A stretch of DNA of 64,000 bases, taken from NCBI GenBank assembly GCA_027339745.1, contig DAHWNW010000001.1:186001-250000 (forward strand). The letters are read 5' to 3'. Shown one piece after another: positions 1-64,000 of this stretch (position 1 is its first letter; every line of letters starts with the position of its first letter). Under the pieces are notes generated by a model that saw only the letters and a program-made list of their open reading frames with translations, did not search any database and was not told where the DNA came from. The position numbers and the translations under genes are program-made. The DNA is from Nitrososphaerota archaeon. Lineage in GTDB: Archaea > Thermoproteota > Nitrososphaeria > Nitrososphaerales > Gagatemarchaeaceae.

Positions 1-60
1 GGTTCCAAGCGGACTCCAAAGATTCAATTAGATTGGTTCCTGAAGAGGACCGAGGCGCTG

Positions 61-1509
61 ATGGGAGCGAAGAGCGGCAGGGAGTTCCTTCAGAGGCTCG
101 ACTCCACCCCTCGAGAAGTGTGGTACGGGGACGAGAAGATCACAGGCTCTGTCTCCAAGCACCCGGCGTTCAGGGGCGTGGCGAAGTCGATAGCTGCCCT
201 GTATGACATGCAGTTGAAGCCGGAGCTGGAGGATGTCATGACCTACGAGTCCCCCACCACGCACGAGAGGGTCGGGACGAGCTTCCTCCAGCCCCGCACC
301 AGGGAGGAGCTGGGTAGGCGGACTGCCATGATCAAGACATGGGCAGACTTTTCCGGCGGGATGATGGGGAGGACGGCAGACTACCTCAACAGCTCGATCA
401 TGGCGATGGCGGCGGCCGCGCAGTTCTTCGGAAAGGGCGAGCACGACTTCGCCGCGAACGTCTCTGGGTACTACGAGTATGTCAGGGAGAACGATCTCGT
501 CCTGACGCATACGCTGATCAACCCCCAGACAAACAGGGGAGTTGGCCCATCAAAGCAGGCCGACCCCTTCATTGCCGCCCGGGTGGCAGACAAGACGTCG
601 GAAGGGGTCGTGATACGAGGAGCGAGGATGTTGGCGACCCTCCCCATAGCGGACGAAATCATGGTGTTCCCTTCCACCGTGATAAGGTCGGGGCAGGACG
701 ACATGCCATATTCGATCGCCTTCGCCGTGCCGGTGAGCGCGAAGGGGCTGAAATTCGTCTGTAGGGAGTCGTTCGCAGCTGAGTCCGCCTTCGACCATCC
801 TCTCGCTTCGAGGTTCGACGAGCAGGACGCCGTGGTGGTATTCGATGACGTATTGGTCCCTTGGGAGAGGGTGTTCATACTCGAAGACCCGGACAGGGCC
901 AACAAGGTGAACGAGTCGACCGGGGCCATCGTCTTCATGGCCCACCAGGCGACCGTCCGGGAGGCGGCCAAGGCTGAGTTCATGGCCGGCCTGGCGACTA
1001 TGGTGGCCGAGACCATAGGCGCGGACGCGTTCCCACAGGTCCAAGAGAGGATTGCAGGCGTGCTCCTGATCGCGGAGACGATGAAGGCGTTCATCGGGTC
1101 GAGCGAGGCCAGGGCGAAGACGAACGAGTGGGGACTGATGAGCCCTGACTACGCACCGCTCAACGCAGCGCGGAACGTCTGGCCGAGGCTCGCCCCTGAT
1201 TTCTCCGCGGTAATCAAACAGACAGGGGCGAGCGGGCTCATGGCCATCCCTCCGGAGGGGATACTCGGCTCTGAAGCGAGGCCCGACGTGGACAGGTACT
1301 TCCAGTCGAAGTTGGCGGACGGGGAGGAGAGGGTCCGGCTTTTCAAGATGGCGTGGGACGCGTCAGGGAGCTCGTTCGGGGGGAGGCAGGACCTGTACGA
1401 GAGATTCTTCTTCGGCGACCCGGTCAGGATGGCCAGCGCATACTACTCATGGTACGACAAGGAGCCGTACAAGCGGCGGGTGATGGAGCTGCTGCACAGG
1501 AAGGACTGA
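61..1509 (+). CDS. hpaB: 4-hydroxyphenylacetate 3-monooxygenase-like flavin-dependent aromatic hydroxylase, oxygenase component
   Basis: This 482-residue protein matches the HpaB family in length and in the motif GMMGRTADYLN near residue 100. Family members hydroxylate phenolic substrates such as 4-hydroxyphenylacetate, using reduced FAD supplied by a separate reductase. The related 4-hydroxybutyryl-CoA dehydratase needs cysteine ligands for a 4Fe-4S cluster. This protein has only one cysteine (in FVCRESF), which argues for the monooxygenase branch. An AT-rich box at about 22-32 sits 30 nt before ATG 61, as expected of a leaderless archaeal transcript. A ring-cleavage dioxygenase follows 5 nt downstream, and a flavin reductase lies convergently after that, so the three probably form one aromatic-degradation module. 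The exact phenolic substrate is not shown by the sequence. Confidence 0.88.
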   Translation: MGAKSGREFLQRLDSTPREVWYGDEKITGSVSKHPAFRGVAKSIAALYDMQLKPELEDVMTYESPTTHERVGTSFLQPRTREELGRRTAMIKTWADFSGGMMGRTADYLNSSIMAMAAAAQFFGKGEHDFAANVSGYYEYVRENDLVLTHTLINPQTNRGVGPSKQADPFIAARVADKTSEGVVIRGARMLATLPIADEIMVFPSTVIRSGQDDMPYSIAFAVPVSAKGLKFVCRESFAAESAFDHPLASRFDEQDAVVVFDDVLVPWERVFILEDPDRANKVNESTGAIVFMAHQATVREAAKAEFMAGLATMVAETIGADAFPQVQERIAGVLLIAETMKAFIGSSEARAKTNEWGLMSPDYAPLNAARNVWPRLAPDFSAVIKQTGASGLMAIPPEGILGSEARPDVDRYFQSKLADGEERVRLFKMAWDASGSSFGGRQDLYERFFFGDPVRMASAYYSWYDKEPYKRRVMELLHRKD

Positions 1510-1514
1510 CGCAC

Positions 1515-2516
1515 TTGGCCAAGAGATTCGACGTGGTGAAGGCCGGTCACATCGAACTCCTGGTGACTGACCTCGAGGCTGCGAAGAGGTTCTACGTGGA
1601 GACGCTGGGGCTGATCGTCACCGAGTCAGATGGCGGGCACCTCTACCTCAGGGGGCTGGAAGACAGGCATCACCACTCCTTGACCCTGACACAGTCTGAC
1701 ACCCCGGGAGTCGACCACTTCGCCTTCAGGGTGTCCGACGAAGCTGGACTCGAGGCGTTGGAGGAGATCGTCAAAGGGAGAGGCTGGTTCGCCCGCTGGA
1801 AGGAACCGGGGGAAGAGAAGGGGGTCGGGAAGGCGCTCTTGGTCGAGGACGGGTTCGGCTTTCCGGTCGAGTTCTACTTCGAGGCGTCCCCCCAGGAGTG
1901 GATGCTCCAGAAGTTCCAGCACTACAAAGGGGCGAAGGTCATGCGCCTCGACCACTTCAACATCATGCTCCCGGACGTCGCCGCCGCTTACGACTGGTAC
2001 GTCGGGGGGCTCGGCTTCGTTTGCACCGAGCTGACCGATACGGACGACGCGAAGCCCGACCTGTGGGCTGCCTGGCTGAGGAGGAAGCACACGTGCCACG
2101 ACGTGGCGCTCACCACCGGGAAGGGGCCGAGGGTCCACCACGCTGGGTTCGCCGTTGCGGACAGGGCGTCGATCATGGACGCAGCTGACGTCCTCGCGGC
2201 CAACGGGTACGCGAAGAACATGGAGAGGGGGCCCGGGAGGCACGGGATATCCAACGCGTTCTTCCTGTACCTGAGGGACCCTGACGGGAACCGGATAGAG
2301 CTGTACACGGGGGACTATGTCAGCGCTGACCCTGACTGGGTCCCAATCAGATGGAGGCTGAACGACCCCCAGAGGCAGACGTTCTGGGGGGCCCCTACCC
2401 CGAAGAGCTGGTTCGACGAAGCGATGCCGGTCCGCTCCCCGAAGACGGGGAGCTTCGCAAAGATCTCCGACCCCAAGATAAGGGACAGGCCGGACTATTT
2501 GCTCGGGGCGAGATAG
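1515..2516 (+). CDS. hpaD: Extradiol (homoprotocatechuate 2,3-dioxygenase-like) ring-cleavage dioxygenase
   Basis: This protein of about 333 residues has two vicinal-oxygen-chelate modules. The second carries the three likely Fe/Mn ligands: His in LDHFN, His in VHHAGF and Glu in RIELYTGDY. The C-terminal stretch through DPDWVPIRW resembles HpaD of the type I extradiol family, which opens the ring of 3,4-dihydroxyphenylacetate. TTG 1515 is chosen because GGAAGGA lies just upstream and the protein then begins directly before the first module; the longer open frame upstream overlaps hpaB. Its product would follow from the HpaB reaction. The stop codon abuts that of the convergent reductase gene with no gap. 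Confidence 0.87.
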   Translation: MAKRFDVVKAGHIELLVTDLEAAKRFYVETLGLIVTESDGGHLYLRGLEDRHHHSLTLTQSDTPGVDHFAFRVSDEAGLEALEEIVKGRGWFARWKEPGEEKGVGKALLVEDGFGFPVEFYFEASPQEWMLQKFQHYKGAKVMRLDHFNIMLPDVAAAYDWYVGGLGFVCTELTDTDDAKPDLWAAWLRRKHTCHDVALTTGKGPRVHHAGFAVADRASIMDAADVLAANGYAKNMERGPGRHGISNAFFLYLRDPDGNRIELYTGDYVSADPDWVPIRWRLNDPQRQTFWGAPTPKSWFDEAMPVRSPKTGSFAKISDPKIRDRPDYLLGAR

Positions 2517-3038
2517 CTACCAGACGATGTCCGACGGGGGAGCGGGCGATTCGCCGCGCTCTGTGGTCGTGTACTGCTGGGAGTAGTAGATGAGGGGTCG
2601 CTTCTGAGGGAAGGTGCTGGCGGCCACCACCTCCCCCACGAGGATGGAATGGTCCCCCGCGTCGTACGCCTGCCAGGAGCGGCACTCGATGGCAGCCCGC
2701 ACCCCGGAGATGATGGGGGAACCGGTCGCCCCCTTGGTGTGCTTCACGCCCTCGAACCTGTCCCGGACCGTCGTCCTCCCCGCGAAGCGGTCGGATATGG
2801 TCTTCTGGTCGTCGGCAAGGAAGTTGACGGCGTAGCTATCGGCTTTGAGGAAGAAGTCGTGGTGGGAAGAGCTCTTCGCGACGCAGAACAGGACGAGGGG
2901 GGGCGTCAGCGAGACGCTCGTGAAAGAGCTTACGGTCAGGCCACGGGGGGCATCTCGGCCCTGGGCCGTTACGACGGTGACCCCCTGTGGATAGACCCTC
3001 ATCGTCTGCTTAAGGCTCAACTGGATGTCTTCGCTCAC
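2517..3038 (-). CDS. hpaC: Flavin reductase-like protein, probable reductase partner of HpaB
   Basis: This 173-residue protein belongs to the flavin reductase-like (HpaC/DIM6-NTAB) family. Visible family features are the N-terminal YPQGVTVVTA, the GLTVSSFTSVSLTPPLVLFC core and the C-terminal YYSQQY. Such proteins reduce FMN/FAD with NAD(P)H and hand the flavin to a separate oxygenase, which fits the neighbouring hpaB. GTG 3038 is the first usable start. A TTTAAA box at about 3076-3081 lies 40 nt upstream and is shared with the divergent channel gene. The gene runs opposite to hpaBD, so it is probably transcribed separately from them. Confidence 0.85.
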   Translation of the reverse strand: MSEDIQLSLKQTMRVYPQGVTVVTAQGRDAPRGLTVSSFTSVSLTPPLVLFCVAKSSSHHDFFLKADSYAVNFLADDQKTISDRFAGRTTVRDRFEGVKHTKGATGSPIISGVRAAIECRSWQAYDAGDHSILVGEVVAASTFPQKRPLIYYSQQYTTTERGESPAPPSDIVW

Positions 3039-3112
3039 AGGCGGGAGTCACTCGTGGTCGCGGGGACAGGTTCTGTTTAAAACGTTGTGAGGCCCCGAGT
3101 GGCCGCATCGGG

Positions 3113-3514
3113 ATGGACTCTAGGGGAGTGAGACGCCGCAGAAGGAGGGTCCCCAGGTCGTTCTGGGAGAGGGCGTTGTACTCTTTCGCGGTCATAGCGG
3201 CGATGGTGGTGGTCGGGTCGGTTGCCATGCACGTCATACAAGGGTGGAGCTACCTCGACTCCTTCTATTTCACCAGCTTCATAGCGACAGGGCAAGGACC
3301 GCCTGCGAACCTCTACCCTACCTCGGCGGCAGGCAAGATATTCGCGTCGATATTCGCATTCGTCTCGGTGGGGACCGTGGTCACGGCGCTCCTCTTCCTG
3401 TTCGGGCCTTTCTTGGGGAGGGTGCTGAGGGTAGGCGAGGAGAAGATGGAGGAACTCGAGAAGGGGATGGAAGACGAGTTGAGGAAGCGGGAATCGCCGC
3501 CTCCTGAAAACTAG
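3113..3514 (+). CDS. Two-TM pore-domain ion channel-like protein with a divergent selectivity filter
   Basis: This 133-residue protein starts with an Arg-rich stretch, then has TM1 (about residues 22-42), a re-entrant pore-like segment YLDSFYFTSFIATGQGPP, TM2 (about 75-98) and a charged, helix-forming C-terminus rich in Glu/Lys. The order matches Ion_trans_2/KcsA-type pore subunits. However, the potassium filter TVGYGD is replaced by TGQGPP, so K+ selectivity is doubtful. It probably acts as a homotetramer in the membrane (family knowledge). Its stop codon overlaps that of the convergent PadR gene. Confidence 0.6.
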   Translation: MDSRGVRRRRRRVPRSFWERALYSFAVIAAMVVVGSVAMHVIQGWSYLDSFYFTSFIATGQGPPANLYPTSAAGKIFASIFAFVSVGTVVTALLFLFGPFLGRVLRVGEEKMEELEKGMEDELRKRESPPPEN

Positions 3515-3963
3515 ACGTTTTCCTGGTTTTCCGGTTCACCCAAGAGGTCGGTGACCTGCGCCCTAATCTCTCGGAGCCTCTCCTCGTAGCCTGCGATATC
3601 CCCCCCGCCGGTGCGCTTCAGGTCCTGCGCATAGGAGAGCGCGCTGTAAGCCTGCTCGACGGCGTCACTCATCGTCATTGGGCCTTCCGAAGAAAAGCCG
3701 AAGGAGCCTCCGGCTTCCGACCTCCCTTTGTCCGTGAGTTCGAACCGTCCATCCTCGAGCTTCCGTACCAGCCCCTGTGACGCCATCTCCTTCATCAGCG
3801 GATAGATCGAGCCAGGGGTCGGACGCCACCACCCTCTGGTGATAGATTGCACCCCGTCCATCAACTCGACGCCGTTCTTCGGGGAGGACGAAAGGAGGTA
3901 CATCACCATGTGAGGGAGGCCGCGCTTCCTCCTCCTTGACATCGCGAACCTGAACGGCCACAC
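3511..3963 (-). CDS. PadR-family transcriptional regulator
   Basis: This 150-residue protein has a PadR winged helix at about residues 15-85 (LPHMVMYLL, then ELMDGVQSITRGWWRPTPGS and IYPLMKEMASQGLV), followed by a C-terminal helical dimerization region. GTG 3963 is supported by a TATA-like box ACCTATAT (minus strand, centred near 3990), 27 nt upstream, which fits leaderless transcription. It is divergent from the SHOCT membrane protein at 4060, whose promoter lies in the same 96-nt gap. By analogy with PadR proteins it may repress itself and that neighbour; no ligand can be inferred. Confidence 0.82.
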   Translation of the reverse strand: MWPFRFAMSRRRKRGLPHMVMYLLSSSPKNGVELMDGVQSITRGWWRPTPGSIYPLMKEMASQGLVRKLEDGRFELTDKGRSEAGGSFGFSSEGPMTMSDAVEQAYSALSYAQDLKRTGGGDIAGYEERLREIRAQVTDLLGEPENQENV

Positions 3964-4059
3964 GAGAATGCCGACTCAGGCGACGATATAGGTATTTCGT
4001 TTTGATATTCCGATACACTTAAGAGACCCGTGGACGTTGCCTATCGAGGTCGACCGTGA

Positions 4060-4443
4060 ATGGGGTCCAACCACTACGAGAGTCCGTACAGGGGCATGCG
4101 CTGGGTGGGATGGGTCATCCTGGCGCTGGTGCTCGTGGCAGCCGTCGCCTTCTTCGGGATGATGGTCGCGTATGGTAACAGAGTGCCTATGATGAACTTC
4201 GGCTACCCGTACTACGGGTGGTTCTTCTTCCCCTTAGGGTTCGTATTCTTCGTCATCTTCGCCATGGTCATCTTCCGGTTGGTCTTTTGGGGCTTCGGGG
4301 GGTGGGGATGGAGGCAGAGGTACCGGTATGGTAGCGGCTACGGATACGGGGACGCGCGCGAGATACTACGCCAGAGGTACGCAAGGGGAGAGATAACGAA
4401 GGACCAATTCGAGCAGATGATGAAGGACCTGGAACAGCACTGA
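4060..4443 (+). CDS. Small two-TM membrane protein with C-terminal SHOCT domain
   Basis: This 127-residue protein has two hydrophobic segments (about residues 15-37 and 48-75), a Gly/Tyr/Arg-rich linker and a C-terminal SHOCT motif (ILRQRYARGEITKDQFEQM). SHOCT domains are short helical hairpins common in small prokaryotic membrane or secreted proteins and are thought to mediate oligomerization. GAGGT at about 4044 may serve as a ribosome binding site. Divergence from padR suggests PadR control of a membrane-stress or transport function. No enzymatic motif is visible. Confidence 0.7.
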   Translation: MGSNHYESPYRGMRWVGWVILALVLVAAVAFFGMMVAYGNRVPMMNFGYPYYGWFFFPLGFVFFVIFAMVIFRLVFWGFGGWGWRQRYRYGSGYGYGDAREILRQRYARGEITKDQFEQMMKDLEQH

Positions 4444-4498
4444 GCCTGCGCACCTCCCCCCCCGAAGCGATTTATCGGAGTACAGCTCCCCGTCGCCC

Positions 4499-5026
4499 GT
4501 GGACACGGTGGTCGTCAGGCGTGGACGGAGGTCAGACGCCGTTGAGTTCATCGAGCTTGTCATGGCCCTCGCGAGGTTCGAGAAGCTCGCCCCGCCGACA
4601 ACCGCTGGGAAGAGAAGACTCATCGACGACATATTTCTCAGGAAGAGGATCAACCTTTTCGTCGCATCACGCGGAAAGAAGCTCGTCGGATACGCGCTGT
4701 ACTTCTACAGTTACTCCTCCTTCCTGGCAAGACCCACGTTGTACCTCGAAGACCTTTTCGTGTCAGAGGAGTCGAGAAGGGAAGGCACAGGGATGGCGCT
4801 GTTGAAGCGGTGCGCGCGAGAAGCGCGCGCGAAGGGGTGCGGCAGAATGGAGTGGGCCGTGCTCAGATGGAACGGGAAGGCGCAGAGGTTCTACGAAAAC
4901 CTAGGCGCCAAGCGCATGGAAGACTGGTACCTCTACCGCCTAGACGAGCAGTCTTTGCGGGCGTTGAGCGCCACAGCGACGGCTCGAGCTCGGCACAGGA
5001 AAGCAAGCGTACGACCAGCTCTGTAA
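4499..5026 (+). CDS. GNAT-family N-acetyltransferase
   Basis: This 175-residue protein has a complete GNAT fold. The acetyl-CoA-binding segment is about residues 80-105 (LEDLFVSEESRREGTGMALL), followed by the typical C-terminal WNGKAQRFYENLGAK. The arrangement resembles spermidine/thialysine acetyltransferases, but the substrate cannot be fixed. GTG 4499 is supported by a TTTATC box at 4471-4476, about 25 nt upstream (leaderless). The last 25 residues are basic and rich in Ala/Thr and may be a non-conserved tail. Confidence 0.8.
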   Translation: MDTVVVRRGRRSDAVEFIELVMALARFEKLAPPTTAGKRRLIDDIFLRKRINLFVASRGKKLVGYALYFYSYSSFLARPTLYLEDLFVSEESRREGTGMALLKRCAREARAKGCGRMEWAVLRWNGKAQRFYENLGAKRMEDWYLYRLDEQSLRALSATATARARHRKASVRPAL

Positions 5027-5060
5027 AGCAAGGCCCCGGCGAGCGGGCGCCCTCCTCCCT

Positions 5061-5222
5061 TCACTGGTAAGGAGATAGCTCGTACCGCTTCGGTACCTCG
5101 GCGCTTTCTTGCGGCACAGCAGTCGAAGACTGTGGGGGAGTGGCAGAGTCCTTGGACCTGCCCTCTGCCTTCTTGGAAGGCTTACGCTTGACCGCCTTCG
5201 TGGATTTCGCTTTCTTTGGCAT
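5061..5222 (-). CDS. Small lysine-rich basic protein, 53 residues
   Basis: The frame starts MPKKAKSTKAVKRKPSKKAE and ends PKRYELSPYQ. The N-terminal half is strongly basic (Lys/Arg) with Ser/Thr/Pro, and the C-terminal half is mildly acidic and likely disordered. A box TTTCTATAA on the minus strand (about 5248-5256) lies roughly 28 nt before the ATG, as in the other leaderless genes here, which supports it as a real gene. It resembles small basic nucleic-acid-binding proteins only in composition; no domain is recognised. Confidence 0.55.
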   Translation of the reverse strand: MPKKAKSTKAVKRKPSKKAEGRSKDSATPPQSSTAVPQESAEVPKRYELSPYQ

Positions 5223-5550
5223 GCCGCGACAGGCTGACAGCGGCTCTAGTTATAGAAATCGGATTCCCATAAAGCGCAGGTTGACGGGAACGCTACGCAG
5301 CCTTGCATGGTCAGACCGCCAGTCAGAAGGGAGTTCGTCCTCGCATCACACGCGCCCCGCACTTCGCCGGCCCGTCCCGAAACCGGAACTCGCGCCGGAC
5401 CTCAGGTCCTCCCTTGACAGCCCGCACCCGCGCCCATCTGGGGTACACGACGCACACCTTCGCATCCATGCGCTCAGAGGAGCAGGGTCGCCCTGCCCGA
5501 CGCTACGATGAAAACACGGAACGAAGCCTATTATCAGGGGCGGGGACCCT
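5223..5550. other. Intergenic region, 328 nt
   Basis: It contains the minus-strand TATA box of the small basic gene (about 5250) and a TATTAT box at 5529-5534 for the downstream methyltransferase. I see no convincing coding frame or RNA gene in the remainder. Confidence 0.6.
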
Positions 5551-6123
5551 TTGGCCTTCTTGGCCAAAGTTCCTGACGACAGGAGGGTGCCGCTGTTCGC
5601 GACGGACAACCTTGTCCGGCGAATCATCTCGCCTCCTAAGAAGTTGCTCTCGAAGTACGTCGCGTCAGGGAGTTCTGTCGCCGACCTAGGGTGCGGCCCG
5701 GGGTACTACACAATTCCAATGGCTGAGCTGGCTGGGCCGGGAGGGAAGGTCTATGCGGTCGACTTCGACCCAAGGGCAATCGAAGGGGTCGCCAAGAAGG
5801 CCGAGGCGAGGGGACTCGAGAGGGTGGTCGACGCCCGTGCGGGCTCAGCGGCCGAAGCCGACTTCATCCCCAACGGTTCGGTGGACTTCGTCTTCGCCCA
5901 CGGCCTTCTCTGCTGCATGAAAGACCACTCTGGGGCGCTCTGTCAGATCAAGCGGATGCTGAAGAAAGACGGGCTCGCATATCTTAGCGTGACGAAATTC
6001 GGACGGAAGAAAGATCCCAGGACCGTCACCGCCGAAGAGTGGGAGCGCATGCTCGGCGGGTTCCGAGTCGTAAGCTCAGGCGAAGGCCTTCTCACAAGGT
6101 GGGCCCTGGTCTCGAGCAGCTGA
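5551..6123 (+). CDS. Class I SAM-dependent methyltransferase
   Basis: This 190-residue protein has motif I VADLGCGPGYY at about residues 44-54, an acidic strand-2 end (VYAVDFDPRAI), and a UbiE/Methyltransf_11-like core ending with the KDGLAYLSVTKFG segment. It transfers methyl groups from S-adenosylmethionine; the acceptor is unknown. TTG 5551 is used because the TATTATC box is about 20 nt upstream and no better start lies in frame. It is a monocistron with no informative neighbours. Confidence 0.78.
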   Translation: MAFLAKVPDDRRVPLFATDNLVRRIISPPKKLLSKYVASGSSVADLGCGPGYYTIPMAELAGPGGKVYAVDFDPRAIEGVAKKAEARGLERVVDARAGSAAEADFIPNGSVDFVFAHGLLCCMKDHSGALCQIKRMLKKDGLAYLSVTKFGRKKDPRTVTAEEWERMLGGFRVVSSGEGLLTRWALVSSS

Positions 6124-6316
6124 GATGAGCGTGGCGCCTGAGAGGAGCTCCTGGCATAGAGCGGGGGCATGGGTGTGACATGGGGGAACCTCGGCGGAGC
6201 TGCCGCCGTCCGGAGGTCATCGGCTTGTCCAGGGGTTTTGGTCCATACCGCGCCGCCCTGGCATACATCGGAAGCAATGGGAGAACCAGGGAGCAAGGCC
6301 CCTCAAAGGTCCGAGC

Positions 6317-6976
6317 CTAAGACGCGACGCTGTCGTTTGAAGAGAGTGCCGTCAGATATCCTCCGAACGCTATCGCCCACAGGACGAAGGGGTATACGAC
6401 CAAGCGCTCGGTGAGGCCCTCAAGCGAGCCGCCGCTCATGACGAAGACCAGTATGAAAGCAAGCGTGAGCACTCCGAGCGCGACGGAGAAATACCTGAAC
6501 GGCGCCTTCGTCAGTTTGAAGGCGTAAGCAGCGGAGATTCCTCCGAAGAGGAAGGTGACCATGGCGCCAAAGCCGTGGACCCCTGCCGCCCCGAGAGCGG
6601 AGTTCTCCTGGAAGAGGGAGACGATGATAGCCCCTATCCCAGGGAGGATGTACAGGATCCCGACATAGTTAGCCCTCCTGCCAACGGCGGACGACCGAAA
6701 GTGATTCTCCGTGTAGAAGAGGAGGTATGCAGCAAGGATCAGGAGCGCCCCGCTCAGGAAGAGCATCCCGTTCCAGAGGAGGAAGGTGTTTGTCCCAAGC
6801 GCGCCAAGGTCGCTGAGTACGTCGGACCCCACGTTGTAGTTCGGATAGACCCCTTCGGCGACAGTGTTCAGCAGGATGAACACCAGGCCGCCTAGGACGA
6901 GCAACGACCCTGCGGCCTTCACCCTGCGGTCATTACCCTCCGTGTGGGACGGGGAACTCCCGCCGGCTGCGCTCAC
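6317..6976 (-). CDS. DUF998-like multi-pass membrane protein
   Basis: This 219-residue protein has about six TM segments. The pattern GSLLVLGGLVFILLNTVAEG, NYNVGSDVLSDLGALG and the later HGFGAMVTFLFGG is characteristic of the archaeal/bacterial DUF998 family of unknown function. The frame extends upstream, but TTTAATAT (minus strand, 6999-7006) lies about 27 nt before GTG 6976, favouring this leaderless start over ATG 6997, which sits almost on the box. It is divergent from the pyruvate phosphate dikinase gene. Confidence 0.72.
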   Translation of the reverse strand: MSAAGGSSPSHTEGNDRRVKAAGSLLVLGGLVFILLNTVAEGVYPNYNVGSDVLSDLGALGTNTFLLWNGMLFLSGALLILAAYLLFYTENHFRSSAVGRRANYVGILYILPGIGAIIVSLFQENSALGAAGVHGFGAMVTFLFGGISAAYAFKLTKAPFRYFSVALGVLTLAFILVFVMSGGSLEGLTERLVVYPFVLWAIAFGGYLTALSSNDSVAS

Positions 6977-7162
6977 TGCACCGCGTGCGGGCTTCATGAT
7001 ATTAAACCCGCGCCCACCCTCGTCTTGCTTCGTTGCGCCTCTCTGGATGGGCCTGCTCAAGGGCCGACGAGGGCGGTCACGTTGAACAAATCTAGAAGCG
7101 CGACATCCCCCCGAAGGACTTACAAACACACCGCGCCAAGCTCCCGATGGAGGAGAGGACCC

Positions 7163-10100
7163 ATGCGGAACGTAGTACTCTTCAAAGACGCGCTCGGGGG
7201 GGACAAATTCCTCCTCGGCGGAAAGGGGTACGGCCTTGTGGAGATGACGTCGCTCGGCCTTCCCGTCCCTCCCGGATTCACCATCACGACGGAGGTCTGC
7301 AAGGCGTACTATGCGAACGGAGGCAAGGTCCCTGAAGGGCTCTTCGAGGAGGTCCGGACCGTGATATCTGAGGTCGAGGGCCAGACAGGGAAGAGGTTCG
7401 GCGGTGGGGAGAAGCCTTTGCTCTTCTCTGTCAGGTCGGGGGCACCGTTCTCCATGCCGGGGATGATGGACACGATCCTCAACCTCGGGCTGAACGACGT
7501 CACCGCCAAGCGGATGGCGGAGATCACGAAGAACGAGAGGTTCGCATACGACTCATACAGGAGGCTCATCCAGATGTTCGGTAAGGTCGCAATGGGCGCC
7601 GAGGGGGAAGCTTTCGAGAGGATCCTCGAGGCTAGGAGGAAGGCGTCTGGGGTCAAGATGGACATCGACCTCTCCTCCAAGGAGCTGAAGGGGGTCGCCG
7701 AGGAGTTCAAGAGAATCATCAAGGAGGAGACGGGCAAGGAGTTCCCTCAAGACCCATACGTCCAGCTCGAGATGGCCATCGTGGCCGTCCTCGGCTCGTG
7801 GAACAACGAGAGGGCGAAGGAGTACAGGAGGTTCTACAGCATCCCAGACGACCTCGGGACAGCGGTGAACGTCCAGGCCATGGTATTCGGGAATTTCGGA
7901 GAGAACTCCGGCTCCGGGGTCGGGTTCACCCGCAACCCATCGACCGGGGAGAAGAAGCTCTTCGGCGAGTACCTCCCCAATTCGCAGGGGGAGGACGTTG
8001 TGGCAGGGATACGGACCCCAGTGAGCATCGAAGGGATGCACCCAGCGCTGAAGGCGCGGCTTCAGGACGTGGCGAACCGGCTTGAAGCGCACTTCAAAGA
8101 CATGCAGGACTTCGAGTTCACGATCGAGGACGGGAAGCTCTACACGCTCCAGACGAGGAACGGAAAGAGGACCGCCCAGGCCGCTGTGAAAATCGCGGTG
8201 GACATGGCGAAGGAGGGGCTCATCACCGAAGAGGAGTCAGTGGCGAGAATCGAGCCGGACCAACTGGAGGCGCTCCTGCACAGGAGGCTAGACCCTGGCT
8301 CGAGGGACAGGCCGGTGGCGAGGGGGTTGGACGCGTCCCCCGGCGCGGCGTCAGGGAAGGTCGTGTTCGACACGGAGGAAGCTGCGTCCATCGGCGGTTC
8401 GCAGAAGATCATCCTCGTACGCCCAGAGACCACCCCTGAAGACATCAAGGGGCTGATCGCTTCCCAGGGGGTGCTCACGATGCGCGGGGGTATGACGTGC
8501 GTCGGCGGCGAGACGCTTTTGCTGACTGAGAATGGACTCACCACGGCTCGGGATCTATACCATGCGATAGAAGAGGGGCTTACGCCTTCAACCCTTTGCT
8601 TCGACCACGCTTCGGGCAAGTCTGTTTGGAGGAAGATTATCGCCACTGGGACAAGGCTCTCGCCAGCCATAGAGGTGGCTGTCTCTCAGACAGGAAGATC
8701 GACGATTAGCACAGTGAGAATCACCCCTGACCACAAGATGTTCACCATAACGAAGAGGAGGCTCTTGAAGAAGCCCCTTGAGGACCTCTTGGCAGAAGAG
8801 GGGTTCGCATGCGTGGTCGACAAAATCCCTGGTAAAGGGTCGAACAGCGTTCCTCAATTGGCCTACCTCGTGGGGGCGCTCTTCACCGATGGCCACGTGA
8901 GCCTCAAACGAACGAAAGGAAGCGTAACATTCACGCACGCCCTCGCGCCGGAGAAAGGAGAATTCATCGAAACCGTAAGCACCTTCTTCGAAGATGTGTT
9001 CGGGAGACGTTTCAACATCGAAAGAGTCGAGATGTCTGACGGGACAATTCGAGGCAGAACAATCTCAGGCGGCGCGCTCGATCTGATCAGCACGACGCGG
9101 GAACCTGCGGCTACGCTCTCGTCCATTTGGGACACGCTGGACTCTTGGGTGCTAAGTCTCGATGAGACATCGCTGCTGTATTTCATAGCCGGGGCCGCTG
9201 ACGGCGACGGAACTTACACCCCGAGCAGGATTCAGATCTTTAGCTCCGACAAAGGATTCGTGGCGGCACTAGAACTGGCGTGCCTCAGGCTTAGCATACT
9301 CCCCCAGGTATCCACTAACAGGACGATTTACAACGTGCAAATCGTCGAGAGGGTGCAAGACATCTTGTGTTACACTCACAGATTGAGAGGCGAGGTCCGG
9401 CCGCGTCACTATGGAACTAAGCTTTTCTCCGCGAAGAGTCTGGCTGGTGACGTCACCAATATCAAAGGAAACAGGAGAATCCTAGACTCTGTCGAGAGGA
9501 ACTTGCTCGTAGATGGGAGGAAGCTCCTCAGATATCTTGCGGCGTCGTCGCCTCCCGAAGTTGGCGCGGAAGTCGAACAGATACTTTCGTTCGATTTGAG
9601 AATGACCAGGGTGAGGAGTCTCGGTGCGGTAGGCGAGATAGAAGTGTACAACTTCGAGGTTGATGCGAAGGATGAACTGGACAAGAATTTTGTCGTGTTT
9701 ACGAAGTCCTTCGTGCCTGTCCTCGTATCCAACTCCCACGCGGCGGTGGTGGCAAGAGGGATGGGGAAGCCCGCTGTGGTCGGTTGCAGCGAAATCGAGA
9801 TTTCCATGGAAGGAGGCTTCTTCACGACCAAGTCCGGGGAGAGGATATCGAAGGGGGAAGCGATCACAATCGATGGGACGACAGGGTCGGTGTACAAGGG
9901 AGAGGTAAAGATGGTGGACCCTGAGCCGACCCCGGAGCTGACCTCCCTTCTGCAGGTTGCCGACAGGATCAAGCGTCTTGGTGTCTGGGCGAACGCCGAC
10001 ACCCCCGAGGCGGCTGCAAGGGCGAGGGAGTTCGGGGCAGAAGGGATAGGGCTGTGCAGGACGGAGAGGATGTTCAACGACCCGAAGCGCCTCCCCATTG

Positions 10101-11047
10101 TGAGGGACATGATAATGAGCGCGGACGTGGATGCACGGAAGAAGCACCTCTACCGACTCTTTCCGTTCCAGCTCTCGGACTTCAAGGGTATCTTCGCGGC
10201 CATGGGCGGCAGGCCGGTGGTGGTTAGGCTCCTCGACCTGCCTCTCCATGAGTTCCTCCCATCGGTGGAGGAGCTGCTCCTTGAGATGCAGGGGATGAAG
10301 GACAGAGGCGCCCCCGAAGAAGAGCTCGAGAGGGCGGAGACGATGCTCAACCGCGTGAGGCAGCTCTCGGAGCACAACCCAATGATCGGGCACCGGGGTT
10401 GCCGCCTCGCCATAACCCACCCTGAGATATACGAGATGCAGACGAAAGCCATCCTACAGGCAGCCGTCGAGCTCGACCGCGAGAAGAAGGCGCGCGGGAA
10501 GGTGAAGATAATGATCCCCCTGATCTCCACAGTCGAGGAGTTCACGACCCTGAGGAAGGTCGTCGAATCGGCCGCGGACGCCGCTTTCGATGAGTTGGGG
10601 GCGAAGATCGAATATCAGGTGGGGACGATGATAGAGACACCCCGGGCGGCGCTGACATCCGGCGAGATAGCGAAACACTCCGACTTCTTTTCGTTCGGCA
10701 CCAACGACCTGACGCAGACGACCTTCGGCTTCAGCAGGGACGACGTGGAGGCGAAGTTCATCCCCAAGTACCTTGAGGAAGGCATATTCCAGCGGAGCCC
10801 CTTCGACTCAGTGGATGTGGCGGGGGTCGGGCGGCTGGTCAAGCTGGCGGTCCAAGAGGGGAGGACATCAAACCCAGGGCTAGAGGTAGGCATATGCGGG
10901 GAGCATGGGGGGGACCCGAAGAGTATCGCTTTCTTCGCCGAGGCGGGGCTGGATTACGTCAGCTGCTCGGCTTTCAGGGTGCCTGTGGCAAGGCTGGCAG
11001 CCGCCCACGCCGCCCTCTCAGAGAAGTCGAAGGCAGTCACCGCGTAG
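7163..11047 (+). CDS. ppdK: Pyruvate, phosphate dikinase precursor interrupted by an intein
   Basis: The 1294-residue precursor encodes an 882-residue dikinase, the usual family length, after removal of a 412-residue intein. Extein order: ATP-grasp domain (mature residues about 1-340), phosphohistidine domain with GGMT/SHAAVVARG (His447 of the mature protein) and a C-terminal PEP/pyruvate TIM barrel with FGTNDLTQTTFG and VGICGEHGGDP. PPDK interconverts pyruvate + ATP + Pi with PEP + AMP + PPi, linking PEP to the pyruvate ferredoxin oxidoreductase encoded nearby. ATG 7163 has a strong GGAGGAGAGG just upstream and starts at the canonical N-terminus; the longer frame upstream is not used. A TATA-like CTTACAAAC lies near 7117-7125. 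Confidence 0.95.
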   Translation: MRNVVLFKDALGGDKFLLGGKGYGLVEMTSLGLPVPPGFTITTEVCKAYYANGGKVPEGLFEEVRTVISEVEGQTGKRFGGGEKPLLFSVRSGAPFSMPGMMDTILNLGLNDVTAKRMAEITKNERFAYDSYRRLIQMFGKVAMGAEGEAFERILEARRKASGVKMDIDLSSKELKGVAEEFKRIIKEETGKEFPQDPYVQLEMAIVAVLGSWNNERAKEYRRFYSIPDDLGTAVNVQAMVFGNFGENSGSGVGFTRNPSTGEKKLFGEYLPNSQGEDVVAGIRTPVSIEGMHPALKARLQDVANRLEAHFKDMQDFEFTIEDGKLYTLQTRNGKRTAQAAVKIAVDMAKEGLITEEESVARIEPDQLEALLHRRLDPGSRDRPVARGLDASPGAASGKVVFDTEEAASIGGSQKIILVRPETTPEDIKGLIASQGVLTMRGGMTCVGGETLLLTENGLTTARDLYHAIEEGLTPSTLCFDHASGKSVWRKIIATGTRLSPAIEVAVSQTGRSTISTVRITPDHKMFTITKRRLLKKPLEDLLAEEGFACVVDKIPGKGSNSVPQLAYLVGALFTDGHVSLKRTKGSVTFTHALAPEKGEFIETVSTFFEDVFGRRFNIERVEMSDGTIRGRTISGGALDLISTTREPAATLSSIWDTLDSWVLSLDETSLLYFIAGAADGDGTYTPSRIQIFSSDKGFVAALELACLRLSILPQVSTNRTIYNVQIVERVQDILCYTHRLRGEVRPRHYGTKLFSAKSLAGDVTNIKGNRRILDSVERNLLVDGRKLLRYLAASSPPEVGAEVEQILSFDLRMTRVRSLGAVGEIEVYNFEVDAKDELDKNFVVFTKSFVPVLVSNSHAAVVARGMGKPAVVGCSEIEISMEGGFFTTKSGERISKGEAITIDGTTGSVYKGEVKMVDPEPTPELTSLLQVADRIKRLGVWANADTPEAAARAREFGAEGIGLCRTERMFNDPKRLPIVRDMIMSADVDARKKHLYRLFPFQLSDFKGIFAAMGGRPVVVRLLDLPLHEFLPSVEELLLEMQGMKDRGAPEEELERAETMLNRVRQLSEHNPMIGHRGCRLAITHPEIYEMQTKAILQAAVELDREKKARGKVKIMIPLISTVEEFTTLRKVVESAADAAFDELGAKIEYQVGTMIETPRAALTSGEIAKHSDFFSFGTNDLTQTTFGFSRDDVEAKFIPKYLEEGIFQRSPFDSVDVAGVGRLVKLAVQEGRTSNPGLEVGICGEHGGDPKSIAFFAEAGLDYVSCSAFRVPVARLAAAHAALSEKSKAVTA
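8498..9733 (+). mobile_element. Intein with LAGLIDADG homing endonuclease inside ppdK
   Basis: The insertion starts at Cys446 (CVGGETLLLTENG, block A), has block B TVRITPDHKMF, two dodecapeptide motifs LVGALFTDG and FIAGAADGDG, block F (VYNFEVDAKDELDKNFVV) and ends LVSN before Ser of the extein. It lies exactly between Thr and Ser of the phosphohistidine motif GGMT/SHAA, so the host enzyme should be inactive until splicing. Both endonuclease motifs keep the acidic residue, so the homing endonuclease may be active. The penultimate residue is Ser rather than the usual His, an atypical but known kind of deviation. Confidence 0.93.
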
Positions 11048-11199
11048 CCACGCGTTCTACCCCCATTCTCCGCGGCCGTCCCCACGAGCCGCAAATATAC
11101 CGACGGAGCCCATGGCTGAGGACGTGAGCGGCTCTGGGCGGTGAGCCAGGGAAGACACGGAGGCTGTTCCGAAACGGCAGGTTCCTTCATTACATCGCG

Positions 11200-12420
11200 A
11201 TGAACGCCTCCTCGAGGACCGCCTCCTCTGTCTTCGGGATAGCGGTGATCTGGCTCGTCTTCCAGGTGACGAAGTCGGTCATAGACGTCGGAGTCGTTGG
11301 CCTGGCAGAGTCGCTGACTACCGTGGGGTTCACCCTCCCGGGAGGGGTCTGGGTGGACAGGTACCCCCGAAGCAGCCTGCTGCTGCTGGCTAACGTCGTC
11401 AGGGCTGCGAGCATGGGCCTCCTGGCTGTGGACGTAGCGCTTTACGGGTTCCAATTCCCCGTCGTCGTGGCAGCGGCGGTCTGTTGGTCCGCGGCCACGG
11501 AGATGTACAGGTCCTGTAACTACTCGTACCTGCCTGAGCTCGTTGACACTAACGAGCTTTCCGACGCTAACGGTGTCACAAGAGCGGGGACCTCTGTGAT
11601 AGCATCGGCATCGAGCGCGTTGGGTGGAGGAATCATAGCATTCGCAGGGGCGGTCGTCGCATTAGCGTATGGGACAGCTGCGTTCGCGATGGCCGCGCTC
11701 TTCGCACTGCTCCTTGTGGCGCGCTCGACCCGGGCCGTGGCGAGGAGGTCGGGCAGGCACCCAGGCATGCTCTCTGATGTGAAGGCAGGAATGAGCTGGC
11801 TGCTGTCCCAGCGTGGGCTCCTCCTCCTCTCGATTTCGGCCACCGTGTTCAACTTCCTCGGCGGGGTCGTGTTCTACTTCTTGGTCGTCTACATGGTGCA
11901 GGGCACGGGCCTCGGCGCGTTCGCGTTCGGACTGGCCACGGCGGCAAACGTACTGGGGGCAGCGCTGGGCTCCCTCGCTCTCGGGCGAACCTCGGCCCTC
12001 AGTCGGGCGGGCGCGGTCTGGGTCCTCGCGGCGGGGAGCATCCCTGGGGGGGCGTATCTGATCATGGGGGTCGAGCCCTATGCGTGGGTCGCCATCATAT
12101 CGCTCTTCACAATCGGGTTCGCTCAAGGGTTCGCGGGGAACACGTGGCTGACAGCGGCCCAGAACATAGTGCCGAGCGAGATGAGAGGTCGCTATTTCGC
12201 AATAGACGGGCTCCTCAGCTTCGTCGGAGGTCCGCCGGCCATAGTTTTCGGGAGCATCTTCATCGCGTCGATCGGGGTCCTCCCAGTCTATGCTTACGTG
12301 GGGGCCGCCCTCCTCGCCTCTTCCTTGTTCTTCGCGATCCTGAAGGACCTCTGGAGGCTCGACGGAAGACCCCTGCGCGCCGCAGGGGTGGAGGGCGCAT
12401 CCTCCGTCCCCAAGGCCTAG
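11200..12420 (+). CDS. Major facilitator superfamily transporter
   Basis: This protein of about 406 residues has 11-12 hydrophobic segments. The loop after TM2 reads GGVWVDRYPRSSLLLLANVV, a motif A-like sequence (G-x-x-x-D-R), and the family resembles MFS_3/enterobactin-exporter-like permeases. Substrate unknown; drug or metabolite efflux is likely. The start is uncertain: the frame remains open upstream to 11128 and the residues RLFRNGRFLHYIA before ATG 11200 look like a genuine MFS N-terminus. No ATG, GTG or TTG lies in that part, only CTG codons at 11134 and 11164. A TATA-like CAAATATAC is at about 11091-11099. Confidence 0.85.
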   Translation: MNASSRTASSVFGIAVIWLVFQVTKSVIDVGVVGLAESLTTVGFTLPGGVWVDRYPRSSLLLLANVVRAASMGLLAVDVALYGFQFPVVVAAAVCWSAATEMYRSCNYSYLPELVDTNELSDANGVTRAGTSVIASASSALGGGIIAFAGAVVALAYGTAAFAMAALFALLLVARSTRAVARRSGRHPGMLSDVKAGMSWLLSQRGLLLLSISATVFNFLGGVVFYFLVVYMVQGTGLGAFAFGLATAANVLGAALGSLALGRTSALSRAGAVWVLAAGSIPGGAYLIMGVEPYAWVAIISLFTIGFAQGFAGNTWLTAAQNIVPSEMRGRYFAIDGLLSFVGGPPAIVFGSIFIASIGVLPVYAYVGAALLASSLFFAILKDLWRLDGRPLRAAGVEGASSVPKA

Positions 12421-12502
12421 GCTCAGGCCCCGGTTTTCACCTGTGAGAATCGTGCTCCCCATTTAATTGACGAGCGCCCGCGCGCCCTAAGTCGTTAGGG
12501 CG

Positions 12503-13390
12503 ATGATACTAAGGGTGAGGTTCCACGGACGAGGGGGGCAGGGCGCCAAGACAGCCAGCAGGATTCTCGGGAACGCGGCGTTCAACGACGGCTACAACGC
12601 GCAGGACTTCCCCATCTACGGCGCCGAAAGGAGGGGCGCGCCGGTCACGGCGTTCACCAGGTTCTCAGAGTCAGAGATCACCGAGCGGGGCTTCATCTTC
12701 TCTCCAGACGTGGTGGCAGTGATGGACGACTCGCTTACGGCCGACCCCACGGCCAGCCCCTTCGCCGGACTGAGGAAGGGCGGGCTCGCCATAGTCAACA
12801 CCGCCAAGCCTGCCGCTGAAGTGAACGGAGGGAGGACCGACATCGCTGTATTGACGCTCGACCTTACGAGGCGGGCCCTCGACACACTGGGGAAGGCGGT
12901 ACTCAGCTCAGGGATCGCCGCCGCGGTGGCCAGGGCATCTGGGATCACCTCCGAGGCGTTCATGAGAGGTCTCGTCGAAGAACTCAAGGAGGTGGGACTG
13001 TCGGACGACGCCATCTCGAAGAACGTCGCGCTGGCGACGGCCATCTACGACGTGGTGAGTCCCATCAAGCTGCACACCGAAGAGCTCCCGGCCAGAGCCG
13101 ACCTGGTCCCACTCGCGGTCGTGGTGTCGGGAGAGGGGACCGAGGACGTCGTCAATACTGGTAACTCCGCCTCGAGGCACACCGGAAACTGGAGGATCAC
13201 CAAGCCGGTCATAGACTATCTGAAGTGTACAGACTGCATGATCTGCTACGCATATTGCCCTGAGTCGGCGATGTCTGCGGGGCCCGACGGTAGAATCGCC
13301 ATCGACTATGATAACTGCAAGGGGTGCATGATATGCCAGACGGAGTGCCCCCTGCGGGCCATCGGATCGCAGATGGAGGGGCTGCAATGA
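12503..13390 (+). CDS. porGD: Pyruvate:ferredoxin oxidoreductase, fused gamma and delta subunits
   Basis: This 295-residue protein begins with the gamma domain (FHGRGGQGAKTASRIL, about residues 1-185) and ends with a two-[4Fe-4S] ferredoxin-type delta domain at about 225-290 (CTDCMICYAYCP and CKGCMICQTECP). In many archaea gamma and delta are separate; here they are fused. Together with the following alpha and beta genes it forms the enzyme that oxidatively decarboxylates pyruvate to acetyl-CoA with ferredoxin as acceptor. An ATTTAATT box lies near 12460. The stop overlaps the next start as ATGA. Confidence 0.93.
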   Translation: MILRVRFHGRGGQGAKTASRILGNAAFNDGYNAQDFPIYGAERRGAPVTAFTRFSESEITERGFIFSPDVVAVMDDSLTADPTASPFAGLRKGGLAIVNTAKPAAEVNGGRTDIAVLTLDLTRRALDTLGKAVLSSGIAAAVARASGITSEAFMRGLVEELKEVGLSDDAISKNVALATAIYDVVSPIKLHTEELPARADLVPLAVVVSGEGTEDVVNTGNSASRHTGNWRITKPVIDYLKCTDCMICYAYCPESAMSAGPDGRIAIDYDNCKGCMICQTECPLRAIGSQMEGLQ

Positions 13391-14610
13391 GGCCTGAGCT
13401 GATGACAGGGAATCGCGCGGCCGCGGCTGCCGCGAAGCTGGCCAGGGTCGACTACGTACCGGCGTACCCGATCACGCCGCAGACAGAGATAATCGAGACG
13501 ATCGCAGACTGGGCAAGGGAAGGGACCATGGACGCGAAGTTCGTCCAGCTGGAGTCCGAGCACTCGATGATGACCGCCGCGGGGGCGGCGGCGCTGACCG
13601 GGGCGAGGGTCTTTACCGCGACGTCGAGCCAGGGGCTCCTTTACGCCATGGAGATGCTCTACAACATCTCAGGGTGGAGGGCGCCGATGGTCCTGATGAA
13701 CGTTTCAAGGGCGCTGGCGGCGCCCATAGTCCTCGAGCCCGACCACAACGACGTCCTTTCCGCGAGGGACAGCGGCTTCCTGCAGCTCCACTCAGAGACG
13801 TGTCAGGAAGTGGCGGACCTCGTACTCCTCGCCTACAGGGTGGCCGAAGACAAGAGGGTGATGCTCCCCGCGATAGTGAACCTGGACGGATTCTATCTCT
13901 CTTTCACCCGCGAGAAGGTCAGCCTCCCTGAGCAGGCGGAGGTCGACAGGTTCCTACCCCCCTACGACCCGCCGCATCCGATCAGGGCGACCAGGCCCGT
14001 GTCGAAGGGCTCGGCCGTGATGGAGGGGTACCTGTACAGCTACTTCAGATACAACATGCACGCAGCGGCGCTCCGCGCGAAGGAGGCGTTCAGCGAGGCG
14101 GCACGGGACTTTCAGGACCTGTTCGGAAGAGCGTACGGCCCAGTCGAGGGGTACAGGCTAGACGACGCCGAGTACGTCCTGGTGATGTCCAACTCATTCA
14201 CAACACTGGGGAGGCAGGCGGTGAACCGCGTGAGGGAGCAGGGCGTCAAGGCGGGCCTCCTGAAGTTGCGCATGGTCAGGCCGTTCCCTACCGAGGAGGT
14301 CGCTGCGCTCCTGAAGGGGAGGAAGGTAGATGCCGTCTTCGACCAGAACCTGTCCCCGGGGCTTGGGGGGATACTCTACCCTGAGATCGCCGCCTCGCTC
14401 TATCACGTCCGCGACAGACCGGGGGCGCTCCTCCCGGTGGTCGGCGGGCTCGGCGGGAAACAGCTGACCTCAGACGAGATGTGCCAGGTGTTCGAGAGGA
14501 TGAGGGGGGTCGACGTCGGTGGAGAGAGGCCCGAGCCCATGTTCCTGATGAGAGACGAAGAGCTGACGAAGGCTGAGAGAGCGGTGGCCACGGCGGGGGT
14601 GCATGGGTGA
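13387..14610 (+). CDS. porA: Pyruvate:ferredoxin oxidoreductase, alpha subunit
   Basis: This 407-residue protein has the alpha-subunit signatures AYPITPQTEIIE, ESEHSMMTAAGAAALTG and TSSQGLLYAMEML. The region NVSRALAAPIVLEPDHNDV followed by RDSGFLQL points to the pyruvate-specific group rather than 2-oxoglutarate. ATG 13387 overlaps the porGD stop by 4 nt, which suggests translational coupling. The alpha subunit provides part of the thiamine diphosphate-binding and substrate site at the interface with beta. Confidence 0.93.
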   Translation: MRPELMTGNRAAAAAAKLARVDYVPAYPITPQTEIIETIADWAREGTMDAKFVQLESEHSMMTAAGAAALTGARVFTATSSQGLLYAMEMLYNISGWRAPMVLMNVSRALAAPIVLEPDHNDVLSARDSGFLQLHSETCQEVADLVLLAYRVAEDKRVMLPAIVNLDGFYLSFTREKVSLPEQAEVDRFLPPYDPPHPIRATRPVSKGSAVMEGYLYSYFRYNMHAAALRAKEAFSEAARDFQDLFGRAYGPVEGYRLDDAEYVLVMSNSFTTLGRQAVNRVREQGVKAGLLKLRMVRPFPTEEVAALLKGRKVDAVFDQNLSPGLGGILYPEIAASLYHVRDRPGALLPVVGGLGGKQLTSDEMCQVFERMRGVDVGGERPEPMFLMRDEELTKAERAVATAGVHG

Positions 14611-15575
14611 TGTCGACGGCGACGAAGTTCAAGACGTTGAAGGACATCCCGAAGGAGGAGTACATTGCGCCCGGGAACACGATGTGCGCTGGGTGCGGGG
14701 GAATCCTCGCCGTGAGGATATTCCATAAAGCGCTCGGGCCGAACGTGGCCTGGGTGAACGCGGCAGGGTGCATGACCATTTCCGTGTCATACCCCCTCAG
14801 CCCACTGAAGTCCAACTGGCTCTACACCGCCTTCGCCAGCGCCCCGGCCGGAGCCCAGGGGATCAGGGACGCCTTGGACGTGTTGATGGCGAAGGGCAAG
14901 CTGCAGAAGTCAGAGGACCTGAAGGTGGTCGTCGTCACCGGCGACGGGGCCGCATACGACATCGGCTTCCAGTCGACGGCCGGGGCGATACAGCGGGACC
15001 TTGACTTCTATTACCTCTGCTACGACAATGAGGCATACGGGAACACGGGGTTCCAGATGTCCTCGTCGACCCCCTACGCCTCGTCGTCGAAGACCACCCC
15101 CGTGACCGCGGCGTACCCTTACGGCAACACTGGCAGGAAGAAGGACCTGTTCGAGGCCTGGCGGGCCATGAAGGCGCCCTACGTGGCTACGCTGTCCAAC
15201 TCGCACGGCGTCGACTTCCTCAGGAAGGTGGAGAAGGGAGAAGGAATCAGGGGCCCCAAGCTGTACATCGACTTCGCGGCCTGCCCCACCGGTTGGGGTT
15301 TCGACCCGAAATATTCCATCGAAGTGGAAAAGCTTGCGGTCCAGACCGGGGTCTGGCCGCTCAAGGAGTCCGTGGACGGCGTGGTCAGGCACACTTACGT
15401 CCCCAGGGCGCTGACCCCCGTGAGAGAGTATCTCCGGACCCAGGAGAGGTACGGGCACCTGTTCAAACCAGTCGAGAAGCCTGAGGCCATAGCGACCATC
15501 CAGAGGTCGGTCAACGATTACTGGGCGAAGGTCGCTGCGGAAGAGTCGACCCAGGCGACGCCAGCCCCGGCATAG
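14610..15575 (+). CDS. porB: Pyruvate:ferredoxin oxidoreductase, beta subunit
   Basis: This protein of about 321 residues has the thiamine diphosphate-binding motif GDGAAYDIG followed about 30 residues later by NEAYGNTGFQMS. Four cysteines for the proximal [4Fe-4S] cluster are present (CAGCG near residue 29, AAGC near residue 52 and one near the C-terminus in AACPTGW). ATG 14610 overlaps the alpha stop by one base (TGATG). It ends the three-gene operon; an Ala/Thr/Pro-rich tail follows the conserved domain. Confidence 0.93.
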   Translation: MSTATKFKTLKDIPKEEYIAPGNTMCAGCGGILAVRIFHKALGPNVAWVNAAGCMTISVSYPLSPLKSNWLYTAFASAPAGAQGIRDALDVLMAKGKLQKSEDLKVVVVTGDGAAYDIGFQSTAGAIQRDLDFYYLCYDNEAYGNTGFQMSSSTPYASSSKTTPVTAAYPYGNTGRKKDLFEAWRAMKAPYVATLSNSHGVDFLRKVEKGEGIRGPKLYIDFAACPTGWGFDPKYSIEVEKLAVQTGVWPLKESVDGVVRHTYVPRALTPVREYLRTQERYGHLFKPVEKPEAIATIQRSVNDYWAKVAAEESTQATPAPA

Positions 15576-15656
15576 GCTGCGGGTTGGCGCACGCTCGTCA
15601 GCCCGAGGCTGTCTTCGCCGAAGGCGCACGACTGGGAGAGCCGAACTGAGAGGAAG

Positions 15657-15754
15657 TGGGGTCGGCGAGATTTGAACTCGCGATCGCCAGCGCCCCAGGC
15701 TCACCGTGAAGGTCATTCACTCTGGTATGCTGGACCAAGCTACACTACGACCCC
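15657..15754 (-). tRNA. tRNA-Pro(GGG) with a non-canonical intron
   Basis: On the minus strand the acceptor GGGGTCG pairs with CGACCCC (15658-15664), and the T-arm is GCGAG-TTCAAAT-CTCGC. Removing 22 nt (15700-15721) creates a perfect anticodon stem CCAGC/GCTGG with loop CTGGGGC, that is anticodon GGG for proline, and a mature length of 76 nt. Without removal no acceptable anticodon arm forms. The discriminator is A and CCA is not encoded. A TTTAAA promoter box lies at 15782-15787, about 30 nt upstream. The CCA-adding enzyme gene is in the cluster just upstream. Confidence 0.85.
15700..15721 (-). other. tRNA-Pro intron at about position 29/30-30/31
   Basis: This 22-nt insertion lies within the 5' strand of the anticodon stem. 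AG is repeated at both boundaries, so the splice point is ambiguous by two bases. The intron itself folds as GTGAA/TTCAC around a 5-nt loop. Archaeal splicing endonuclease recognises bulge-helix-bulge structures; I could not unambiguously draw one. Confidence 0.75.
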
Positions 15755-15813
15755 ACGAGTTCGAGCCGAACTCGGACTCAGTTTAAAGGTTCGCAGAGGG
15801 CGCGGTCAGGTAC

Positions 15814-16551
15814 CTACGCCTCCGCGACCTTCAGGTACTCCAGCAATTTCGAGTAGGCGTAGTCAGAGAGGCCGCACTTGTAGGAAGCCAGCAGCCCCTT
15901 CAGGTTCTCAACGTCGCGGACCCCGAGGGCCCTCCTCATGGCGGGGGCCAGCACCCCTCCGATGAAGAGGTATTGAGCGGCCGTGGTCACGTTCCTCGGC
16001 TTCCGCGCGGTCCCCGCGGACTCGAAGTCGATGATCCAGGGCACGCCTCCTGCGATCACCGCATGCTTCCGCAGGTTGCTCAGCTGCCCGTGGTCGATGC
16101 CCATGATGTCGAGCTTCCTGCACTGGTTCAGCAGCGCATGGACCACCCCCCTGACATTCTCCCTACGGCCCGGTCCCTTCAGGCGCTTCAGCCAGTCCCC
16201 CACCTCCTCGTATTCGAGGAGCTTCATCATTATGACGTCTTTGGTGTGGGCGTAGACAGGCGGGCCCACCCCTATCCGGTTCGCCAGCCTTGTGAGCCTC
16301 GCCTCTTCTTCCATGTCGTGGCGGTTCGCGTCGGTCCTCCTGATCTTCAGGGCGCACTCGCCGCCTCGGGCCAGCGCAGCTACCACCACCCCCACCGTCC
16401 CCAACCCCAGGACCCCGAGCCTCCCTATCCTCGTGTGCCCCTCGAAGACCACCTCCTCGACGCCGAGGCTCTCGAGCTGCTTCACCCTCGACTTCGCTTC
16501 CTCGAGTAATATGCCAGGGTAGGTTAGGACCTGGATGTACGGGGTCCTCAT
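15814..16551 (-). CDS. Predicted archaeal RIO/Bud32-like protein kinase (COG2112-type)
   Basis: Features are a Gly-rich-like segment LGLGTVGVVVAAL, a catalytic lysine in CALKIRRTDA, a catalytic loop LDIMGIDHGQL and a metal-binding IIDFESA (Asp in place of DFG). This matches the small archaeal predicted Ser/Thr kinases related to Bud32/RIO. ATG 16551 (MRTPYIQVLTYPG) is preferred: it follows the cca stop by 13 nt, while longer starts overlap cca. It shares the direction of thpR and cca and is probably their operon partner; its target is unknown. Confidence 0.78.
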   Translation of the reverse strand: MRTPYIQVLTYPGILLEEAKSRVKQLESLGVEEVVFEGHTRIGRLGVLGLGTVGVVVAALARGGECALKIRRTDANRHDMEEEARLTRLANRIGVGPPVYAHTKDVIMMKLLEYEEVGDWLKRLKGPGRRENVRGVVHALLNQCRKLDIMGIDHGQLSNLRKHAVIAGGVPWIIDFESAGTARKPRNVTTAAQYLFIGGVLAPAMRRALGVRDVENLKGLLASYKCGLSDYAYSKLLEYLKVAEA

Positions 16552-16564
16552 CAGCTGACCCAGG

Positions 16565-17887
16565 TCAGCGCGTTCCGATCTCGTCTGAGATGATTTCTCT
16601 GACTCCATCGCTCAGCCATCCTGATGTAGCCGCAGCGCGGGACAACGCCCTCCCCCGCAGCACCGCGGAGCTCTTCTTCATCCCCGCCTCGATCTCCTTG
16701 GAGGCGCCCACGTGCCCCGACCTCCCCCGGGCGAGGTCGGTCAGGAACCGGTCCAGGCTGGTGTGCTCCCTTGGGAGCAGCATCCTGACCCTCGCGTCGC
16801 CGTCGACCCAGACCAGCCTTGAGCTGTTCGAGTTTGACTTCAGGAAAGCTTCGACGTCCTTCTCCCTGTCTACGGTCGGCCCGACCCTCTGCTCCAGCTT
16901 TGGGAGTTCGTCGAACTCCGGGAGGAGGATGATGGCGCTGCGCTTCAGGTTGTCGGAGGCGGCGATGGACCTCGCCACTTTGAACCCCTCCTCTTCCAGG
17001 TGCCTCACAACATGCTTTGTGGTCCTCCTCAGCTCCCCCCACAAAGTGTCCTCGGAGAGGAGGGCGTGCGAAAAGACGACAGCGACCACCCTCCCGGCGA
17101 GCGGGGACCTGACTCTTCGCGGCAATCTGGTGAAGTAGGCCACGCTGGGGCGCCTTAGAAACTCTCTGCAGGCGAGGACCATCCGCCCTAGGCTCTCCCC
17201 CGACACGGCGGTCCCCAGGTCCCTCCCTTCGTCCACCGGGTCGATGAGGCTGAACACCTTCCCCTCGCCAGGGACAGCGTAGCGAGCGAACCATTCGACC
17301 ACTTGCAGGAAGCCCCCAAGCTTCAGGACGAGCACCTCAGCGACGTAGCCGCTGAAGCCCTGGCGGCGGATCTCCGCGCCGTAGACGCCGGCGGCCTCCA
17401 TGAACGCCTTGAGCATCCTGATCTGGGCCTTCTGCTCGTCCGGGAGGGCCTCTATCAAACCGACATGGAACGGGGACCTGTCAGCCGCGCTCTTCCACTC
17501 TCCCTTCCGCACGTCGTAGCACGGGACGATGTTCACCCTGAATCCGTCTACTGTAGCCTCGGTGTATGGATGCTGGGCGAACATCTTTCCGGCTGGGTAA
17601 CCCCTGGTAGCCTCTTCCCCTATTTCGAGCCCCACCTCCTCGAACTCCTCCTCAGGGGTAGAAGGGTCGAACTTTACGAACACGTCCAGGTCCACGTGAC
17701 GGGAGAGCCACGTCCCCTTGGCGAAGGAACCCCCCAAGAGCACGCCCCTGGTCTGCGGGTGCCGGGCCGCCGCGCGCTCAGTCTTGGAGACGAGCGAAGC
17801 GGCCATGCGCCCCATCTCCGCTGCCGCCGACGGGGAGGGGACCACCATCCTCCTTGCCCGGGCGATCACCTCTGCCAGCGTTGTCAT
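16565..17887 (-). CDS. cca: CCA-adding enzyme (tRNA nucleotidyltransferase, archaeal class I)
   Basis: This 440-residue protein has the usual length for the archaeal class. The nucleotidyltransferase signature GGSFAKGTWLSRHVDLDVF carries catalytic Asp66 and Asp68. It adds CCA to tRNA 3' ends, which is needed here because neither tRNA gene in the window encodes CCA. The start overlaps the thpR stop by 4 nt, so the two are translationally coupled. The neighbouring RNase Z and Trm-G10 genes reinforce a tRNA-maturation context. Confidence 0.93.
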   Translation of the reverse strand: MTTLAEVIARARRMVVPSPSAAAEMGRMAASLVSKTERAAARHPQTRGVLLGGSFAKGTWLSRHVDLDVFVKFDPSTPEEEFEEVGLEIGEEATRGYPAGKMFAQHPYTEATVDGFRVNIVPCYDVRKGEWKSAADRSPFHVGLIEALPDEQKAQIRMLKAFMEAAGVYGAEIRRQGFSGYVAEVLVLKLGGFLQVVEWFARYAVPGEGKVFSLIDPVDEGRDLGTAVSGESLGRMVLACREFLRRPSVAYFTRLPRRVRSPLAGRVVAVVFSHALLSEDTLWGELRRTTKHVVRHLEEEGFKVARSIAASDNLKRSAIILLPEFDELPKLEQRVGPTVDREKDVEAFLKSNSNSSRLVWVDGDARVRMLLPREHTSLDRFLTDLARGRSGHVGASKEIEAGMKKSSAVLRGRALSRAAATSGWLSDGVREIISDEIGTR

Positions 17888-18435
17888 CGCAGCGCGTACA
17901 CCCCGACGTCGGCGTAGACTGGCCCGGCAGGGGTGAGCCTGCTCGACTTCAACTTCAGCTCAGTAAGCTTCGCAGACCCGAAGGAGAAGTCTGACCTCTC
18001 CCTGATAAGCGCCGTGAGCTCCCCGGCACCCTTCGACGACCTCACCCTGGCCAGGGTGACATGCGGCTGGAACGGCCTGGAGTCGCGCTCCCCAAGCCCA
18101 TCGAGCGAGGCGATGGCCTCCATAGCCAAGGACTCGACCAGCGTCCGGTGGTCCCTAGAGACCCCGGCCCAGACCACCCTGGGCCCCCGCACGTCAGGGA
18201 ACGCGCCGACGCCCCTAAGCTCCACTTCGGCGCCCTTCAGCGCCAGCCTCGCCAGCCTGGACTTCGCCTCGGCAGCTTCAGCTTCCGTCACCTCCCCCAA
18301 GAACTTCACCGTGAAGTGGAGGTTCTCACGTTCCACCAGCTTGAGGTCAGACCCAGTGGCGGCGAGGTCGCCCTGGAACCGAGTGATCGCGCCGAGGGCA
18401 GGTTCCGGCACGTCCATCGCCACGAAAAGTCTCAT
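17884..18435 (-). CDS. thpR: RNA 2',3'-cyclic phosphodiesterase (ThpR/LigT family)
   Basis: From ATG 18435 the protein has 183 residues with the two 2H-family motifs HFT (His40) and HVT (His125). Family members hydrolyse 2',3'-cyclic phosphates at RNA ends and are linked to tRNA half joining. GTG 18441 is an alternative start. ATG 18435 is about 25 nt from the centre of the TTTAAA box at 18458-18463, consistent with leaderless transcription. It leads the thpR-cca-kinase operon. Confidence 0.9.
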   Translation of the reverse strand: MRLFVAMDVPEPALGAITRFQGDLAATGSDLKLVERENLHFTVKFLGEVTEAEAAEAKSRLARLALKGAEVELRGVGAFPDVRGPRVVWAGVSRDHRTLVESLAMEAIASLDGLGERDSRPFQPHVTLARVRSSKGAGELTALIRERSDFSFGSAKLTELKLKSSRLTPAGPVYADVGVYALR

Positions 18436-18457
18436 CTGCACTGGTCAGCGTGGTTCC

Positions 18458-18463
18458 TTTAAA
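18458..18463. promoter_or_regulatory. Single palindromic TATA box serving two divergent leaderless genes
   Basis: TTTAAA is centred at 18460.5. ATG 18435 (minus, thpR) lies about 25 nt to one side and ATG 18483 (plus, UPF0200 kinase) about 23 nt to the other. Only 47 nt separate the two start codons, so there is no room for two separate promoters. Confidence 0.65.
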
Positions 18464-18482
18464 TTCGCTACCGGTCGGGCGG

Positions 18483-19049
18483 ATGGGCAGATTGCTCCGC
18501 ATAGTGGCAGTGACAGGCATGCCTGGAGCCGGTAAGTCGACCGCGACCCAGCGGCTCGTGGGCGAAGGCTGGAGACGCGTCGTCATGGGGGACGTGATAA
18601 GGGCGGAGACCAAAAGGCGCGGGCTCGAGCCGGACGCGAAGAACACCGGGGAGGTGATGCGGCTGCTGAGGGAGGAGCGCGGGCAGTCAGCGGTGGCGGA
18701 CCTTTGTCTGGAGACAATCACGCGGTCTGGCGCGGAGAAGGTCGTGGTCGACGGCATCAGGTCTGTCTCCGAAGTGGAGGCGTTCAGGAGGAGGGCGAAG
18801 GTTCTGTTCGTCGCGGTCGCCGCGTCTCCGGCCAGGAGGTTCGCCCTCTTGAAGGAGCGCGGGCGGAGTGACGACCCCCTCACATACGAAACGTTCGCAG
18901 CCAGAGACAGGAGGGAGCTCGACGTAGGGATAGGAGAGGCCATAGCGATGGCAGACGAGACCGTCTCCAACCAGCGGACCACCCCCGAGGCGCTCGCCGC
19001 CGAGCTGGCGGGGCTGGTCGAGAGCTGGGAGAAGGATGGCGCATCCTGA
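18483..19049 (+). CDS. UPF0200 family P-loop nucleotide kinase-like protein
   Basis: This 188-residue protein has a Walker A GMPGAGKS near the N-terminus, adenylate-kinase-like DVIRAETKRRG and VVDGIRSVSEVEAF, and a LID-like segment ERGRSDDPLTYETFAARDRR. It fits the archaeal UPF0200 group related to dephospho-CoA/adenylate kinases; substrate unproven. ATG 18483 is chosen from promoter spacing and because it gives the standard beta1-P-loop start. Its 3' end overlaps the UPF0201 gene by 14 nt; the two occur as one fused protein in some archaea. Confidence 0.82.
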   Translation: MGRLLRIVAVTGMPGAGKSTATQRLVGEGWRRVVMGDVIRAETKRRGLEPDAKNTGEVMRLLREERGQSAVADLCLETITRSGAEKVVVDGIRSVSEVEAFRRRAKVLFVAVAASPARRFALLKERGRSDDPLTYETFAARDRRELDVGIGEAIAMADETVSNQRTTPEALAAELAGLVESWEKDGAS

Positions 19050-19446
19050 GTTCAGGGCCAGGCTGACCCTGGAGGCCACTGTCTCCCCGTCGGAAGACCC
19101 GGCGAGGGTGGCGAAAGCCTTGGCGGGCGTAGCAGGGCTGGACCCTGAGGTGGTCACACTAAGCGCGGGGTCCGCGAGGCTGGTGAGCGACGACCCGAGA
19201 GCCCTAGCCCACCTCAGAGACCAGTTCAGGGACAGGCATGTCCGGTCAGCAGCCAGGAAGGTTCTCCTTCGGGAACGGACGGGCCACTCAGCATCCATGA
19301 TGTTGAACAGGCAGGCCGCTGCCGCAGGGGTGGTCGCCGTCTGCGGCAGCCCGGAAGAGTCTCCACTGGGGCCGGTCTATCTCACAATAACGTCGGACGA
19401 ACTGGATGCGGTGATCGACTGGCTCGCCGCCTACCCGAGCGGGTAG
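19036..19446 (+). CDS. UPF0201 family protein
   Basis: This 136-residue protein runs from FRARLTLEATVSPSEDPARV through IRDRH-type FRDRHVRSAARKVLL to a C-terminal DELDAVIDWLA. Together with the overlapping UPF0200 gene it reproduces a known archaeal pairing. Members are thought to be RNA-associated, but no biochemical role is established. It overlaps the convergent RNase Z gene by 16 nt. Confidence 0.8.
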   Translation: MAHPEFRARLTLEATVSPSEDPARVAKALAGVAGLDPEVVTLSAGSARLVSDDPRALAHLRDQFRDRHVRSAARKVLLRERTGHSASMMLNRQAAAAGVVAVCGSPEESPLGPVYLTITSDELDAVIDWLAAYPSG

Positions 19447-20357
19447 TCGACCGCCAGGGTCAGCCCGTCCGCCGCGGCGACCGTGTTTGGGAACACCTTC
19501 CTCGCCTCCCTGAGCAGGCCCGTCACCGTGGTATAGCGTGCGCTGAAATGGGTGAGCACCAGCCTCTTGGCGTCAGCTCTCTTAGCTAGGCTCGCGGCCT
19601 CCACGCAGGTGCTGTGCTTCCGCTCCACGGCTTTGTCCCTGTCCGCGCCCCTGAAGGTGGAGTCGAATATCAGCAGGTCACACCCCGCGAAGAAGCGCGC
19701 GAGCCTAGGGGACGGGCGGGTGTCCCCGGAGTACCCAATCCGCCTCCCCGGCCTAGGCGGGTCGGTCACCTCTGACCAAGATACCTTCGCCCCGCCGACG
19801 GTCACCGATCTCCCCCTCTGCAACTCCGACCACAGCTTCCCCTCAGGGACGCCCAGTGCCCTCGCCTTCTCCGGATGGAACACGCCGGGGCGGTCGCGCT
19901 CCTCGATGAGGTACGAGTACGCCTCGACCGAGTGAGACGCCCTGGCCGCCCTGATCCTGAGCTCGGAGGTCCGGAGCACCACCCCCGGGCGAGCGGGCGC
20001 GAACCTGATGGGGAAGGTGAGCCCGAAGTTCAGGAGGTCTGAGGTCGCCTCGAGCCAGCGCATGAGCTTTGCCGGTGCGACTATGTCTACGGGCTTCCGC
20101 CTCTGAGCGAGGCTCATCGTCTGGAGCAGGCCGAGGATGCCGGTCACGTGGTCCCCATGCAGATGCGTGATTAGTATCGTCATATCCTTCCCCAGGCCTA
20201 TGGACTGGGCCAGGACTTGGCGCTGCACCCCTTCCCCGCAGTCCATGAGAATCACTTCGCCCTCCCTCCTGATAGCGATGGCCGGCAACCCCCTGTCCTT
20301 GGTTGGGGCCGCGGAGCTCGTACCGAGGAAGGTCACTGAAAGCGTGGCCGAATTCAT
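19431..20357 (-). CDS. rnz: Ribonuclease Z (tRNA 3' endonuclease)
   Basis: This 308-residue metallo-beta-lactamase has HLHGDH at residues 65-70, a later LTHFSARY motif and the short-form length. RNase Z removes the 3' trailer from precursor tRNA so that CCA can be added. It overlaps trmG10 by 4 nt and the UPF0201 gene by 16 nt at its 3' end. The N-terminus LSVTFLGTSSAAPTKDR is typical. Confidence 0.93.
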   Translation of the reverse strand: MNSATLSVTFLGTSSAAPTKDRGLPAIAIRREGEVILMDCGEGVQRQVLAQSIGLGKDMTILITHLHGDHVTGILGLLQTMSLAQRRKPVDIVAPAKLMRWLEATSDLLNFGLTFPIRFAPARPGVVLRTSELRIRAARASHSVEAYSYLIEERDRPGVFHPEKARALGVPEGKLWSELQRGRSVTVGGAKVSWSEVTDPPRPGRRIGYSGDTRPSPRLARFFAGCDLLIFDSTFRGADRDKAVERKHSTCVEAASLAKRADAKRLVLTHFSARYTTVTGLLREARKVFPNTVAAADGLTLAVDYPLG

Positions 20358-21310
20358 CTCCTCCTGAGGACCGAGATTGTCCTCGTCAGGCGCTTATGAA
20401 CATGCAGGTCGTGCTCTTCCACAAGGACGAAGTCCCGGCCGGGGTCCGCTGCGACCTCCTTCTGGTGCATCAGGACCACCGTCCCCCCCGGCCTTACGAC
20501 GGTCGCCAGCGCTGGGAGGGCCCTGGCGATTATCTCCTTCGGATCGTGCCCGCGGGTGCTGGAGGCCCTGCCGTATGGCACGTCGGTCGCCACCGCGTCG
20601 GCTTCTGTCACCGGGAGTCGCCCGGAGTCGGCGCGCACCACCCCGAGCCACTCTTGGTTGAAGTGATGCATGTTACTCAACGCCCCTCGGACCATCTTCT
20701 CCGCCACGTCGGCGGCGACCACACGGCAGCCGACCATCGCAGCCTCCAGCGGGATGCTCCCGGTCCCAGCGAATGGGTCGAGGAAGACGTCCCCCTCGAC
20801 GCAACGGGAGAGGTTCACCAGCGCCCTCGAAAGTTTGGGGAATATGGCGGCGGGGTGGAAGAAGGGCCTCTGACGAGGTCTTCGGAGCGACCACCCCTGG
20901 ACCATTGTCCCCGGGGAGGTGACCGCGAGGAACTCCCGTTCTCCCCTGACCAGGGTCAGCTCCAGCTCGGGAGAGCGCAGGTCGATGGTGGCGCGCAGGC
21001 CGCCGATGTACTCCTCCGGGTCAGCCGGCTTCCTCCCGCCGGCGAGGTCAAAGGACCTGAACCTGACCCGGCGGCCTTCGAGGAGCTCGGCTGCCTCCGA
21101 GGCCCCCGACACCAGGATTCCCACCCGCCTCGCGAATGCAATCCTCCCTCCTACGCGGAAGGGATCCGCTTCAGACTCGACTACGAGCACCCGCCGGGCA
21201 GGAGACATGAACCCCGAAGCGGGGTCGTAAGCTGCGAAAAGCGACTTGGCCTCGGCCGCAGGGATGGTCCCCGCCTCCCCGGAGAGGAGGACCAGAGCCT
21301 TACTCTTCAA
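20354..21310 (-). CDS. tRNA (guanine-10 N2) methyltransferase-like (Trm-G10 family)
   Basis: This 318-residue protein has an N-terminal THUMP-like region followed by a methyltransferase domain with motif I DPFAGTGSIPLEAAMVG and motif IV ATDVPYGRA (DxPYG). This DxPYG form characterises archaeal Trm-G10/Trm11 enzymes that methylate G10 of tRNA. It is within a tightly overlapping prs-trmG10-rnz operon (11-nt and 4-nt overlaps). The N-terminal part is somewhat degenerate relative to canonical THUMP. Confidence 0.87.
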   Translation of the reverse strand: MKSKALVLLSGEAGTIPAAEAKSLFAAYDPASGFMSPARRVLVVESEADPFRVGGRIAFARRVGILVSGASEAAELLEGRRVRFRSFDLAGGRKPADPEEYIGGLRATIDLRSPELELTLVRGEREFLAVTSPGTMVQGWSLRRPRQRPFFHPAAIFPKLSRALVNLSRCVEGDVFLDPFAGTGSIPLEAAMVGCRVVAADVAEKMVRGALSNMHHFNQEWLGVVRADSGRLPVTEADAVATDVPYGRASSTRGHDPKEIIARALPALATVVRPGGTVVLMHQKEVAADPGRDFVLVEEHDLHVHKRLTRTISVLRRR

Positions 21311-22190
21311 TCGTCCTTAGGTGAGATGCGATGGCTTCGGATACGTCCACCTGGCTGAAGACACCGGGGACCGTGTTGGTGCAAATGATGGTCTTCACAG
21401 ACGCCTTCTCCAGGATGTCGATGGCGCTCCCCACGAAGAGGCCATGGACGCAGACGGCGATGGCCCGCTTCGCCCCCTGGTTCATCACGGTCTCTGCCGC
21501 AGCCCTCACTGTCCCCCCGGTGCTGATGATGTCGTCGATGATCAACACGTCCTTGCCTTCTACCTCGAGCCTAGACCCGGCGACGGTGACCTCCCCGCTC
21601 ACCCTGTCCCGCGTCTTGGCGAGCCGGAGGAAGGGGGCGCCGTAGAGCGCCGCGAAGGCTTCGGTCCGTTTGGACCCCCCGAAGTCGGGGGCGATCACGA
21701 CGGGGTCTCTGGGGGCTACCTGTTCCTTCACATACTCCGCCAGACTGGGGATGGCGGAGACGCTGTTGATCGGGAACGAAAAGAGCGCGAGACCTTCGGC
21801 AGAGTGTATGTCCACCGTGACCACCCTGCGGACGCCCGCCGAGCGCATCAGGTGTGCCACGAACCCCAGGGTCACCCCCTCGCCCGGGAGGAACTGCTTG
21901 TCCTGGCGCGCGTACGCGAGGTAAGGGACCACGGCCGTGACCTTCGCCCCTTCTTCGCTCAGCTGGTGGGAGGCGAGGAGGAGCTGGAAGAGGTGCTGGT
22001 CAGCCGGGTGATGGGTGGACTGGACGAGGAGGACGTTCTTCCCTGAGACCTTGTCGCTTAACGTGAACTTGGACTCGCCGTCGGGGAATATTCTGAACTC
22101 GGCCCCCAGCAGCGGGAGGCCGAGCTTATCAGCGACGGAGCGCCCCAGGTCTTCTGAAGCCGGCCCTGGCAGGACTACCGTTTCGGCCAC
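21300..22190 (-). CDS. prs: Ribose-phosphate pyrophosphokinase (PRPP synthetase)
   Basis: This 296-residue protein has FPDGESKFTL, AYARQDKQFLPGEGVTLGF (ATP/flexible loop) and the PRPP-binding VLIIDDIISTGGT. It makes PRPP for nucleotide, histidine and tryptophan synthesis. The start GTG 22190 lies about 35 nt from TATTTAA at 22222-22228, which it shares with the divergent zinc-ribbon gene. It heads the prs-trmG10-rnz operon. Confidence 0.93.
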   Translation of the reverse strand: MAETVVLPGPASEDLGRSVADKLGLPLLGAEFRIFPDGESKFTLSDKVSGKNVLLVQSTHHPADQHLFQLLLASHQLSEEGAKVTAVVPYLAYARQDKQFLPGEGVTLGFVAHLMRSAGVRRVVTVDIHSAEGLALFSFPINSVSAIPSLAEYVKEQVAPRDPVVIAPDFGGSKRTEAFAALYGAPFLRLAKTRDRVSGEVTVAGSRLEVEGKDVLIIDDIISTGGTVRAAAETVMNQGAKRAIAVCVHGLFVGSAIDILEKASVKTIICTNTVPGVFSQVDVSEAIASHLRTIEE

Positions 22191-22271
22191 TTGTCACTCG
22201 TGGCTGCTCGGCTCCCGTCGCTATTTAACGAGTTGCGGGCTAAAACCGCGGTTACAGAAACCGTTAAGGAC

Positions 22272-22520
22272 ATGCTTGGCTGGATAGACATCGAGTGTTG
22301 TTTGGACCAGATCTGTCCTGAATGTCATGTCGGAATAATGCTGTACGACGCACCGACCAAGAGGTTCGGGTGCAAGAAGTGCGGCGCCTTCCTCACAAGG
22401 GACCAGCTTTCTGACGCCAGGTTCAAGGCGAGGACGCCTGAAGAGGATGAGAGGCGCAAGAGGTCGAGGCAGCAGGCGGACTACCTAGAGTGGTGGCTCA
22501 GCGGCAACAAGGAGAAGTAG
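22272..22520 (+). CDS. Small zinc-ribbon protein
   Basis: This 82-residue protein from ATG 22272 contains [20 protein letters not shown] and CKKC-type pairs (Cys-x2-Cys ... Cys-x2-Cys) followed by a basic helical tail. A zinc ribbon of this sort suggests nucleic-acid or protein binding. GTTAAGGAC directly before the ATG can act as a ribosome binding site; the open frame continues upstream to 22191, but the TATTTAA box at 22222 lies inside that extension. Its end overlaps the convergent Nudix gene by 23 nt. Confidence 0.7.
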
Positions 22521-22986
22521 TCCGTCCGCTCACGTCACCGAGGGGCCCAAAGCACCCTGGGGTCGTCCTTAGCCGGGCGAATTTCTCGGCGCACCCTCTC
22601 ATCTGCGGGGTCGTGTCGAGCCCCATGAGCTCGTCTGGGAGGACCCACCTGTAATCGGACGACTCCGCATTCAGACTGACGCGCCCTCTATTCGGCTTCG
22701 CCAGGTAGTTGACCACGACGAGCTGCCACCTGTTCCCTGTCCCGAGCTCCCAGGGCTTGTAGGTGACCACGTCGAAGATGCCTTGTATCTCCACGTCGAT
22801 CCCCGCCTCCTCCTTGGTCTCCCTCACCGCGGCCTGCATCGGGGTCTCGCCGACCTCTACCTTCCCGCCAGGGAACGCCCAGAGCCCGCGGTTAGGCTCT
22901 TCGGCCCTCTTCAGCACCAGTAGCCGGCCTCCCCTGTGGATAACTGTCCCGGCGCCTAGGACAACCTTGGGGAGCGGTCTGGCCAC
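22498..22986 (-). CDS. Nudix hydrolase
   Basis: This 162-residue protein has a complete Nudix box [21 protein letters not shown] with AGI following. Such enzymes cleave nucleoside diphosphates linked to another moiety; the adjoining sequence resembles ADP-ribose or 8-oxo-dGTP hydrolases, but specificity is not visible. The last ~20 residues (Cys/Gly/Pro-rich) fall in the overlap with the convergent zinc-ribbon gene and are probably not conserved. Confidence 0.85.
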
Positions 22987-23039
22987 GGCTGTCGGACCCC
23001 TGCACTCGTTTTAAGGCCTGCCGGCGGGGGAGGAGCGCC

Positions 23040-23852
23040 TTGGTCAGGGTCGAGATGCTCGCGGTGGGGAAGGAACTGCTCATCGGCAGGACCCTGAACT
23101 CGAACGCCCTCTGGGTCGGCCGGAGGCTCGCCCGCATGGGGTCGATGATCAAGGAGATCACGACGGTGGACGACGAATTGGACGAGATAGGCGCGGCCGT
23201 TCTCGCCATCGTCCGCCGGTCCCCGGACTTCCTGGTCGTCGTAGGCGGCCTCGGGCCGACGCCGGACGACATGACGCTCAAAGGGATCGCCAGGGCACTG
23301 CGGCTCAGGCTCGAGAGGAACGCAGAGGCTCTCCGGCTGATAAGGGCGCACTATATAGAAAGAGGGATGGATGAGGCGGCGCTAACCCCGCCGAGGGTGA
23401 AGATGGCGATACTCCCGGCTGGCTCGAAGCCCCTGCAGAATGACATCGGGACGGCGCCCGGGGTCAGGCTTGTCTCGGGGAGGACGGTGGTCTTCTGCCT
23501 CCCCGGGGTCCCGGCTGAGATGAGGAGCATTTTCAGAAAGTCGGTCGAGCCGGAGGTCAGGGCTAAGGTCGGGAAGGTCTTCAGGAGGTGCTTCACCATG
23601 AGAATCGAAGGAGTGCCGGAGTCAGCTCTCGCCCCCTCTCTCGCCGAGGAGATGCGTACGCACCCAGGGGCTTACATAAAGTCCCACCCCAAAGGGACCA
23701 TGGAGGGCAGGTCGCGAATCGTGCTTGACATCGTCGTGGCAGGACCGGACAAGGTACGGGTCGACGAGGAAGGCGAGGTGATCGCGTCTAAGATGAGGCG
23801 GGCGGTGGTGGTGCTGAAGGGGACCGTCGTAGCGGTGAGGAGCTCGGATTAG
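23040..23852 (+). CDS. CinA-like molybdopterin-binding (MoCF) domain protein
   Basis: This 270-residue protein has the CinA N-terminal domain signature VGKELLIGRTLNSNALWVGR and VVVGGLGPTPDDMT. It lacks the C-terminal deamidase domain of full-length CinA, as is usual in archaea. TTG 23040 is preceded by GGGGGAGGAG and a GTTTTAAG box near 23009. It is followed after 9 nt by a GPN GTPase gene. Proposed roles in the family include nucleotide pyrophosphatase activity; not established here. Confidence 0.83.
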   Translation: MVRVEMLAVGKELLIGRTLNSNALWVGRRLARMGSMIKEITTVDDELDEIGAAVLAIVRRSPDFLVVVGGLGPTPDDMTLKGIARALRLRLERNAEALRLIRAHYIERGMDEAALTPPRVKMAILPAGSKPLQNDIGTAPGVRLVSGRTVVFCLPGVPAEMRSIFRKSVEPEVRAKVGKVFRRCFTMRIEGVPESALAPSLAEEMRTHPGAYIKSHPKGTMEGRSRIVLDIVVAGPDKVRVDEEGEVIASKMRRAVVVLKGTVVAVRSSD

Positions 23853-23861
23853 GGGATCAGC

Positions 23862-24620
23862 TTGGAGGTCACGTTCGTTACAGGGACCGCGGGGTCAGGG
23901 AAGTCGCTGCTCACCGCCGCCCTGAAGAACTGGTACGTCAACAGAGGCGAGGACGCTATAGCGGTCAACCTCGACCCGGGGGTCGTGGAGCTCCCCTACG
24001 AGCCCGACGTCGACGTGAGGGAGAGGGTCCAGCTTCAGGACGTGATGGAGGACTACGGACTAGGGCCTAACGGAGCGCTGATCTTGGCTGCAGACCTCAC
24101 GGCAACCAAGCTCACAGAGATTCAAGAGGAGATAGACTCGTTCAAGACTGAGAATGTGATCGTCGACACGCCAGGTCAGACTGAGCTCTTCGCGTTCAGG
24201 GAGAGCGGTGAGTTCATAGTCCGGGAGGTCAAGGCGGACTCTAAGGTCCTCCTTTTCCTGCTTGACCCTCTCCTTGCCAACACTCCTTCGAACTTCTTGT
24301 CCCTCGCGCTCCTCTCAGCTTCAGTGGGACTCAGGCTGAACATCCCCAAGATAACCGTCCTGACAAAGAGGGACATGGCCAGGGACGACGTGAAGCGCAT
24401 CTCAGAATGGAGCAAGGACAGCAGGGCGTTCGAGGATGCCCTGACGGCCACGAAGGACGGGGAAAAGTATTCCCTCGACTCAGAGCTCTTCAGAAGCATA
24501 AGGCGGCTCTCTCTCGGGGCCGACCTCTATCCCGTCTCATCTACCACCCAAGAGGGGATCATAGCCCTGATCGGGGAGATGACAAGGATAGCTCGCGGCG
24601 GCGAAGAGTTCACTGAGTAA
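23862..24620 (+). CDS. GPN-loop GTPase
   Basis: This 252-residue protein has P-loop GTAGSGKS (residues 8-15), the diagnostic GPN tripeptide (68-70), VDTPGQTELF and TKRD. Archaeal/eukaryotic GPN GTPases are dimeric and associated with RNA polymerase assembly in eukaryotes. TTG 23862 starts right at the first beta strand. It overlaps the convergent hydrolase gene by 11 nt. Confidence 0.9.
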   Translation: MEVTFVTGTAGSGKSLLTAALKNWYVNRGEDAIAVNLDPGVVELPYEPDVDVRERVQLQDVMEDYGLGPNGALILAADLTATKLTEIQEEIDSFKTENVIVDTPGQTELFAFRESGEFIVREVKADSKVLLFLLDPLLANTPSNFLSLALLSASVGLRLNIPKITVLTKRDMARDDVKRISEWSKDSRAFEDALTATKDGEKYSLDSELFRSIRRLSLGADLYPVSSTTQEGIIALIGEMTRIARGGEEFTE

Positions 24621-25344
24621 GACCCGAGAGGAAAGACTGGATGACCCGGGCCAGGGCCTGTGGTCTCTCAAGAGGGAGCATGTGCCCTGAGCCGTTGACG
24701 AAGTGCAGCTCAGAGCCCTGTATGTTTGCGTTGAGGTACTCCGACCAGCTTGGAGGGGTCATCCTGTCCTTGTCCCCGCAGACGATGAGTGTCTTCGCGC
24801 CTATCTTTGGCAGCTCAGACCGGACGTCGAAGCCCTGGCATGCCAGGTAGTCGTTGAGGAAGACAGGGAGGTTGGAGATGGAGAGGGCAGTCCTGGCCTC
24901 CCTTCCGAGACCAAGGTCTATTGAACTGAAGCTCCACGGCGTTATCACCTTCTCGATGGTGCTCATAGGCTGGTCTCTGAGTCCGTCGAGTATCAGCTGA
25001 TTGACCCCGAGCTTCGCACCTGTACTGACCAGGACCAGGGCCCCCAAGTCATCGGGGTGAGATATGGCTAGGTCCAGGACGATGGCGCCCCCCATCGAGT
25101 GACCGCAGACAGCCGGTCTCTTGAGGCCCAGCTCGGCGATGAAGCTGTGCACCGACTCGGCGTAGTCGCCTATGCTCTTGCAGGTTATCTCCCCCGAGGG
25201 GTGGCCAGGTAAGTTGACCGCGAAGGCCCGCGCCCCTCCGGACAGATATTGCAGCGTCCTCCTCCAGAGGAGGCTGTTCCCTCCGGCCCCGTGGACGAAC
25301 ACCGTGTCGCGGGGGGCCTCGTATGTGTCCGACTCGAGCAACAT
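24610..25344 (-). CDS. Alpha/beta hydrolase
   Basis: This 244-residue protein has the oxyanion segment VFVHGAGGNSLLW, a nucleophile elbow CGHSMGG, a likely acid in CGDKDRMTP and a C-terminal GSGHML histidine, giving a complete Ser-Asp-His triad. Substrate unknown; esterase, lactonase or meta-cleavage product hydrolase activity are all possible. ATG 25344 is about 25 nt from ATTTAA at 25366-25371, favouring it over the longer frame to 25434. Confidence 0.82.
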   Translation of the reverse strand: MLLESDTYEAPRDTVFVHGAGGNSLLWRRTLQYLSGGARAFAVNLPGHPSGEITCKSIGDYAESVHSFIAELGLKRPAVCGHSMGGAIVLDLAISHPDDLGALVLVSTGAKLGVNQLILDGLRDQPMSTIEKVITPWSFSSIDLGLGREARTALSISNLPVFLNDYLACQGFDVRSELPKIGAKTLIVCGDKDRMTPPSWSEYLNANIQGSELHFVNGSGHMLPLERPQALARVIQSFLSGLTQ

Positions 25345-25365
25345 GGGCCACGGCGCCTCTGCCCG

Positions 25366-25371
25366 ATTTAA
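25366..25371. promoter_or_regulatory. TATA-like box ATTTAA between the hydrolase and prpB-like genes
   Basis: It lies about 25 nt before ATG 25344 on the minus strand, as expected for leaderless transcription of the hydrolase. It is only about 10 nt from ATG 25377 on the plus strand, so the lyase may use the downstream TTG 25428 or another promoter. Confidence 0.5.
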
Positions 25372-25376
25372 CGCTG

Positions 25377-26318
25377 ATGGAGGAAACTCTAAAGGGGGTC
25401 GACCCGGGTCGGTGTGAAGAGCTGGACTTGCCATCGCAGGCCGACGTGCTGAGGAAACTTGTCAGCGGGGACGGAGTGATCGTGGCTCCAGGGGTATTCA
25501 GCCCTTCGGTCGCGAAGCTGGCTGAGAGGGCAGGGTTCAGGGCGGTCTATTTTTCAGGGGCGGGGTTCTCGAACCTGCTCGCCCTCCCAGACCTAGGAAT
25601 CACCACGCTGAGCGAGGTGGCGCAGGCGGCGCGACAGATCACGTCCAGGGTGGCGGTCCCGTTGATAGTCGACGCCGACACGGGGTTCGGTGAGGCGCTG
25701 AACGTCGCCAGGACCGTCGAGGAGATGAAGGGGGCGGGAGCGGCGGCCATCCACATAGAAGACCAGGTCCTTCCTAAGCGCTGCGGGCACCTGGAAGGGA
25801 AGGAGCTGGTGGAAGTCGACGAGATGGTCAAGAAGCTTGTGTCGGCCAAACAGGCTGCAGGGAGCGGCCTGATGATCATCGCCAGAACCGACGCGAGGGC
25901 GGTGGAGGGGATGGACGGCGCATTGGAGAGGGCGGACGCGTATGCAAAGGCGGGCGCCGACATGATATTCCCAGAGGCGCTCGAAGGGAAGGAGGAGTTC
26001 GCAGAGATGCGTAAGAAGATCAGGCTCCCCTTGATGGCAAACATGACGGAGTTCGGGAAGACGCCATACATGACCGTCGAAGAGTTCGGGGCCCTGGGGT
26101 ACAACCTGGTCATCTTCCCTGTGACAGCGTTCAGGGCGATGATGAAGACGGTGAAAGACACCTTCGAGGCCCTGAAGAGCGAGGGGACCCAGAAAGGTAT
26201 CCTCGGCACCCTCATGACGAGGAATGAGTTCTACGACCTCATCGACTACTATAAGTTCGAGCAAGCCGACGAGAAGGCCATGAGAGCGGCCAGAGCCCTG
26301 AGGAAGGGGAGGAGATGA
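25377..26318 (+). CDS. prpB: 2-methylisocitrate lyase-like protein (isocitrate lyase/PEP mutase family)
   Basis: This 313-residue protein has the family barrel with VYFSGAGFSN, IVDADTGFGE and the active-site LPKRCGHLEGK, the KRCGH form typical of 2-methylisocitrate lyase. That enzyme cleaves 2-methylisocitrate to pyruvate and succinate. The citrate synthase family gene follows with an ATGA overlap, matching a methylcitrate-cycle pair. The start is uncertain (ATG 25377 or TTG 25428). Isocitrate lyase activity is less likely given the short length. Confidence 0.82.
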   Translation: MEETLKGVDPGRCEELDLPSQADVLRKLVSGDGVIVAPGVFSPSVAKLAERAGFRAVYFSGAGFSNLLALPDLGITTLSEVAQAARQITSRVAVPLIVDADTGFGEALNVARTVEEMKGAGAAAIHIEDQVLPKRCGHLEGKELVEVDEMVKKLVSAKQAAGSGLMIIARTDARAVEGMDGALERADAYAKAGADMIFPEALEGKEEFAEMRKKIRLPLMANMTEFGKTPYMTVEEFGALGYNLVIFPVTAFRAMMKTVKDTFEALKSEGTQKGILGTLMTRNEFYDLIDYYKFEQADEKAMRAARALRKGRR

Positions 26319-27433
26319 TCGAGACGCCTGGGGCCACCAGGGTCCCGAGAGGGCTGGCCGGGGTCTCAGTTTCTGACACGCGAATCTCCAAGAGCAGCGC
26401 CGACGGGTCGCTGGTATACCGTGGCTACCCCATCGCGGAGCTGGCAGCAAAGGCCAGCTTCGAGGAGACGGCGTACCTGGTGCTCTATGGAGAGCTTCCG
26501 ACGAGGGGCGAGCTGGACGCCTTCGCTTCCGGGATATGGAAGAGGTCGACGACGGACCCCAGGGTCTTCGACATCATGAGGTCCCTTGGGGGAGATGCCC
26601 AGCCGATAGACGTCATCAGGACGGGCGTGTCAGCGCTCGGGAGCATCGACGTAGAAAGGTCGATCGAGGACAAAGAGACGTCCATCGAGTCGAAGATGTC
26701 GGTCCTCGCGGCGAACAGCCTCAGAGTCCCAAGGGGAGAGCAACCCAGGCTCCCCGGAGAGACAGGCGGCTTCGCTGACAGGCTGCTACGCATGCTCACC
26801 CCGAGGGAAGCTGACGACTTCGAACGCTGGGTGTTCGAACGAGTGCTGATATTCTACATGGAGCACGACATGAACGCGTCGTCATTTACCGTGAGGGTCG
26901 TGGCGTCCACGCTGGCCGACCCTTACGCGGCCGCCTCGGCGGGACTTGCTTCCCTGAAGGGGCCCCTGCACGGGGGCGCGAACGAGGCGGCGATGGAGAT
27001 GCTGCTTAGGGCCAAGGACCCTGAGAACGCCCACGAATTTGTGGAGGCAACCTTCAAAGAAGGAAGGAAACTGATGGGGTTCGGCCATAGGATCTACAAA
27101 CAGTTCGACCCGAGGGCTAAGCTCTGCAAGGGGTACCTGGGAGAGATGGCCAAGAAGCGCGGTGACGACAGGCTATACAGGCTCTGCGACGCCATCGAGA
27201 TGGAGATGTGGGAGAGGAAGAAGATTCCGCCGAACCTGGACTACTACGCCGCCCCCATCTTCTACCTCCTCGGCATCGAGGTCCCCCTCTACACCCCGAT
27301 ATTCGCGGCAAGCAGGGTGTTTGGTTGGATGGCCCACTACAACGAACAGGTGGAAGAGAACAAGCTGATACGCCCCGACTCCACTTACGTCGGCCCCCTA
27401 GGGCGCAACTACGTCTCCATCGAGAAGAGATGA
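26315..27433 (+). CDS. Citrate/2-methylcitrate synthase
   Basis: This 372-residue protein has the citrate synthase active-site histidines in GPLHGGANEA and MGFGHRIYK and the C-terminal NLDYY aspartate. It condenses oxaloacetate with acetyl-CoA or propionyl-CoA. Overlap with the PrpB-like gene (ATGA) favours 2-methylcitrate synthase, though many archaeal enzymes accept both. Methylmalonyl-CoA mutase genes downstream show that propionyl units are handled in this region. Confidence 0.85.
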   Translation: MIETPGATRVPRGLAGVSVSDTRISKSSADGSLVYRGYPIAELAAKASFEETAYLVLYGELPTRGELDAFASGIWKRSTTDPRVFDIMRSLGGDAQPIDVIRTGVSALGSIDVERSIEDKETSIESKMSVLAANSLRVPRGEQPRLPGETGGFADRLLRMLTPREADDFERWVFERVLIFYMEHDMNASSFTVRVVASTLADPYAAASAGLASLKGPLHGGANEAAMEMLLRAKDPENAHEFVEATFKEGRKLMGFGHRIYKQFDPRAKLCKGYLGEMAKKRGDDRLYRLCDAIEMEMWERKKIPPNLDYYAAPIFYLLGIEVPLYTPIFAASRVFGWMAHYNEQVEENKLIRPDSTYVGPLGRNYVSIEKR

Positions 27434-27434
27434 G

Positions 27435-28358
27435 CTAGCGGCTCAAACGCTTGGCTGCCTCTTCTACGCTCAGCTTTCCTTCGACCACCAGTCGCGCCAA
27501 GAACTCCGCCCTCGACTCTGACACGGCGGCGAGCCTCGCCTCTACCGCGCCCCTCGCGGTCTCCACGATCATCCCCTTGGCGCTCCGCACCCTGAGCCCG
27601 TAGTCCCCCGAGGCGAACCTCTTCCGGGCCTCGTCTATCGCCTTCCGCAGGTTCTCTATCCCCTCCCCAGTCAGCGCTGAGACCTTCAGCACTGGAGGAG
27701 AACGTCGGCTCCCCCGGAAAAGCGACAGCAGGCTGACGACCATCGAGTCGGCGCCTTCTAGGTCGGCCTTGTTCACCACGTATATGTCCCCCACCTCCAT
27801 CAGACCCGCCTTCGACACTTGGACGTCGTCCCCCAGCCCGGGCATCATGACCACGAGGACTGAGTGCGACACCCCTACGACCTCGACATCCGACTGGCCG
27901 ATGCCCACCGTCTCGAGGAGTATCACTTCGAAGCCGGCGGCTTCCATGAGCCTGATAGCCTGCGACGTCGCCCTCGACAGGCCGCCGGTCCATCCCCTTG
28001 ACGCCATGCTCCTGATGTAGACACCCCTGTCGCCTGCGTGGCTTGTCATGCGTATCCTGTCCCCCAACAGCGCCCCGCCAGTGAGAGGGCTGCTCGGGTC
28101 TACGGCGACCACCCCCACAGTCAGCCCAAGCCCGCGGTAGAAGTCGATGAGCCTGTCGACCAGCGTGCTCTTGCCTGTCCCCGGCGGGCCTGTGACCCCA
28201 ACGATGAACGCCCGCCCAGGGGGTCCGAGCCTCTCCAGGAGCCTCGAGGCGCGCCCCGGGTCATTCTCCACCAGGGTTATCGCCCTGGCGAGCGCCGCCC
28301 TGTCCCCTTTCATAACAGCTGACACGAGTTGGGTCTGGGATGCCGTGGCCGCCTCCAT
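27435..28358 (-). CDS. meaB: MeaB/ArgK-type G-protein chaperone of methylmalonyl-CoA mutase
   Basis: From ATG 28358 the protein has 307 residues with P-loop GPPGTGKS (57-64), the DPSSPLTGGALLGDR segment and NKADLEGAD. MeaB proteins protect and load adenosylcobalamin-dependent mutases. The long upstream extension to 28634 is not used; ATG 28403 is possible, but the GATAAAG box at 28391-28400 suits 28358. It is divergent from the mutase large subunit and abuts the synthase gene convergently. Confidence 0.9.
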   Translation of the reverse strand: MEAATASQTQLVSAVMKGDRAALARAITLVENDPGRASRLLERLGPPGRAFIVGVTGPPGTGKSTLVDRLIDFYRGLGLTVGVVAVDPSSPLTGGALLGDRIRMTSHAGDRGVYIRSMASRGWTGGLSRATSQAIRLMEAAGFEVILLETVGIGQSDVEVVGVSHSVLVVMMPGLGDDVQVSKAGLMEVGDIYVVNKADLEGADSMVVSLLSLFRGSRRSPPVLKVSALTGEGIENLRKAIDEARKRFASGDYGLRVRSAKGMIVETARGAVEARLAAVSESRAEFLARLVVEGKLSVEEAAKRLSR

Positions 28359-28390
28359 CCCCCGGGCCTCTTTTATCGGTTCGAAGAGAT

Positions 28391-28400
28391 TCTTTATCTT
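28391..28400. promoter_or_regulatory. Shared TATA-like element between meaB and mutase large subunit
   Basis: TCTTTATCTT reads as AAGATAAAGA on the other strand, so it can serve both directions. Starts with short leaders at ATG 28427 (plus) and ATG 28358 (minus) are each about 32-37 nt away. A second box TTTTATC lies at 28371-28377. Confidence 0.5.
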
Positions 28401-28426
28401 CATGGGAGTCCAACGGTGACACCGAC

Positions 28427-30184
28427 ATGCTGAGGAACGTCGGGGAAGCTTATTGGAGGAGGAAGGCGAAATCCGTCGTAGAGAAGAGGGCGAAGAAGGG
28501 GACCCTGTACGAAAGGAAGGCGGTCGAGGGGGTGAGGGAAGGACTGAAGCAGTGGCAGGACACGGTCTATGCCGGGTGGGTGAAGAAGTCCCCGGAGGCA
28601 ACAAAGGATGCGCAGACCGCCTCAGGGATACCACTGAAGCCCCTCTACACCCCTGATGACGTGGCTGACACTGGGTACCCGGAACAGGGGTTCCCGGGGG
28701 TGTACCCGTTCCTGAGGGGGATCTATCCGAACCTGTACAGGGGGCGGATGTGGACCATGAGGATGTTCTCCGGGTTTGGCACCCCGGAAGACACGAACAA
28801 AAGGCTGAAGCTGCTCCTAGATCACGGAGAGACTGGGCTGAGCATCGCGTTCGATATGCCGACCCTCTATGGGTACGACTGTGACAATGAGAGGGCTCAC
28901 GGTGAAGTGGGGAGGTGTGGCGTGAACGTATCTTCGCTCAAGGACATGGAGGTGATCTTCGACGGTATCCCTCTCGGGAAGGTGAGCACGTCCATGACAA
29001 TTAACGCCCCCGCGACTGTCCTGACCTGCATGTACGCGGGGGTGGGGAAGAAGCAAGGCGTCCCCTTCTCCCAGCTCAGAGGGACGGTGCAGGCGGACAT
29101 GCTCAAAGAATACATCGCCCAGAAGGAGTGGGCCTACCCTCCCGAGGCGCACCTCAGGCTCGTGAGAGACCTTATGGTGTTCGCGACCAAGGAGATGCCC
29201 CGCTGGAACTACATCAGCATTAGCGGGTATCACATCAGGGAGGCGGGGTCGAGCGCTGTCCAAGAGCTTGCGTTCACCCTAGCCGATGGGTTCGGCTACG
29301 TAGAGCTCGGGTTAGAGGCGGGCCTGAAGGTGGAGCAGTTCGCACCTCGCCTTAGCTTCTTCTTCAACTCGACGATGGATTTCTTCGAGGAGATCGCGAA
29401 GTTCAGGGCGGCCAGGAGGATCTGGGCGACTGTCCTACGCGAGAAGTACGGGGTGACGGACAAGAGGAGCCTGCTGTTGCGGTTTCACACCCAGACCTCA
29501 GGGGCATCGCTGACGTGGCAGCAGCCTCTGAACAACATCGTGAGGACCGCCATCGAGGCCCTGGCGGCCGTCCTGGGGGGGACGCAGTCGTTGCACACCA
29601 ACTCCTATGACGAGGCATGGGCGCTCCCTACGGAGCAGGCGGTCGAGGTTGCGCTGAGGACCCAGCAGATCATAGCAGAGGAGACCGGGCTGCCAAGCGT
29701 GATCGACCCGCTCGGGGGGTCGTACTATGTGGAGTGGCTCACGGAGCAGCTGGAGGAGGAGGCGTACAAGTACTTCGACAGGATTGACAAGGCTGGGGGG
29801 CTGCTGAAGGCGGTGAAGACAGGCTACCTCCAGCGGGAGATCGCGGAGAACTCCTACAGGCTCTCGAAGAGGGTGGAAGAAGGTAAGGACGCGGTTGTCG
29901 GGGTGAACAAGTACGCGAAGCCCGAGAAGGAGCCAATCGACACCCTGAAGATCGACTTCAAGGCTCAGAGGGCGCAGACAAGGAGGCTGGCGGCCGTGAA
30001 GCGGGAAAGGGACGAGGGGAAGGTCAGGGCGGCGTTGGCGAAGTTGGAGAGGGCGTTTGAAGACGAAGATGCGAACTCGATGTACCCTATGCTCGACGCC
30101 GTGATGAGGTACGCGACCCTGGGCGAAGTGATGGGGGTCGGGCGAAATGTCTGGGGGTCGTACAAGGAGCCCATGCTGCTTTAG
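28427..30184 (+). CDS. Methylmalonyl-CoA mutase, large (catalytic) subunit
   Basis: This 585-residue protein has the acyl-CoA mutase barrel: YPFLRGIYPNLYRGRMWTMR, GLSIAFDMPTLYGYD, the ISGYHIREAGS segment and HTQTSGASLTWQQPLNN with TQSLHTNSYDEA. It lacks the cobalamin domain, which is supplied by the next gene, as in archaeal two-subunit mutases. It interconverts methylmalonyl-CoA and succinyl-CoA. A role with other branched acyl-CoAs cannot be excluded. ATG 28427 is chosen over the upstream extension. Confidence 0.92.
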   Translation: MLRNVGEAYWRRKAKSVVEKRAKKGTLYERKAVEGVREGLKQWQDTVYAGWVKKSPEATKDAQTASGIPLKPLYTPDDVADTGYPEQGFPGVYPFLRGIYPNLYRGRMWTMRMFSGFGTPEDTNKRLKLLLDHGETGLSIAFDMPTLYGYDCDNERAHGEVGRCGVNVSSLKDMEVIFDGIPLGKVSTSMTINAPATVLTCMYAGVGKKQGVPFSQLRGTVQADMLKEYIAQKEWAYPPEAHLRLVRDLMVFATKEMPRWNYISISGYHIREAGSSAVQELAFTLADGFGYVELGLEAGLKVEQFAPRLSFFFNSTMDFFEEIAKFRAARRIWATVLREKYGVTDKRSLLLRFHTQTSGASLTWQQPLNNIVRTAIEALAAVLGGTQSLHTNSYDEAWALPTEQAVEVALRTQQIIAEETGLPSVIDPLGGSYYVEWLTEQLEEEAYKYFDRIDKAGGLLKAVKTGYLQREIAENSYRLSKRVEEGKDAVVGVNKYAKPEKEPIDTLKIDFKAQRAQTRRLAAVKRERDEGKVRAALAKLERAFEDEDANSMYPMLDAVMRYATLGEVMGVGRNVWGSYKEPMLL

Positions 30185-30220
30185 GCTTAGTCTGAGAGCA
30201 TAGGGCCGCGGCGAAAGGTT

Positions 30221-30682
30221 TTGAAGCCCGGGGGGCCCGAGAGGATAAGGTTGACGAAGAAGGCAACGGCTGTCCAGCGGAAGATTAGGATTCTAGTCGC
30301 AAAGCCTGGGCTCGACGGGCACGACAGGGGGGCCCTCGTACTCGCCAGGGCTTTCAGAGACGCAGGGATGGAGGTGATCTACAGCGGGCTTCTCCCCTCC
30401 CCCGAGCAGGTCGCCCGGATGGCCATAGACGAAGACGTCGACGTGGTCGCCCTGTCCCTCCTCAACGGCGCCCACATGACGGCTTTCCCGAAGGTGAAGA
30501 GGCTCCTCGACAAGCTGGGGGGGAAGGACATAGTAGTGGTCGGCGGCGGGATAATCCCCGAGGAGGACAAGCCGGAGTTGACGAAGTTAGGGATAACCGG
30601 CTTATACGGCCCTGGGAGCTCGTTCGAGGACATCGTGGAACATGTCAGGGGCCGGGTCAGGAAGGAGAGGTGGACGGGCTAG
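30221..30682 (+). CDS. Methylmalonyl-CoA mutase, small (cobalamin-binding) subunit
   Basis: This 153-residue protein is a B12-binding domain with DGHDRG (the DxHxxG motif; Asp32, His34, Gly37 from TTG 30221) and the later VALSLLNGAHM and VVVGGGIIPEED. Two TTG starts are possible, 30221 (after GAAAGG) and 30251. It lies 36 nt after the large subunit and directly before an acyl-CoA dehydrogenase (start adjacent to its stop). Confidence 0.92.
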   Translation: MKPGGPERIRLTKKATAVQRKIRILVAKPGLDGHDRGALVLARAFRDAGMEVIYSGLLPSPEQVARMAIDEDVDVVALSLLNGAHMTAFPKVKRLLDKLGGKDIVVVGGGIIPEEDKPELTKLGITGLYGPGSSFEDIVEHVRGRVRKERWTG

Positions 30683-31903
30683 ATGCATGAGCGTGACGGG
30701 TTCATGAACCTCTCTACCATGAACTTCGACGTCTCAGAGGAACAGAGGCTGATCCTGGAGCAGGTGGACAGGGCGTGCAAGGAATTCAGGCCCATCGAAG
30801 ACAAGTACTACCTCGAGCACAAGATTAACGACCAGATCAGGCCCTTCTTCGCGAAGGCCCACCTCCTTGGGCTCCCGGTCTCCAGGAAGTATGGCGATGG
30901 GCAGGGCGCCGACATGGTCACCTATGCGCTGGCCATCGAGAGGATAGGGAGGGAGGGGACGGGCGTCAGGACCTTCTTTTCGGTGCACATGGCGCTCGGG
31001 CAGATGACGGTCCAGCACTGGGGGAACGAAGAGCAGAAGGAGCGGGTGCTAACCCCGGCCACGAGGGGGGACGCCATACTCGCGTTCGGCCTCACCGAAC
31101 CCAACGCGGGGAGCGACCCCGCTTCGCTCACCACATACTTCGAGGAGAAAGGAGGGAAGTACCAGATATCTGGTCAGAAGATGTGGATTTCCTTGGGCTC
31201 GTCTTCAAAGTACGTCCTGGTGTTCGCATACCCCAAAGGTAAGAGGGACGGGATGTGCGGGTTCATAGTCGATACCGAGAGCCATGGATTCAAGGCCGAG
31301 CTCATCCCGCACAAGCTCGGCCTCCCGACCGCCGACACCTCCACCCTCTACCTGGACAAGGTCGAGGTGAGCAAGGAGGACGTGCTTGGCCCCCCGGGGA
31401 AGGGTATGTCAGTCGCCCTCTCAGGGTTGATGAACGGGAGGCTGAGCGTAGCCGCCGGATGCGTCGGCGTGATCCAGGACTGCTTGGACGAGACGACGAA
31501 GTATGCAAAGGTGAGGTTCCAGCATGGTAAGCTAATCGGCAAGCACCAGCTGATCCAGAGGCATGTAGGGCTGATTGCGACGAACCTGGAGGCCGCAAAG
31601 CTCCTGCTGCTCAAGGCTGCGTTCGTGAAGCAGAAGTACGAAGAGGACCCCGGAAACACGGAGCTCAGGGACGCCACCGATCTGGCGTGTGCGCGCGCAA
31701 AGTACTTCGCGGCCAACGCCTCCTTCGACGCCGCCAACAGGGCGGTCCAGGTCTTCGGCGGGAACGGATACTCCCTAGAGAACAGGCCCGCCAGGCACTT
31801 CGCGGACACCAGGGTCACCATGATATACGAGGGGGCGAACGAGATCATGGAACAGAAGCTAGCCCTAGGCGCCCTCGGGAAAGGATTCGAAGCGTACTCT
31901 TAG
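30683..31903 (+). CDS. Acyl-CoA dehydrogenase
   Basis: This 406-residue flavoprotein has LTEPNAGSDPAS, KMWISLGSSSKYVLVFA, VFGGNGYSLENR and the catalytic base region YEGANEIMEQ (Glu383). It oxidises acyl-CoA to 2-enoyl-CoA with an electron-transferring flavoprotein. Its place after the mutase genes suggests branched-chain or odd-chain acyl-CoA breakdown feeding propionyl-CoA. GGAGAGGTGG before ATG 30683 supports that start. Confidence 0.9.
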   Translation: MHERDGFMNLSTMNFDVSEEQRLILEQVDRACKEFRPIEDKYYLEHKINDQIRPFFAKAHLLGLPVSRKYGDGQGADMVTYALAIERIGREGTGVRTFFSVHMALGQMTVQHWGNEEQKERVLTPATRGDAILAFGLTEPNAGSDPASLTTYFEEKGGKYQISGQKMWISLGSSSKYVLVFAYPKGKRDGMCGFIVDTESHGFKAELIPHKLGLPTADTSTLYLDKVEVSKEDVLGPPGKGMSVALSGLMNGRLSVAAGCVGVIQDCLDETTKYAKVRFQHGKLIGKHQLIQRHVGLIATNLEAAKLLLLKAAFVKQKYEEDPGNTELRDATDLACARAKYFAANASFDAANRAVQVFGGNGYSLENRPARHFADTRVTMIYEGANEIMEQKLALGALGKGFEAYS

Positions 31904-32016
31904 CTCCATGCCGTTCCTAGGTCTACATGAGCAAGTCCACTCTGTTCGCCCCACCGGCCCTGCCAGGGCCGGCAACCTGGATGAGCAGCGGAACAGGCGG
32001 TTGACAAGTGGGAAGG

Positions 32017-32745
32017 TCAGCGGGAGAGGACCATGGCCATGAGGAACGCGGCCGCGGCGATGACTGTGAGCACTATCCCCTTGAGGACGGCCTCGAGCTT
32101 CGAAGCCAGAGGGGAGCTCCCGCCCCCCTCCTGCTTGATCGCCTTGTAAGGCCTGGAGGCGCTGATCTCGACGTAAGCGGTGAAGAAGCCGAAGAGCCCG
32201 GCGGCGATTGACGCGAGGCTCACGGTGTCCGTCTGGACCACGAACCCTGCGATGACGGGGAGGAAACCCCAGGACGTCGCGAACCACAGGTCTGTGTGGA
32301 ACGCCCCGCCGAAGAGCTCGAGGTTGTAAGCGAGCAGGAAGAAGAGTTCGACGGCCCCCACCAGGAGCAGCAGCGGAGCGAACGTCACCCCCAGGTAGAG
32401 GCCCAGCCCCAGGGACGGGACGAGCGCGGCCGTAGCCAGGGCCGCGAGCTGCCTTCGCGAGAGGAAATCCCCCCACGGCCTGTTGGGGGCCATGGCGTCG
32501 AGTGAGTGGGCTGAGACGCCCACGGCGAGGAGGTAGGCGACCGCCAAAGCCGCCATCCTATCAAAGCGATCCACCGGGGCGATGAGGGACCCTATCAGGA
32601 CGTAGCTGGCGTTCATGATAGAGTAAGGGTAGAAGCTGAGCCCCACGAGCAGCCTGAAGCGTCTGGGCCCCCTCCGGGGGACATACCACTCGTTTGCTCG
32701 CGTCCCTTCTCCGTCCGCCTGACCCAAGAGGCTCGAGCGACGCAC
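32017..32745 (-). CDS. UbiA-like multi-pass membrane protein
   Basis: This 242-residue protein has about seven hydrophobic segments. The block AHSLDAMAPNRPWGDFLSRR resembles the first Asp-rich loop of UbiA prenyltransferases (D...NRP...LS.R), but the canonical NDxxD is not intact, so activity is uncertain. It is divergent from a UbiE-like methyltransferase; the pair suggests quinone or prenyl-lipid metabolism. GTG 32745 is used; GGATAAGAG at 32788-32796 may be the promoter. Confidence 0.55.
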   Translation of the reverse strand: MRRSSLLGQADGEGTRANEWYVPRRGPRRFRLLVGLSFYPYSIMNASYVLIGSLIAPVDRFDRMAALAVAYLLAVGVSAHSLDAMAPNRPWGDFLSRRQLAALATAALVPSLGLGLYLGVTFAPLLLLVGAVELFFLLAYNLELFGGAFHTDLWFATSWGFLPVIAGFVVQTDTVSLASIAAGLFGFFTAYVEISASRPYKAIKQEGGGSSPLASKLEAVLKGIVLTVIAAAAFLMAMVLSR

Positions 32746-32817
32746 TGCGCACTATTGACCGTTTCCTGAGACGGCGCACCGCCAAGCGGATAAGAGGGGA
32801 GGCCCCCGCCGTCGCGG

Positions 32818-33537
32818 ATGGGAGCCGCAGCTACCGCCGCGGATGGAATGAAGCGGACTTCGTCAAGGATATTCGCCGGGCTGGCGAGGTCCTACGAGAA
32901 GGCGCTGGACTACGCTACCATGTTCCAGGACAGGCGGTGGAAGACCTGGGTCATGCGGAGGGTGAAGTCGGGGAGCGGCGGACTGGTCCTTGACGTAGGT
33001 AGCGGGACCCTGGTTCTGGAAGAGCGCCTTGCTGGGGCTGGGTTCACGTTCGTCGCCATAGACCTCTCACCGGAGATGGTACGGGTCGCGATGGGGAAAG
33101 GCCTCTCGAACGTTGACGCCGTCCTCAACGGGGACGCGGAGTTCCTCCCTTTCCCGGACGGATCCTTCGACTCCGTGGTCAGCTGCTACGTCCCGAAGTA
33201 TGTAGACGTAGAGAGGTTCGCCAGGGAGCTCGCGAGGGTGGCGAAACCTGGAGGGGCTGTCGTGCTGTACGACTTCGCCAGGCCCAGGGGAGCGCTCGCC
33301 CCTTTCCTTGATCTGTACATACAGGGAGGGCTGAGGCTCGTGGGCGTCGTATTCGGCCTCGCGGGGAGGGACGAGGCATTCACCTTCGGCATGCTCCCCC
33401 GGATAATCAGGGAGACGACCTGGGACCTCGAGATGGTCGGCGCGATGGAGTCCAACGGGTTCGTCGAGATCGAGTCTGCCCGGCTGACCGGAGGGGTGGT
33501 CTTCGCCTGCAGCGGGCGGCGCAGGGCTAGCGCTTAG
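32818..33537 (+). CDS. UbiE/MenG-like SAM methyltransferase
   Basis: This 239-residue protein has motif I LVLDVGSGTLVLEE, VAIDLSPEMVRVA and VVSCYVPKYVDVERF; the KPGGAVVLYDFARPRG segment is typical of the UbiE/COQ5-like group. It may methylate a quinone ring, given the divergent UbiA-like gene, but other acceptors are possible. ATG 32818 lies about 26 nt after GGATAAGAG (32788-32796), so it is probably leaderless. Confidence 0.75.
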   Translation: MGAAATAADGMKRTSSRIFAGLARSYEKALDYATMFQDRRWKTWVMRRVKSGSGGLVLDVGSGTLVLEERLAGAGFTFVAIDLSPEMVRVAMGKGLSNVDAVLNGDAEFLPFPDGSFDSVVSCYVPKYVDVERFARELARVAKPGGAVVLYDFARPRGALAPFLDLYIQGGLRLVGVVFGLAGRDEAFTFGMLPRIIRETTWDLEMVGAMESNGFVEIESARLTGGVVFACSGRRRASA

Positions 33538-34012
33538 ATACCTTTGCGGGCTCCCTTCGGCTTGTGAGACGGGGCTCCGCAGTTGGAATCGAAGCGGCAA
33601 CGACGGCGGACCCCTGGCTGATTAGGAGACTCGTCGAGCCAATGCGGAGCGGACGTTCGTCCCTGCCGAGGGTGCGGCCTCCGCGGAAGGATCTGGGCGC
33701 GGCCCCATATGTCCCACTGGTGGCGCGCCGGGCCAGTTCGGGCGAGTCGTGGAGGAGCTCGTGGAATTTACCTGAGGGAGACGGGGGCCCGAGGACCCTG
33801 CGCTGCGGGAACCGGCGGGAATCACGCGGCGGGGAGCTCAAGGCAGGTGGCCCATCTCTGGGTAGGCCAGGGGGAGAGGCAGCCCCCTCAGCGTTCGGGG
33901 TCCCGCCTAAGGGCGAACGCGGGGGTGTGCGGCTCCAGTTTTCTCCGACGCTCTCCGCCGGTGCGCGGAGGCTCGAGGGGACGATGAAGCCAGGGGACTC
34001 GGCTCCTACGAG
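33538..34012. other. Non-coding region, 475 nt, with a closed 77-nt stem structure
   Basis: Open frames here have low-complexity Arg/Gly/Pro composition and look spurious. GCTCCGCA at 33574-33581 is fully complementary to TGCGGAGC at 33643-33650, closing a 77-nt segment; inside it TGGCT/AGCCA and GTTG/CAAC also pair. It has tRNA-like length but no acceptable T-arm. It may be a structured RNA or a relic; no RNase P or SRP RNA signature was seen. Confidence 0.35.
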
Positions 34013-35203
34013 TTGAGCTACAGGCAGCCGCAGAGCGGGGGACCGCTTCCCATCTACCTCGCCAAGGGCGGGAGGGTTTTCGTCTCTGGACTGCTCAGCA
34101 TCACCCTCCCGTTCTACCTTAGGGCCATCGGCTACGGGCCCTACTTCCAAGGGCTCGCCCTGGTGGCCATTCTTGCAGGGAACACTGCTTCGAACCTGGC
34201 GCTAACCTACCTCGACTCCAGCGTGGGGAGGAAGAGGCTACTGCAGGCGTTCAGCCTCCTCATGGTCGCTGCTGGGGTGGTCCTGGCCCTGGACAGGGCC
34301 GCCGCTGCGATAATCCTGGCATGTCTGGCAGGTAACATCAGCAGCACCGGTACAGAGGCGGGGCCCTTCCAGTCCATCGAAGCGGGAATTCTCCCCGAAC
34401 TGAGCCGCGAAGGGTCGATCGTCAAGGCCTTCGGGAGATACAACATGATCGGCTACATCGCGGCAGCGCTGGGCCAGCTCGCGTCCTCTGGTCCCGGGAT
34501 CCTCCGGGACAGTCCCGCCGCGTTCCATGTGGTGTTCGCGGGATTCGCCGTAGTGGGGGCCGTCCTCTTCGCGGTATACAGCAGGCTGAGAGGCCTCGAA
34601 GGGAGCAGGGCTGTGAAGCCAGGGCTGGCGAACCTCAGCGAGCTGGCGAGGAAGGACCTTGTGCGGCTCTCAGGGCTGTTCTCCGTGGACTCGTTCGGCG
34701 GGGTCTTCGTCACCACGTATCTCCTTTCGATCTGGTTTAGTTCGACATTCGGCCTCCAGCTCGAATACCTCGGACCGATATTCTTCGCTGCGAGCGTGAT
34801 ATCTGCGGCATCGACCTATGGAGCGGCCATAATCGCGTTACGGATCGGCAATCTGAGGACGATGGTCTATACCCATCTCGCCTCGAACGCGTTCCTCGTC
34901 CTCATGGGTCTCGCTGGGTCTCTACCGCTCGCGCTCCTCTTCCTATTCATCCGCCAGAGCATGTCGCAGATGGACGTACCGACGAGGCAGGCGCTGATGA
35001 CCGAGATGTTCCGTAAAGAAGAGAGAGTCCAGGCCTACGCGGTCACCAACGCCCTCAGGAGCGCAGGCTCGTTCGTGGGTGGCCCAGCCTCGGCTGTGAT
35101 CCTCGGGCTAGGGGTGACCTCGGCGCTCCCGTTCGCTGGCGGTGTCACCAAGATAGGCTATGATATCTTGACGTTCGTCAGTTACAGGAAGAGATACCGC
35201 TAG
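34013..35203 (+). CDS. Major facilitator superfamily transporter
   Basis: This protein of about 396 residues has 11-12 TM segments (GLLSITLPFYLRAIGYGPYF, LALVAILAGNTASNLALTYL and so on) and DSSVGRKRLLQAFSLLM as the loop 2-3 motif. The RQSMSQMDVPTRQALMTEMF segment occurs in MFS exporters of unknown substrate common in archaea. TTG 34013 is the first available start; the true start could be somewhat downstream. Confidence 0.82.
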   Translation: MSYRQPQSGGPLPIYLAKGGRVFVSGLLSITLPFYLRAIGYGPYFQGLALVAILAGNTASNLALTYLDSSVGRKRLLQAFSLLMVAAGVVLALDRAAAAIILACLAGNISSTGTEAGPFQSIEAGILPELSREGSIVKAFGRYNMIGYIAAALGQLASSGPGILRDSPAAFHVVFAGFAVVGAVLFAVYSRLRGLEGSRAVKPGLANLSELARKDLVRLSGLFSVDSFGGVFVTTYLLSIWFSSTFGLQLEYLGPIFFAASVISAASTYGAAIIALRIGNLRTMVYTHLASNAFLVLMGLAGSLPLALLFLFIRQSMSQMDVPTRQALMTEMFRKEERVQAYAVTNALRSAGSFVGGPASAVILGLGVTSALPFAGGVTKIGYDILTFVSYRKRYR

Positions 35204-35626
35204 GGGGCGATATTTCGTAAAGGCGAAGATCTTGTAGAAGTGGCAAACCGGCAAGCTCGGCTCGGGGGTATGCGGCCGTCGCTTGAAAACGAGGACCTCG
35301 CGGGTCCTGGCATATGGCCCTACGAGAGGGCGGAGACTCTCCCCATTGCAGGCACGCGCCCATTTTTGACGGGAAGGAGCACAAAAGGCAATTTAGTCCC
35401 AAGGCCACATCGAGGAGGACCCTGCAGGGTGCTGGAACTGATCGCTGTTACAGTCCCTCGGATACCTGATGGAGCATTCCCGCTTTCGACACGGGGTGGG
35501 GTCGCGCGGTCTATGACGCTCAAGCTGCTCTCGGAAGGGGCGTCTTTGGAGCGGGGGCCCGGCCGCAAATCCTCGAGAATTCTTTGGCACGGCAGGGCAC
35601 CCGCGTGCTCGAGGGGCCCCCTTCGG
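35204..35626. other. Intergenic region, 423 nt
   Basis: No convincing coding frame, RNA gene or repeat was seen between the transporter and the convergent oxidoreductase gene. The overlapping long frames have shadow-like composition. Confidence 0.5.
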
Positions 35627-36943
35627 CTAGAGCTGTGAGGTGACCGCGCGGAAGTCCCAGCCTGGGATGGAGGCCGAGGCGGAACTCGGCCTGAATCCGT
35701 CGAGGAGGCCTGCTTCGCGTAGCTCATTGACCACCAAGGCCGAGTACGCCGGCGCCCCCGTAGCCCCCGGGGAGTTGAAGTTGATGATGTGAGCCGAGCT
35801 TTCTCCCTTGATGAGGAGGGCCTCGGGGATGAAACCCGACCGGTCGACAACAGAGCTCCTGACCCCGAAGACAGCCCTCCGGTTCAGGAGGTCGGGGGAG
35901 AGGGCCGGGACGAACATCCTCACCCTGGCGCACATCGCCTGCTTAGAAAGCGAGCTCCGCCACTCTCCCACGACGAGGGAGAGGAAGTCCGAGTTGGCGA
36001 ACAGCCTTGCCTTCGGCCACATGGGCCGCTCTAGGAACCGTGGGAGGATGGTGAAGCCGACTCCGGAATAGACATAGGGGCCGGGGACGACTACGGCGTT
36101 AGGACCTATTTGCCTGGATCCGTCAGCCCTCACCACGAAGTGTGGGTCCAGGAACGGATACTGGGGGAAAGCCGGCGGCCTGTATATGTTCGAAACGACC
36201 CTCGAGGCGAAGGGCTGGTCCACCACCCAGTACTCCCCCCTGAAGTGCAAAGCGGCGAGATCGCGGGCGTAGCCCAAAGAGTGCGCGATCTTCAGGGCGC
36301 CTCCGCCGGCGGCGTTGACGAGGAGCCTGCATCGGACCGAAGAGAGGGACGAGCCCGAACGGAAGAGGGCCTCGGTCCCTTCCTCGCCTTTGCGCACCGA
36401 CACCAACTCCCTCCCCTGGAGGAACCTCACCCCCCTGGCGACGGCGCGCCTCCAGATGCTGCGGGTGAAGGCACCGAAGTCGACTGAGACGTCCGTCCTG
36501 GAGAAGAGGGCTCCCCTGCACCTGACCTCTGGCTCCCTCGACCTGACACCTGGACCATCGAGGAGGTCCATCTCCCCCTCGTCCATGCCGTTCTCCACCC
36601 CCCAAGCTCGGTACTTCTCCACCGTCCTGACCTCGCGGTCCTCGACCGCCACGTTGTAGGTGCCTACCGGGTTCCATGGGAGCGCTTCGGCCTCGGCGAG
36701 GGACTCCCAGAGCCTGCGTGAGAGGAGGGCGGTCCGAGCGAAGGTGCGCTTCTTTACGGGGTCCAGGTAGTAGGGCCTGTGTATCACGCCCGTGTTCCTA
36801 GAAGAGGTGTGCGCCCCGGGGCGCTGAGCCGAGTCCGCTAGTGCGATGGTGCAGTCATAGAGCCCGGAGAGCCAGTATGCCGTGGCGGCGCCGAGAACCC
36901 CCGCCCCTACGATGAGTATGTCGAAGCCTGATGCCTTGGCCAT
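35627..36943 (-). CDS. FAD-dependent oxidoreductase (DAO family, L-2-hydroxyglutarate oxidase-like)
   Basis: This 438-residue protein starts with a dinucleotide-binding fold ILIVGAGVLGAATAYWLS and has SSRNTGVIHRPYYLDPVKK, which resembles the hydroxyglutarate/glycerol-3-phosphate oxidase branch (NSGVIHAG-type). The C-terminal NFNSPGATGAPAYSALVV is the FAD-contacting GxTGAP segment. The substrate, an amino or hydroxy acid, is unknown. It stands alone upstream of the aIF1A gene. Confidence 0.8.
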   Translation of the reverse strand: MAKASGFDILIVGAGVLGAATAYWLSGLYDCTIALADSAQRPGAHTSSRNTGVIHRPYYLDPVKKRTFARTALLSRRLWESLAEAEALPWNPVGTYNVAVEDREVRTVEKYRAWGVENGMDEGEMDLLDGPGVRSREPEVRCRGALFSRTDVSVDFGAFTRSIWRRAVARGVRFLQGRELVSVRKGEEGTEALFRSGSSLSSVRCRLLVNAAGGGALKIAHSLGYARDLAALHFRGEYWVVDQPFASRVVSNIYRPPAFPQYPFLDPHFVVRADGSRQIGPNAVVVPGPYVYSGVGFTILPRFLERPMWPKARLFANSDFLSLVVGEWRSSLSKQAMCARVRMFVPALSPDLLNRRAVFGVRSSVVDRSGFIPEALLIKGESSAHIINFNSPGATGAPAYSALVVNELREAGLLDGFRPSSASASIPGWDFRAVTSQL

Positions 36944-36981
36944 GGTGCAGCGCAGGGATATCTGGCGTTAAGGCTCTTGGC

Positions 36982-37287
36982 CTAGATCCCTTTCAGGTAC
37001 CCGTTGGCGTCCAGCCACTGGGTGTGCGCCTGAATGTACCGCCAGAGGATGTCCGCCTTCCCGTTGTCGAAGTCCCATGGAGCGACCAGGACTACATCTC
37101 CCTCGCGTATCCACATCCTCCGCTTCAGTTTCCCTCGGATCCTGCACATCCTCGTCACACCGTCCGAACACTTCACTATCACCTGGTCCCCCCCGGTCAT
37201 TTTGATGGCCCTGCCGAGGATCTCCCCCTGCTGGGGCATCACGAGCTCCTTCAGGTTCGCCTCGCTTAGGACCTTTCTCTTTCCCAA
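36982..37287 (-). CDS. Translation initiation factor aIF1A
   Basis: This 101-residue OB-fold protein has the signature DGVTRMCRIRGKLKRRMWI and IREGDVVLVAPWDF of eIF1A/aIF1A. It promotes ribosome subunit dissociation and start-site scanning or tRNA binding. TTG 37287 begins the conserved N-terminus; an ATTAATAT box (minus strand, about 37316-37323) lies about 30 nt upstream. Confidence 0.93.
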   Translation of the reverse strand: MGKRKVLSEANLKELVMPQQGEILGRAIKMTGGDQVIVKCSDGVTRMCRIRGKLKRRMWIREGDVVLVAPWDFDNGKADILWRYIQAHTQWLDANGYLKGI

Positions 37288-37320
37288 CTTGTCTCATCCG
37301 ACGCCGCCAGCGGGATGATA

Positions 37321-38541
37321 TTAATGATATCGGCGCCAGCGGTTAGGTCTGCCCCGATCCCTCTCTCTGCGGCCGTGCCTCCATGGCCTGGTGCCCTTCG
37401 CGGAGAGCGCTGGCCTCGGCTTCTTCCTGGCGTCCTCTTCGCGCAGGGGCTTGATCGGCGCCTTGGCGCGAGCCGCTATGCGGGCGAAGTCTCCTTCTTC
37501 TTCCCAGCTCACGAAGGTGTAGGACCGGCCTACGTCTCCGGCCCTGGCCGTCCTCCCCACCCTGTGAAAGTACACCGTCGGGTCTTCGGGTACGTCGTAG
37601 TTGATTACGCAATCGACCTGGCGGACATCGATGCCCCTGCTCGCGACGTCGGTGGCGACAAGCACGTCCGCCTTTCCTGCCCTAAAGAGACCCATGGAGT
37701 GGTCGCGTTGCTTCTGCGTGAGGTCGCCGTGGAGGGAGACCACGCTCAGGAAGCGCCTCTCCAGCTCCCTGGCGAGCCTAATGGTGCCGTGTCTGGTCCT
37801 GCAGAAGACCACCGCGCTCTTGCGGTTCTCCTTCTCGAGGATGTCCATCAGGAGCTGGAGCTTCTTGTCCCGCTCTATCCTCGCGTAGAACTGCTCCAAA
37901 GTCTCGGCGGAGGGCTCGTTCTCGTCCACCATCACCCTTATCGGGTCTGGGACGTATCTCTGGGATAGCTGGACAATCGACCTCGGCATGGTGGCGGAGA
38001 ACAGCGCCGTCTGTCTCGCGCTAGGTGTCTTGTCCAGTATGTAGTCGACGTCTTCGATGAAGCCCATGTCGAGCATCACGTCGGCCTCGTCGATGACTAC
38101 GAACTTGACGGAGTCGAGCCTGAGCGTCCCTCTCTTGATGTGATCGATGGTCCTCCCCGGGGTCCCGACGACTATGTGCGCGCCCTTCCTGAGGGCTTCC
38201 AACTGGACGTTCATCGACTGCCCACCGTAGATGGTCACGACCCGCACCGCCGTGTAGGAGCCGATTTTCTGGAGCTCGAGCGTTATCTGCACCGCGAGTT
38301 CTCTCGTGGGGGCGAGCACCAGGGCCTGGACCCTCGACAGGGACGCGTCGACGGCCTGCACCAGGGGGATGCCGAAGGCTAACGTCTTCCCCGAACCGGC
38401 CTTCGCCTGGCCTATGAGGTTCTTCCCCTCCAAGAGCGGGCCTATCGCCTGTGCCTGTATGGGGAAAGGCCTGACGTAGCCAGCGGCAAGCACGCCTTTC
38501 AAGATGGCGGGCTTCAGTGGAAGAACCTCGAAGCTGCTCAA
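37321..38541 (-). CDS. DEAD-box RNA helicase
   Basis: This 406-residue protein contains the Q-motif region FPIQAQAI, Walker A AKAGSGKT (46-53), APTRELAVQ, TPGR, VIDEADVML, SATMP and HRVGRTARAG. A basic Arg/Lys tail suggests RNA binding. The minus-strand box ACCTATAC (about 38568-38575) is 30 nt before TTG 38541. The aIF1A gene lies directly downstream in the same direction, a translation/RNA context. Confidence 0.93.
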   Translation of the reverse strand: MSSFEVLPLKPAILKGVLAAGYVRPFPIQAQAIGPLLEGKNLIGQAKAGSGKTLAFGIPLVQAVDASLSRVQALVLAPTRELAVQITLELQKIGSYTAVRVVTIYGGQSMNVQLEALRKGAHIVVGTPGRTIDHIKRGTLRLDSVKFVVIDEADVMLDMGFIEDVDYILDKTPSARQTALFSATMPRSIVQLSQRYVPDPIRVMVDENEPSAETLEQFYARIERDKKLQLLMDILEKENRKSAVVFCRTRHGTIRLARELERRFLSVVSLHGDLTQKQRDHSMGLFRAGKADVLVATDVASRGIDVRQVDCVINYDVPEDPTVYFHRVGRTARAGDVGRSYTFVSWEEEGDFARIAARAKAPIKPLREEDARKKPRPALSAKGTRPWRHGRRERDRGRPNRWRRYH

Positions 38542-38601
38542 TCGGTTGGGGGTGTTAAGGAAGCGATGTATAGGTATCGGAATTCAGATATTCCCGCTAG
38601 C

Positions 38602-39864
38602 CTACTTCTTTCGCATGACGCTGAGGGCCCCGATGACCACGGCTATCAGCGCGACCACGAGGGCACCCAGCGCATAATACTGGGCGTTCGACGCTCTCGT
38701 CGAGGCGGACGAGACTGTGTTAGCCAGACTGGCAAGCTGGGAACTCAGCCCCGCTATCGAGGATTGGATTCCGTTGTCCCCGCTTGTTGTCTGGTTGCTG
38801 AGAGAGGCGTCCGAGCTCTGTACTGCCGATAACATCCGCTGCACCCGGGTGAGGTTGCCCTGGACCGAACCTACGCTGGTAGCTATGCTTGCTAGACCTG
38901 CCGTGCCTGACTGGAGGCCGCTGAACGTCCCCCACGCCGTGGTCGTAGCGGTTCCGTTGTATGCTGTCACTGCTGTGAAGTAAGAACCGGCACTCGGGAC
39001 GCTGTAGAGCGTCTGCCAAAGACCGTTGCTTACGTCTATGAAGCCCGTAAGGTTCAATGCGGTCCCCTCTGGAGTAATCAGTGTCGCGTTGACCGCTGAC
39101 GGATCAGTCGGAGCCCCGTTGAAGGTTACGAGCGCTGTAATCGCTGGTTCTGACCGACCTGGAGCGAGGGCGTGATCGGGTTCGAAAAGTAAGAAAGATA
39201 GGTTACGCCGGCGCTGCCTGACTCAAGGGGAGCCTTTCCTGCGGGGTTCGCTTCGAGGGCCAACTGATAGGTCCCGTTGGTGGTCGCAAAGGCGAGGTTG
39301 ATCGGAAACCAGCGAAGCTCGTCCGCGGAGAGTATGTAAAGGAACAAGGCGAGCGCTATGAAAGGGATGTTGAAGGTAACGATGGAAAGAGCCGAAAGGG
39401 CAGAGTCTCCAATCTTCTTCTTGGAGTTGATGGAGGACTTCCGCCCTAGTACCTACGACGACAGCCAGGGGCGTGGTAGTTACAAGCGAGAAACTCGCCA
39501 GCACCAAGCTGTTGGGGAGGTATTGTGCTATCGCGGTCGTTACAGGTTCTTTGAACAGCGCGCTATTGCAGAAATTGAATGTAAACAGGTTTTAGAAGAA
39601 GACCACTATCCTCTGCGGGAGAGGATCATCGAGCCCGAACTTACGCACGGCGGCGTTGACGACCGCGAGCTACCCCTGGGCGGCGTGGGGGCTGAGCATT
39701 GTAATGCCAGAGAAGAAGAAGCCGAGGTTGAACCCCACGGCTTGCTGGATGATTTCGAAGATGAGGAAGGAGAAGAACATCAGTATGAGGAGGGTAGCCA
39801 AGCGGTTTATGGCACGGTCTATGAGATATCGCAGGCTTGCCAATCGCAGAAGAACCCCCATCAC
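38602..39864 (-). pseudogene. Decayed gene for a multi-TM protein with extracellular domain and C-terminal anchor
   Basis: Pieces in different frames add up to one protein. Near 39864: LRYLIDRAINRLATLLILMF. Then NLFTFNFCNSALFKEPVTTA and LVLASFSLVTTTPLAVVVG, next GDSALSALSIVTFNIPFIAL, a domain ending NPITPSLQVGQNQ, and finally ITALVTFNGAPTDPSAVNAT to the terminal VVALIAVVIGALSVMRKK. Stops or shifts occur near 39674, 39594, 39450 and 39146. At 39146 one missing base in a C-run (minus strand) would restore the frame. Either it has decayed or there are several sequencing indels. The intact protein would be surface-exposed with a coiled region before the anchor. Confidence 0.65.
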
Positions 39865-39909
39865 AATTACAAGCGTTGTTAGCTTGTCAGGAGCGCATAC
39901 CAGATAGTA

Positions 39910-40089
39910 GTGGATAAGAACCCCACACCTTACCGTCGAGCGTTGGGAGAGTTCTCCGTTCAGCGCAGAGAGATTGAGCGCGCGTGCCCTGGGTGCGGTC
40001 TGAAGGAGAGGCTCTACAGAACCCCCCGAGGCCTCCGTTGCGCTGAATGCGTCAAAAAGATGGATTCCGCCGGGCTGGGCTTCAGGTAG
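39910..40089 (+). CDS. Zinc-ribbon microprotein, 59 residues
   Basis: From GTG 39910 the frame has RACPGCGLKERLY and LRCAECVKKMDSAG, a Cys-x2-Cys pair repeated after about 16 residues, a compact zinc ribbon. It is Arg/Lys-rich, so RNA or DNA binding is plausible. It lies 43 nt upstream of the MFS gene in the same direction. The Cys pairs and codon use support it despite its size. Confidence 0.62.
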   Translation: MDKNPTPYRRALGEFSVQRREIERACPGCGLKERLYRTPRGLRCAECVKKMDSAGLGFR

Positions 40090-40132
40090 GACCGAACCTG
40101 TAGAGGCAAATCACTAAAGGCAGGCAGGGCAT

Positions 40133-41434
40133 ATGTGGGTATTCACAAGGTACGGGCTCAGGGGGCTTATGACGGAGTCTTACGTCCTCTTCGCCATAAG
40201 GACGATCAACTCATTCGGCTTCTCGATGGCCATGCCATTCTTTGGCATCTATCTGGTCGAGACCAGGGGCGTCTCCCTCCTCACGACCGGCCTGGTGTAT
40301 TTCGTCGCAGGGGTGCTTAGCATGGCGGGACAGGTGTTCGGCGGCAGGATCGTCGACGTCGTCGGTCCAAAGAAGGTCATGCTCACCGGCTACGTCATGT
40401 CGATTGTATCTTCAGTCGCGCTCGGCTACATGGTGCTGCACCAACTCAGCGCGGTCTACTTCTTCGCCGTCTATCCCTTGTTCTCGCTGCTGAGGAGCTT
40501 CTCGAACCCTGCAACCGGGTCTATCATCGCAGGGCACCCTCAAAATCAGATCAGGCCTGGGTACAACCTGCTGACCATAGGGGGGAACCTCGGGTTCGCC
40601 ATCGGGCCAGCCATAGGTGGGTTAATCGCCGACACCTACGGTTACTCTGTGGTCTTCTTCCTAAGTGCCACCTCAGTGGTTCCTGTCATCGTTCTTACGA
40701 TCCTGATGATCAGGGGAGGAGCAGCGCACGCTGCACGTGAAAGCGGAGCCAGGCGGTCCCTCTCTTGGAAGGACGATAGCACAGTAATCTCGTTCCTGGT
40801 CCTGACAGGTGCCATGTTTGTCGCGGTCGGTTATGAAATCACGCCACTGTCCCTCTATGTGGCCGACTTCTTGCACTTCACCGACACCCAAATCGGATAT
40901 CTGTTCGCCACCAACGGCGCAGTGATAGTACTGCTCCAACTCCCGCTAATCGACCTTGTACAGAGGGCTAGGGTGCTCATCTTCCCGCTCCTCGTCTCTC
41001 CACTCGTCGTAGCACTAAGCTTCGTGATGGCGGGGCTCTTCAACGGGTTCCTCCAGTATGAGCTCGTGATGATTTCTATAACGCTTGGGGAGATCCTGCT
41101 CACGGTGCCGTCGCAGACTGTCATCGCACTCTTCTCAAGGCCTGGCAACAGGGGGACTTACCAAGGATACTACTATGCCGCCTCGAACATGGGGCGGTCG
41201 ACGGCCAACGCGGCGGGCCCTTCGCTCTTCCAGGCGCTGAGCTTCGCACCAGCACTCGGGTGGTACGTGATGGCTGGGTTCGCCGTCGTGGTGTTTATCG
41301 GGTTCCTTGCGTTGGGTCCGAGGCTTCAGCGGGACTACGAGGGGCTTCCAGGGCAGAAGGGTGGGGAGGTGGCAGGAGAGGGCCCTCCTGGAGTCCCAGG
41401 TCCTGCGAAGCTGAATCCATACCCGCCGAGATGA
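40133..41434 (+). CDS. Major facilitator superfamily transporter
   Basis: This 433-residue protein has 12 predicted TM segments, with motif A-like GGRIVDVVGPKKVMLTGYV after TM2 and a GGNLGFAIGPAIGGLIAD motif C-like segment in TM5, a mark of drug-type antiporters. Substrate unknown. ATG 40133 follows a weak TATA (AATCACTAAA near 40108). The C-terminal tail is Gly/Pro-rich and cytoplasmic. Confidence 0.85.
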   Translation: MWVFTRYGLRGLMTESYVLFAIRTINSFGFSMAMPFFGIYLVETRGVSLLTTGLVYFVAGVLSMAGQVFGGRIVDVVGPKKVMLTGYVMSIVSSVALGYMVLHQLSAVYFFAVYPLFSLLRSFSNPATGSIIAGHPQNQIRPGYNLLTIGGNLGFAIGPAIGGLIADTYGYSVVFFLSATSVVPVIVLTILMIRGGAAHAARESGARRSLSWKDDSTVISFLVLTGAMFVAVGYEITPLSLYVADFLHFTDTQIGYLFATNGAVIVLLQLPLIDLVQRARVLIFPLLVSPLVVALSFVMAGLFNGFLQYELVMISITLGEILLTVPSQTVIALFSRPGNRGTYQGYYYAASNMGRSTANAAGPSLFQALSFAPALGWYVMAGFAVVVFIGFLALGPRLQRDYEGLPGQKGGEVAGEGPPGVPGPAKLNPYPPR

Positions 41435-41896
41435 CTCTTGGCTTTCGGGAATTCGACCCGGCCGTTCAAAGTTGCAAGTACCTCAGGCGCCTGCAAATCA
41501 AGCGCAGTCGCCGGCGTTCGAGGCCCGCTCCTTGTCCGTGCGTCCCGCTTTCAAACTGAGGAGCGGAGACTGATCTTGGCCCAGGTGGCTTTCGTCTTCG
41601 GGGGCACTACCGGATGCCGAGGCGCGCTGAAAGTGAAGTAGGTGGGCTGCCACTTTCCTCTCCGTCCCTTGGGTGGGGCGCGAAGATTATCCGGACTTTT
41701 CGCAACCTGTGACTTCAGGCGTGGAGCCATCGACGCGCCCCGCTGCAGCGCATAGATGTGAACCCGTCGTCGGATTGCCCCTCGCCGTGGTCGAATCGAT
41801 TGAAGTCACATTCATGATAGACCCTCCTTGGCCAGTTCGCAGACCGGAGAAGGCGTTCAAATCAGAGGGCCAACGGCGAACATCGGAGCGAACTTG
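41435..41896. other. Intergenic region, about 460 nt, at the chromosomal left flank of the element
   Basis: No coding frame with good support and no RNA gene is visible. It is the host sequence that was originally downstream of tRNA-Asp before integration, if the att assignment is right. Confidence 0.5.
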
Positions 41897-42040
41897 TTGG
41901 AATACACAACGGAAGACCCCGTGGAGAAGAATGTCGTGGAGCTGATACGCACCGTGAGGACCTTGGAGCTCAGGGTCAGCATCCACGAAGGTTCAATCAA
42001 TGGGCTGGCGGGCAGGATCGAGCAGCTGGAGCACAGATAG
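41897..42040 (+). CDS. Short helical (coiled-coil-like) protein, 47 residues
   Basis: From TTG 41897: EKNVVELIRTVRTLELRV then GLAGRIEQLEHR, with heptad-like Leu/Ile/Val spacing. It lies 30 nt outside the left att repeat and would be chromosomal. The start and reality of the gene are uncertain; a longer frame to 41828 exists. Confidence 0.4.
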   Translation: MEYTTEDPVEKNVVELIRTVRTLELRVSIHEGSINGLAGRIEQLEHR

Positions 42041-42069
42041 AGCCAAGCGAACCCATCTTGGCCTTAGAG

Positions 42070-42083
42070 GCGCCCTGGCCGGG
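42070..42083 (+). repeat. Left attachment site (attL) core
   Basis: GCGCCCTGGCCGGG is identical to 52194-52207. It corresponds to the discriminator, acceptor 3' strand and T-stem 3' strand of tRNA-Asp. The bases on either side differ from the right copy. Confidence 0.85.
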
Positions 42084-42179
42084 CATAAACGTTTGGGCGA
42101 TAACGCTCCAACCCGACACCCCCAGGAAATGGCCTATGAACTGTCGTAATTGATTCGATTCTGTCTTTTATGTTATGGT

Positions 42180-42359
42180 ATGTCAAACACCGGACGGCTG
42201 CACAAACCGAACGAAGCTGCCGAGCTCCTCAACGTGAGCAGGCAGACTATCTGGGCCTGGATCAAGAGGGGTAAGATCAAGGCCGTGAAGCTCCCTTCGG
42301 GACAGTACAGGATACCCGATTCGGAGATTGTGAGGATCCTGCAGGGGGCGAAAGAATGA
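42180..42359 (+). CDS. MerR/excisionase-type helix-turn-helix protein
   Basis: This 59-residue protein has the classic pattern KPNEAAELLNVSRQTIWAW followed by IKRGKIKAVKLPSGQYRIP (HTH_17/excisionase wing). It lies at the left end of the element, opposite the integrase, which is where a recombination directionality factor would fit. TAATTG near 42148-42154 is a possible TATA for leaderless ATG 42180. It overlaps the next gene as ATGA. Confidence 0.8.
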   Translation: MSNTGRLHKPNEAAELLNVSRQTIWAWIKRGKIKAVKLPSGQYRIPDSEIVRILQGAKE

Positions 42360-42502
42360 TGCGCCAGGTGGTTGCGCAAGAGCTCGACCGGTCCGTATCG
42401 GGTCGCTGTCCCTGCTGTGGATGCAAATGCCTTCAGTGCGTCCACACCAACCCTGGCGAGTGTTGCTCTGAGGGGTGCAACGTACCGGGGGTGAAAGAGT
42501 GA
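42356..42502 (+). CDS. Cysteine-rich microprotein, 48 residues
   Basis: The frame has RCPCCGCKCLQCVHTNPGEC and CSEGCN, about nine cysteines in 26 residues, suggesting one or two zinc sites or an Fe-S site. Start ATG overlaps the HTH stop (ATGA), and its stop is followed within 3 nt by the next start, so it is embedded in a coupled operon. No family recognised. Confidence 0.6.
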   Translation: MMRQVVAQELDRSVSGRCPCCGCKCLQCVHTNPGECCSEGCNVPGVKE

Positions 42503-42504
42503 GC

Positions 42505-42765
42505 ATGAAAGAACGTGACGAGCTGTACAGGAAGAGGCTCGAGGAAGCCCACTCCAAGGTCACGCAGGTAACAGTGCCAATCAGGCAAGGGCACTTGGAC
42601 CTGATCAGTTCCCTGTGCGACTCGACGAATTCACGCCTAGAAGATGTCCTACGGGGAATGCTCGAAGACTCGATTGAAGCAGCCAAGGACCACTTCGAGT
42701 ACGACACGATGAAGTTCCTCGAAGAGAGGTATCTTGGCTACGCGGCAACGAGAAAAGGTGTGTAG
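42505..42765 (+). CDS. Small helical protein of the element, 86 residues
   Basis: The sequence is highly charged and helical (KERDELYRKRLEEAHSKV, then VPIRQGHLDLISSLCDSTNS and RLEDVLRGMLEDSIEAA). The pattern VTVPIRQGHLDLISSL with following helices resembles a ribbon-helix-helix fold, a weak call. GTG 42499 could also start it with a GTGA overlap. It is in the operon 42180-43073. Confidence 0.6.
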   Translation: MKERDELYRKRLEEAHSKVTQVTVPIRQGHLDLISSLCDSTNSRLEDVLRGMLEDSIEAAKDHFEYDTMKFLEERYLGYAATRKGV

Positions 42766-42767
42766 GA

Positions 42768-43073
42768 ATGGCGTCTGAAGAGGGCTCGAGCTACACCGTG
42801 AAGCTCGAGCTCCCCAAGGAGGCGTACGACTTCATTAAGAATGAAGCGAAGAGGGAGAACAAGACTGTCGAGGAGTTCGTCGACCTGTGCATTCAGACAG
42901 AGATCGCGAGTAGGTTGATCTGCCTAGTCTATGACGAGAAACGGTCCCCTGAAGAGCTCGCCATCGACCTCGGCCTGGATGGGTACATCGTGGAAGGTAA
43001 GAAGGCATATGCGCCGGACTTCGAGATCTTTGGTCTTCGAGGTCGTGGGAGTCCCCAACCGGCCGAGCCCTAG
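42768..43073 (+). CDS. Small RHH-like protein of the element, 101 residues
   Basis: The N-terminal YTVKLELPKEAYDFIKNEAK followed by NKTVEEFVDLCIQTEI resembles a MetJ/Arc (RHH) strand-helix-helix unit. The C-terminal part is acidic with a Gly/Pro tail. It begins 2 nt after the previous stop. Likely a DNA-binding regulator; target unknown. Confidence 0.6.
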   Translation: MASEEGSSYTVKLELPKEAYDFIKNEAKRENKTVEEFVDLCIQTEIASRLICLVYDEKRSPEELAIDLGLDGYIVEGKKAYAPDFEIFGLRGRGSPQPAEP

Positions 43074-43136
43074 CGTCGACTATTCGACTTTCGAGCTGTG
43101 GACCCTGGGGTACTAGGCCGCGAAATGCGAAGTCTG

Positions 43137-43310
43137 CTAGCGTGGGGCACCCTGGCTGGCGGCCCCCTTCTTCTTGATCAATGGAGATAGACCCAACCGA
43201 GCCCTGTCTGCAGGATCCTTCACAGCCGAAGTCAGGCAGGAATCGCAGTAGTAGCGGTCTCGATAGAACGTCAACCTTGGTTGCTGATTCGGTGTCTTTC
43301 CCTTGCTCAT
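43137..43310 (-). CDS. Basic microprotein with one Cys pair, 57 residues
   Basis: From ATG 43310: TFYRDRYYCDSCLTSAVKDP then a basic tail LIKKKGAASQ. It contains a single Cys-x2-Cys pair. A minus-strand box GTTTTTACC (about 43333-43341) lies 27 nt upstream, as in the host's leaderless genes, supporting transcription. Function unknown. Confidence 0.52.
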   Translation of the reverse strand: MSKGKTPNQQPRLTFYRDRYYCDSCLTSAVKDPADRARLGLSPLIKKKGAASQGAPR

Positions 43311-43330
43311 GTCACGAGTTACATCGGGGC

Positions 43331-43510
43331 ACTAGGTAAAAACGGTTCAAAACAGGTAACAAGGTAACGCCATGACAGATAGTAAACTCTTGACGTGCTA
43401 AATCAGTTCAAAATGGTAGACGCTCGTGTAACGCCACCTGAGTTTACTCATACGAAAAGGGGTGTGGTGACGGGGTGACAAACAGGGGAGGTAAAAATGG
43501 TAGACAAGTC
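43331..43510. repeat. AT-rich region with short repeats, candidate origin or control region
   Basis: It includes AGTAAACTC at 43381-43389 with its exact complement GAGTTTACT at 43440-43448. GGTAAC occurs twice (43355-43360, 43363-43368), and GTAACGCC recurs in this stretch and near 43428-43435. AATGGTAGAC occurs twice (near 43412 and 43496), and GTTCAAAA twice. It lies between oppositely oriented small genes and is the most AT-rich stretch of the element, a pattern like iteron-bearing origins. Confidence 0.5.
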
Positions 43511-43541
43511 GCATGAGGCGGCTGTCCTATGAGCTCATGCC

Positions 43542-43790
43542 CTATGCGGCTTGGCGCTTCTCGGTGGCCGTCTTCCTGAAAGTGGTGTCGCACTCATCAC
43601 ACTCCCACAGGAAGACGTGGGTTATGGCGCTCGTAGGAGGGGATCCCATGGGCTTTCCCTCGAGTGTCCACCACTTCGAGACTGATATGCTCGTACTGCC
43701 ACAGGTCTTACACGTCAGACCAGGGAAGAGAGAGGAGATCTCCCCAATCTCCTCTTCAGTGGCGTCGTCGAACGTCCCCTTTGGTCTCAT
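43542..43790 (-). CDS. Zinc-ribbon protein, 82 residues
   Basis: It has LTCKTCGSTSISVSKWW and LWECDECDTTFRKTAT, giving two Cys-x2-Cys pairs about 32 residues apart, a transcription-factor-S-like zinc ribbon. It follows the RHH protein gene by 22 nt in the same direction and probably shares its transcript. It may bind DNA or RNA polymerase; no family assigned. Confidence 0.65.
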   Translation of the reverse strand: MRPKGTFDDATEEEIGEISSLFPGLTCKTCGSTSISVSKWWTLEGKPMGSPPTSAITHVFLWECDECDTTFRKTATEKRQAA

Positions 43791-43812
43791 TCGGACATTA
43801 CTCCTATAGGTC

Positions 43813-44328
43813 CTAGAAGTGGATGCCGAGGATGCCGACTCCTTCGTCTTCCTCCTGCTTCTCTGACTCGGAGTCTGTTTCTTTCACGGAGTCGGCTTTC
43901 TCCCTGGCTTTCTGCGTGGTCTTCTCTTCGTCTTTCTCTAGGCGCTTGGCCAGCCTCTTGTCGTATTCGTCTAAGGTCCAGTCGACGAACTTCTTGAATT
44001 CCTCTTCGGTGGTGAAGAGGAAATAGGCCTCCTTGCCGGCCCTGTCGTGCACCTTGAAGTCGAAGGCGATCGCGTTGTTGACCAGTTCCGACCGAGAGAT
44101 GTCCTGTTCGTCGGCTCGGTCCGCAATCTCCGAAATGAGTTTCGGAGAGAGTGATACCGTGATGGGTACTCGTTTGATGGTCTCGATATCCTTCGGGGGT
44201 CGTCCTCGGCGTGGGCGTGTTTCTTCGGTGCTTTCTTCGGTTCCCTCGACCTGGTCGATGGAAGGCAGTTCCTTCGCAATACTCTCGACCTCGGTTGAGG
44301 GTTTTTCGGTTGGAAGTTCTTTCTCCAT
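43813..44328 (-). CDS. RHH DNA-binding protein with AT-hook-like motif
   Basis: This 171-residue protein has an acidic N-terminus, RPRRGRPPKD (AT-hook-like GRP core), then an RHH segment RVPITVSLSPKLISEIADRA and SRSELVNNAIAF, then a long charged Glu/Lys tail. It is likely a transcription or partition regulator of the element. It lies 54 nt after the GNAT gene in the same direction. AATTAAC-type boxes near 44345-44357 could be its promoter. Confidence 0.72.
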   Translation of the reverse strand: MEKELPTEKPSTEVESIAKELPSIDQVEGTEESTEETRPRRGRPPKDIETIKRVPITVSLSPKLISEIADRADEQDISRSELVNNAIAFDFKVHDRAGKEAYFLFTTEEEFKKFVDWTLDEYDKRLAKRLEKDEEKTTQKAREKADSVKETDSESEKQEEDEGVGILGIHF

Positions 44329-44382
44329 ACTCTCTAAAAGGAATTAATTGTTAATTCGGAAGTTCGACCAGTGGTTCGTTTC

Positions 44383-44919
44383 TTATCGTGACCGACGCTT
44401 TAGACTGGGACCGCGCATTCCCAAATCGAAATACATGGGCACGTTGTTCTTTCCAGGGTCCTGTGGCAGAGCCTTGAAGCCAAGATATCTTTCATAGTGG
44501 TCCTTTCTGTCTAGTTCCGCATCGAGAATCACAAACCTACATCCTACTTCACGCGACAACTCGTAGGCTCTGCTTCTGACCCACGCAACCATTATCTTCC
44601 CTACCCCTTTGTTCCTGTACCGTTTGTCCCGCGCCATCTGGCCAAGGAGTAGGCATGGGATCTTTGAGAAACGATGTGAATCCTGCAAGCTCTTCGGGAG
44701 GTCGCTTCTCTTGAGCGAACTCATTGCCAAGGTCACATAACCTATGATGTCGCTGCCAACCCGAAAGAGATAGGTCACACTCGTGTTTTCTGCTTCGAGT
44801 CTTTTCGCTTGATTCTTGTCTTGTAGGAATGTGGTGTACCCGACTTTCTCGCATTGGAAATGCGAGCATTCTGAGGGAGACTTGAACCTTGAGACAGTTA
44901 CCTCTCTGGCAGAAATCAC
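44383..44919 (-). CDS. GNAT acetyltransferase, probable TacT-like toxin
   Basis: This 178-residue protein has IPCLLLGQMARDKRYRNKGV followed by GKIMVAWVRSRAYELSREVG, FVILDAELD and HYERYLGFKALP. This is the layout of the GNAT toxins that acetylate aminoacyl-tRNA, including the LLGxMAxDxxYRxxGxG acetyl-CoA loop. It starts at GTG, 12 nt after a 59-residue gene that looks like the matching antitoxin. A non-toxin role remains possible. Confidence 0.7.
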   Translation of the reverse strand: MISAREVTVSRFKSPSECSHFQCEKVGYTTFLQDKNQAKRLEAENTSVTYLFRVGSDIIGYVTLAMSSLKRSDLPKSLQDSHRFSKIPCLLLGQMARDKRYRNKGVGKIMVAWVRSRAYELSREVGCRFVILDAELDRKDHYERYLGFKALPQDPGKNNVPMYFDLGMRGPSLKRRSR

Positions 44920-44931
44920 ACGAAAGGTAGG

Positions 44932-45111
44932 TTATTCTTGGACTTTAATCTTGCTGGCTAGCCTCAGATCTGCCTGAAGGCGTCGCTGCATCTCCTTTGG
45001 TGCGGGCCTGTCTAGTCGCTCCGCTAGGAATTCCCACTGCGCTTTCGTCAAATCAGGGACTGGTTTCGGCAGCAATTTTATCGCCTTAGTGGGTAGGTAG
45101 GTATCAAGCAT
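44932..45111 (-). CDS. Small protein upstream of the GNAT gene, candidate antitoxin, 59 residues
   Basis: The frame reads LPTKAIKLLPKPVPDLTKAQ then WEFLAERLDRPAPKEMQRRL. The C-terminal W-x-F/L-x3-LD-x-P pattern recalls the toxin-neutralising tail of DUF1778-type antitoxins (FLxxLDxPP), but an N-terminal RHH DNA-binding domain is not evident. AAATTTATAT overlaps the ATG and AAAAAATTT lies at about 45128-45137, so the promoter is close. TTG 45075 is an alternative start. Confidence 0.55.
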   Translation of the reverse strand: MLDTYLPTKAIKLLPKPVPDLTKAQWEFLAERLDRPAPKEMQRRLQADLRLASKIKVQE

Positions 45112-45220
45112 ATAAATTTACGTATACGGAAATTTTTTCACAACCCGGGAACGTGAAATCTGTGAGATTCAGACACCAGTACCTTATAAGCCTGTGAAAG
45201 GAGGTCCCAGGTGTCAGCTA

Positions 45221-45236
45221 CGCCCCGCTCAGGGCG
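45221..45236. terminator. GC-rich hairpin
   Basis: CGCCC (45221-45225) pairs with GGGCG (45232-45236) around a 6-nt loop, in a 150-nt gap between the ATPase gene end and the antitoxin promoter. It could be a 3' hairpin of the ATPase transcript; no adjoining T-run is seen, so the role is uncertain. Confidence 0.3.
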
Positions 45237-45263
45237 GCTTGATGCCCTGCGGTTACTTCAAAC

Positions 45264-45962
45264 CTAGAGGCCCGTATTTTGACTTCTCTCTGCAGTCGTG
45301 GATTCCCAGGGTTGTGGCTTAAATGCCTTGGCGATGTCTCCAAACTGACGCCAGTCGGTAGTGACAAGAATCAGCTTCCGTACGAACTTCCTAGCCTCGA
45401 TCAGGAGAGCTCTCAGGTTGGGGTCCGAGCCGAAGCGGTGTCCCTCTTCGATTACGAGACACCAATTCTTCAAAGCCCCGGAGTTCTTGACGAAATTCAG
45501 GTGCGAGAAGATTGTGGCTGCTTCGGCCTTGGAGATCTCGACGTTGGAGTTAGGCGTGAACCGGACCCTCTGATCAGGCCGTTCCCACTTGAGCGCGAAG
45601 AAACCGCCCAAGTCCACGTCTTTGAATTCGTTGTACTCGCCCGACACGTCGAGGACGAAGACGTTACCCCCGAACTGTGATAGCAGGCCCTTCACGCATG
45701 TGGTCTTCCCTGCGCCCGACTGACCTGTGATCAGGCAGGGCCGCGAGCCTAGCTTCTCGAAGACTTGATCATATGAAGCGGGAGGGACAGCGCCTTCCCT
45801 GGTGATCTCGAGAATCGTGTAATTGAAGAGGGCGTCGTACGTACGGAAGCCGAGCTCTTTCTTCAGGGCCTTCAGGCGTTCCCGAAGGGAATAGGCCACT
45901 CGAAAAGTTGTGAACCTAGGTGGACTCTTCGGCTGCGCCTGTTCGTCTGTTATGTCGGTCAT
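45264..45962 (-). CDS. HerA/FtsK-like P-loop ATPase with N-terminal RHH-like segment
   Basis: From ATG 45962 the protein has 232 residues: a strand-helix-helix FRVAYSLRERLKALKKELGF and YDALFNYTILE (RHH-like), Walker A GQSGAGKTTC (80-89), VFVLDVSGEYNEF and a Walker B-like WCLVIEEGHRFG. The layout is that of HerA/FtsK or A32-type DNA translocases, used for DNA packaging in archaeal viruses and for transfer in plasmids. It is shorter than cellular HerA. The DNA-pumping role is inference. Confidence 0.72.
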   Translation of the reverse strand: MTDITDEQAQPKSPPRFTTFRVAYSLRERLKALKKELGFRTYDALFNYTILEITREGAVPPASYDQVFEKLGSRPCLITGQSGAGKTTCVKGLLSQFGGNVFVLDVSGEYNEFKDVDLGGFFALKWERPDQRVRFTPNSNVEISKAEAATIFSHLNFVKNSGALKNWCLVIEEGHRFGSDPNLRALLIEARKFVRKLILVTTDWRQFGDIAKAFKPQPWESTTAERSQNTGL

Positions 45963-46022
45963 GTATAGTAAAAGGAACAAACAGTGTAATTGTGGGGGCG
46001 CCCTTGGTCCTGCCTTGAAGAG

Positions 46023-46066
46023 AGCCCTTCGTGAAGGGCTTGCAAGTATTCGTAACTATACGAATA
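46023..46066. repeat. Two adjacent perfect palindromes
   Basis: AGCCCTTC (46023-46030) pairs with GAAGGGCT (46033-46040). TATTCGTA (46047-46054) pairs with TACGAATA (46059-46066). They lie between the stop of the membrane protein gene and the ATPase promoter, so they could terminate the one or regulate the other. Confidence 0.55.
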
Positions 46067-46101
46067 TCCAAGCAGAAAGCATGCGAAACCGAGAATGGAG
46101 C

Positions 46102-46731
46102 CTAGCGGATCAAGGAACTATGTTTGGGTCGACTTCTTGAGGCAGCGACGCTTGCCAGAGCCGTGATGACAATTCCAAGGGCACTAACCACCGCACCCAC
46201 TACACTTGTGTTGATCGTCCAATGTTGCGGTATCTGGCCATATGCCACAAAGGCGCCAATCGGAGGGGTGCCACCGCTCACGTAGTTCTGAACATAGCCT
46301 CCCAGGCCGAAATAGTAGGTGTCTCCTTTGCTGATGAACCATTCGGTCGCATTAACCTTTGCTTTCAGGTCGAGAGAAGAGCAATACGATGCTGCACAAA
46401 GTCCATTCTCGCTCGCGTTCTTCCATGCTTGGTATCCCGAGGAGTTGTACACGTATACGTCCGTGAGGTAGTAGGAGGCGTCATAATACGAGGGAGCTCC
46501 CACGGCAATGGTGACGTTAGTTCCTGCAGGAATGTAGACACCACCGAATTGAGGAGACCCGTCCCCAGACATTGGAGCAGGGAGGGGTCCGACAAGCAAC
46601 TTCGTTTGGGGTGATGTCGGAATTTGGAGCGTAGACATTAAGACAGGCAGGAATATGCCAAGAATGGTCAGGAGCACCCCAACCCCGACCAGAAGTGCCC
46701 AATGTCTCACCATCAGGTTGGGAATCTTCAA
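46102..46731 (-). CDS. Two-TM membrane protein with a glycosylatable extracytoplasmic domain
   Basis: This 209-residue protein has TM1 at about residues 10-32, an outside domain of about 135 residues rich in Tyr/Ser/Gly with N-glycosylation-like sequons (NVT, NSS, NAS, NAT, NTS) and two cysteines (NGLCAASYC), then TM2 at about 175-197 and a basic tail. The topology is like surface or virion membrane proteins, but no family is recognised. It is the only clear membrane protein of the element. Confidence 0.7.
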   Translation of the reverse strand: MKIPNLMVRHWALLVGVGVLLTILGIFLPVLMSTLQIPTSPQTKLLVGPLPAPMSGDGSPQFGGVYIPAGTNVTIAVGAPSYYDASYYLTDVYVYNSSGYQAWKNASENGLCAASYCSSLDLKAKVNATEWFISKGDTYYFGLGGYVQNYVSGGTPPIGAFVAYGQIPQHWTINTSVVGAVVSALGIVITALASVAASRSRPKHSSLIR

Positions 46732-46881
46732 TTCCTCGCAACTTCTTGGACCTCATGACCTTCTTATTCATATCCCTGTTGAAAGCGGTCACGTCGTTCG
46801 TTCAATCCCTCCCGTTAGGCTCTTTCTAAGCGTCGTTCAGATGACGCCAAGTTGCCAGAGCCTGCCTCAAGAGGGGTACTT

Positions 46882-47688
46882 TCACTTGACAGTGTACGCG
46901 GGCTGCTCGCTCATAGAATAGGAAATTTTCAGGCCGTCAAGAACAGCCCAATAGGTATCGATGTACCTCAGCATGATATCGAAGGCCCTTGTAAGTGAAG
47001 TATGATCTTTGAAGTCAGACTTCGCTCGGGTGCAGGCCAAGCGCACAGCCTTCACTAGAACGGACAGTTGCGAAGTTATCTGTTCCTTGGTTGCTGAATT
47101 CCACGCCTTCAGCTCGTCTTCCTCGATAGGTTTTGACATATTCTTTTTCACGAGCTCCTTTGAATCAAGGAGGGGTCGCGGGAATTCCTTTTCGAATCCT
47201 ACGGCCGAGGTGACTTCGTAGAAGAAGCGTTCAAGATCAACCAAGATTCGAGTTAGCTTCCCGAACTCGAACAGGTCGGACCAAAACAGCTTGCCCTTAG
47301 AACTCAGGGCTAATCCATGATAGAGCTCTGTGAAACCCGTCAACCTCACGAGAGCATCTTCTATCCGAAGGAGATCATCTTTCAGAGAAGCCTTGTCGAG
47401 TTTGGAAAGTTCGGCTCTTCCCTTGGCATCAAAAAATGCAGAAACGACCGAATGTCTTTCCGACACTTCTGCCTGTTCTTTGATGTACTCGAGGGTCAGC
47501 TCCCCAGATTCAGTTAGTGTGTACTTCGCCGTCTCGGTCTTGATCAAGAGACCTTGCTTCTGAAGGTCCTTGAGATGTGTCTGTATGACCGGATCGCTAA
47601 TTCCCAGCTTTGATTTCAGTTCAGTGTACGTTACCGGCTCCTTGGCTAACTCGAGAAGTTTCTCCTTCGTGCTCGGCCCTCGTTGCAT
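46882..47688 (-). CDS. Winged-helix transcriptional regulator with C-terminal sensor-like domain
   Basis: From ATG 47688 the protein has 268 residues. The N-terminal winged helix (KLLELAKEPVTYTELKSKLG, then IQTHLKDLQKQGLLIKT and YTLTESG) is ArsR/HTH_45-like; the rest is helical with no recognised domain. The start is placed 30 nt from TTTAA at 47716-47720, a box apparently shared with the divergent AbrB gene. It is probably a control gene of the element. Confidence 0.75.
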   Translation of the reverse strand: MQRGPSTKEKLLELAKEPVTYTELKSKLGISDPVIQTHLKDLQKQGLLIKTETAKYTLTESGELTLEYIKEQAEVSERHSVVSAFFDAKGRAELSKLDKASLKDDLLRIEDALVRLTGFTELYHGLALSSKGKLFWSDLFEFGKLTRILVDLERFFYEVTSAVGFEKEFPRPLLDSKELVKKNMSKPIEEDELKAWNSATKEQITSQLSVLVKAVRLACTRAKSDFKDHTSLTRAFDIMLRYIDTYWAVLDGLKISYSMSEQPAYTVK

Positions 47689-47715
47689 ATCGGCATACCA
47701 TAGCACGACGCTATG

Positions 47716-47720
47716 TTTAA
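47716..47720. promoter_or_regulatory. Shared TATA box between winged-helix regulator and AbrB genes
   Basis: TGTTTAAGTA is centred near 47718, 30 nt from ATG 47688 (minus) and 28 nt from ATG 47746 (plus). Both genes would be leaderless and compete for one TBP site. Confidence 0.6.
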
Positions 47721-47745
47721 GTATTACGAAGCAGAGGCCTCTGCT

Positions 47746-47991
47746 ATGCTAGCCACCGAAGTCGTGGCACAACAGTTAGGACGAAGCTCTCTCGTCATGA
47801 CCGTACCCTCAATTTGGGCGAAGAGCGTCGGCCTTCAGAAAGGGGACCCACTGCGAATCGAATTCCTCCCCGATGGCTCTCTTAGGATTGTTCCGCTGAA
47901 GGATAATCAGAATGGGGCGGGAGTATCGAGCTCCCAAGCCCCGGAGTCTTCGGACGTCCCCGCGACCAAGCAAGGAGGTCCTACACCTTAG
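47746..47991 (+). CDS. AbrB/SpoVT-type DNA-binding protein
   Basis: This 81-residue protein from ATG 47746 has the swapped-hairpin pattern QQLGRSSLVMTVPSIWAKSV followed by KGDPLRIEFLPDGSLRIVPL, then a Ser/Pro tail. AbrB-like proteins act as transition-state regulators or antitoxins. It is the first gene of a run of overlapping genes to 50998. A strong GGAGGT lies inside its last codons (47974-47979). Confidence 0.78.
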   Translation: MLATEVVAQQLGRSSLVMTVPSIWAKSVGLQKGDPLRIEFLPDGSLRIVPLKDNQNGAGVSSSQAPESSDVPATKQGGPTP

Positions 47992-48188
47992 AAAAGCAGA
48001 ACACTCCTGGCGACCGTTTACGTGGATCGGTCCGTGTTGCCCGGAAGGTCGGAATACCCAATTACGGCTCTTTCGACTTGGAGTATGAGCAAGAGTTCCT
48101 ACTTTCCGAGTCCACACATGAGGAAATCGCTGACCGACTGGTCGTACGGGTCAGGCTGAAACTGCGGGAGTGGGGAATCGTGAAATGA
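47988..48188 (+). CDS. ORF without a standard start codon, between abrB and the primase/helicase
   Basis: In the -1 frame relative to abrB, the codons from 47988 read LEKQNTPGDRLRGSVRVARK and on to LVVRVRLKLREWGIVK, and the stop overlaps the next start as ATGA. The frame is open from 47907 but has no ATG or GTG, and its only TTG is internal near 48077. GGAGGT lies 8 nt before TTA 47988. Translation could follow a -1 frameshift at the abrB stop, or use the internal TTG. The product resembles no family I know. Confidence 0.4.
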   Translation, partial: LEKQNTPGDRLRGSVRVARKVGIPNYGSFDLEYEQEFLLSESTHEEIADRLVVRVRLKLREWGIVK

Positions 48189-49966
48189 GCGAAGAGCCCT
48201 CTCTCTGCCCCAAATGCGGCAAAGTTCTAGTCGAGGTCTCGGGAAGCGGTGGCAGATTCCTCGAGTGCGTCTGCGGGTACAAATTCGACACTCATCTTTC
48301 AAGGGAAGTCTCGACCGAACCTACGGAGTCCATTGTCCAGGAGCGCGCCAGCGGACAGAATGTCAGAGAGCTCGCCTACGAACTCGCCGAACAGATAACA
48401 GGGTCGGACGCCTTCGTGACTATCAACGGCTCAGAGGAAATCCTGCACTACGAGGGAGGCATATACCAAGATGGCGGCGAATTCACGATCAAGAGCAAGG
48501 TGCAACAGCTCGCAAGCCCAAGGGACCTGGGGAACAACCTAGTAGCAGAAGTCCTGGGCAACGTTCGAAGGTCGACCTACGTCCAGGCCGAGCGATTCAC
48601 CGAGACGTCTCCCCTTGTGGTCCTCGATAATGGAATCCTCGACGTTGACTCGTACAAAGTCCTCCCACACACACCCGACCATTACGCGCTCAGCAAGCTA
48701 CCCGTGAAGTTCGACCCCTCCGCAGACTGTCCGAAGATCAAGAAGTTCCTGAGTGAAATCTTGTACCCCGAGGACTTGCCCTTCATCCAGGAGTGGGCGG
48801 GATATCACCTTTGGAGGGGTTACCCCACGGCCGTAGCCGCCCTCTTCGTCGGAGAGGGTGCCAATGGGAAGTCTACACTAATTGGGCTCTTCAGAGCGTT
48901 CCTTGGCCCAAAGAACGTCGCTGCGATTCCCCTTCAGGCATTCGAAAGGAACACCTTCGCGAAAGCGGGACTCATGGGGAAGATGGCGAACCTGTACCCA
49001 GACCTGAGCGATGAAGCCCTGAAGCAAGTCGGTACGTTCAAGGCGCTCACGGGGGGAGATATGCTCACCGCAGAGAAGAAGTTCGGGCAACCCTTCAACT
49101 TCGCAAACTACGCGAAGCTCACATTCTCCTGCAACGTGGTCCCTGAAGTCTGGGAGGACACAGAGGCGTTCTTCAGACGGATTTGGATTGTTTCGTTTCC
49201 TAACACGTTCCAGGGTGAGAAAGCAGACCGTGACTTGCTCGCCAAATTGACTACGCCCGAAGAGCTCTCGGGGTTTCTGAATTGGTCCCTGGAAGGTCTG
49301 AAGAGACTCCGAGCAAACGGCTGGCGTTTCACGGGCACCCGATCAACCGCTGACATAAAGGCCGATTACATACGCCGGAGCGACACTGTAAGGGCGTTTC
49401 TCATTGGTTGCACCAAGAAGGCAACCACTACATTCGTCACAAAGGACGACCTGTACAACTCCTACTGCGCCTACTGCCGGAAGAGGAACCTCGTTGCTAG
49501 GAACCGGGATGCATTCTTTGACAAGCTTCCCCAGTTCGGCCAGTTTACCAAGGCTCAACGGACAGTCGCGGGTAAGAGGAAGTGGGTGCTCGAGGGTCTT
49601 GAACTCCTGACCGAAGACGCTTGGGAGAAGGTCCCGAACGAAGACGCTGAGCCCGCCTTAAATGGTGATTTGCCTGTGCAGTCTGTGCAGACTGTGCAGG
49701 ACAGGCTTTCGGATGCACAACCTGCACGACCTGCACAGCCGGCCGACGATTTAAGGGGAGGTCAGGTTGGACAGCAACTAGAGGCAGGGAAGCAACCGAC
49801 CGAGGAAGCCGATGGACCCAAGGCCCGCCTGATTCGACCGAAGTGTTCGGTTTGCGGAGTGGTACTATCGACACCCGAGCATCCGACTATCTTCACCATG
49901 AAAGGGAAGCACTATTGCATGGAGCACTTTCCCAAGAAAGGGACGAAGGAGGAATCCTCGGATTGA
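48185..49966 (+). CDS. D5-type primase/SF3 helicase replication protein
   Basis: This 593-residue protein has an N-terminal zinc ribbon (CPKCGKVLVEV and CVC, Cys8/11/28/30), a D5_N-like region at about residues 60-210, Walker A GEGANGKST (223-231), the SF3 motif C-type LTFSCNVVPEVWEDTEAFFR and arginine-finger RRIWIV. The C-terminus ends with a second Cys motif CSVCG...YCMEHF. Such proteins initiate replication of archaeal plasmids and viruses. ATG 48185 overlaps the preceding stop; GTG 48170 is an alternative. Confidence 0.85.
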   Translation: MSEEPSLCPKCGKVLVEVSGSGGRFLECVCGYKFDTHLSREVSTEPTESIVQERASGQNVRELAYELAEQITGSDAFVTINGSEEILHYEGGIYQDGGEFTIKSKVQQLASPRDLGNNLVAEVLGNVRRSTYVQAERFTETSPLVVLDNGILDVDSYKVLPHTPDHYALSKLPVKFDPSADCPKIKKFLSEILYPEDLPFIQEWAGYHLWRGYPTAVAALFVGEGANGKSTLIGLFRAFLGPKNVAAIPLQAFERNTFAKAGLMGKMANLYPDLSDEALKQVGTFKALTGGDMLTAEKKFGQPFNFANYAKLTFSCNVVPEVWEDTEAFFRRIWIVSFPNTFQGEKADRDLLAKLTTPEELSGFLNWSLEGLKRLRANGWRFTGTRSTADIKADYIRRSDTVRAFLIGCTKKATTTFVTKDDLYNSYCAYCRKRNLVARNRDAFFDKLPQFGQFTKAQRTVAGKRKWVLEGLELLTEDAWEKVPNEDAEPALNGDLPVQSVQTVQDRLSDAQPARPAQPADDLRGGQVGQQLEAGKQPTEEADGPKARLIRPKCSVCGVVLSTPEHPTIFTMKGKHYCMEHFPKKGTKEESSD

Positions 49967-50901
49967 CGCTCGCCACCCCGGCCTCTACCGACGCTCAAAT
50001 CAGACTGAATGGGCATAACGGAGCCCAGTTCAGGCCCTGTTTTCCACCCAAGCATACTTGTGGCGCACCACTTCAACACGACCTCTTCCTGTGGATCTAC
50101 CAGCACCCTTCATCGATGCTGAAACAGGCCGCTGAAGAAATGCACAAGCCATACAGTCTGATCACGAAGACGGCCCATAAGCTCCGGAAGCGCGCCGATT
50201 ACCGGGTCCTCTGCCCTTTCTGTTTCTCACCCGGACGAATTGATCATGCCGGAGGCGTTGGAGGAATTGCGTCAGATGCGACCGAAGATTCCTCATGTTG
50301 TGTGACATGTGGAATCGAATTCGACGGACGGCCGAGGCGGGAGGTCGATTTCGACTTACAGTCACCGGTCCATACCCTTCTGCCCGGTAGGGGTCTTGGT
50401 TCGTACCTCAAATTCAGTGAATACCAGAAGCTCGCCAGGCTCTCGATTTCCGGATCGGAAAAGGAAACCCTAACGGGTTCGCAAGTCAACAAGCTCGTCA
50501 ACAATCTAGCAGCCGTGATGAAGCAACAAGGGAATGGGAACGAGGATTCTCTAGTCAGCCATATCAAGAGTGACGTACTGCAGGTTCTGAAAGAAACATG
50601 TCCCGACGACAGGATTTCTGACGAAGCTTCGTCGATAGCGGAGGACGAAGTCAGAGAGTTCCGCTTGAGGTACCAACTCAAACACACCCCTCACGGTCTG
50701 CGAGAATCGATTGCCGCACGTGTTATTGGCAAGCTCGAGATCCTTCACCCGGAGTTACGCGGACGCCTTCGCCTTCCTGAACACACTTCCAAGCACAAGA
50801 AAGAGACTACCAGACTACCGCCTAAACCGTCAGCAGCGGCGTCAGATCTCGACTTCGAAAATGAAGAACGTGGGTTTTTAGGAAGTGAAGGTAATGAGTG
50901 A
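49963..50901 (+). CDS. Zinc-ribbon protein downstream of the primase/helicase
   Basis: From TTG 49963 (TTGA overlap) the protein has 312 residues. A helical N-terminal part (LFLWIYQHPSSMLKQAAEEM, resembling a winged helix) is followed by a zinc ribbon CPFCFSPGRIDHAGG to CVTCGIEFDGR, reminiscent of TFB/TFIIB ribbons, then a helical region and a basic tail. It probably assists replication or transcription of the element. No family assigned. Confidence 0.68.
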   Translation: MTLATPASTDAQIRLNGHNGAQFRPCFPPKHTCGAPLQHDLFLWIYQHPSSMLKQAAEEMHKPYSLITKTAHKLRKRADYRVLCPFCFSPGRIDHAGGVGGIASDATEDSSCCVTCGIEFDGRPRREVDFDLQSPVHTLLPGRGLGSYLKFSEYQKLARLSISGSEKETLTGSQVNKLVNNLAAVMKQQGNGNEDSLVSHIKSDVLQVLKETCPDDRISDEASSIAEDEVREFRLRYQLKHTPHGLRESIAARVIGKLEILHPELRGRLRLPEHTSKHKKETTRLPPKPSAAASDLDFENEERGFLGSEGNE

Positions 50902-50998
50902 ATCGAAAGCTGAGGAGATAGTAGTCTTGTCGAAGCGGGACTTTGACGAGATCATTGAAACGTTGAAGCGGGCCCGCGACCTACTTTCTAGGCTCTAG
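50894..50998 (+). CDS. Short helical protein, 34 residues
   Basis: From ATG 50894: VVLSKRDFDEIIETLKRA then RDLLSRL. It resembles the short dimerization helices often found at the ends of plasmid operons. The start overlaps the preceding stop by 8 nt and its end overlaps the convergent integrase gene by 18 nt. Confidence 0.42.
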   Translation: MSESKAEEIVVLSKRDFDEIIETLKRARDLLSRL

Positions 50999-52150
50999 CC
51001 GCTTTAGGATTTCGTCTACTTTCGCCTTAAGGTCCTCCAGTTCGACAGAGGACATTGCGAGCTCCCTCTGATCAAGAGGCGTCCCGCATCTACCACAGAA
51101 ACGCATCCCTGGCGAGTTCCTCTCCTGGCAGCGTGCGCACACCACAGGACGAAAGGCCGGTTCTGCAGGTTTGATTTCCTTCCCCGAGTACACACCTAGA
51201 AGCGCGTCGTCTACCGTCTTCTCGTCCTTGATGTGCGTGTAACGAGCCGCCATCCTCGAGCCCTTCGCCCACCCGTACCTGATCTCGAGAAGCCGTTCGT
51301 TGATGTTGTATGAAGCGTCCCGGGTCGCCGCTGAATGCCTGAAGAGGTGTGGGTAGATCCTCTTCTTGATTCCCGCCCTCCCTGCTACCCTGAGAATCGC
51401 TTCCCTCGTGGTCATGTACGCCATCCTCTTCCCTGCATTCCTCCCACTACCGACAGGGTTGATCCACAGGGGCGAGCTCGGCTCTGACCTGAAAGGGTGT
51501 TCGTCAATGTACCTGGTCAGAAGGGGCGCCGATGCTACGAGCCTTACGGATCTCGAACCGGTCTTCCCATGGACGTTGACCTTGGCACCGCTTTCATCGA
51601 ACGTTGCATCCTTGATCTCCATCCCCAAGAGCTCGCCGATCCTGAAGCCTCCTTCGTAGGCCACGGCAATCAGCGCCTTGTCCCTGGTCGAAGTCGCGGC
51701 CTCAATCATCTTCCTTGCTTCGTCCTCGGTGATAACCTCGGGCTCTTTCGTTTCGTTCTTCTTGATCGAGGTATCTACCCAGGCGACTTCCGGCGGGTAC
51801 TGTGTCTTCCTGTCCCCGTTCCCGTACCTCACGAACTTGTAGAACTTCTTGAGGATCTTCTTGTGGTCGGACTTCGTGTTGGCCGTGTACTCGGACGAGT
51901 GAATCTCAGCTACTAGCCGTTCAATGTCCTTCCGCGTTGCCGCTTTGAAGGTCCGCGGAGCGAGCCTCTTTCTGATGTCGACGAGGGTCCACGTGATCTT
52001 GTAAAGCCGCCCCGTGCTCAGTCCTTGGGCCTTCAGGTGGTCGAGGTAGGCCCTGATCAGCTTCCTGTCTTCCGGGCTCTCGACCAGGCCGTCGAGCCTC
52101 TTCAGGTACGAGGCCAGTTTCTTCCCGTAGAAGTGTATGTCTTCGGCCAT
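50981..52150 (-). CDS. Tyrosine recombinase (integrase)
   Basis: This 389-residue protein has a core-binding SAM-like domain (about residues 25-110) and a catalytic domain with Arg170 (AYEGGFRIGELL), Lys196, HLFR (His268, Arg271), Trp294 and Tyr304 (ARYTHI). A C-terminal zinc ribbon (CARCQERNSPGMRFCGRCG) and a helix follow. All catalytic residues are present, so it should be active. It is uninterrupted (not split as in SSV-type integration) and sits 44 nt from the right att repeat. Confidence 0.93.
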   Translation of the reverse strand: MAEDIHFYGKKLASYLKRLDGLVESPEDRKLIRAYLDHLKAQGLSTGRLYKITWTLVDIRKRLAPRTFKAATRKDIERLVAEIHSSEYTANTKSDHKKILKKFYKFVRYGNGDRKTQYPPEVAWVDTSIKKNETKEPEVITEDEARKMIEAATSTRDKALIAVAYEGGFRIGELLGMEIKDATFDESGAKVNVHGKTGSRSVRLVASAPLLTRYIDEHPFRSEPSSPLWINPVGSGRNAGKRMAYMTTREAILRVAGRAGIKKRIYPHLFRHSAATRDASYNINERLLEIRYGWAKGSRMAARYTHIKDEKTVDDALLGVYSGKEIKPAEPAFRPVVCARCQERNSPGMRFCGRCGTPLDQRELAMSSVELEDLKAKVDEILKRLEPRK

Positions 52151-52193
52151 CCCACCATGTAAAAGGGGTAAGGGCGTTATCGTGCAGATGGGT

Positions 52194-52207
52194 GCGCCCT
52201 GGCCGGG
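52194..52207 (+). repeat. Right attachment site (attR) core inside tRNA-Asp
   Basis: GCGCCCTGGCCGGG is identical to 42070-42083. Read on the tRNA strand it spans the base after the discriminator to position 61. The next base (T60) is unmatched, and beyond it lies the T-loop intron. Confidence 0.85.
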
Positions 52208-52208
52208 A

Positions 52209-52224
52209 CTTTCGTCTCAGTGAT
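52209..52224 (-). other. T-loop intron of tRNA-Asp (position 59/60)
   Basis: ATCACTGAGACGAAAG (16 nt, minus strand) interrupts the T-loop between A59 and T60; without its removal the T-arm cannot form. Introns here are rare and known mainly from some Thermoproteota. Confidence 0.78.
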
Positions 52225-52245
52225 TTCGAACCCGGGTCGCTGCCG

Positions 52246-52265
52246 CTCTGTCGGCTCTGAGCCGA
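52246..52265 (-). other. Canonical anticodon-loop intron of tRNA-Asp (37/38)
   Basis: TCGGCTCAGAGCCGACAGAG (20 nt, minus strand) contains the palindrome CGGCTC/GAGCCG. Its removal yields a perfect 7-nt loop with anticodon GTC. Confidence 0.82.
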
Positions 52266-52337
52266 TGACAGGGCAGCATACTGACCTCTATACGACCAGG
52301 GCGCCAGAAAGTGGTCAGCTCAGGGTGGTTTTAAGCT

Positions 52338-52472
52338 TCATACGCGCTCGAGGAAGTTATCCCCGCTCTGCAGAGGCGCGGGGCCGTGCTTGTGAGTAGA
52401 ACCGCATCGTTCCAAGTGCCTTTTGAACTTCTTCGCGCTTATCAGCTTACCGCATTTTGGACAGACTGGCAT
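52338..52472 (-). CDS. C2HC-type zinc-finger microprotein, 44 residues
   Basis: From ATG 52472: PVCPKCGKLISAKKFKRHLE then RCGSTHKHG. Cys-x2-Cys ... His-x3-Cys is a complete single zinc finger with a basic recognition-like helix. GTATAC (minus, about 52496-52501) lies 26 nt upstream, fitting leaderless transcription. It lies just upstream of tRNA-Asp in the same direction. ATG 52478 is an alternative start. Confidence 0.68.
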   Translation of the reverse strand: MPVCPKCGKLISAKKFKRHLERCGSTHKHGPAPLQSGDNFLERV

Positions 52473-52554
52473 GGTCATAGCCCTTCAGCCGAGGCGTATA
52501 CGGATTGTCGTCGGGTCGGAAAAGGTTGAATGCACGTCCGAGTTGGACGCGGTC

Positions 52555-53241
52555 GTGGAGCACGTGAGACGGTGCGGCTGGCCAATGCTGGACGAGCCGC
52601 TGTACCGGGAGTATCACGACAAGGAGTGGGGGGTCCCGCTGCACGACGACAGGTTCCTGTTCGAGTTCCTAGTGCTCGAGGGCGCCCAGGCGGGGCTCAG
52701 CTGGTACACCATTCTCAGGAAGCGTGAGAACTACCGGAGAGCCTTCGATGGGTTCGACCCGAAGAAAGTAGCGAAGTACGACCAACGGAAGGTCGACAGA
52801 CTCCTGTCTGACCCCGGCATCGTGAGGAACAGACTCAAGGTCAATTCTGCAGTCCAGAACGCGAAGGCGTTCGTGAAGGTCCAGGAGGAGTTCGGCTCGT
52901 TCGACGACTACCTCGGGAACTTCGTCGGCAGGAGGCCTAAGACGAACAGATGGCGGACGTTGAAGGACGTCCCTGCGGTGACCCCCGAAGCATCGGCAAT
53001 GAGCAAGGACCTCGTGAGCAGGGGCTTCGGGTTCGTCGGCCCCACAATCTGCTACGCCCATATGCAGGCGACAGGGATGGTGAACGACCACGTGACGAGC
53101 TGCTTCAGGCACAAGGAGATCGCCCATCTACTTAGAGCAAGCCCATCGCCTTCAGCCCGTCGACGACCTTCTTCGCCTCTGACTCCTCCAGAGGCAGGAG
53201 GGGGCGGCGGGGCGTGCCGCAGTCCAATCCCCTCTCCCTGA
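52555..53241 (+). CDS. tag: DNA-3-methyladenine glycosylase I
   Basis: It has the Tag signature YHDKEWGVPLHDDRFLFEFL and LEGAQAGLSWYTILRKRENY, with zinc ligands in RCGW, YHD and HVTSC. The enzyme excises 3-methyladenine from alkylated DNA. GTG 52555 or 52564 gives the expected N-terminus; the frame to 52423 is not used. The family domain ends near HKEIAHLL; the remaining ~35 residues are Pro/Ser/Gly-rich and lie antisense to the 3' end of the aldolase gene. Confidence 0.88.
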   Translation: MEHVRRCGWPMLDEPLYREYHDKEWGVPLHDDRFLFEFLVLEGAQAGLSWYTILRKRENYRRAFDGFDPKKVAKYDQRKVDRLLSDPGIVRNRLKVNSAVQNAKAFVKVQEEFGSFDDYLGNFVGRRPKTNRWRTLKDVPAVTPEASAMSKDLVSRGFGFVGPTICYAHMQATGMVNDHVTSCFRHKEIAHLLRASPSPSARRRPSSPLTPPEAGGGGGACRSPIPSP

Positions 53242-54019
53242 GTATCTCGTAATAGGACGAAATCGGGCTTTGCTTCACCAAATCCTTGAAGGCCTGCACC
53301 TGCTTCTGTGCCGCCAGGGCAGCCATGTGGTCTCCCTTGCGTTCAGCGGTCAGCATCGACTTGAACAGTTCGGGGAGGGCGTTGGCTCCCCCTGACACCA
53401 ACCCATCTGCACCCGAGTTGATTGCGAATAACCCGTACTCCTCCGTCCCGTTCATCACCGCGAAGGTCTCGGGTACCGCGTCTATCAGTTCGAGCAGGTG
53501 CAAGAAGTCCCGCGAAGAGTCCTTGATTCCAGAGAGCGTCCCCGCCTTGGCGAGGTCGGCTGTCGCCTTCGCTTGAAGGCTGTTCCCTGTGAGCTGTGGT
53601 ATGTTGTATCCGAGCACTGGGACTTCGACGGAAGCGGCGACGGCCTCGAAGTGTTTTGCCACAGCCCGTTCACCTGCCTTGTAGTAGTATGGGGTGAGGG
53701 TGGCCACTGCGTAGGCCCCCGCTTCTGCGGCATGACGCGCCAGCTCTACTGTCGAAGGGGTGTCAGGACCCCCCACCTGGACCACGACGGGGACCTTCCT
53801 TCGCGAAGCACCTATGACAGCCTCGGCCACAGTCTTCCTCTCTTCGAGACTGAGCATGGGTCCGAGGCCGGTGCTCCCGCAAGGGAAGATACCTTCGGCC
53901 CCCATCGAGACCTGGAAACGGACGAGCTTCGCCAGCCGGTCCACATCAACGCGTCCGTTGTCATCGAAGGGGGTCAGGAGCGCCGTGAAGAGACCTTTGA
54001 CCTTTGACGCCGACTTCAT
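53132..54019 (-). CDS. DapA/NAL-family aldolase or synthase
   Basis: This 295-residue protein has the family barrel with GSTGLGPMLSLEER, Schiff-base Lys in LSGIKDSSRD and Tyr in VLGYNIPQL. The usual GTTGE of dihydrodipicolinate synthase is changed to GSTGL, so a 2-keto-3-deoxy sugar acid aldolase or another pyruvate aldolase is more likely than DapA. It is a single gene overlapping tag by 110 nt. Confidence 0.8.
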   Translation of the reverse strand: MKSASKVKGLFTALLTPFDDNGRVDVDRLAKLVRFQVSMGAEGIFPCGSTGLGPMLSLEERKTVAEAVIGASRRKVPVVVQVGGPDTPSTVELARHAAEAGAYAVATLTPYYYKAGERAVAKHFEAVAASVEVPVLGYNIPQLTGNSLQAKATADLAKAGTLSGIKDSSRDFLHLLELIDAVPETFAVMNGTEEYGLFAINSGADGLVSGGANALPELFKSMLTAERKGDHMAALAAQKQVQAFKDLVKQSPISSYYEILRERGLDCGTPRRPLLPLEESEAKKVVDGLKAMGLL

Positions 54020-54739
54020 CAGGGCCCGGGCTTCACTCGGTCGGACTTATCCTTGCGCCCGGAAGCGCTTGCGGCGTCATTCAGGGTCGAGAGTAGCCGG
54101 ACCGGGGGCCGTCGAGGAACGCCACCGGTGGTTTCTTCTCTTACCCCAAACATCAATCCCCACATTACATCCGCCGAGGGTCCAACAGGAGGCCTGGCGT
54201 CAGAGCGGCCGTCCGGGGAGCCCGGCTCGTTTCGTCCATGCCATCCTCCCGGCCCGTCAGAAGTGCGCCAGAAGCAATTCAGCGTGTTCGCAGAGACGTA
54301 TGAGTCACTCCCGGTCTGAAAGCATGACAGAGTTTGCTGACTTGGTTTCCGTCCCCGGCTATTCAGACATTCCAGCTTCGGACGAGTGCCAGACTTCTGG
54401 ACGAGCAGGCTAACTGGGTCGAAACTGGGACCAGCCCAGCGGAGTTTCCTCGGCCTCAGAAAGAGTGCTCTTAGGACCGTATGCCTGGCGCCACCGCTGA
54501 AGGAGATGCTGACTGCATACACGAACCCCAATCAAGGTACGACGGCACCCATAGGTAAGTCCCGAAGGGGCGCCTAACTTGTGGGACGCCTATGTGGCGG
54601 GAACCCAACGCGGTGGTTCTAAGCTGAAAACTCTATATCACCTTGTGCCAAAACGACGGCAAGTCAGTTCTTGAAGTCGGTCCCCCCGATGCCGCGGCCA
54701 TTCCACTCACCCGTCTGCATGTCAGGAGTGAGGTAGAAA
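54020..54739. other. Intergenic region, 720 nt
   Basis: The frames present are short or of shadow-like composition, and no domain is recognised. A CTCTATATC box at about 54630-54638 may be a promoter, but the next start is 100 nt away. The stretch may hold gene remnants or an unrecognised RNA. Confidence 0.45.
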
Positions 54740-55393
54740 GTGGTACATCCATACTTCATCGAGAACTCCTTCCTGAGTATCGTCAGTGGGGCCGTCGCCC
54801 TGGCCGTCAGCTACTATGCGTTCAGATATAGGAGGGTTACCGGTTCAAACTTCCTCAGGCTCCTCAGCGTGGGGTTCATGCTTCTTGGGGTTGGCCTACT
54901 GGCGCAAGGCTCTATCTACCAGCTAGCGGCGTTCAATGTCGGGAGGTTCGCCAACAGGCAGGCGCTAGTGTACGGCGCAACGGGCGTGTACCTAGTCCTC
55001 CAGTCCGCTGCGTATCTGCTGATAGGGACAGGATACACCATACGTGTCCAAAGGGGGGAGCCCTCGAACGGGAACGGCTCAACAGCGTTCGCTGTTTTGG
55101 CCACCCCCCTACTTTTCGGCACGCTGGTCTTGGACGCCGGCGAACTCATCATATTGGTGCTCGTGTCTTTCGTAGTCTTTCAGGGGGCGATGGCGTACTC
55201 GGAGCAGAAGAACAGACTCTCGCTCTATGTGCTCCTTGCGTTCGCGCTGATCGCGCTATCGCATCTGGGAGAGCTGTTAGCCAGTCTGCTGGCGTCAGGG
55301 GACCTCTATCTCCTCGGAGGGGTTGCTCAGCTGGTTGGGTTCTGCCTCCTCCTACTTTTCGTCATCAGGAGCGGGAGACTTGGCTCAGCCTGA
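54740..55393 (+). CDS. Seven-TM-like membrane protein paired with a winged-helix regulator
   Basis: This 217-residue protein has about seven hydrophobic segments (for example SFLSIVSGAVALAVSYYAF and LLSVGFMLLGVGLLAQGS). No catalytic motif is seen. GAGGTAGAAA before GTG 54740 is a fair ribosome binding site. It overlaps the following regulator gene by 14 nt, so the pair may form a membrane sensor plus DNA-binding output. Confidence 0.65.
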   Translation: MVHPYFIENSFLSIVSGAVALAVSYYAFRYRRVTGSNFLRLLSVGFMLLGVGLLAQGSIYQLAAFNVGRFANRQALVYGATGVYLVLQSAAYLLIGTGYTIRVQRGEPSNGNGSTAFAVLATPLLFGTLVLDAGELIILVLVSFVVFQGAMAYSEQKNRLSLYVLLAFALIALSHLGELLASLLASGDLYLLGGVAQLVGFCLLLLFVIRSGRLGSA

Positions 55394-55664
55394 AAAGCAG
55401 AGAAGCACCATAAGAATCTACCTCGACATCCTGAGCGCGACAGCCGAGGAAGGCAACGCGAAGACGACCAGGTTGCTGCAGAGGGCGAACCTCCCTCACG
55501 ACAGGCTCATGAAGCACCTTGCCGAGCTGCAGAAGAGGGACCTCCTCGTCGAGTTCAACAATGGTGGCAACCGGTACTATGCCATCACCCCCAAGGGGCA
55601 GGACTTCGTGAAGGAAGTAAGGCGCGCCCAGAGCTTCCTGTCAGCCTTCGGCGTGCACATCTGA
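55380..55664 (+). CDS. HTH_45-like winged-helix regulator
   Basis: From TTG 55380 the protein has 94 residues: IYLDILSATAEEGNAKTTRL, LPHDRLMKHLAELQKRDLLV and YYAITPKGQDFVKEV. This is the short winged-helix type very common in Thermoproteota, often beside membrane proteins as here. It is translationally coupled to the preceding gene by overlap. Target unknown. Confidence 0.75.
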   Translation: MAQPEKQRSTIRIYLDILSATAEEGNAKTTRLLQRANLPHDRLMKHLAELQKRDLLVEFNNGGNRYYAITPKGQDFVKEVRRAQSFLSAFGVHI

Positions 55665-55778
55665 GACCTGGGCAGCCGCTTCTGAACGGTGCGTTCATAC
55701 GCAACGTCCTCTCGGGATATATAGGTCAGTAAGGACGTTCAAAGGGTTGGCCGGAGTCTGGCTGAGCGAGTGGAGCTA

Positions 55779-57056
55779 ATGAACGACCCTGTCATAATCT
55801 TCGGCGGGGACGGCTACATCGGGTGGCCTCTTGCTCTCCATCTTGCTTGGCGCACGGAGAAGGACGTAGTGATAGTCGACAACCTAGTGACCCGTCGATT
55901 GGTCGAGTCGGTGGGGTCGGACTCCCTGATTCCGATTGGGAGCCCATCGACGCGCGTGCTCGCGTATGAGCGTGCGTCGGGGAAGAGCAACCTGACCTTC
56001 GTCCGGGCGGACGCGAGAGACCCGAAAGAGGTTGATTGGGTCATATCGAAGTACCAGCCCGGAAGCGTAGTCCATCTTGCCCAGCAGAGGAGCGCGCCCT
56101 TCAGCATGATAGACCAGGAGCACGCGCTCTACACGGAACTGAACAACATAGCAACGAACCTGAACATAGTCTTCTCGATGACGAGGCACGTCCCCGGGGC
56201 GCACCTGTTGAAGATGGGGACCATGGGCGAGTATGGGACGCCGAACATAGAGATAACCGAGGGCCCGGTGGAGATACGGAGGGGCGGCCGGAGGCACAGG
56301 GCGATGTTCCCAAGGGCGGGGCAGAGCTGGTACCATCTGAGCAAGGTCTTCGACACCTACAACGTGCTGATGGCCAACAAGATACACGGCCTCAGGGCCA
56401 CTGACGTGATGCAAGGGGTGGTCTATGGGAGCAAGACCAATGAAGCAGTCGACGAACTGCTTTCCACGCGGTTCGACCTTGACTCAATCTGGGGGACAAT
56501 CATCAACAAGTACGTCGCGCAGGCGGTGGTCTACAACAACCTCCTCATCTATGGGAGGGGGAGGCAGACGAGGGGATATCTGTCCCTATACGACAGCATA
56601 AAGTGTCTGTCTCTGCTCCTCGACAACCCGCCCCCCGAAGGAGAGTACAGGGTGGTCAACCAGATCGACGAGACGTTCGACACAGTGCAGTTGGCTGAGA
56701 AGGTGAGGGACATCGCTGAAGAATTCGGGTATAGAGTGGGTTTTGAGAAGGTGAGGAACCCCAGAGTGGAGAGCGAGAGTCACTTCTACAAAGTGCAGCA
56801 CAAAGTCCTCCCCTCCCTCGGGTTCCACAGGACTAAGCAGATAGATGACGTCATCAGAGAGACATTCCAGGTCGTCATCAAGTACAAGCCGAGGGCATTG
56901 AAGATGAAGGCCCTGCTGGCGCCCTCCGTGACGTGGGAGGGGCGAAAGAAGATCACCTCGGACTCGTTCCAGCTGCCGAGGGACCTCACCGGCTGGCCAG
57001 TGTCACAGGAGCTGATGGAACTGGCTAAAGACCAGGCCGCAAAGGTTCCTTCGTAG
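55779..57056 (+). CDS. UDP-sulfoquinovose synthase (SQD1/Agl3-like)
   Basis: This 425-residue protein is an extended SDR with IIFGGDGYIGWPLALHLA, VVHLAQQRSAPFSMID, KMGTMGEYGTPNIEI, YHLSKVFDTYN (YxxxK), MQGVVYGSKTNEA and YGRGRQTRGYLS, all positions conserved in SQD1. The enzyme makes UDP-sulfoquinovose from UDP-glucose and sulfite, for sulfolipid in phototrophs and for N-glycans in Sulfolobus (Agl3). ATG 55779 follows GTGGAG. A glycosyltransferase and an MFS gene follow, as in a glycosylation operon. TATATAGG lies at about 55718-55725. Confidence 0.9.
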   Translation: MNDPVIIFGGDGYIGWPLALHLAWRTEKDVVIVDNLVTRRLVESVGSDSLIPIGSPSTRVLAYERASGKSNLTFVRADARDPKEVDWVISKYQPGSVVHLAQQRSAPFSMIDQEHALYTELNNIATNLNIVFSMTRHVPGAHLLKMGTMGEYGTPNIEITEGPVEIRRGGRRHRAMFPRAGQSWYHLSKVFDTYNVLMANKIHGLRATDVMQGVVYGSKTNEAVDELLSTRFDLDSIWGTIINKYVAQAVVYNNLLIYGRGRQTRGYLSLYDSIKCLSLLLDNPPPEGEYRVVNQIDETFDTVQLAEKVRDIAEEFGYRVGFEKVRNPRVESESHFYKVQHKVLPSLGFHRTKQIDDVIRETFQVVIKYKPRALKMKALLAPSVTWEGRKKITSDSFQLPRDLTGWPVSQELMELAKDQAAKVPS

Positions 57057-57117
57057 GCTCTTGGACGGGACACGAGCAACGGCAGCGAGCGTACAGCCTG
57101 GAGCCCCGGGCATCGGA

Positions 57118-58164
57118 ATGGAGTGTCTCCTCGTGGCTCCCACCGACCCCCTCACAGGGGGGCCTAGGACAGGGGCGCTCAGGAGGCTCCTCAACCCGCC
57201 CCCTGGGGTCAGGTACAAGCTCGTGACCGACAGACTGAGGTACCCGAAGCAGGCAGCCAACTATGAATTCAACCCGGTGAACGCCGCGATTGGGGCGGCG
57301 CGCTTCGCCTTAGAGCACCTCATCCCCATAGACCAGAAGGGAGCCGCAATGGTCCACTCTTTCTTCTGGGACGTCAGGAAGTTCGACCGCCGTTGGGTGC
57401 ATGAAAGCGACCAGTCGTTCGGCCAGTTCATGCGCGGGTACAACAACATAAGAGGGAAGGTTAACCGCCTTGCCAACCAGGGCTTCTCTTCTTACCTCAA
57501 TTCCAGATGGTGCGCTGGTGTGGTGACCTGGTCCGAATGGGCGAAAAGGGGTTTTGCCGAGGACGGGGTCGACGCTTCGAAGGTCTTCGTCGTCCCTCCG
57601 CCATTCGAGACGAACGACGAACGAGTGAGACATCAGGGGTGCAACATCCTCTACCTCGGTAGGGAATTCAAAAGGAAGGGGGGGGATGCCACCCTCCGCG
57701 CCTTCAGGTCGCTCAAGGGCGCGGCCGAGTGCAGGCTGACCTTTGTGGGCCCGTTAGGGACTGCCGAGGCAAGGAGGACGGTCAGATCTGACCCACGGAT
57801 CCGTCAGTCTGATAGCCTCTCGGGGGCGAGCCTTCAGCGCGAGGTGTGGCCTGCCGTGGACATCTTCATACTCCCGACCAATGCCGACGCCTTCGCCCTG
57901 GCCGTCGTAGACGCCATGAGAAGGGGGATACCTGTCGTCACGACGAGGCTCCCCCCCATCGCCGAGGTGGTCCAGGACGGAGTCTCAGGGCTCCTGTCCG
58001 ACAAGGGAGACGAAGACCGCCTGGGCAGCAACCTGCAGAAGCTTGTCGACGACCCAGCGTTGAGGCAGAGGATGGGTGAGAGCGCCAAGAAGAGGGTCGA
58101 GTCGATGTTTGCCCCTCGGAAGGTGGGCCTTGCTCTAAGGGAGGTATACTGCCACGGGGAGTGA
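57118..58164 (+). CDS. GT4-type glycosyltransferase
   Basis: This 348-residue protein from ATG 57118 has MECLLVAPTDPLTGG at the N-terminus, then NILYLGREFKRKGGD and the GT4 signature VDIFILPTNADAFALAVVDA followed by RRGIPVVTTRLPPIAEVV. It probably transfers sulfoquinovose or another sugar to a lipid or glycan, given the SQD1-like gene upstream. TTG 57061 would add 19 residues of low conservation. Confidence 0.83.
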   Translation: MECLLVAPTDPLTGGPRTGALRRLLNPPPGVRYKLVTDRLRYPKQAANYEFNPVNAAIGAARFALEHLIPIDQKGAAMVHSFFWDVRKFDRRWVHESDQSFGQFMRGYNNIRGKVNRLANQGFSSYLNSRWCAGVVTWSEWAKRGFAEDGVDASKVFVVPPPFETNDERVRHQGCNILYLGREFKRKGGDATLRAFRSLKGAAECRLTFVGPLGTAEARRTVRSDPRIRQSDSLSGASLQREVWPAVDIFILPTNADAFALAVVDAMRRGIPVVTTRLPPIAEVVQDGVSGLLSDKGDEDRLGSNLQKLVDDPALRQRMGESAKKRVESMFAPRKVGLALREVYCHGE

Positions 58165-58176
58165 ACGCGAGGCAGG

Positions 58177-59325
58177 TTGACCGACCCATCGCGTCCGAGT
58201 TACATGCGTCCTGGGTTCGCCATCGCCCTCGTCCTGCGGCTTCTGACGTCGTCGCTGGCGATAGTCATCCCGCTGTACGCCATATCGCTAGGGTCGAGCG
58301 CTTCAGACGCGGGAGAATTCGTGGTCCTGATGTGGCTTGGGAACGGGGCCGGGGTCGCAGCCGCAACTCTCGTCGTCAGGGACCAGTCTGCCTCCACGGT
58401 GGCCGGATTCGGCCTCCTTGGCGCGTCCATGATCTTCCTTGGTCTGGTTGCACCGAGCGCCTCTCTCTTTCTCGGGGTGCTGACGTCAGGGATCGGCATG
58501 GGTCTCCCCCAGCCCTTCCTCTCCGCAGTGATGCACCTAGACTCTGCGCCTGACCGGCCTTTCTCCGGCCTCGGGGTGTACTCCACGGCGCTGGGAGCAG
58601 GGCTAGTCCTTGGCCCTCTCGTAGCCTATGGCATCGAAAGGCTCTACGGATTCCCTGGCGTCTTCGGGTCCCTCGCCCTCGTCTCCACCCTAGGCGTCAC
58701 CGGGGCGTGGGTGGGGAGAAGAGCGCTGACGGGACGCCCCAAGCCGCCTGTTCCCTCGCCGTCAGCCTGGTCCCGAGCCCTGAGAAGACCCGGATTCAGG
58801 CGCGCTTTCGCCGTGAACCTACTTTACTCGCTACTCCTTCCCATCTTCCTCTCATATGGCGGAGTCTACGCTGAAGAAAGATTCGGTTTCACCCCCGGTG
58901 CCGCCTTCCTGCTTTTCACTCTGGTCTTCCTGCTGTCGGTCGCGGCCAGGTTCGCCTCCGTTAGGACCGCATGGAGCCCCGGAACGGTGCTTCTGGCCTC
59001 GGTGTTCCTCCTTGCAACCTCGGCGCTGTGCGTAGGGCTCGCCCCCTCATGGCCCCTGTTCGTAGTTGGTATGCTTCTCTTCAGCATCCCTCACGCGATG
59101 GTCTTCCCCGTGGCTAACTTCCTCGCGTTCAGGTCGGTCGGGCCTGAGGAAGTGGTGAACGCGAGTTACGCGTTCCAGGCATCGTCTGGAGCAGCTGAGA
59201 TACTGTCCCCCGCACTCGCGGTGATCCTGATACCGCTCGCGGGCCTAGGAGGGGTCTTCTTGGTAGGCGCAGTCGTGGCCGGGGCGGCTATCGTGGCTGC
59301 CGCCTTGAGGCCGGATGACCACTAG
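58177..59325 (+). CDS. Major facilitator superfamily transporter
   Basis: This 382-residue protein has about 11-12 TM segments (PGFAIALVLRLLTSSLAIVI, GFGLLGASMIFLGLVAPSA and so on). It is 12 nt after the glycosyltransferase and shares its operon, so export of a glycan precursor or sugar is possible, though the family does not allow substrate assignment. TTG 58177 is the start; a later ATG is at 58204. Confidence 0.78.
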   Translation: MTDPSRPSYMRPGFAIALVLRLLTSSLAIVIPLYAISLGSSASDAGEFVVLMWLGNGAGVAAATLVVRDQSASTVAGFGLLGASMIFLGLVAPSASLFLGVLTSGIGMGLPQPFLSAVMHLDSAPDRPFSGLGVYSTALGAGLVLGPLVAYGIERLYGFPGVFGSLALVSTLGVTGAWVGRRALTGRPKPPVPSPSAWSRALRRPGFRRAFAVNLLYSLLLPIFLSYGGVYAEERFGFTPGAAFLLFTLVFLLSVAARFASVRTAWSPGTVLLASVFLLATSALCVGLAPSWPLFVVGMLLFSIPHAMVFPVANFLAFRSVGPEEVVNASYAFQASSGAAEILSPALAVILIPLAGLGGVFLVGAVVAGAAIVAAALRPDDH

Positions 59326-59631
59326 GGCTACTGGGAGGTCTCGGGGTGGGCCCAGAGTAATCCAACGATCGGTGTCGGGCCCATTATCGAGCCCTGAACA
59401 CCAGGGGGAAACGTCAGAGCCAGGCAAAGCGTCCGCGCCCTTGCATTCCTGCCGTTGCCTGCTTTTCGTCAAGTCCCTTGCCGCGAGACGCCAGCCTAAC
59501 TGGCAGGATGTTAGGCGCGCCGGAATTGGGCCACAAGGGTACCTCAAGGTGGCGCGGGGGAGACGCGACTCATTCCGCCGTCGCGTCGCTGTATCGTTAA
59601 ATCATCGCAAGGGCGGGCTACTTCCTACAGA
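59326..59631. other. Intergenic region, 306 nt
   Basis: Nothing coding is seen. CGTTAAATC at about 59594-59602 is a likely TATA box for the gene starting at 59632. Confidence 0.5.
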
Positions 59632-60072
59632 TTGAGCAAGCAAGATTCAAGGCAGGGCCCTGAGGTGAGAGGGAACACGCTCAGGGTTTACCTGTACATC
59701 CTCCAGCACGGGCCTTGCGAGCTGAAGGACATCCAGAGGGAGCTGGGGTTTTCCACCGCCTCCCTTGCGTCTTACCATCTCCGGCGGTTGATCGATGTGG
59801 GGTACGCCGCGCAGGATAGCTACGGGAGGTACCTGGCATCGAAGGACGCATCGGGTGAGATACTGGAAGGGTACGTGAAGGTGGGGACCGTGGTAGTCCC
59901 TCAGCTTCTCTTTGCGTCCGTCTTGTTCACCCTACTAATAGGGTACTTCTCGGTCATGGCCTACAGGTCGGCGTCCTATATGCCATTGCTCGCCGCGTCC
60001 TCCGTCGCGCTGGTGGCTATGCTCTGGTATGAGACGGCCAGGGTGTGGCGCAGACTCGCCTCCTGGAAGTGA
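59632..60072 (+). CDS. Winged-helix protein with two C-terminal TM segments
   Basis: This 146-residue protein has a winged helix at about residues 15-70 (RVYLYILQHGPCELKDIQRE, FSTASLASYHLRRLIDVGYA) followed by two hydrophobic segments at about 87-110 and 115-135. It would be a membrane-anchored DNA-binding regulator, a type seen in Thermoproteota. It lies upstream of the secreted DUF4382-like protein and may sense surface conditions (inference). Confidence 0.72.
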   Translation: MSKQDSRQGPEVRGNTLRVYLYILQHGPCELKDIQRELGFSTASLASYHLRRLIDVGYAAQDSYGRYLASKDASGEILEGYVKVGTVVVPQLLFASVLFTLLIGYFSVMAYRSASYMPLLAASSVALVAMLWYETARVWRRLASWK

Positions 60073-60188
60073 GACATCACGTCAGGTCATGAGACGGAGC
60101 TTTCAAACCCTTTGAAAGGCAGCTGAGACCCCCCTGATAGGAATTCAAAGGCCTAGCAATATCCAGGGAAGGCACCAGGGGTACCGCG

Positions 60189-61517
60189 ATGTCCGTAGGA
60201 AAACAAGCACTAAAGTACACTGCGGCCGCCGTCGCGGTCGCCGCCATCATCATAGTCGGATCCACGACCTATCTCGGCGTGGGCCTCGGAACTACAGCCA
60301 CGTCAAGCACGACGGGCGCCCAAGGCGCCACAGCCGCCCAGCTTGCGATCCAGCTCACAGACCCTCCGATCGTCCCCCGAGGGACGACCTCGCTTAACCT
60401 GACTTACACATCAATAGCCCTGCTGGCGGGAGAACCGGCGTCGAACGGTCAGCAGACTACCACGACGGTATCATTGACCCCGAAGGGAGGGTCAGCTACC
60501 GTAGACCTGCTGAGCCTTCAGAATATTTCACAGACCATAGCCTTGACGCCTCTCCCCAACGGCTCCACCATCTACTCGTTCACGCTCAGCGTGACCAGCA
60601 TCAATATCGACGTTAACGGGACGATCTCCCCCGTCACATTGGCTACGGGCGGGAGTTCGCTGACGGTCACCTTGGCCAGGCCGGCGCCGCTCGATGGGAA
60701 CAGCATAGCATTGCTCCAGTTGAATCCTGTGATAGTGAGCACACCCACCGGCTACCAGATGATCCCATCCGCGGTCGGTATCGTCAGGGGGGCTTCGCCT
60801 GCCAACGATAACGAAGACCAGATTGGGTACAGACAGCACCTCAACTCGCAAGAACAGGACCAGCTCCAGCGCGCCGAGGGCAACCTGAGCGCGACGCTCA
60901 CCGCCCTGTCGGTATCGGGAAATACTACCACCATCTCAATCCAGGTCAACAACACCGGGAGCATCCCCGTGGTGCTCAATGCGATAGGTGTCCATGGTAA
61001 CCTCACAGCGGCCGGGCTCACCTGCACACAGAACAACGGCAACTCCAACTCACAGTCGTCTGATGGAAGTGGTTCAGGATCGACTACATCCACGGCACAG
61101 GGTTCGAACTCGAACGACAACGCGAAATCAGGCAGGCACGGCCAGGACAGCCACCAGCGTGACGGCTGCGAGGCAGAGAGCATGAATGAAATCGTGTTCG
61201 TCCCCGTCAACTCCACAGTTTCAGGGACCGGGTGCGTCGCGCTGAAGATGCAGCTGGTGACCGGAGACTCTGGCGAGAACGGGCCTCACGGCTTGACCCT
61301 GTCGTCAGGGCAATGCGTAACTCTGACGTTCACGGGGGAAATCTCGACCGGCAGGATCGGGTCCGGCAACTCGGGGTTCGTCCTGGTCCCGTCCACCGTT
61401 TCAGGCCAGGTATACATCATCCACGTCATCGCATCCCAGGGGGCCAACGCCCAACTGTCGTGCGTGCTCCCTGCAACGCCAACCAGCTGCAGTGTACTTC
61501 ACAACAACGACGACTAA
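60189..61517 (+). CDS. Secreted/anchored DUF4382-like surface protein
   Basis: This 442-residue protein has one N-terminal hydrophobic segment (YTAAAVAVAAIIIVGSTTYL) acting as a signal or anchor, then AQLAIQLTDPPIVPRGTTSL as in DUF4382 beta-sandwich proteins, and a Ser/Thr/Asn/Gly-rich linker at about 285-325 with His/Asp/Arg. Many NxS/T sites suggest glycosylation. The five cysteines lie C-terminally and could form disulfides. Function unknown; the sulfoquinovose operon nearby could decorate it, which is inference only. Confidence 0.75.
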   Translation: MSVGKQALKYTAAAVAVAAIIIVGSTTYLGVGLGTTATSSTTGAQGATAAQLAIQLTDPPIVPRGTTSLNLTYTSIALLAGEPASNGQQTTTTVSLTPKGGSATVDLLSLQNISQTIALTPLPNGSTIYSFTLSVTSINIDVNGTISPVTLATGGSSLTVTLARPAPLDGNSIALLQLNPVIVSTPTGYQMIPSAVGIVRGASPANDNEDQIGYRQHLNSQEQDQLQRAEGNLSATLTALSVSGNTTTISIQVNNTGSIPVVLNAIGVHGNLTAAGLTCTQNNGNSNSQSSDGSGSGSTTSTAQGSNSNDNAKSGRHGQDSHQRDGCEAESMNEIVFVPVNSTVSGTGCVALKMQLVTGDSGENGPHGLTLSSGQCVTLTFTGEISTGRIGSGNSGFVLVPSTVSGQVYIIHVIASQGANAQLSCVLPATPTSCSVLHNNDD

Positions 61518-61771
61518 GTGGCTCGTGGTCCGTCCACGGGCCGCTTCTCCCTTTTTCGGTGTCTTCAGAGCGAGCACGCACCCGCCCTGTGGAGTCTGGA
61601 GCTTGAGCCGCGCATCTGGGAGGTTCCGGGACGCTAGAAGTATCAGGACTCCGCCCGGCATTCGGAGAGCGTGAACCAAAGTGGCATTGGAAGCGCGTCT
61701 GTGAATCTCGTCAACAGCGCAGTGCGCCCTGGATTGGCACAGATGGCCAGTACCCTTCTTCAGGCGTCGGC

Positions 61772-62488
61772 CTAGTCTGATAGCTCAGCGTCATCCAGTG
61801 GCGACGCCTTCCTGTAGAAGACATCTCCGCTAGGGTCAGGGTAGCGGACTAGCAGGCGCTGCGCCGAGAGGCGGTCGCATGCAGCTTGGACCACGTCAGG
61901 GTCCAGCTCAATGTGGTACTCGTCTTCCACGGTTTCCTCAATCTGCAACACGCCCTTCTCCTGCATGTCGGCCAGCGCGCGGATGACCTTCCATTCGAGC
62001 GAGTCGGCGGGCGGCAGGGTCGGGGGAGCGGCGAGTGTCTGGGAGCCGCTCCGAATCCTCTCGATCGCGGAAGCCCAGTCGTCCAAGTTCATTCTTCTCC
62101 TGCCGGTGAGCGTCTCGGTGAACACCAGATTGTGTACGCCTCTCTCGTCCTTCCAGGAGACATCTAGGCTGGGCCTCCCAAGCTCTCCTTTACGGCCCCT
62201 CACAGTAGCTGCCTGAAGAGGGATGAAGACGTTCGGGGCCTTGTTTGGGATGCCGGCCAGGTCCTCGACTTCTGAGTAGAGAAGCAAGTGCTCCGCGAAG
62301 TAGCCGACGGGCAACTCCTCGCCCCTATCATCGGTACACACGAAGATCAGGCGTTTGCTGGTGAGGACGAGGGTCCCCTCCTTGACACCTACCCCAAATT
62401 CGGCCTTCAGTTCCTTTGAAATTCCTCCGGTCCTCATCTCCGTCCCTTGTTCCTGGGCAAGGATCACCTCGGGTTGCTCTTCGCTCAT
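61772..62488 (-). CDS. PH/GRAM-like and winged-helix two-domain protein
   Basis: From ATG 62488 the protein has 238 residues. The N-terminal half (GTLVLTSKRLIFVCTDDRGE and FIPLQAATVRGRKG) resembles a PH/GRAM-type fold (LTxxRLIF), and the C-terminal part (VIRALADMQEKGVLQIEETV and later) looks like a winged helix. TTATCA (minus strand, about 62512-62517) is 26 nt upstream, supporting this start. It is a single gene of unknown function. Confidence 0.68.
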   Translation of the reverse strand: MSEEQPEVILAQEQGTEMRTGGISKELKAEFGVGVKEGTLVLTSKRLIFVCTDDRGEELPVGYFAEHLLLYSEVEDLAGIPNKAPNVFIPLQAATVRGRKGELGRPSLDVSWKDERGVHNLVFTETLTGRRRMNLDDWASAIERIRSGSQTLAAPPTLPPADSLEWKVIRALADMQEKGVLQIEETVEDEYHIELDPDVVQAACDRLSAQRLLVRYPDPSGDVFYRKASPLDDAELSD

Positions 62489-62811
62489 ACGACTTCGAGC
62501 ATGTCGGGCTGGGATGATAAGGATTCTGAGCATCGTGCTGCAGTCACGCGCGCTCCCCGGGAGCGCTCGACCTCCTTGATGCCTGCGCCATAAAGCATGG
62601 ACTTACGATCAGACGGTGGGAACATTGAAGCGGGAGCCTTTGGGCATCAGTCTGCATCATTTCGTGTCGCTGACACGGCGGGGGTTCCGACGACTCGCAA
62701 AGGAAACCGCGGACAGGAAGGCGCCCTGATGCGAACGTTGCTATCGGGACCCGGTGAAGCGGCAATCCCCTGACAGGTGATGCAAAGCCAGACCCAGGTT
62801 CGCTGTCGCCT

Positions 62812-62949
62812 TCAATAACGCACTATCCCGCATAGACATTCGGCGCACGTAGTCATCTTCCCACAGACGCCGCACTTCTCGAAGGAGTGGTAGTGCTCGT
62901 CGAAATCCCTGTTGAGCGGGCACTCCAGGTCTCCTTTACAGACAAACAT
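62812..62949 (-). CDS. Zinc-binding microprotein, 45 residues
   Basis: From ATG 62949: FVCKGDLECPLNRDFDEHYH then KCGVCGKMTTCAECLCG. Seven Cys and two His suggest a B-box or double zinc site. GTTAATG (minus, about 62976-62982) is about 30 nt upstream. It is followed by nothing in the same direction for 300 nt. Confidence 0.62.
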   Translation of the reverse strand: MFVCKGDLECPLNRDFDEHYHSFEKCGVCGKMTTCAECLCGIVRY

Positions 62950-63084
62950 CCGACCGCCCCGGGGATGCACTCCCTCATTAACCTACGAACTGGTCGCGTG
63001 GGATATCAAGCTTCGAGCCACGGGCGCGTATAAGCGAACCAGTCGCCTTTATCTGACTCGCCGCCTGCGGCCACGGAGGGAGTT

Positions 63085-64000
63085 GTGACTGGCCAAGAGG
63101 ACGTGCTGGGGACTGTGTGTTTTCTCGGTCACAGCCACCTAGACGCGGCCTGGCTTTGGTCATACGATGAGACGAAGAGGGTCCTCGGCAAGGGGTGCGA
63201 GAATGTCTTGGGATTGATGGCGCGGCACAACTTCACCTTCTGTCAGAGCAGCGCGCAGTACTACAAATGGCTGGAAGAGGAACACCCTGGAACCTTCGAA
63301 AAGGTGAGGAAGAAGGTGCAGGAAGGAGCCTGGGAGATTGTCGGTGGGGCATGGGTGGAGTCAGATGCGAACTTGCCTTCTGGTGAAGCCCTGGTTCGGC
63401 AGTACCTTCTCGGGAAGCGATACTTCGCCCGCAAGTTCGGGGTCGACGTGAAGGTAGCCTGGTACCCCGACTCCTTCGGATTCGCCTGGACGCTCCCGCA
63501 GATACTGCGGAAGGCGGGGATGGAGTTCTTCCTGACGCAGAAGCTTAACTGGAACGACACCATAGCCTTTCCGCACTACTTCTTCAAATGGAGATCCCCC
63601 GATGGCTCCATGATATTAGCCCACGAGATGGTGGGGGCCTACGACGAGAAGGTAGAAGAAGGCAGGGTGCTCGACCAGCTGAAGCGGCTGAAGGCACGCC
63701 ACCAAATGGACGACCTGCTCGTCCTCTTCGGGGAGGGAGACCACGGAGGCGGGGTCGATGAGGACATGATTGGAAGGGCGCAGAGGTTCGTCCGGGGGGA
63801 GGGGACAGTCAAGGGCAGGTTCGCGAAATCGGAGGATTATCTGAGACGAGCGACTGAGAGGGTCGCGACCTCCGGGCTCCCCGAGTTCAATGACGAACTC
63901 TACTTCCAGTTCCATCGAGGGACTTACACGACCCAGGCGAGGACGAAGAGGAACAACAGGAAGGCTGAATGCCTGCTGGAGACGGCCGAGAAGTTCGCCA
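63085..64000 (+). CDS. GH38 alpha-mannosidase, truncated by the window end
   Basis: The first 305 residues are present. The metal-binding LGHSHLDAAWLW (His16, Asp20), WVESDANLPSGEALVRQ and the nucleophile region YPDSFGF (Asp129) are intact. GH38 enzymes remove alpha-mannosyl residues; archaeal members act intracellularly on oligosaccharides or glycans. GTG 63085 has GGAGGGA 4 nt upstream and a CTTTATCTG box near 63049. The catalytic domain and the C-terminal beta domains continue beyond 64000. Confidence 0.88.
   Translation, partial: MTGQEDVLGTVCFLGHSHLDAAWLWSYDETKRVLGKGCENVLGLMARHNFTFCQSSAQYYKWLEEEHPGTFEKVRKKVQEGAWEIVGGAWVESDANLPSGEALVRQYLLGKRYFARKFGVDVKVAWYPDSFGFAWTLPQILRKAGMEFFLTQKLNWNDTIAFPHYFFKWRSPDGSMILAHEMVGAYDEKVEEGRVLDQLKRLKARHQMDDLLVLFGEGDHGGGVDEDMIGRAQRFVRGEGTVKGRFAKSEDYLRRATERVATSGLPEFNDELYFQFHRGTYTTQARTKRNNRKAECLLETAEKFA

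Follow-up and report, generated by a model that had tools for sequence, protein, structure and literature searches.

An archaeal phosphoenolpyruvate (PEP) synthase (PEPS) intein, inserted at GGRT/CH, is known from M. jannaschii. The element described here lies at the corresponding motif of pyruvate phosphate dikinase (PPDK), in a window of 64,000 nucleotides (the whole stretch of DNA that was analysed). Class 1 inteins with a homing endonuclease are an already known kind, to which the window copy adds another member. The HINT splicing fold and the LAGLIDADG endonuclease are shared with the PI-PkoII, PI-PfuI, TliVMA and PI-SceI inteins (2cw7, 1dq3, 7qss and 1vde), which occupy other host genes and sites and are 15-19% identical in structural alignments. 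The penultimate Ser is also found in class 2 inteins such as KlbA of M. jannaschii (PMC4031507). However, these have Ala1, no N-terminal nucleophile and Cys+1, and the presence of Cys1 and Ser+1 in the window intein rules out this class. Class 3 inteins lack Cys1 or Ser1 and use a block-F Cys at position F:4; this class is ruled out by Cys1 and by Asn385 at F:4. The open-access literature that was searched contained no paper mentioning inteins together with a dikinase and nothing relevant on inteins of PEPS or PPDK, which is no proof of absence elsewhere.

The precursor gene is open from its ATG at 7163 to the stop at 11047, with zero internal stops. The host protein is a PPDK according to the NCBIfam equivalog model TIGR01828 (1226.8 bits, cut-off 843), and the domains PPDK_N, PEP-utilizers and PEP-utilizers_C are found in the precursor. 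When joined across the insert, the exteins align without gaps to the solved PPDKs 1jde, 1dik and 2x0s (...RGGMTSHAAVVARGMG...). The first-pass annotation had placed an insert at 8498-9733, between GGMT and SHAA and adjoining the catalytic His, and this proved exact to the base: the insert encodes 412 residues, its first codon is TGC (8498; Cys1, after GGMT) and the last is AAC (9733; Asn412, before SHAAVVARGMG). The His of SHAA, which is the phosphohistidine of the PPDK mechanism, thus is extein residue +2. Coordinates are collected in Table 1.

Table 1. Position of the PPDK precursor, its intein and neighbouring genes in the window.
Feature	Coordinates	Strand	Evidence or remark
PPDK-intein precursor gene	7163..11047	+	ATG to stop, 1294 aa; TIGR01828 and domain matches
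N-extein of PPDK, GGMT at end	7163..8497	+	TIGR01828, alignment to solved PPDKs
Intein, 412 aa, Cys1 to Asn412	8498..9733	+	Motifs, AlphaFold2 model, fold matches
Cys1 (block A), predicted nucleophile of the first splicing step	8498..8500	+	Invariant 19/19
Block B, T-P-D-H (Thr76, His79)	8723..8734	+	Thr and His invariant 19/19
Homing-endonuclease region (approximate), residues 116-365	8843..9592	+	PF14528 LAGLIDADG_3 over 227-285; I-DmoI-like fold, model residues 115-303
LAGLIDADG motif 1, LVGALFTDG, Asp131	8867..8893	+	Asp131 and Gly132 invariant 19/19
LAGLIDADG motif 2, IAGAADGDG, Asp237	9185..9211	+	D235-G236-D237-G238 invariant 19/19
Block F (VYNFEVDAKDELDKNF)	9644..9691	+	Lys396 in usual His F:13 column; Asn385 at F:4
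Block G, PVLVSN	9716..9733	+	Penultimate Ser411, terminal Asn412
C-extein of PPDK	9734..11047	+	Ser+1 = 9734-9736; phosphohistidine at +2 = 9737-9739
2-oxoacid (pyruvate):ferredoxin oxidoreductase genes	12503..14610	+	POR, POR_N, PFOR_II; metabolic context only

Conservation of the motifs was counted in an alignment of 19 relatives, the PEPS/PPDK intein family. The insert has the features of class 1: Cys1 in an open frame, the block B Thr and His, a C-terminal Asn412 that is invariant (19/19), Ser+1 and a HINT fold; the penultimate His that is usual for this class, and not defining, is replaced by Ser411. Both LAGLIDADG motifs carry an Asp at the catalytic position (D131 and D237), so that the pair described in the first-pass annotation is indeed intact, and the PF14528 match lies above the cut-off of that model. 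The Pfam splicing model gave 16.9 bits with the window intein, below its cut-off of 35.8, and was matched by 17 of the 19 family members at E-values up to 0.01. A single-sequence search of the PDB with the intein gave no significant match, but a profile search and a fold search did. The AlphaFold2 model, built with the alignment of the 19 relatives, has a mean pLDDT of 92.1 and a pTM of 0.91 and comprises the whole intein-endonuclease fold. Over its whole length it matches complete inteins with an endonuclease, namely PI-PkoII (2cw7; Z 33.0, 357 residues aligned, 2.9 Å), TliVMA (7qss; Z 30.5) and 1dq3 (Z 23.6). The splicing part corresponds to the DnaE, DnaB and RecA inteins at Z 18-20, and model residues 115-303 correspond to I-DmoI at Z 16.3.

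The identification as an intein, already made in the first-pass annotation, is thus borne out by the in-frame insert, the Cys1, TPDH, Asn412 and Ser+1 residues, the confident fold and the same-site relatives. Chance origin is excluded by same-site copies from other species that are 88-91% identical, by dN/dS values of about 0.12-0.3 and by the confident fold. With a probability of roughly 93%, we consider the insert to be a mobile class 1 intein with a LAGLIDADG homing endonuclease, located in PPDK directly before the phosphohistidine. The splicing that we infer would most likely be a post-translational excision in the standard four steps: an N-S acyl shift at Cys1, in which Thr76 and His79 assist; transfer to Ser+1; cyclization of Asn412; and an O-N shift, which would restore the GGMT-SHAA sequence and active PPDK. 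The endonuclease would most likely cut intein-free PPDK alleles at the conserved sequence of the phosphohistidine loop, and repair of the cut allele would copy the intein in.

The distribution of the insert within the genus agrees with such mobility. A PPDK gene was recovered from 24 of 31 genomes of the genus; 4 of these genes are occupied and 20 have an uninterrupted site, and the empty sites are clean, with no bases gained or lost. The window genome and one other carrier (G004) hardly differ (99.9-100% nucleotide identity) and were counted as one. The three distinct carriers lie scattered over the extein tree, each near empty sisters, and the occupancy pattern needs 5 changes of state. Two carriers from different species (L003 and L004) have inteins with 95.1% nucleotide identity and flanks with about 78%, the identity changing sharply at both intein junctions. 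The dS value is 0.127 for the intein and 0.99 and 0.93 for the exteins, and the difference at fourfold sites is 0.087 as compared to 0.58 and 0.54. The low dS of the intein relative to the exteins and the abrupt steps at the junctions are explained by a recent transfer of the intein alone between species, as expected of homing. The dN/dS ratio is about 0.12 in the splicing region, 0.18-0.32 in the endonuclease region and about 0.09-0.14 in the exteins, which indicates constraint on both parts of the intein. Right of the insert, L003 and L004 are identical over the first 20 bp. Near the site, 5 of 7 and 5 of 6 differences of the two from their empty sisters match the other carrier, as compared to 54 of 172 and 117 of 275 elsewhere; this is suggestive of co-conversion of the flanks, the differences being too few to claim it. 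With such near-relatives that have or lack the insert, homing becomes traceable. An empty PPDK allele that is 93% identical to the occupied L004 has GGIT in place of GGMT, with AGC as its serine codon (L019, in genome G015), and could be less cleavable by the endonuclease.

The position of the intein has consequences for the metabolism of its hosts. In the intein-bearing genomes that were checked, two of which are at least 90% complete, a PEP synthase model detected no PEP synthase and PPDK was the only dikinase, whereas pyruvate kinase, which covers the opposite direction, is present in 7 of 7 genus members tested. This points to PPDK as the probable route from pyruvate to PEP. The 412 residues would part the phosphohistidine from its loop, and a PEP synthase that might substitute was not detected in these genomes; a need of PPDK activity for the predicted splicing is therefore a sound deduction, and splicing is probably essential for gluconeogenesis as well. 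Insertion at such a codon guards the element against imprecise deletion. Downstream of PPDK and an MFS transporter, a cluster for a pyruvate/2-oxoacid:ferredoxin oxidoreductase occupies 12503-15575 on the plus strand, with a third ORF at 14607-15575.

The same circumstances could be read as domestication, with conditional splicing regulating PPDK activity and thereby gating gluconeogenic flux: the intein sits at the catalytic centre of the sole pyruvate-to-PEP dikinase found, and the two missing helper histidines discussed below could slow splicing. Gating of flux between pyruvate and PEP had also been proposed in the first-pass annotation, and this is where we depart from it. Most PPDK genes of the genus are without the intein, whose patchy occurrence and recent transfer fit a selfish homing element, and every genome checked has a pyruvate kinase. 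Furthermore, the intact endonuclease is under constraint, as would be expected of a mobile element, and no conserved sensor feature was recognised in the intein. We therefore regard domestication as very unlikely, even if it survives best among the alternatives to a mobile intein.

Asn cyclization is usually assisted by His residues at F:13 and G:6; about 5% of functional inteins have another residue at G:6, and restoring His can help or harm (PMC4031507). The Ser in place of the penultimate His, which the first-pass annotation found mechanistically interesting, is real (Ser411), but it is not peculiar to the window copy: the His is absent from 19 of 19 members of the PEPS/PPDK family, which have Asn (8), Ser (7), Glu, Cys, Trp or Gly (1 each) instead. 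Its loss is, as judged from the alignment, a matter of lineage inheritance and no defect of the window copy. The five PPDK inteins in addition have Lys in the block-F His column, where most PEPS inteins retain His. As both usual helper histidines are missing (Ser411 and Lys396), the efficiency of the predicted splicing is uncertain. One could go further and propose that splicing is dead or poor and that the cell tolerates a PPDK allele without function at this locus. Against this, the dN/dS values show constraint on the splicing region and on the exteins, the frame contains no stops, no replacement PEP synthase was found and all nucleophiles are retained in the relatives, so that this explanation is to be given still less credence than domestication.

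It is conceivable, if rather unlikely, that the lineage has passed the C-terminal catalytic step to the host, in that the phosphohistidine at +2 could assist Asn cyclization. Residue +2 is the host phosphohistidine in all members, all of which lack the penultimate His, and in the PPDK branch the block-F His is missing as well. This correlation is confounded because the His at +2 is obligatory for the enzyme. If true, host-assisted cyclization would couple splicing to the active site of the host enzyme and help to account for the confinement of the lineage to this loop in PPDK and PEPS. In any case the family is a natural set of 19 sequences for which splicing in the absence of a penultimate His is predicted, in some cases without the block-F His as well, and the roles of these histidines are thereby testable.

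Similar to the window copy, all other carriers are metagenome-assembled or uncultured genomes. Three further genomes of the genus carry the same insertion (100, 91 and 88% identity), and a PPDK intein at the same site occurs in another genus of the family (Thaumarchaeota MAG JACPTA010000032; 46-47% identity). Scanning 85,000 species genomes further revealed inteins in the PPDK of a Fimbriimonadales bacterium (MAG JAOAES010000308; 41%) and the PEP synthases of a Woesearchaeota and a Nanoarchaeota member (33%, best segment); these three inteins are full length and at the equivalent position (GGMT/SHAA or GGRT/CHAA). The JACPTA010000032 and JAOAES010000308 inteins share gene, site, Ser+1, the Ser-Asn end and the block-F Lys with the window intein, from which they differ in the identities given and, for JAOAES010000308, in the bacterial host. 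The bacterial host is real, as its intein-bearing PPDK shares 91-95% identity with PPDKs that lack an insert in many sister bacterial genomes; the intein has thus crossed the boundary between domains of life.

In a sample of 371 DPANN-phylum genomes 15 carriers were detected, 14 of them with a full-length intein, in all 14 cases in PEP synthase and at the same site; 12 of the full-length DPANN inteins come in addition to the Woesearchaeota and Nanoarchaeota ones. They are 30-39% identical to the window intein, with homology that spans the whole intein including the LAGLIDADG endonuclease, and share with it the site one residue before the phosphohistidine and the lack of a penultimate His. The DPANN inteins differ in residing in the paralogue PEP synthase (GGRT/CHAA), in having Cys at +1 in all but one, in a penultimate residue that is usually Asn and in keeping the block-F His in all but one. 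One PEP synthase (L064) has SHAA instead of CHAA and an intein ending in Ser-Asn, and its sequence is intermediate between the PEPS and PPDK types. Another DPANN PEP synthase (L067, in genome G494) shows an apparent short intein-like insert near the N-terminal domain and, at the phosphohistidine loop, the apparent beginning of another.

The first-pass annotation had left a choice between independent and shared origin of the PPDK and PEP synthase inteins. The five PPDK inteins make up a single clade of the intein tree (support 100/98) within a group (99/96) that also holds three PEPS inteins; because of this common group the two types are one lineage and not two origins. Active-site loops are in general favoured as intein sites, so that independent arrival at the same loop might be imagined, but the whole-intein homology to the DPANN copies and the 99/96 grouping make this a very faint prospect. 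The tree is unrooted and does not give the direction of the jump between PEPS and PPDK; any order of jumps is something we infer. By all signs in the sequences, the lineage has spread from one paralogous enzyme to another, across archaeal species and across the divide that separates Archaea from Bacteria. Two paralogous enzymes of central metabolism, in two domains of life, here provide a clear natural example of a single intein lineage that occupies the homologous active-site codon.

Among 398 genomes sampled evenly across the phylum, the window itself was the only match, and PPDK inteins thus are rare in the phylum. Plasmid and phage collections gave no match at an E-value of 1e-5. A weak match of 27% in IMG/VR (L050), in an unrelated protease-like host protein, was rejected. 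Three matches of 27-28% (L006-L008) were set aside as different inteins, located in apparent MCM helicases of same-family relatives; one of these proteins (L007) has an apparent second intein downstream.

The reading of the insert as an RNA intron or assembly artefact, for which no supporting point was found, can be practically dismissed: the frame is maintained, intein motifs are present, independent assemblies from different MAGs carry the insert, and the window gives no Rfam intron match. The sole Rfam match in the window is a tRNA of 98-99 nt at 15656-15754 on the minus strand. ARAGORN calls it tRNA-Ile with anticodon AAT, an unusual call for an archaeon that points to a misread tRNA with an intron.

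Follow-up and report, generated by a model that had tools for sequence, protein, structure and literature searches.

The DNA analysed in this study, a stretch of 64,000 nucleotides referred to here as the window, contains an element of ~10 kb (positions 42084-52193) bounded by two exact copies of the 14-bp sequence GCGCCCTGGCCGGG, one at 42070-42083 and the other at 52194-52207. No third copy is found on either strand of the window, ~0.002 copies would be expected by chance in 64 kb, and the right-hand copy forms the 3' end of a tRNA-Asp gene. The GC content of the element is 53.8%, compared to 61.7% for the remainder of the window, and its main ORFs are all intact. The features of the locus are as follows.

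42070-42083, no strand: left att copy (14 bp; exact repeat, single copy at empty sites)
42098-42106, no strand: possible integrase arm site CGATAACGC (inverted match to 52174-52182)
42180-42359, plus: HTH_17/MerR-type excisionase-like protein (Pfam HTH_17 1.3e-14; PHROG excisionase 1.7e-11)
42356-42502, plus: 48-aa Cys-rich ORF (no family match in Pfam)
42505-42765, plus: small ORF g03 (also present, at 73%, in the decayed copy)
42768-43073, plus: 101-aa ORF, weakly RHH-like (RHH_5 E=0.16 only; kept in the decayed copy)
43542-43790, minus: 82-aa zinc-ribbon-like ORF (weak Pfam matches)
43813-44328, minus: 171-aa protein with an RHH-like segment (RHH_1 below cut-off)
44383-44919, minus: GNAT acetyltransferase, possibly a toxin (PF00583 over cut-off; toxin role inferred)
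44932-45111, minus: 59-aa ORF, a candidate antitoxin solely by its location upstream of the GNAT gene
45264-45962, minus: compact HerA/DUF87-type ATPase with an RHH-like N-terminus, the family signature (DUF87 over cut-off; alignment; hhalign)
46102-46731, minus: 209-aa TM-ectodomain-TM membrane protein (hydropathic segments 13-31 and 177-195)
46882-47706, minus: 274-aa winged-helix regulator (Pfam HTH_11 and others)
47713-47991, plus: MazE/AbrB-type DNA-binding protein (PF04014 1.3e-8)
48185-49966, plus: SF3 (D5/P4-type) helicase with zinc ribbon (TIGR01613 5.7e-55; DUF5906, D5_N; PHROG primase families)
49963-50901, plus: HTH/zinc-ribbon protein g14, 312 residues, directly behind the helicase (homologues in G148, G081 and UBA164)
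50981-52150, minus: tyrosine integrase with C-terminal zinc ribbon (PF00589 8.9e-22; catalytic motifs; 48% to the UBA164 integrase)
52174-52182, no strand: possible integrase arm site GCGTTATCG (inverted match to 42098-42106)
52194-52207, no strand: right att copy, the 3' end of tRNA-Asp (exact repeat)
52195-52302, minus: tRNA-Asp(GTC) with anticodon-loop and T-loop introns, the integration target (sequence reading; kept in nine genus genomes)

An initial annotation had proposed exact att repeats, an intact integrase and a replication module at this locus, and each of these proposals stands: the 14-mer occurs only twice, the integrase is full length with its R170, HLFR268 and RYTH303 motifs (R, HxxR, Y), and replication is represented by the SF3 helicase. 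The 312-residue zinc-ribbon protein, described there as matching no known family, is instead a conserved protein of the element family and not an orphan. Among the Pfam and NCBIfam matches of the helicase no primase domain was recognised, and a search of the element for an origin yielded nothing beyond a few short repeats at 43334-43505. Relaxing the Pfam threshold to E=10 gave no match for the 59-aa ORF. Screening with PADLOC gave nothing but generic HerA and winged-helix matches, and a defence-system reading was rejected.

The tRNA-Asp gene was missed by both ARAGORN and Rfam because it appears to carry two introns, which by sequence reading measure ~20 nt (anticodon loop) and ~16 nt (T-loop). 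The gene with both introns is present in all nine of the genus genomes compared (seven distinct loci), and the T-loop intron of the genus tRNA-Asp directly adjoins the att core. The idea that this intron sets the length of the att was ruled out, since the FK4_bin.88 element, which lies in an intronless tRNA-Asp, also has a 13-bp att. When attP is rebuilt, the core lies between the two halves of a 9-bp inverted pair, GCGTTATCG/CGATAACGC; a match of this kind arose in 31 of 5000 shuffles, and the pair may represent an integrase arm site.

The window belongs to a 762-kb MAG that is 60% complete. The host is most likely a soil archaeon of the Gagatemarchaeaceae (Nitrososphaerota), because a genome of the same family (G133) matches contig PLUF01000090.1 of Candidatus Gagatemarchaeum stordalenia. 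This family corresponds to group I.1c of the Nitrososphaerota, for which, to our knowledge, few mobile elements have been described.

Empty sites, a decayed copy and a family of elements

Three related genomes (G097, G145 and G088) have an empty site at this position, with a single att; the flank on the glycosylase side lies ~0.3-0.5 kb from the MFS gene. In one related species (G160/G044/G066), the same tRNA is occupied by a decayed element copy of ~1.2 kb, which keeps element bases 1-281 (88%), 400-752 (77%) and 9652-10103 (88%) and consists of the left-end genes and, joined to them, the integrase's N-terminal third; this sister copy marks both ends of the element independently. It was counted as one locus since the bins are cross-contaminated, the contigs being 99.94% identical where compared (L097 versus L103). 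Identity to the sister copy is 88% at the element ends, 77% in the middle and 69-79% in the flanks, a pattern that is only suggestive of horizontal arrival of the sister copy.

Cross-binning is apparent in these public MAGs as near-identical contigs shared across MAGs (L097/L103/G066:C16 at 99.94% and L094/L095 at 100%), and G044 and G066 each contain two versions of the tRNA-Asp locus as a result of such contamination. A different stretch of ~9.8 kb lies beside tRNA-Asp between the same flanking genes in G154 and G066 (L095 1803-11504, identical to L094); it encodes a solute-binding protein, an ATPase and secreted proteins, and no second att was seen there.

Whole-genome and named-contig searches identified relatives of the element in other Gagatemarchaeaceae and in farther Nitrososphaeria (UBA164, FK4_bin.88 and other families). 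The relatives, with the percentages for shared proteins, are listed below.

G148:C3: ATPase 60%, helicase 74%, g14 29%
G081, on two contigs: HTH_17 70%, ATPase 77%, helicase 46%, g14 29%
UBA164: ATPase 56%, helicase 41%, g14 25%, integrase 48%, HTH_17 44%; 13-bp att in tRNA-Gly
FK4_bin.88: decayed, 3.7 kb, broken integrase; 13-bp att in tRNA-Asp
G014: ATPase 32%, helicase 45%; 12-bp att in tRNA-Ala
G028 and G148:C1: further family elements, G148:C1 being a distant member

The att-flanked integrated element thus belongs to a family that spans several host families and has a conserved ATPase-helicase core: the ATPase occurs in seven of the seven substantial elements, the SF3 helicase in six and g14 in four, together with exchangeable tyrosine integrases. 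Fragments of the ATPase were also found in G133, G059 and G067. The att-bounded elements measure 9.1 kb in G014 and 13 kb in UBA164. In UBA164 and FK4_bin.88 the att core again comprises the T-stem 3' strand and acceptor end (CCCGGCC...), and the integrases are related to that at 50981-52150, while those of G148, G081, G014 and G028 fall into different groups (15-21% identity), which indicates that the integrase has been exchanged as the ATPase and helicase, with g14 in four elements, stayed together. Homologues of the HTH_17 protein occupy the same element end in G081, UBA164 and the decayed copy, and separate primase genes are carried by the UBA164 and G014 elements. Proteins of 274, 276 and 284 aa occupy the same place in three elements; they were excluded from the core since they have no significant similarity to each other. 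Related elements also contain ParE-like and PIN toxin-type genes, and two-TM proteins of 76 and 89 aa are encoded by G148:C3.

Several other features of the relatives were observed. The contig of the G148:C1 element encodes a 653-aa secreted protein with a C-terminal TM (L047 716-2677), possibly a surface or spike-type protein. In FK4_bin.88 (L107 9141-10336) a transposase-like gene pair lies directly at the ATPase gene of a second family element; this gene is broken, apparently interrupted by the pair. In UBA164 (L104 5892-5962 and 18922-18993) there is a broken repeat of ~70 bp at the att (blocks of 15, 13 and 13 bp in register), which exceeds the att core alone in length.

The ATPase, its membrane neighbour and the search for virus and transfer genes

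The ATPase scores 26.0 bits against DUF87 (Pfam cut-off 23.2), and its Walker A/B and DUF87-type motifs place it in the FtsK-HerA superfamily. Six members can be aligned over their full length, with an invariant Walker A, D..xEY, an acidic Walker B followed by HRF, and E-x-RK; another residue stands in place of the usual sensor Gln, and there is no HAS-barrel. In hhalign comparisons the ATPase matched the host's own DUF87 protein (82% over 121 columns) and the STIV ATPase (52% over 113 columns), His1 gp16 weakly (32% over 44 columns), and HRPV VP8 and SSV1 B251 little. The core of the structure model is predicted with a pLDDT of ~90. A fold search of the PDB with this model returned generic matches, while the viral fold matches at E<=1e-3 included the Corticoviridae NTPase, Zot, the PH1 ATPase and several A32-like packaging ATPases. 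Apart from DUF87/HerA, the matches of the ATPase profile in the PDB (Midasin and kinases) were judged to be P-loop noise. The N-terminus gives a weak indication of being RHH-like, in the form of a match in one member (E=0.037).

The neighbouring 209-aa protein, the only membrane protein encoded by the element, had no relatives in any search, including a scan of IMG/VR. Its single-sequence structure model reached a pLDDT of 49.7, at which the ectodomain is unusable. The closest parallel is a 207-aa UBA164 protein with identical TM positions and zero sequence similarity. A gene for a membrane or secreted protein adjoins the ATPase in six of the seven elements (P ~5e-4, an approximate value from hand-curated gene lists), and these proteins are not homologous to each other across elements.

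Searches with Pfam, PHROGs, NCBIfam, phage records and six archaeal virus genomes identified no capsid or spike genes, the only matches being to integrases, the helicase and a ParE-like toxin. Likewise, no VP3/VP4-type, relaxase, VirB4/VirD4 or Rep genes were found in the element using Pfam, PHROGs, NCBIfam and the archaeal virus genomes. IMG/VR contained no relative when scanned with the ATPase, the ATPase profile, the 209-aa protein, the helicase and the g14 profile, and neither the ATPase nor g14 had a relative among phage records. Comparison with individual virus groups gave no VP3- or VP4-like match to the HRPV1, GacPV1 and ThalV2 ORFs (Pleolipoviridae), and at the sequence level no spindle-type capsid match to the SSV1 or His1 ORFs (Fuselloviridae/Halspiviridae). 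For double jelly-roll proviruses there was no match to the STIV1 ORFs and no Pfam or PHROG capsid, and the neighbour of the ATPase is a TM protein. With respect to archaeal conjugative elements, nothing could be recognised at the sequence level beyond the compact ATPase and a single two-TM protein. The initial annotation had suggested a packaging/transfer-type ATPase, a 209-residue membrane protein of no known family, and the lack of any recognisable capsid or relaxase gene, and all three suggestions agree with these results.

Nature of the element and comparison with known systems

On a modest balance of probability, we interpret the element as plasmid-like and integrative, a cryptic integrated element (CIE) representing a newly recognised family in the Nitrososphaeria whose transfer would be driven by its ATPase. 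The tyrosine integrase would have recombined at the 3' end of tRNA-Asp, with the excisionase-like HTH_17 gene located at the opposite end of the element. After excision, a circular form would replicate, with the helicase or g14 recognising its origin, and this member would use the primase and polymerase of its host, since other members carry their own primase. The ATPase may bind element DNA via its RHH-like N-terminus and move it to, or across, a membrane site built jointly with the two-TM 209-aa protein, and from there to other cells. Although movement of DNA by the ATPase with a membrane partner is probable, the route of transfer is conjecture since no known conjugation, mating-pair or vesicle gene is present. 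By analogy with the ParE- and PIN-type toxin genes of relatives, the GNAT gene and the 59-residue ORF could constitute a stability module.

The evidence leans towards a plasmid rather than a virus because relatives in IMG/VR and structural homologues are both absent. A temperate virus would require a membrane-rich virion of pleomorphic, spindle-like or filamentous form that has escaped recognition, with the ATPase packaging or extruding the genome and the TM-ectodomain-TM protein serving as a surface or structural component. We consider this unlikely: most of the viral proteins with a predicted fold like that of the ATPase are packaging or extrusion ATPases, and the best integrase match among phage records is to the pleomorphic viruses GacPV1 and ThalV2 (33%), but the six archaeal virus genomes and PHROGs contain no VP3/VP4-like, spindle or capsid homologue, and the ATPase and g14 have no relatives among phage records. 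Similarly, the small two-TM proteins of G148:C3 and the secreted protein of G148:C1 would suit a virion, while the present element has a single membrane protein gene. A shade more doubtful is the specific proposal of a new virus or virus-like agent in which a DNA-binding, single-polypeptide ATPase and a fast-evolving TM-ectodomain-TM protein export the ~10-kb genome in a membrane particle devoid of any known capsid protein.

It is equally improbable, at about the level of a temperate virus, that the element is an integrative plasmid incapable of transferring itself, with the RHH-like ATPase acting in partition or copy-number control. A DNA-binding domain fused to an ATPase, together with stability-type genes, is typical of plasmid maintenance, and the elements are small and without transfer genes; however, the ATPase is HerA-like rather than ParA-like and adjoins membrane proteins. 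Such a plasmid would move by natural uptake, in vesicles or by piggy-backing, the last of which has been discussed by Krupovic et al. (PMC6563490). The remaining alternative, in which a larger provirus or conjugative element has decayed until just its integrase and replication genes are left, is very improbable, for although decayed family copies exist (1.2 kb in G160 and the cross-binned copies, 3.7 kb in FK4_bin.88), the main ORFs here are all intact and the att-bounded G014 and UBA164 elements share the same core with no capsid or conjugation genes.

Under the preferred interpretation of an integrative, plasmid-like family, the RHH-like/HerA-type ATPase supplies a signature gene where most integrated elements of Thaumarchaeota have been filed as 'cryptic' with no such gene. 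With this signature, att-defined members of 9-13 kb and empty sites, the excision, replication and transfer of the family become open to testing, and elements of such small size are candidates for shuttle vectors.

Compared to known systems, the element resembles the Pleolipoviridae-like GacPV1 and ThalV2 in its related integrase and similar genome size, but it lacks VP3, VP4 and a rolling-circle Rep, and its ATPase is unrelated to HRPV VP8 beyond the P-loop. In the PL6-family plasmids of Haloquadratum and in His1 gp16, a DNA-binding domain is fused to a small ATPase for which a packaging role has been proposed (PMC5974055). The likeness lies in a small cryptic archaeal replicon with such an ATPase and a membrane protein; however, the DNA-binding domain is a C-terminal winged helix in those systems and an RHH-like N-terminus here, and the hhalign match to gp16 is weak. 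The CIEs of Thaumarchaeota are integrase-defined and mostly <20 kb, target tRNA 3' ends (including those of intron-containing tRNAs), carry varied replication genes including SF3 helicases, have no capsid or conjugation module, and are reported to lack signature genes (Krupovic et al. 2019; PMC6563490). The element agrees with them in its integrase and att repeats at the 3' end of an intron-bearing tRNA, its small size, its SF3 helicase, and the absence of recognisable capsid, conjugation or casposase genes, and differs in its conserved ATPase-helicase-g14 core and its hosts (Gagatemarchaeaceae and UBA164-type). The element had been called one of an apparently undescribed type, which holds only in part: it fits this published catch-all class (PMC6563490), while its gene set was not found described and defines a multi-genome family. 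A literature search reaching few subscription journals returned no paper on an ATPase-defined family. The pT26-2 family of Thermococcales and Methanococcales comprises integrative plasmids in which a HerA/VirB4/B204-like ATPase beside membrane proteins is proposed to move DNA; its members are 17-38 kb, with seven core genes and many TM proteins, and are confined to those two orders (PMC6972569). By its published description this family differs from the present element, which is ~10 kb with one TM protein and lies in other hosts; with its integrative nature and its pairing of a HerA-type ATPase with membrane proteins, pT26-2 is nevertheless the system whose proposed working mode is most similar.
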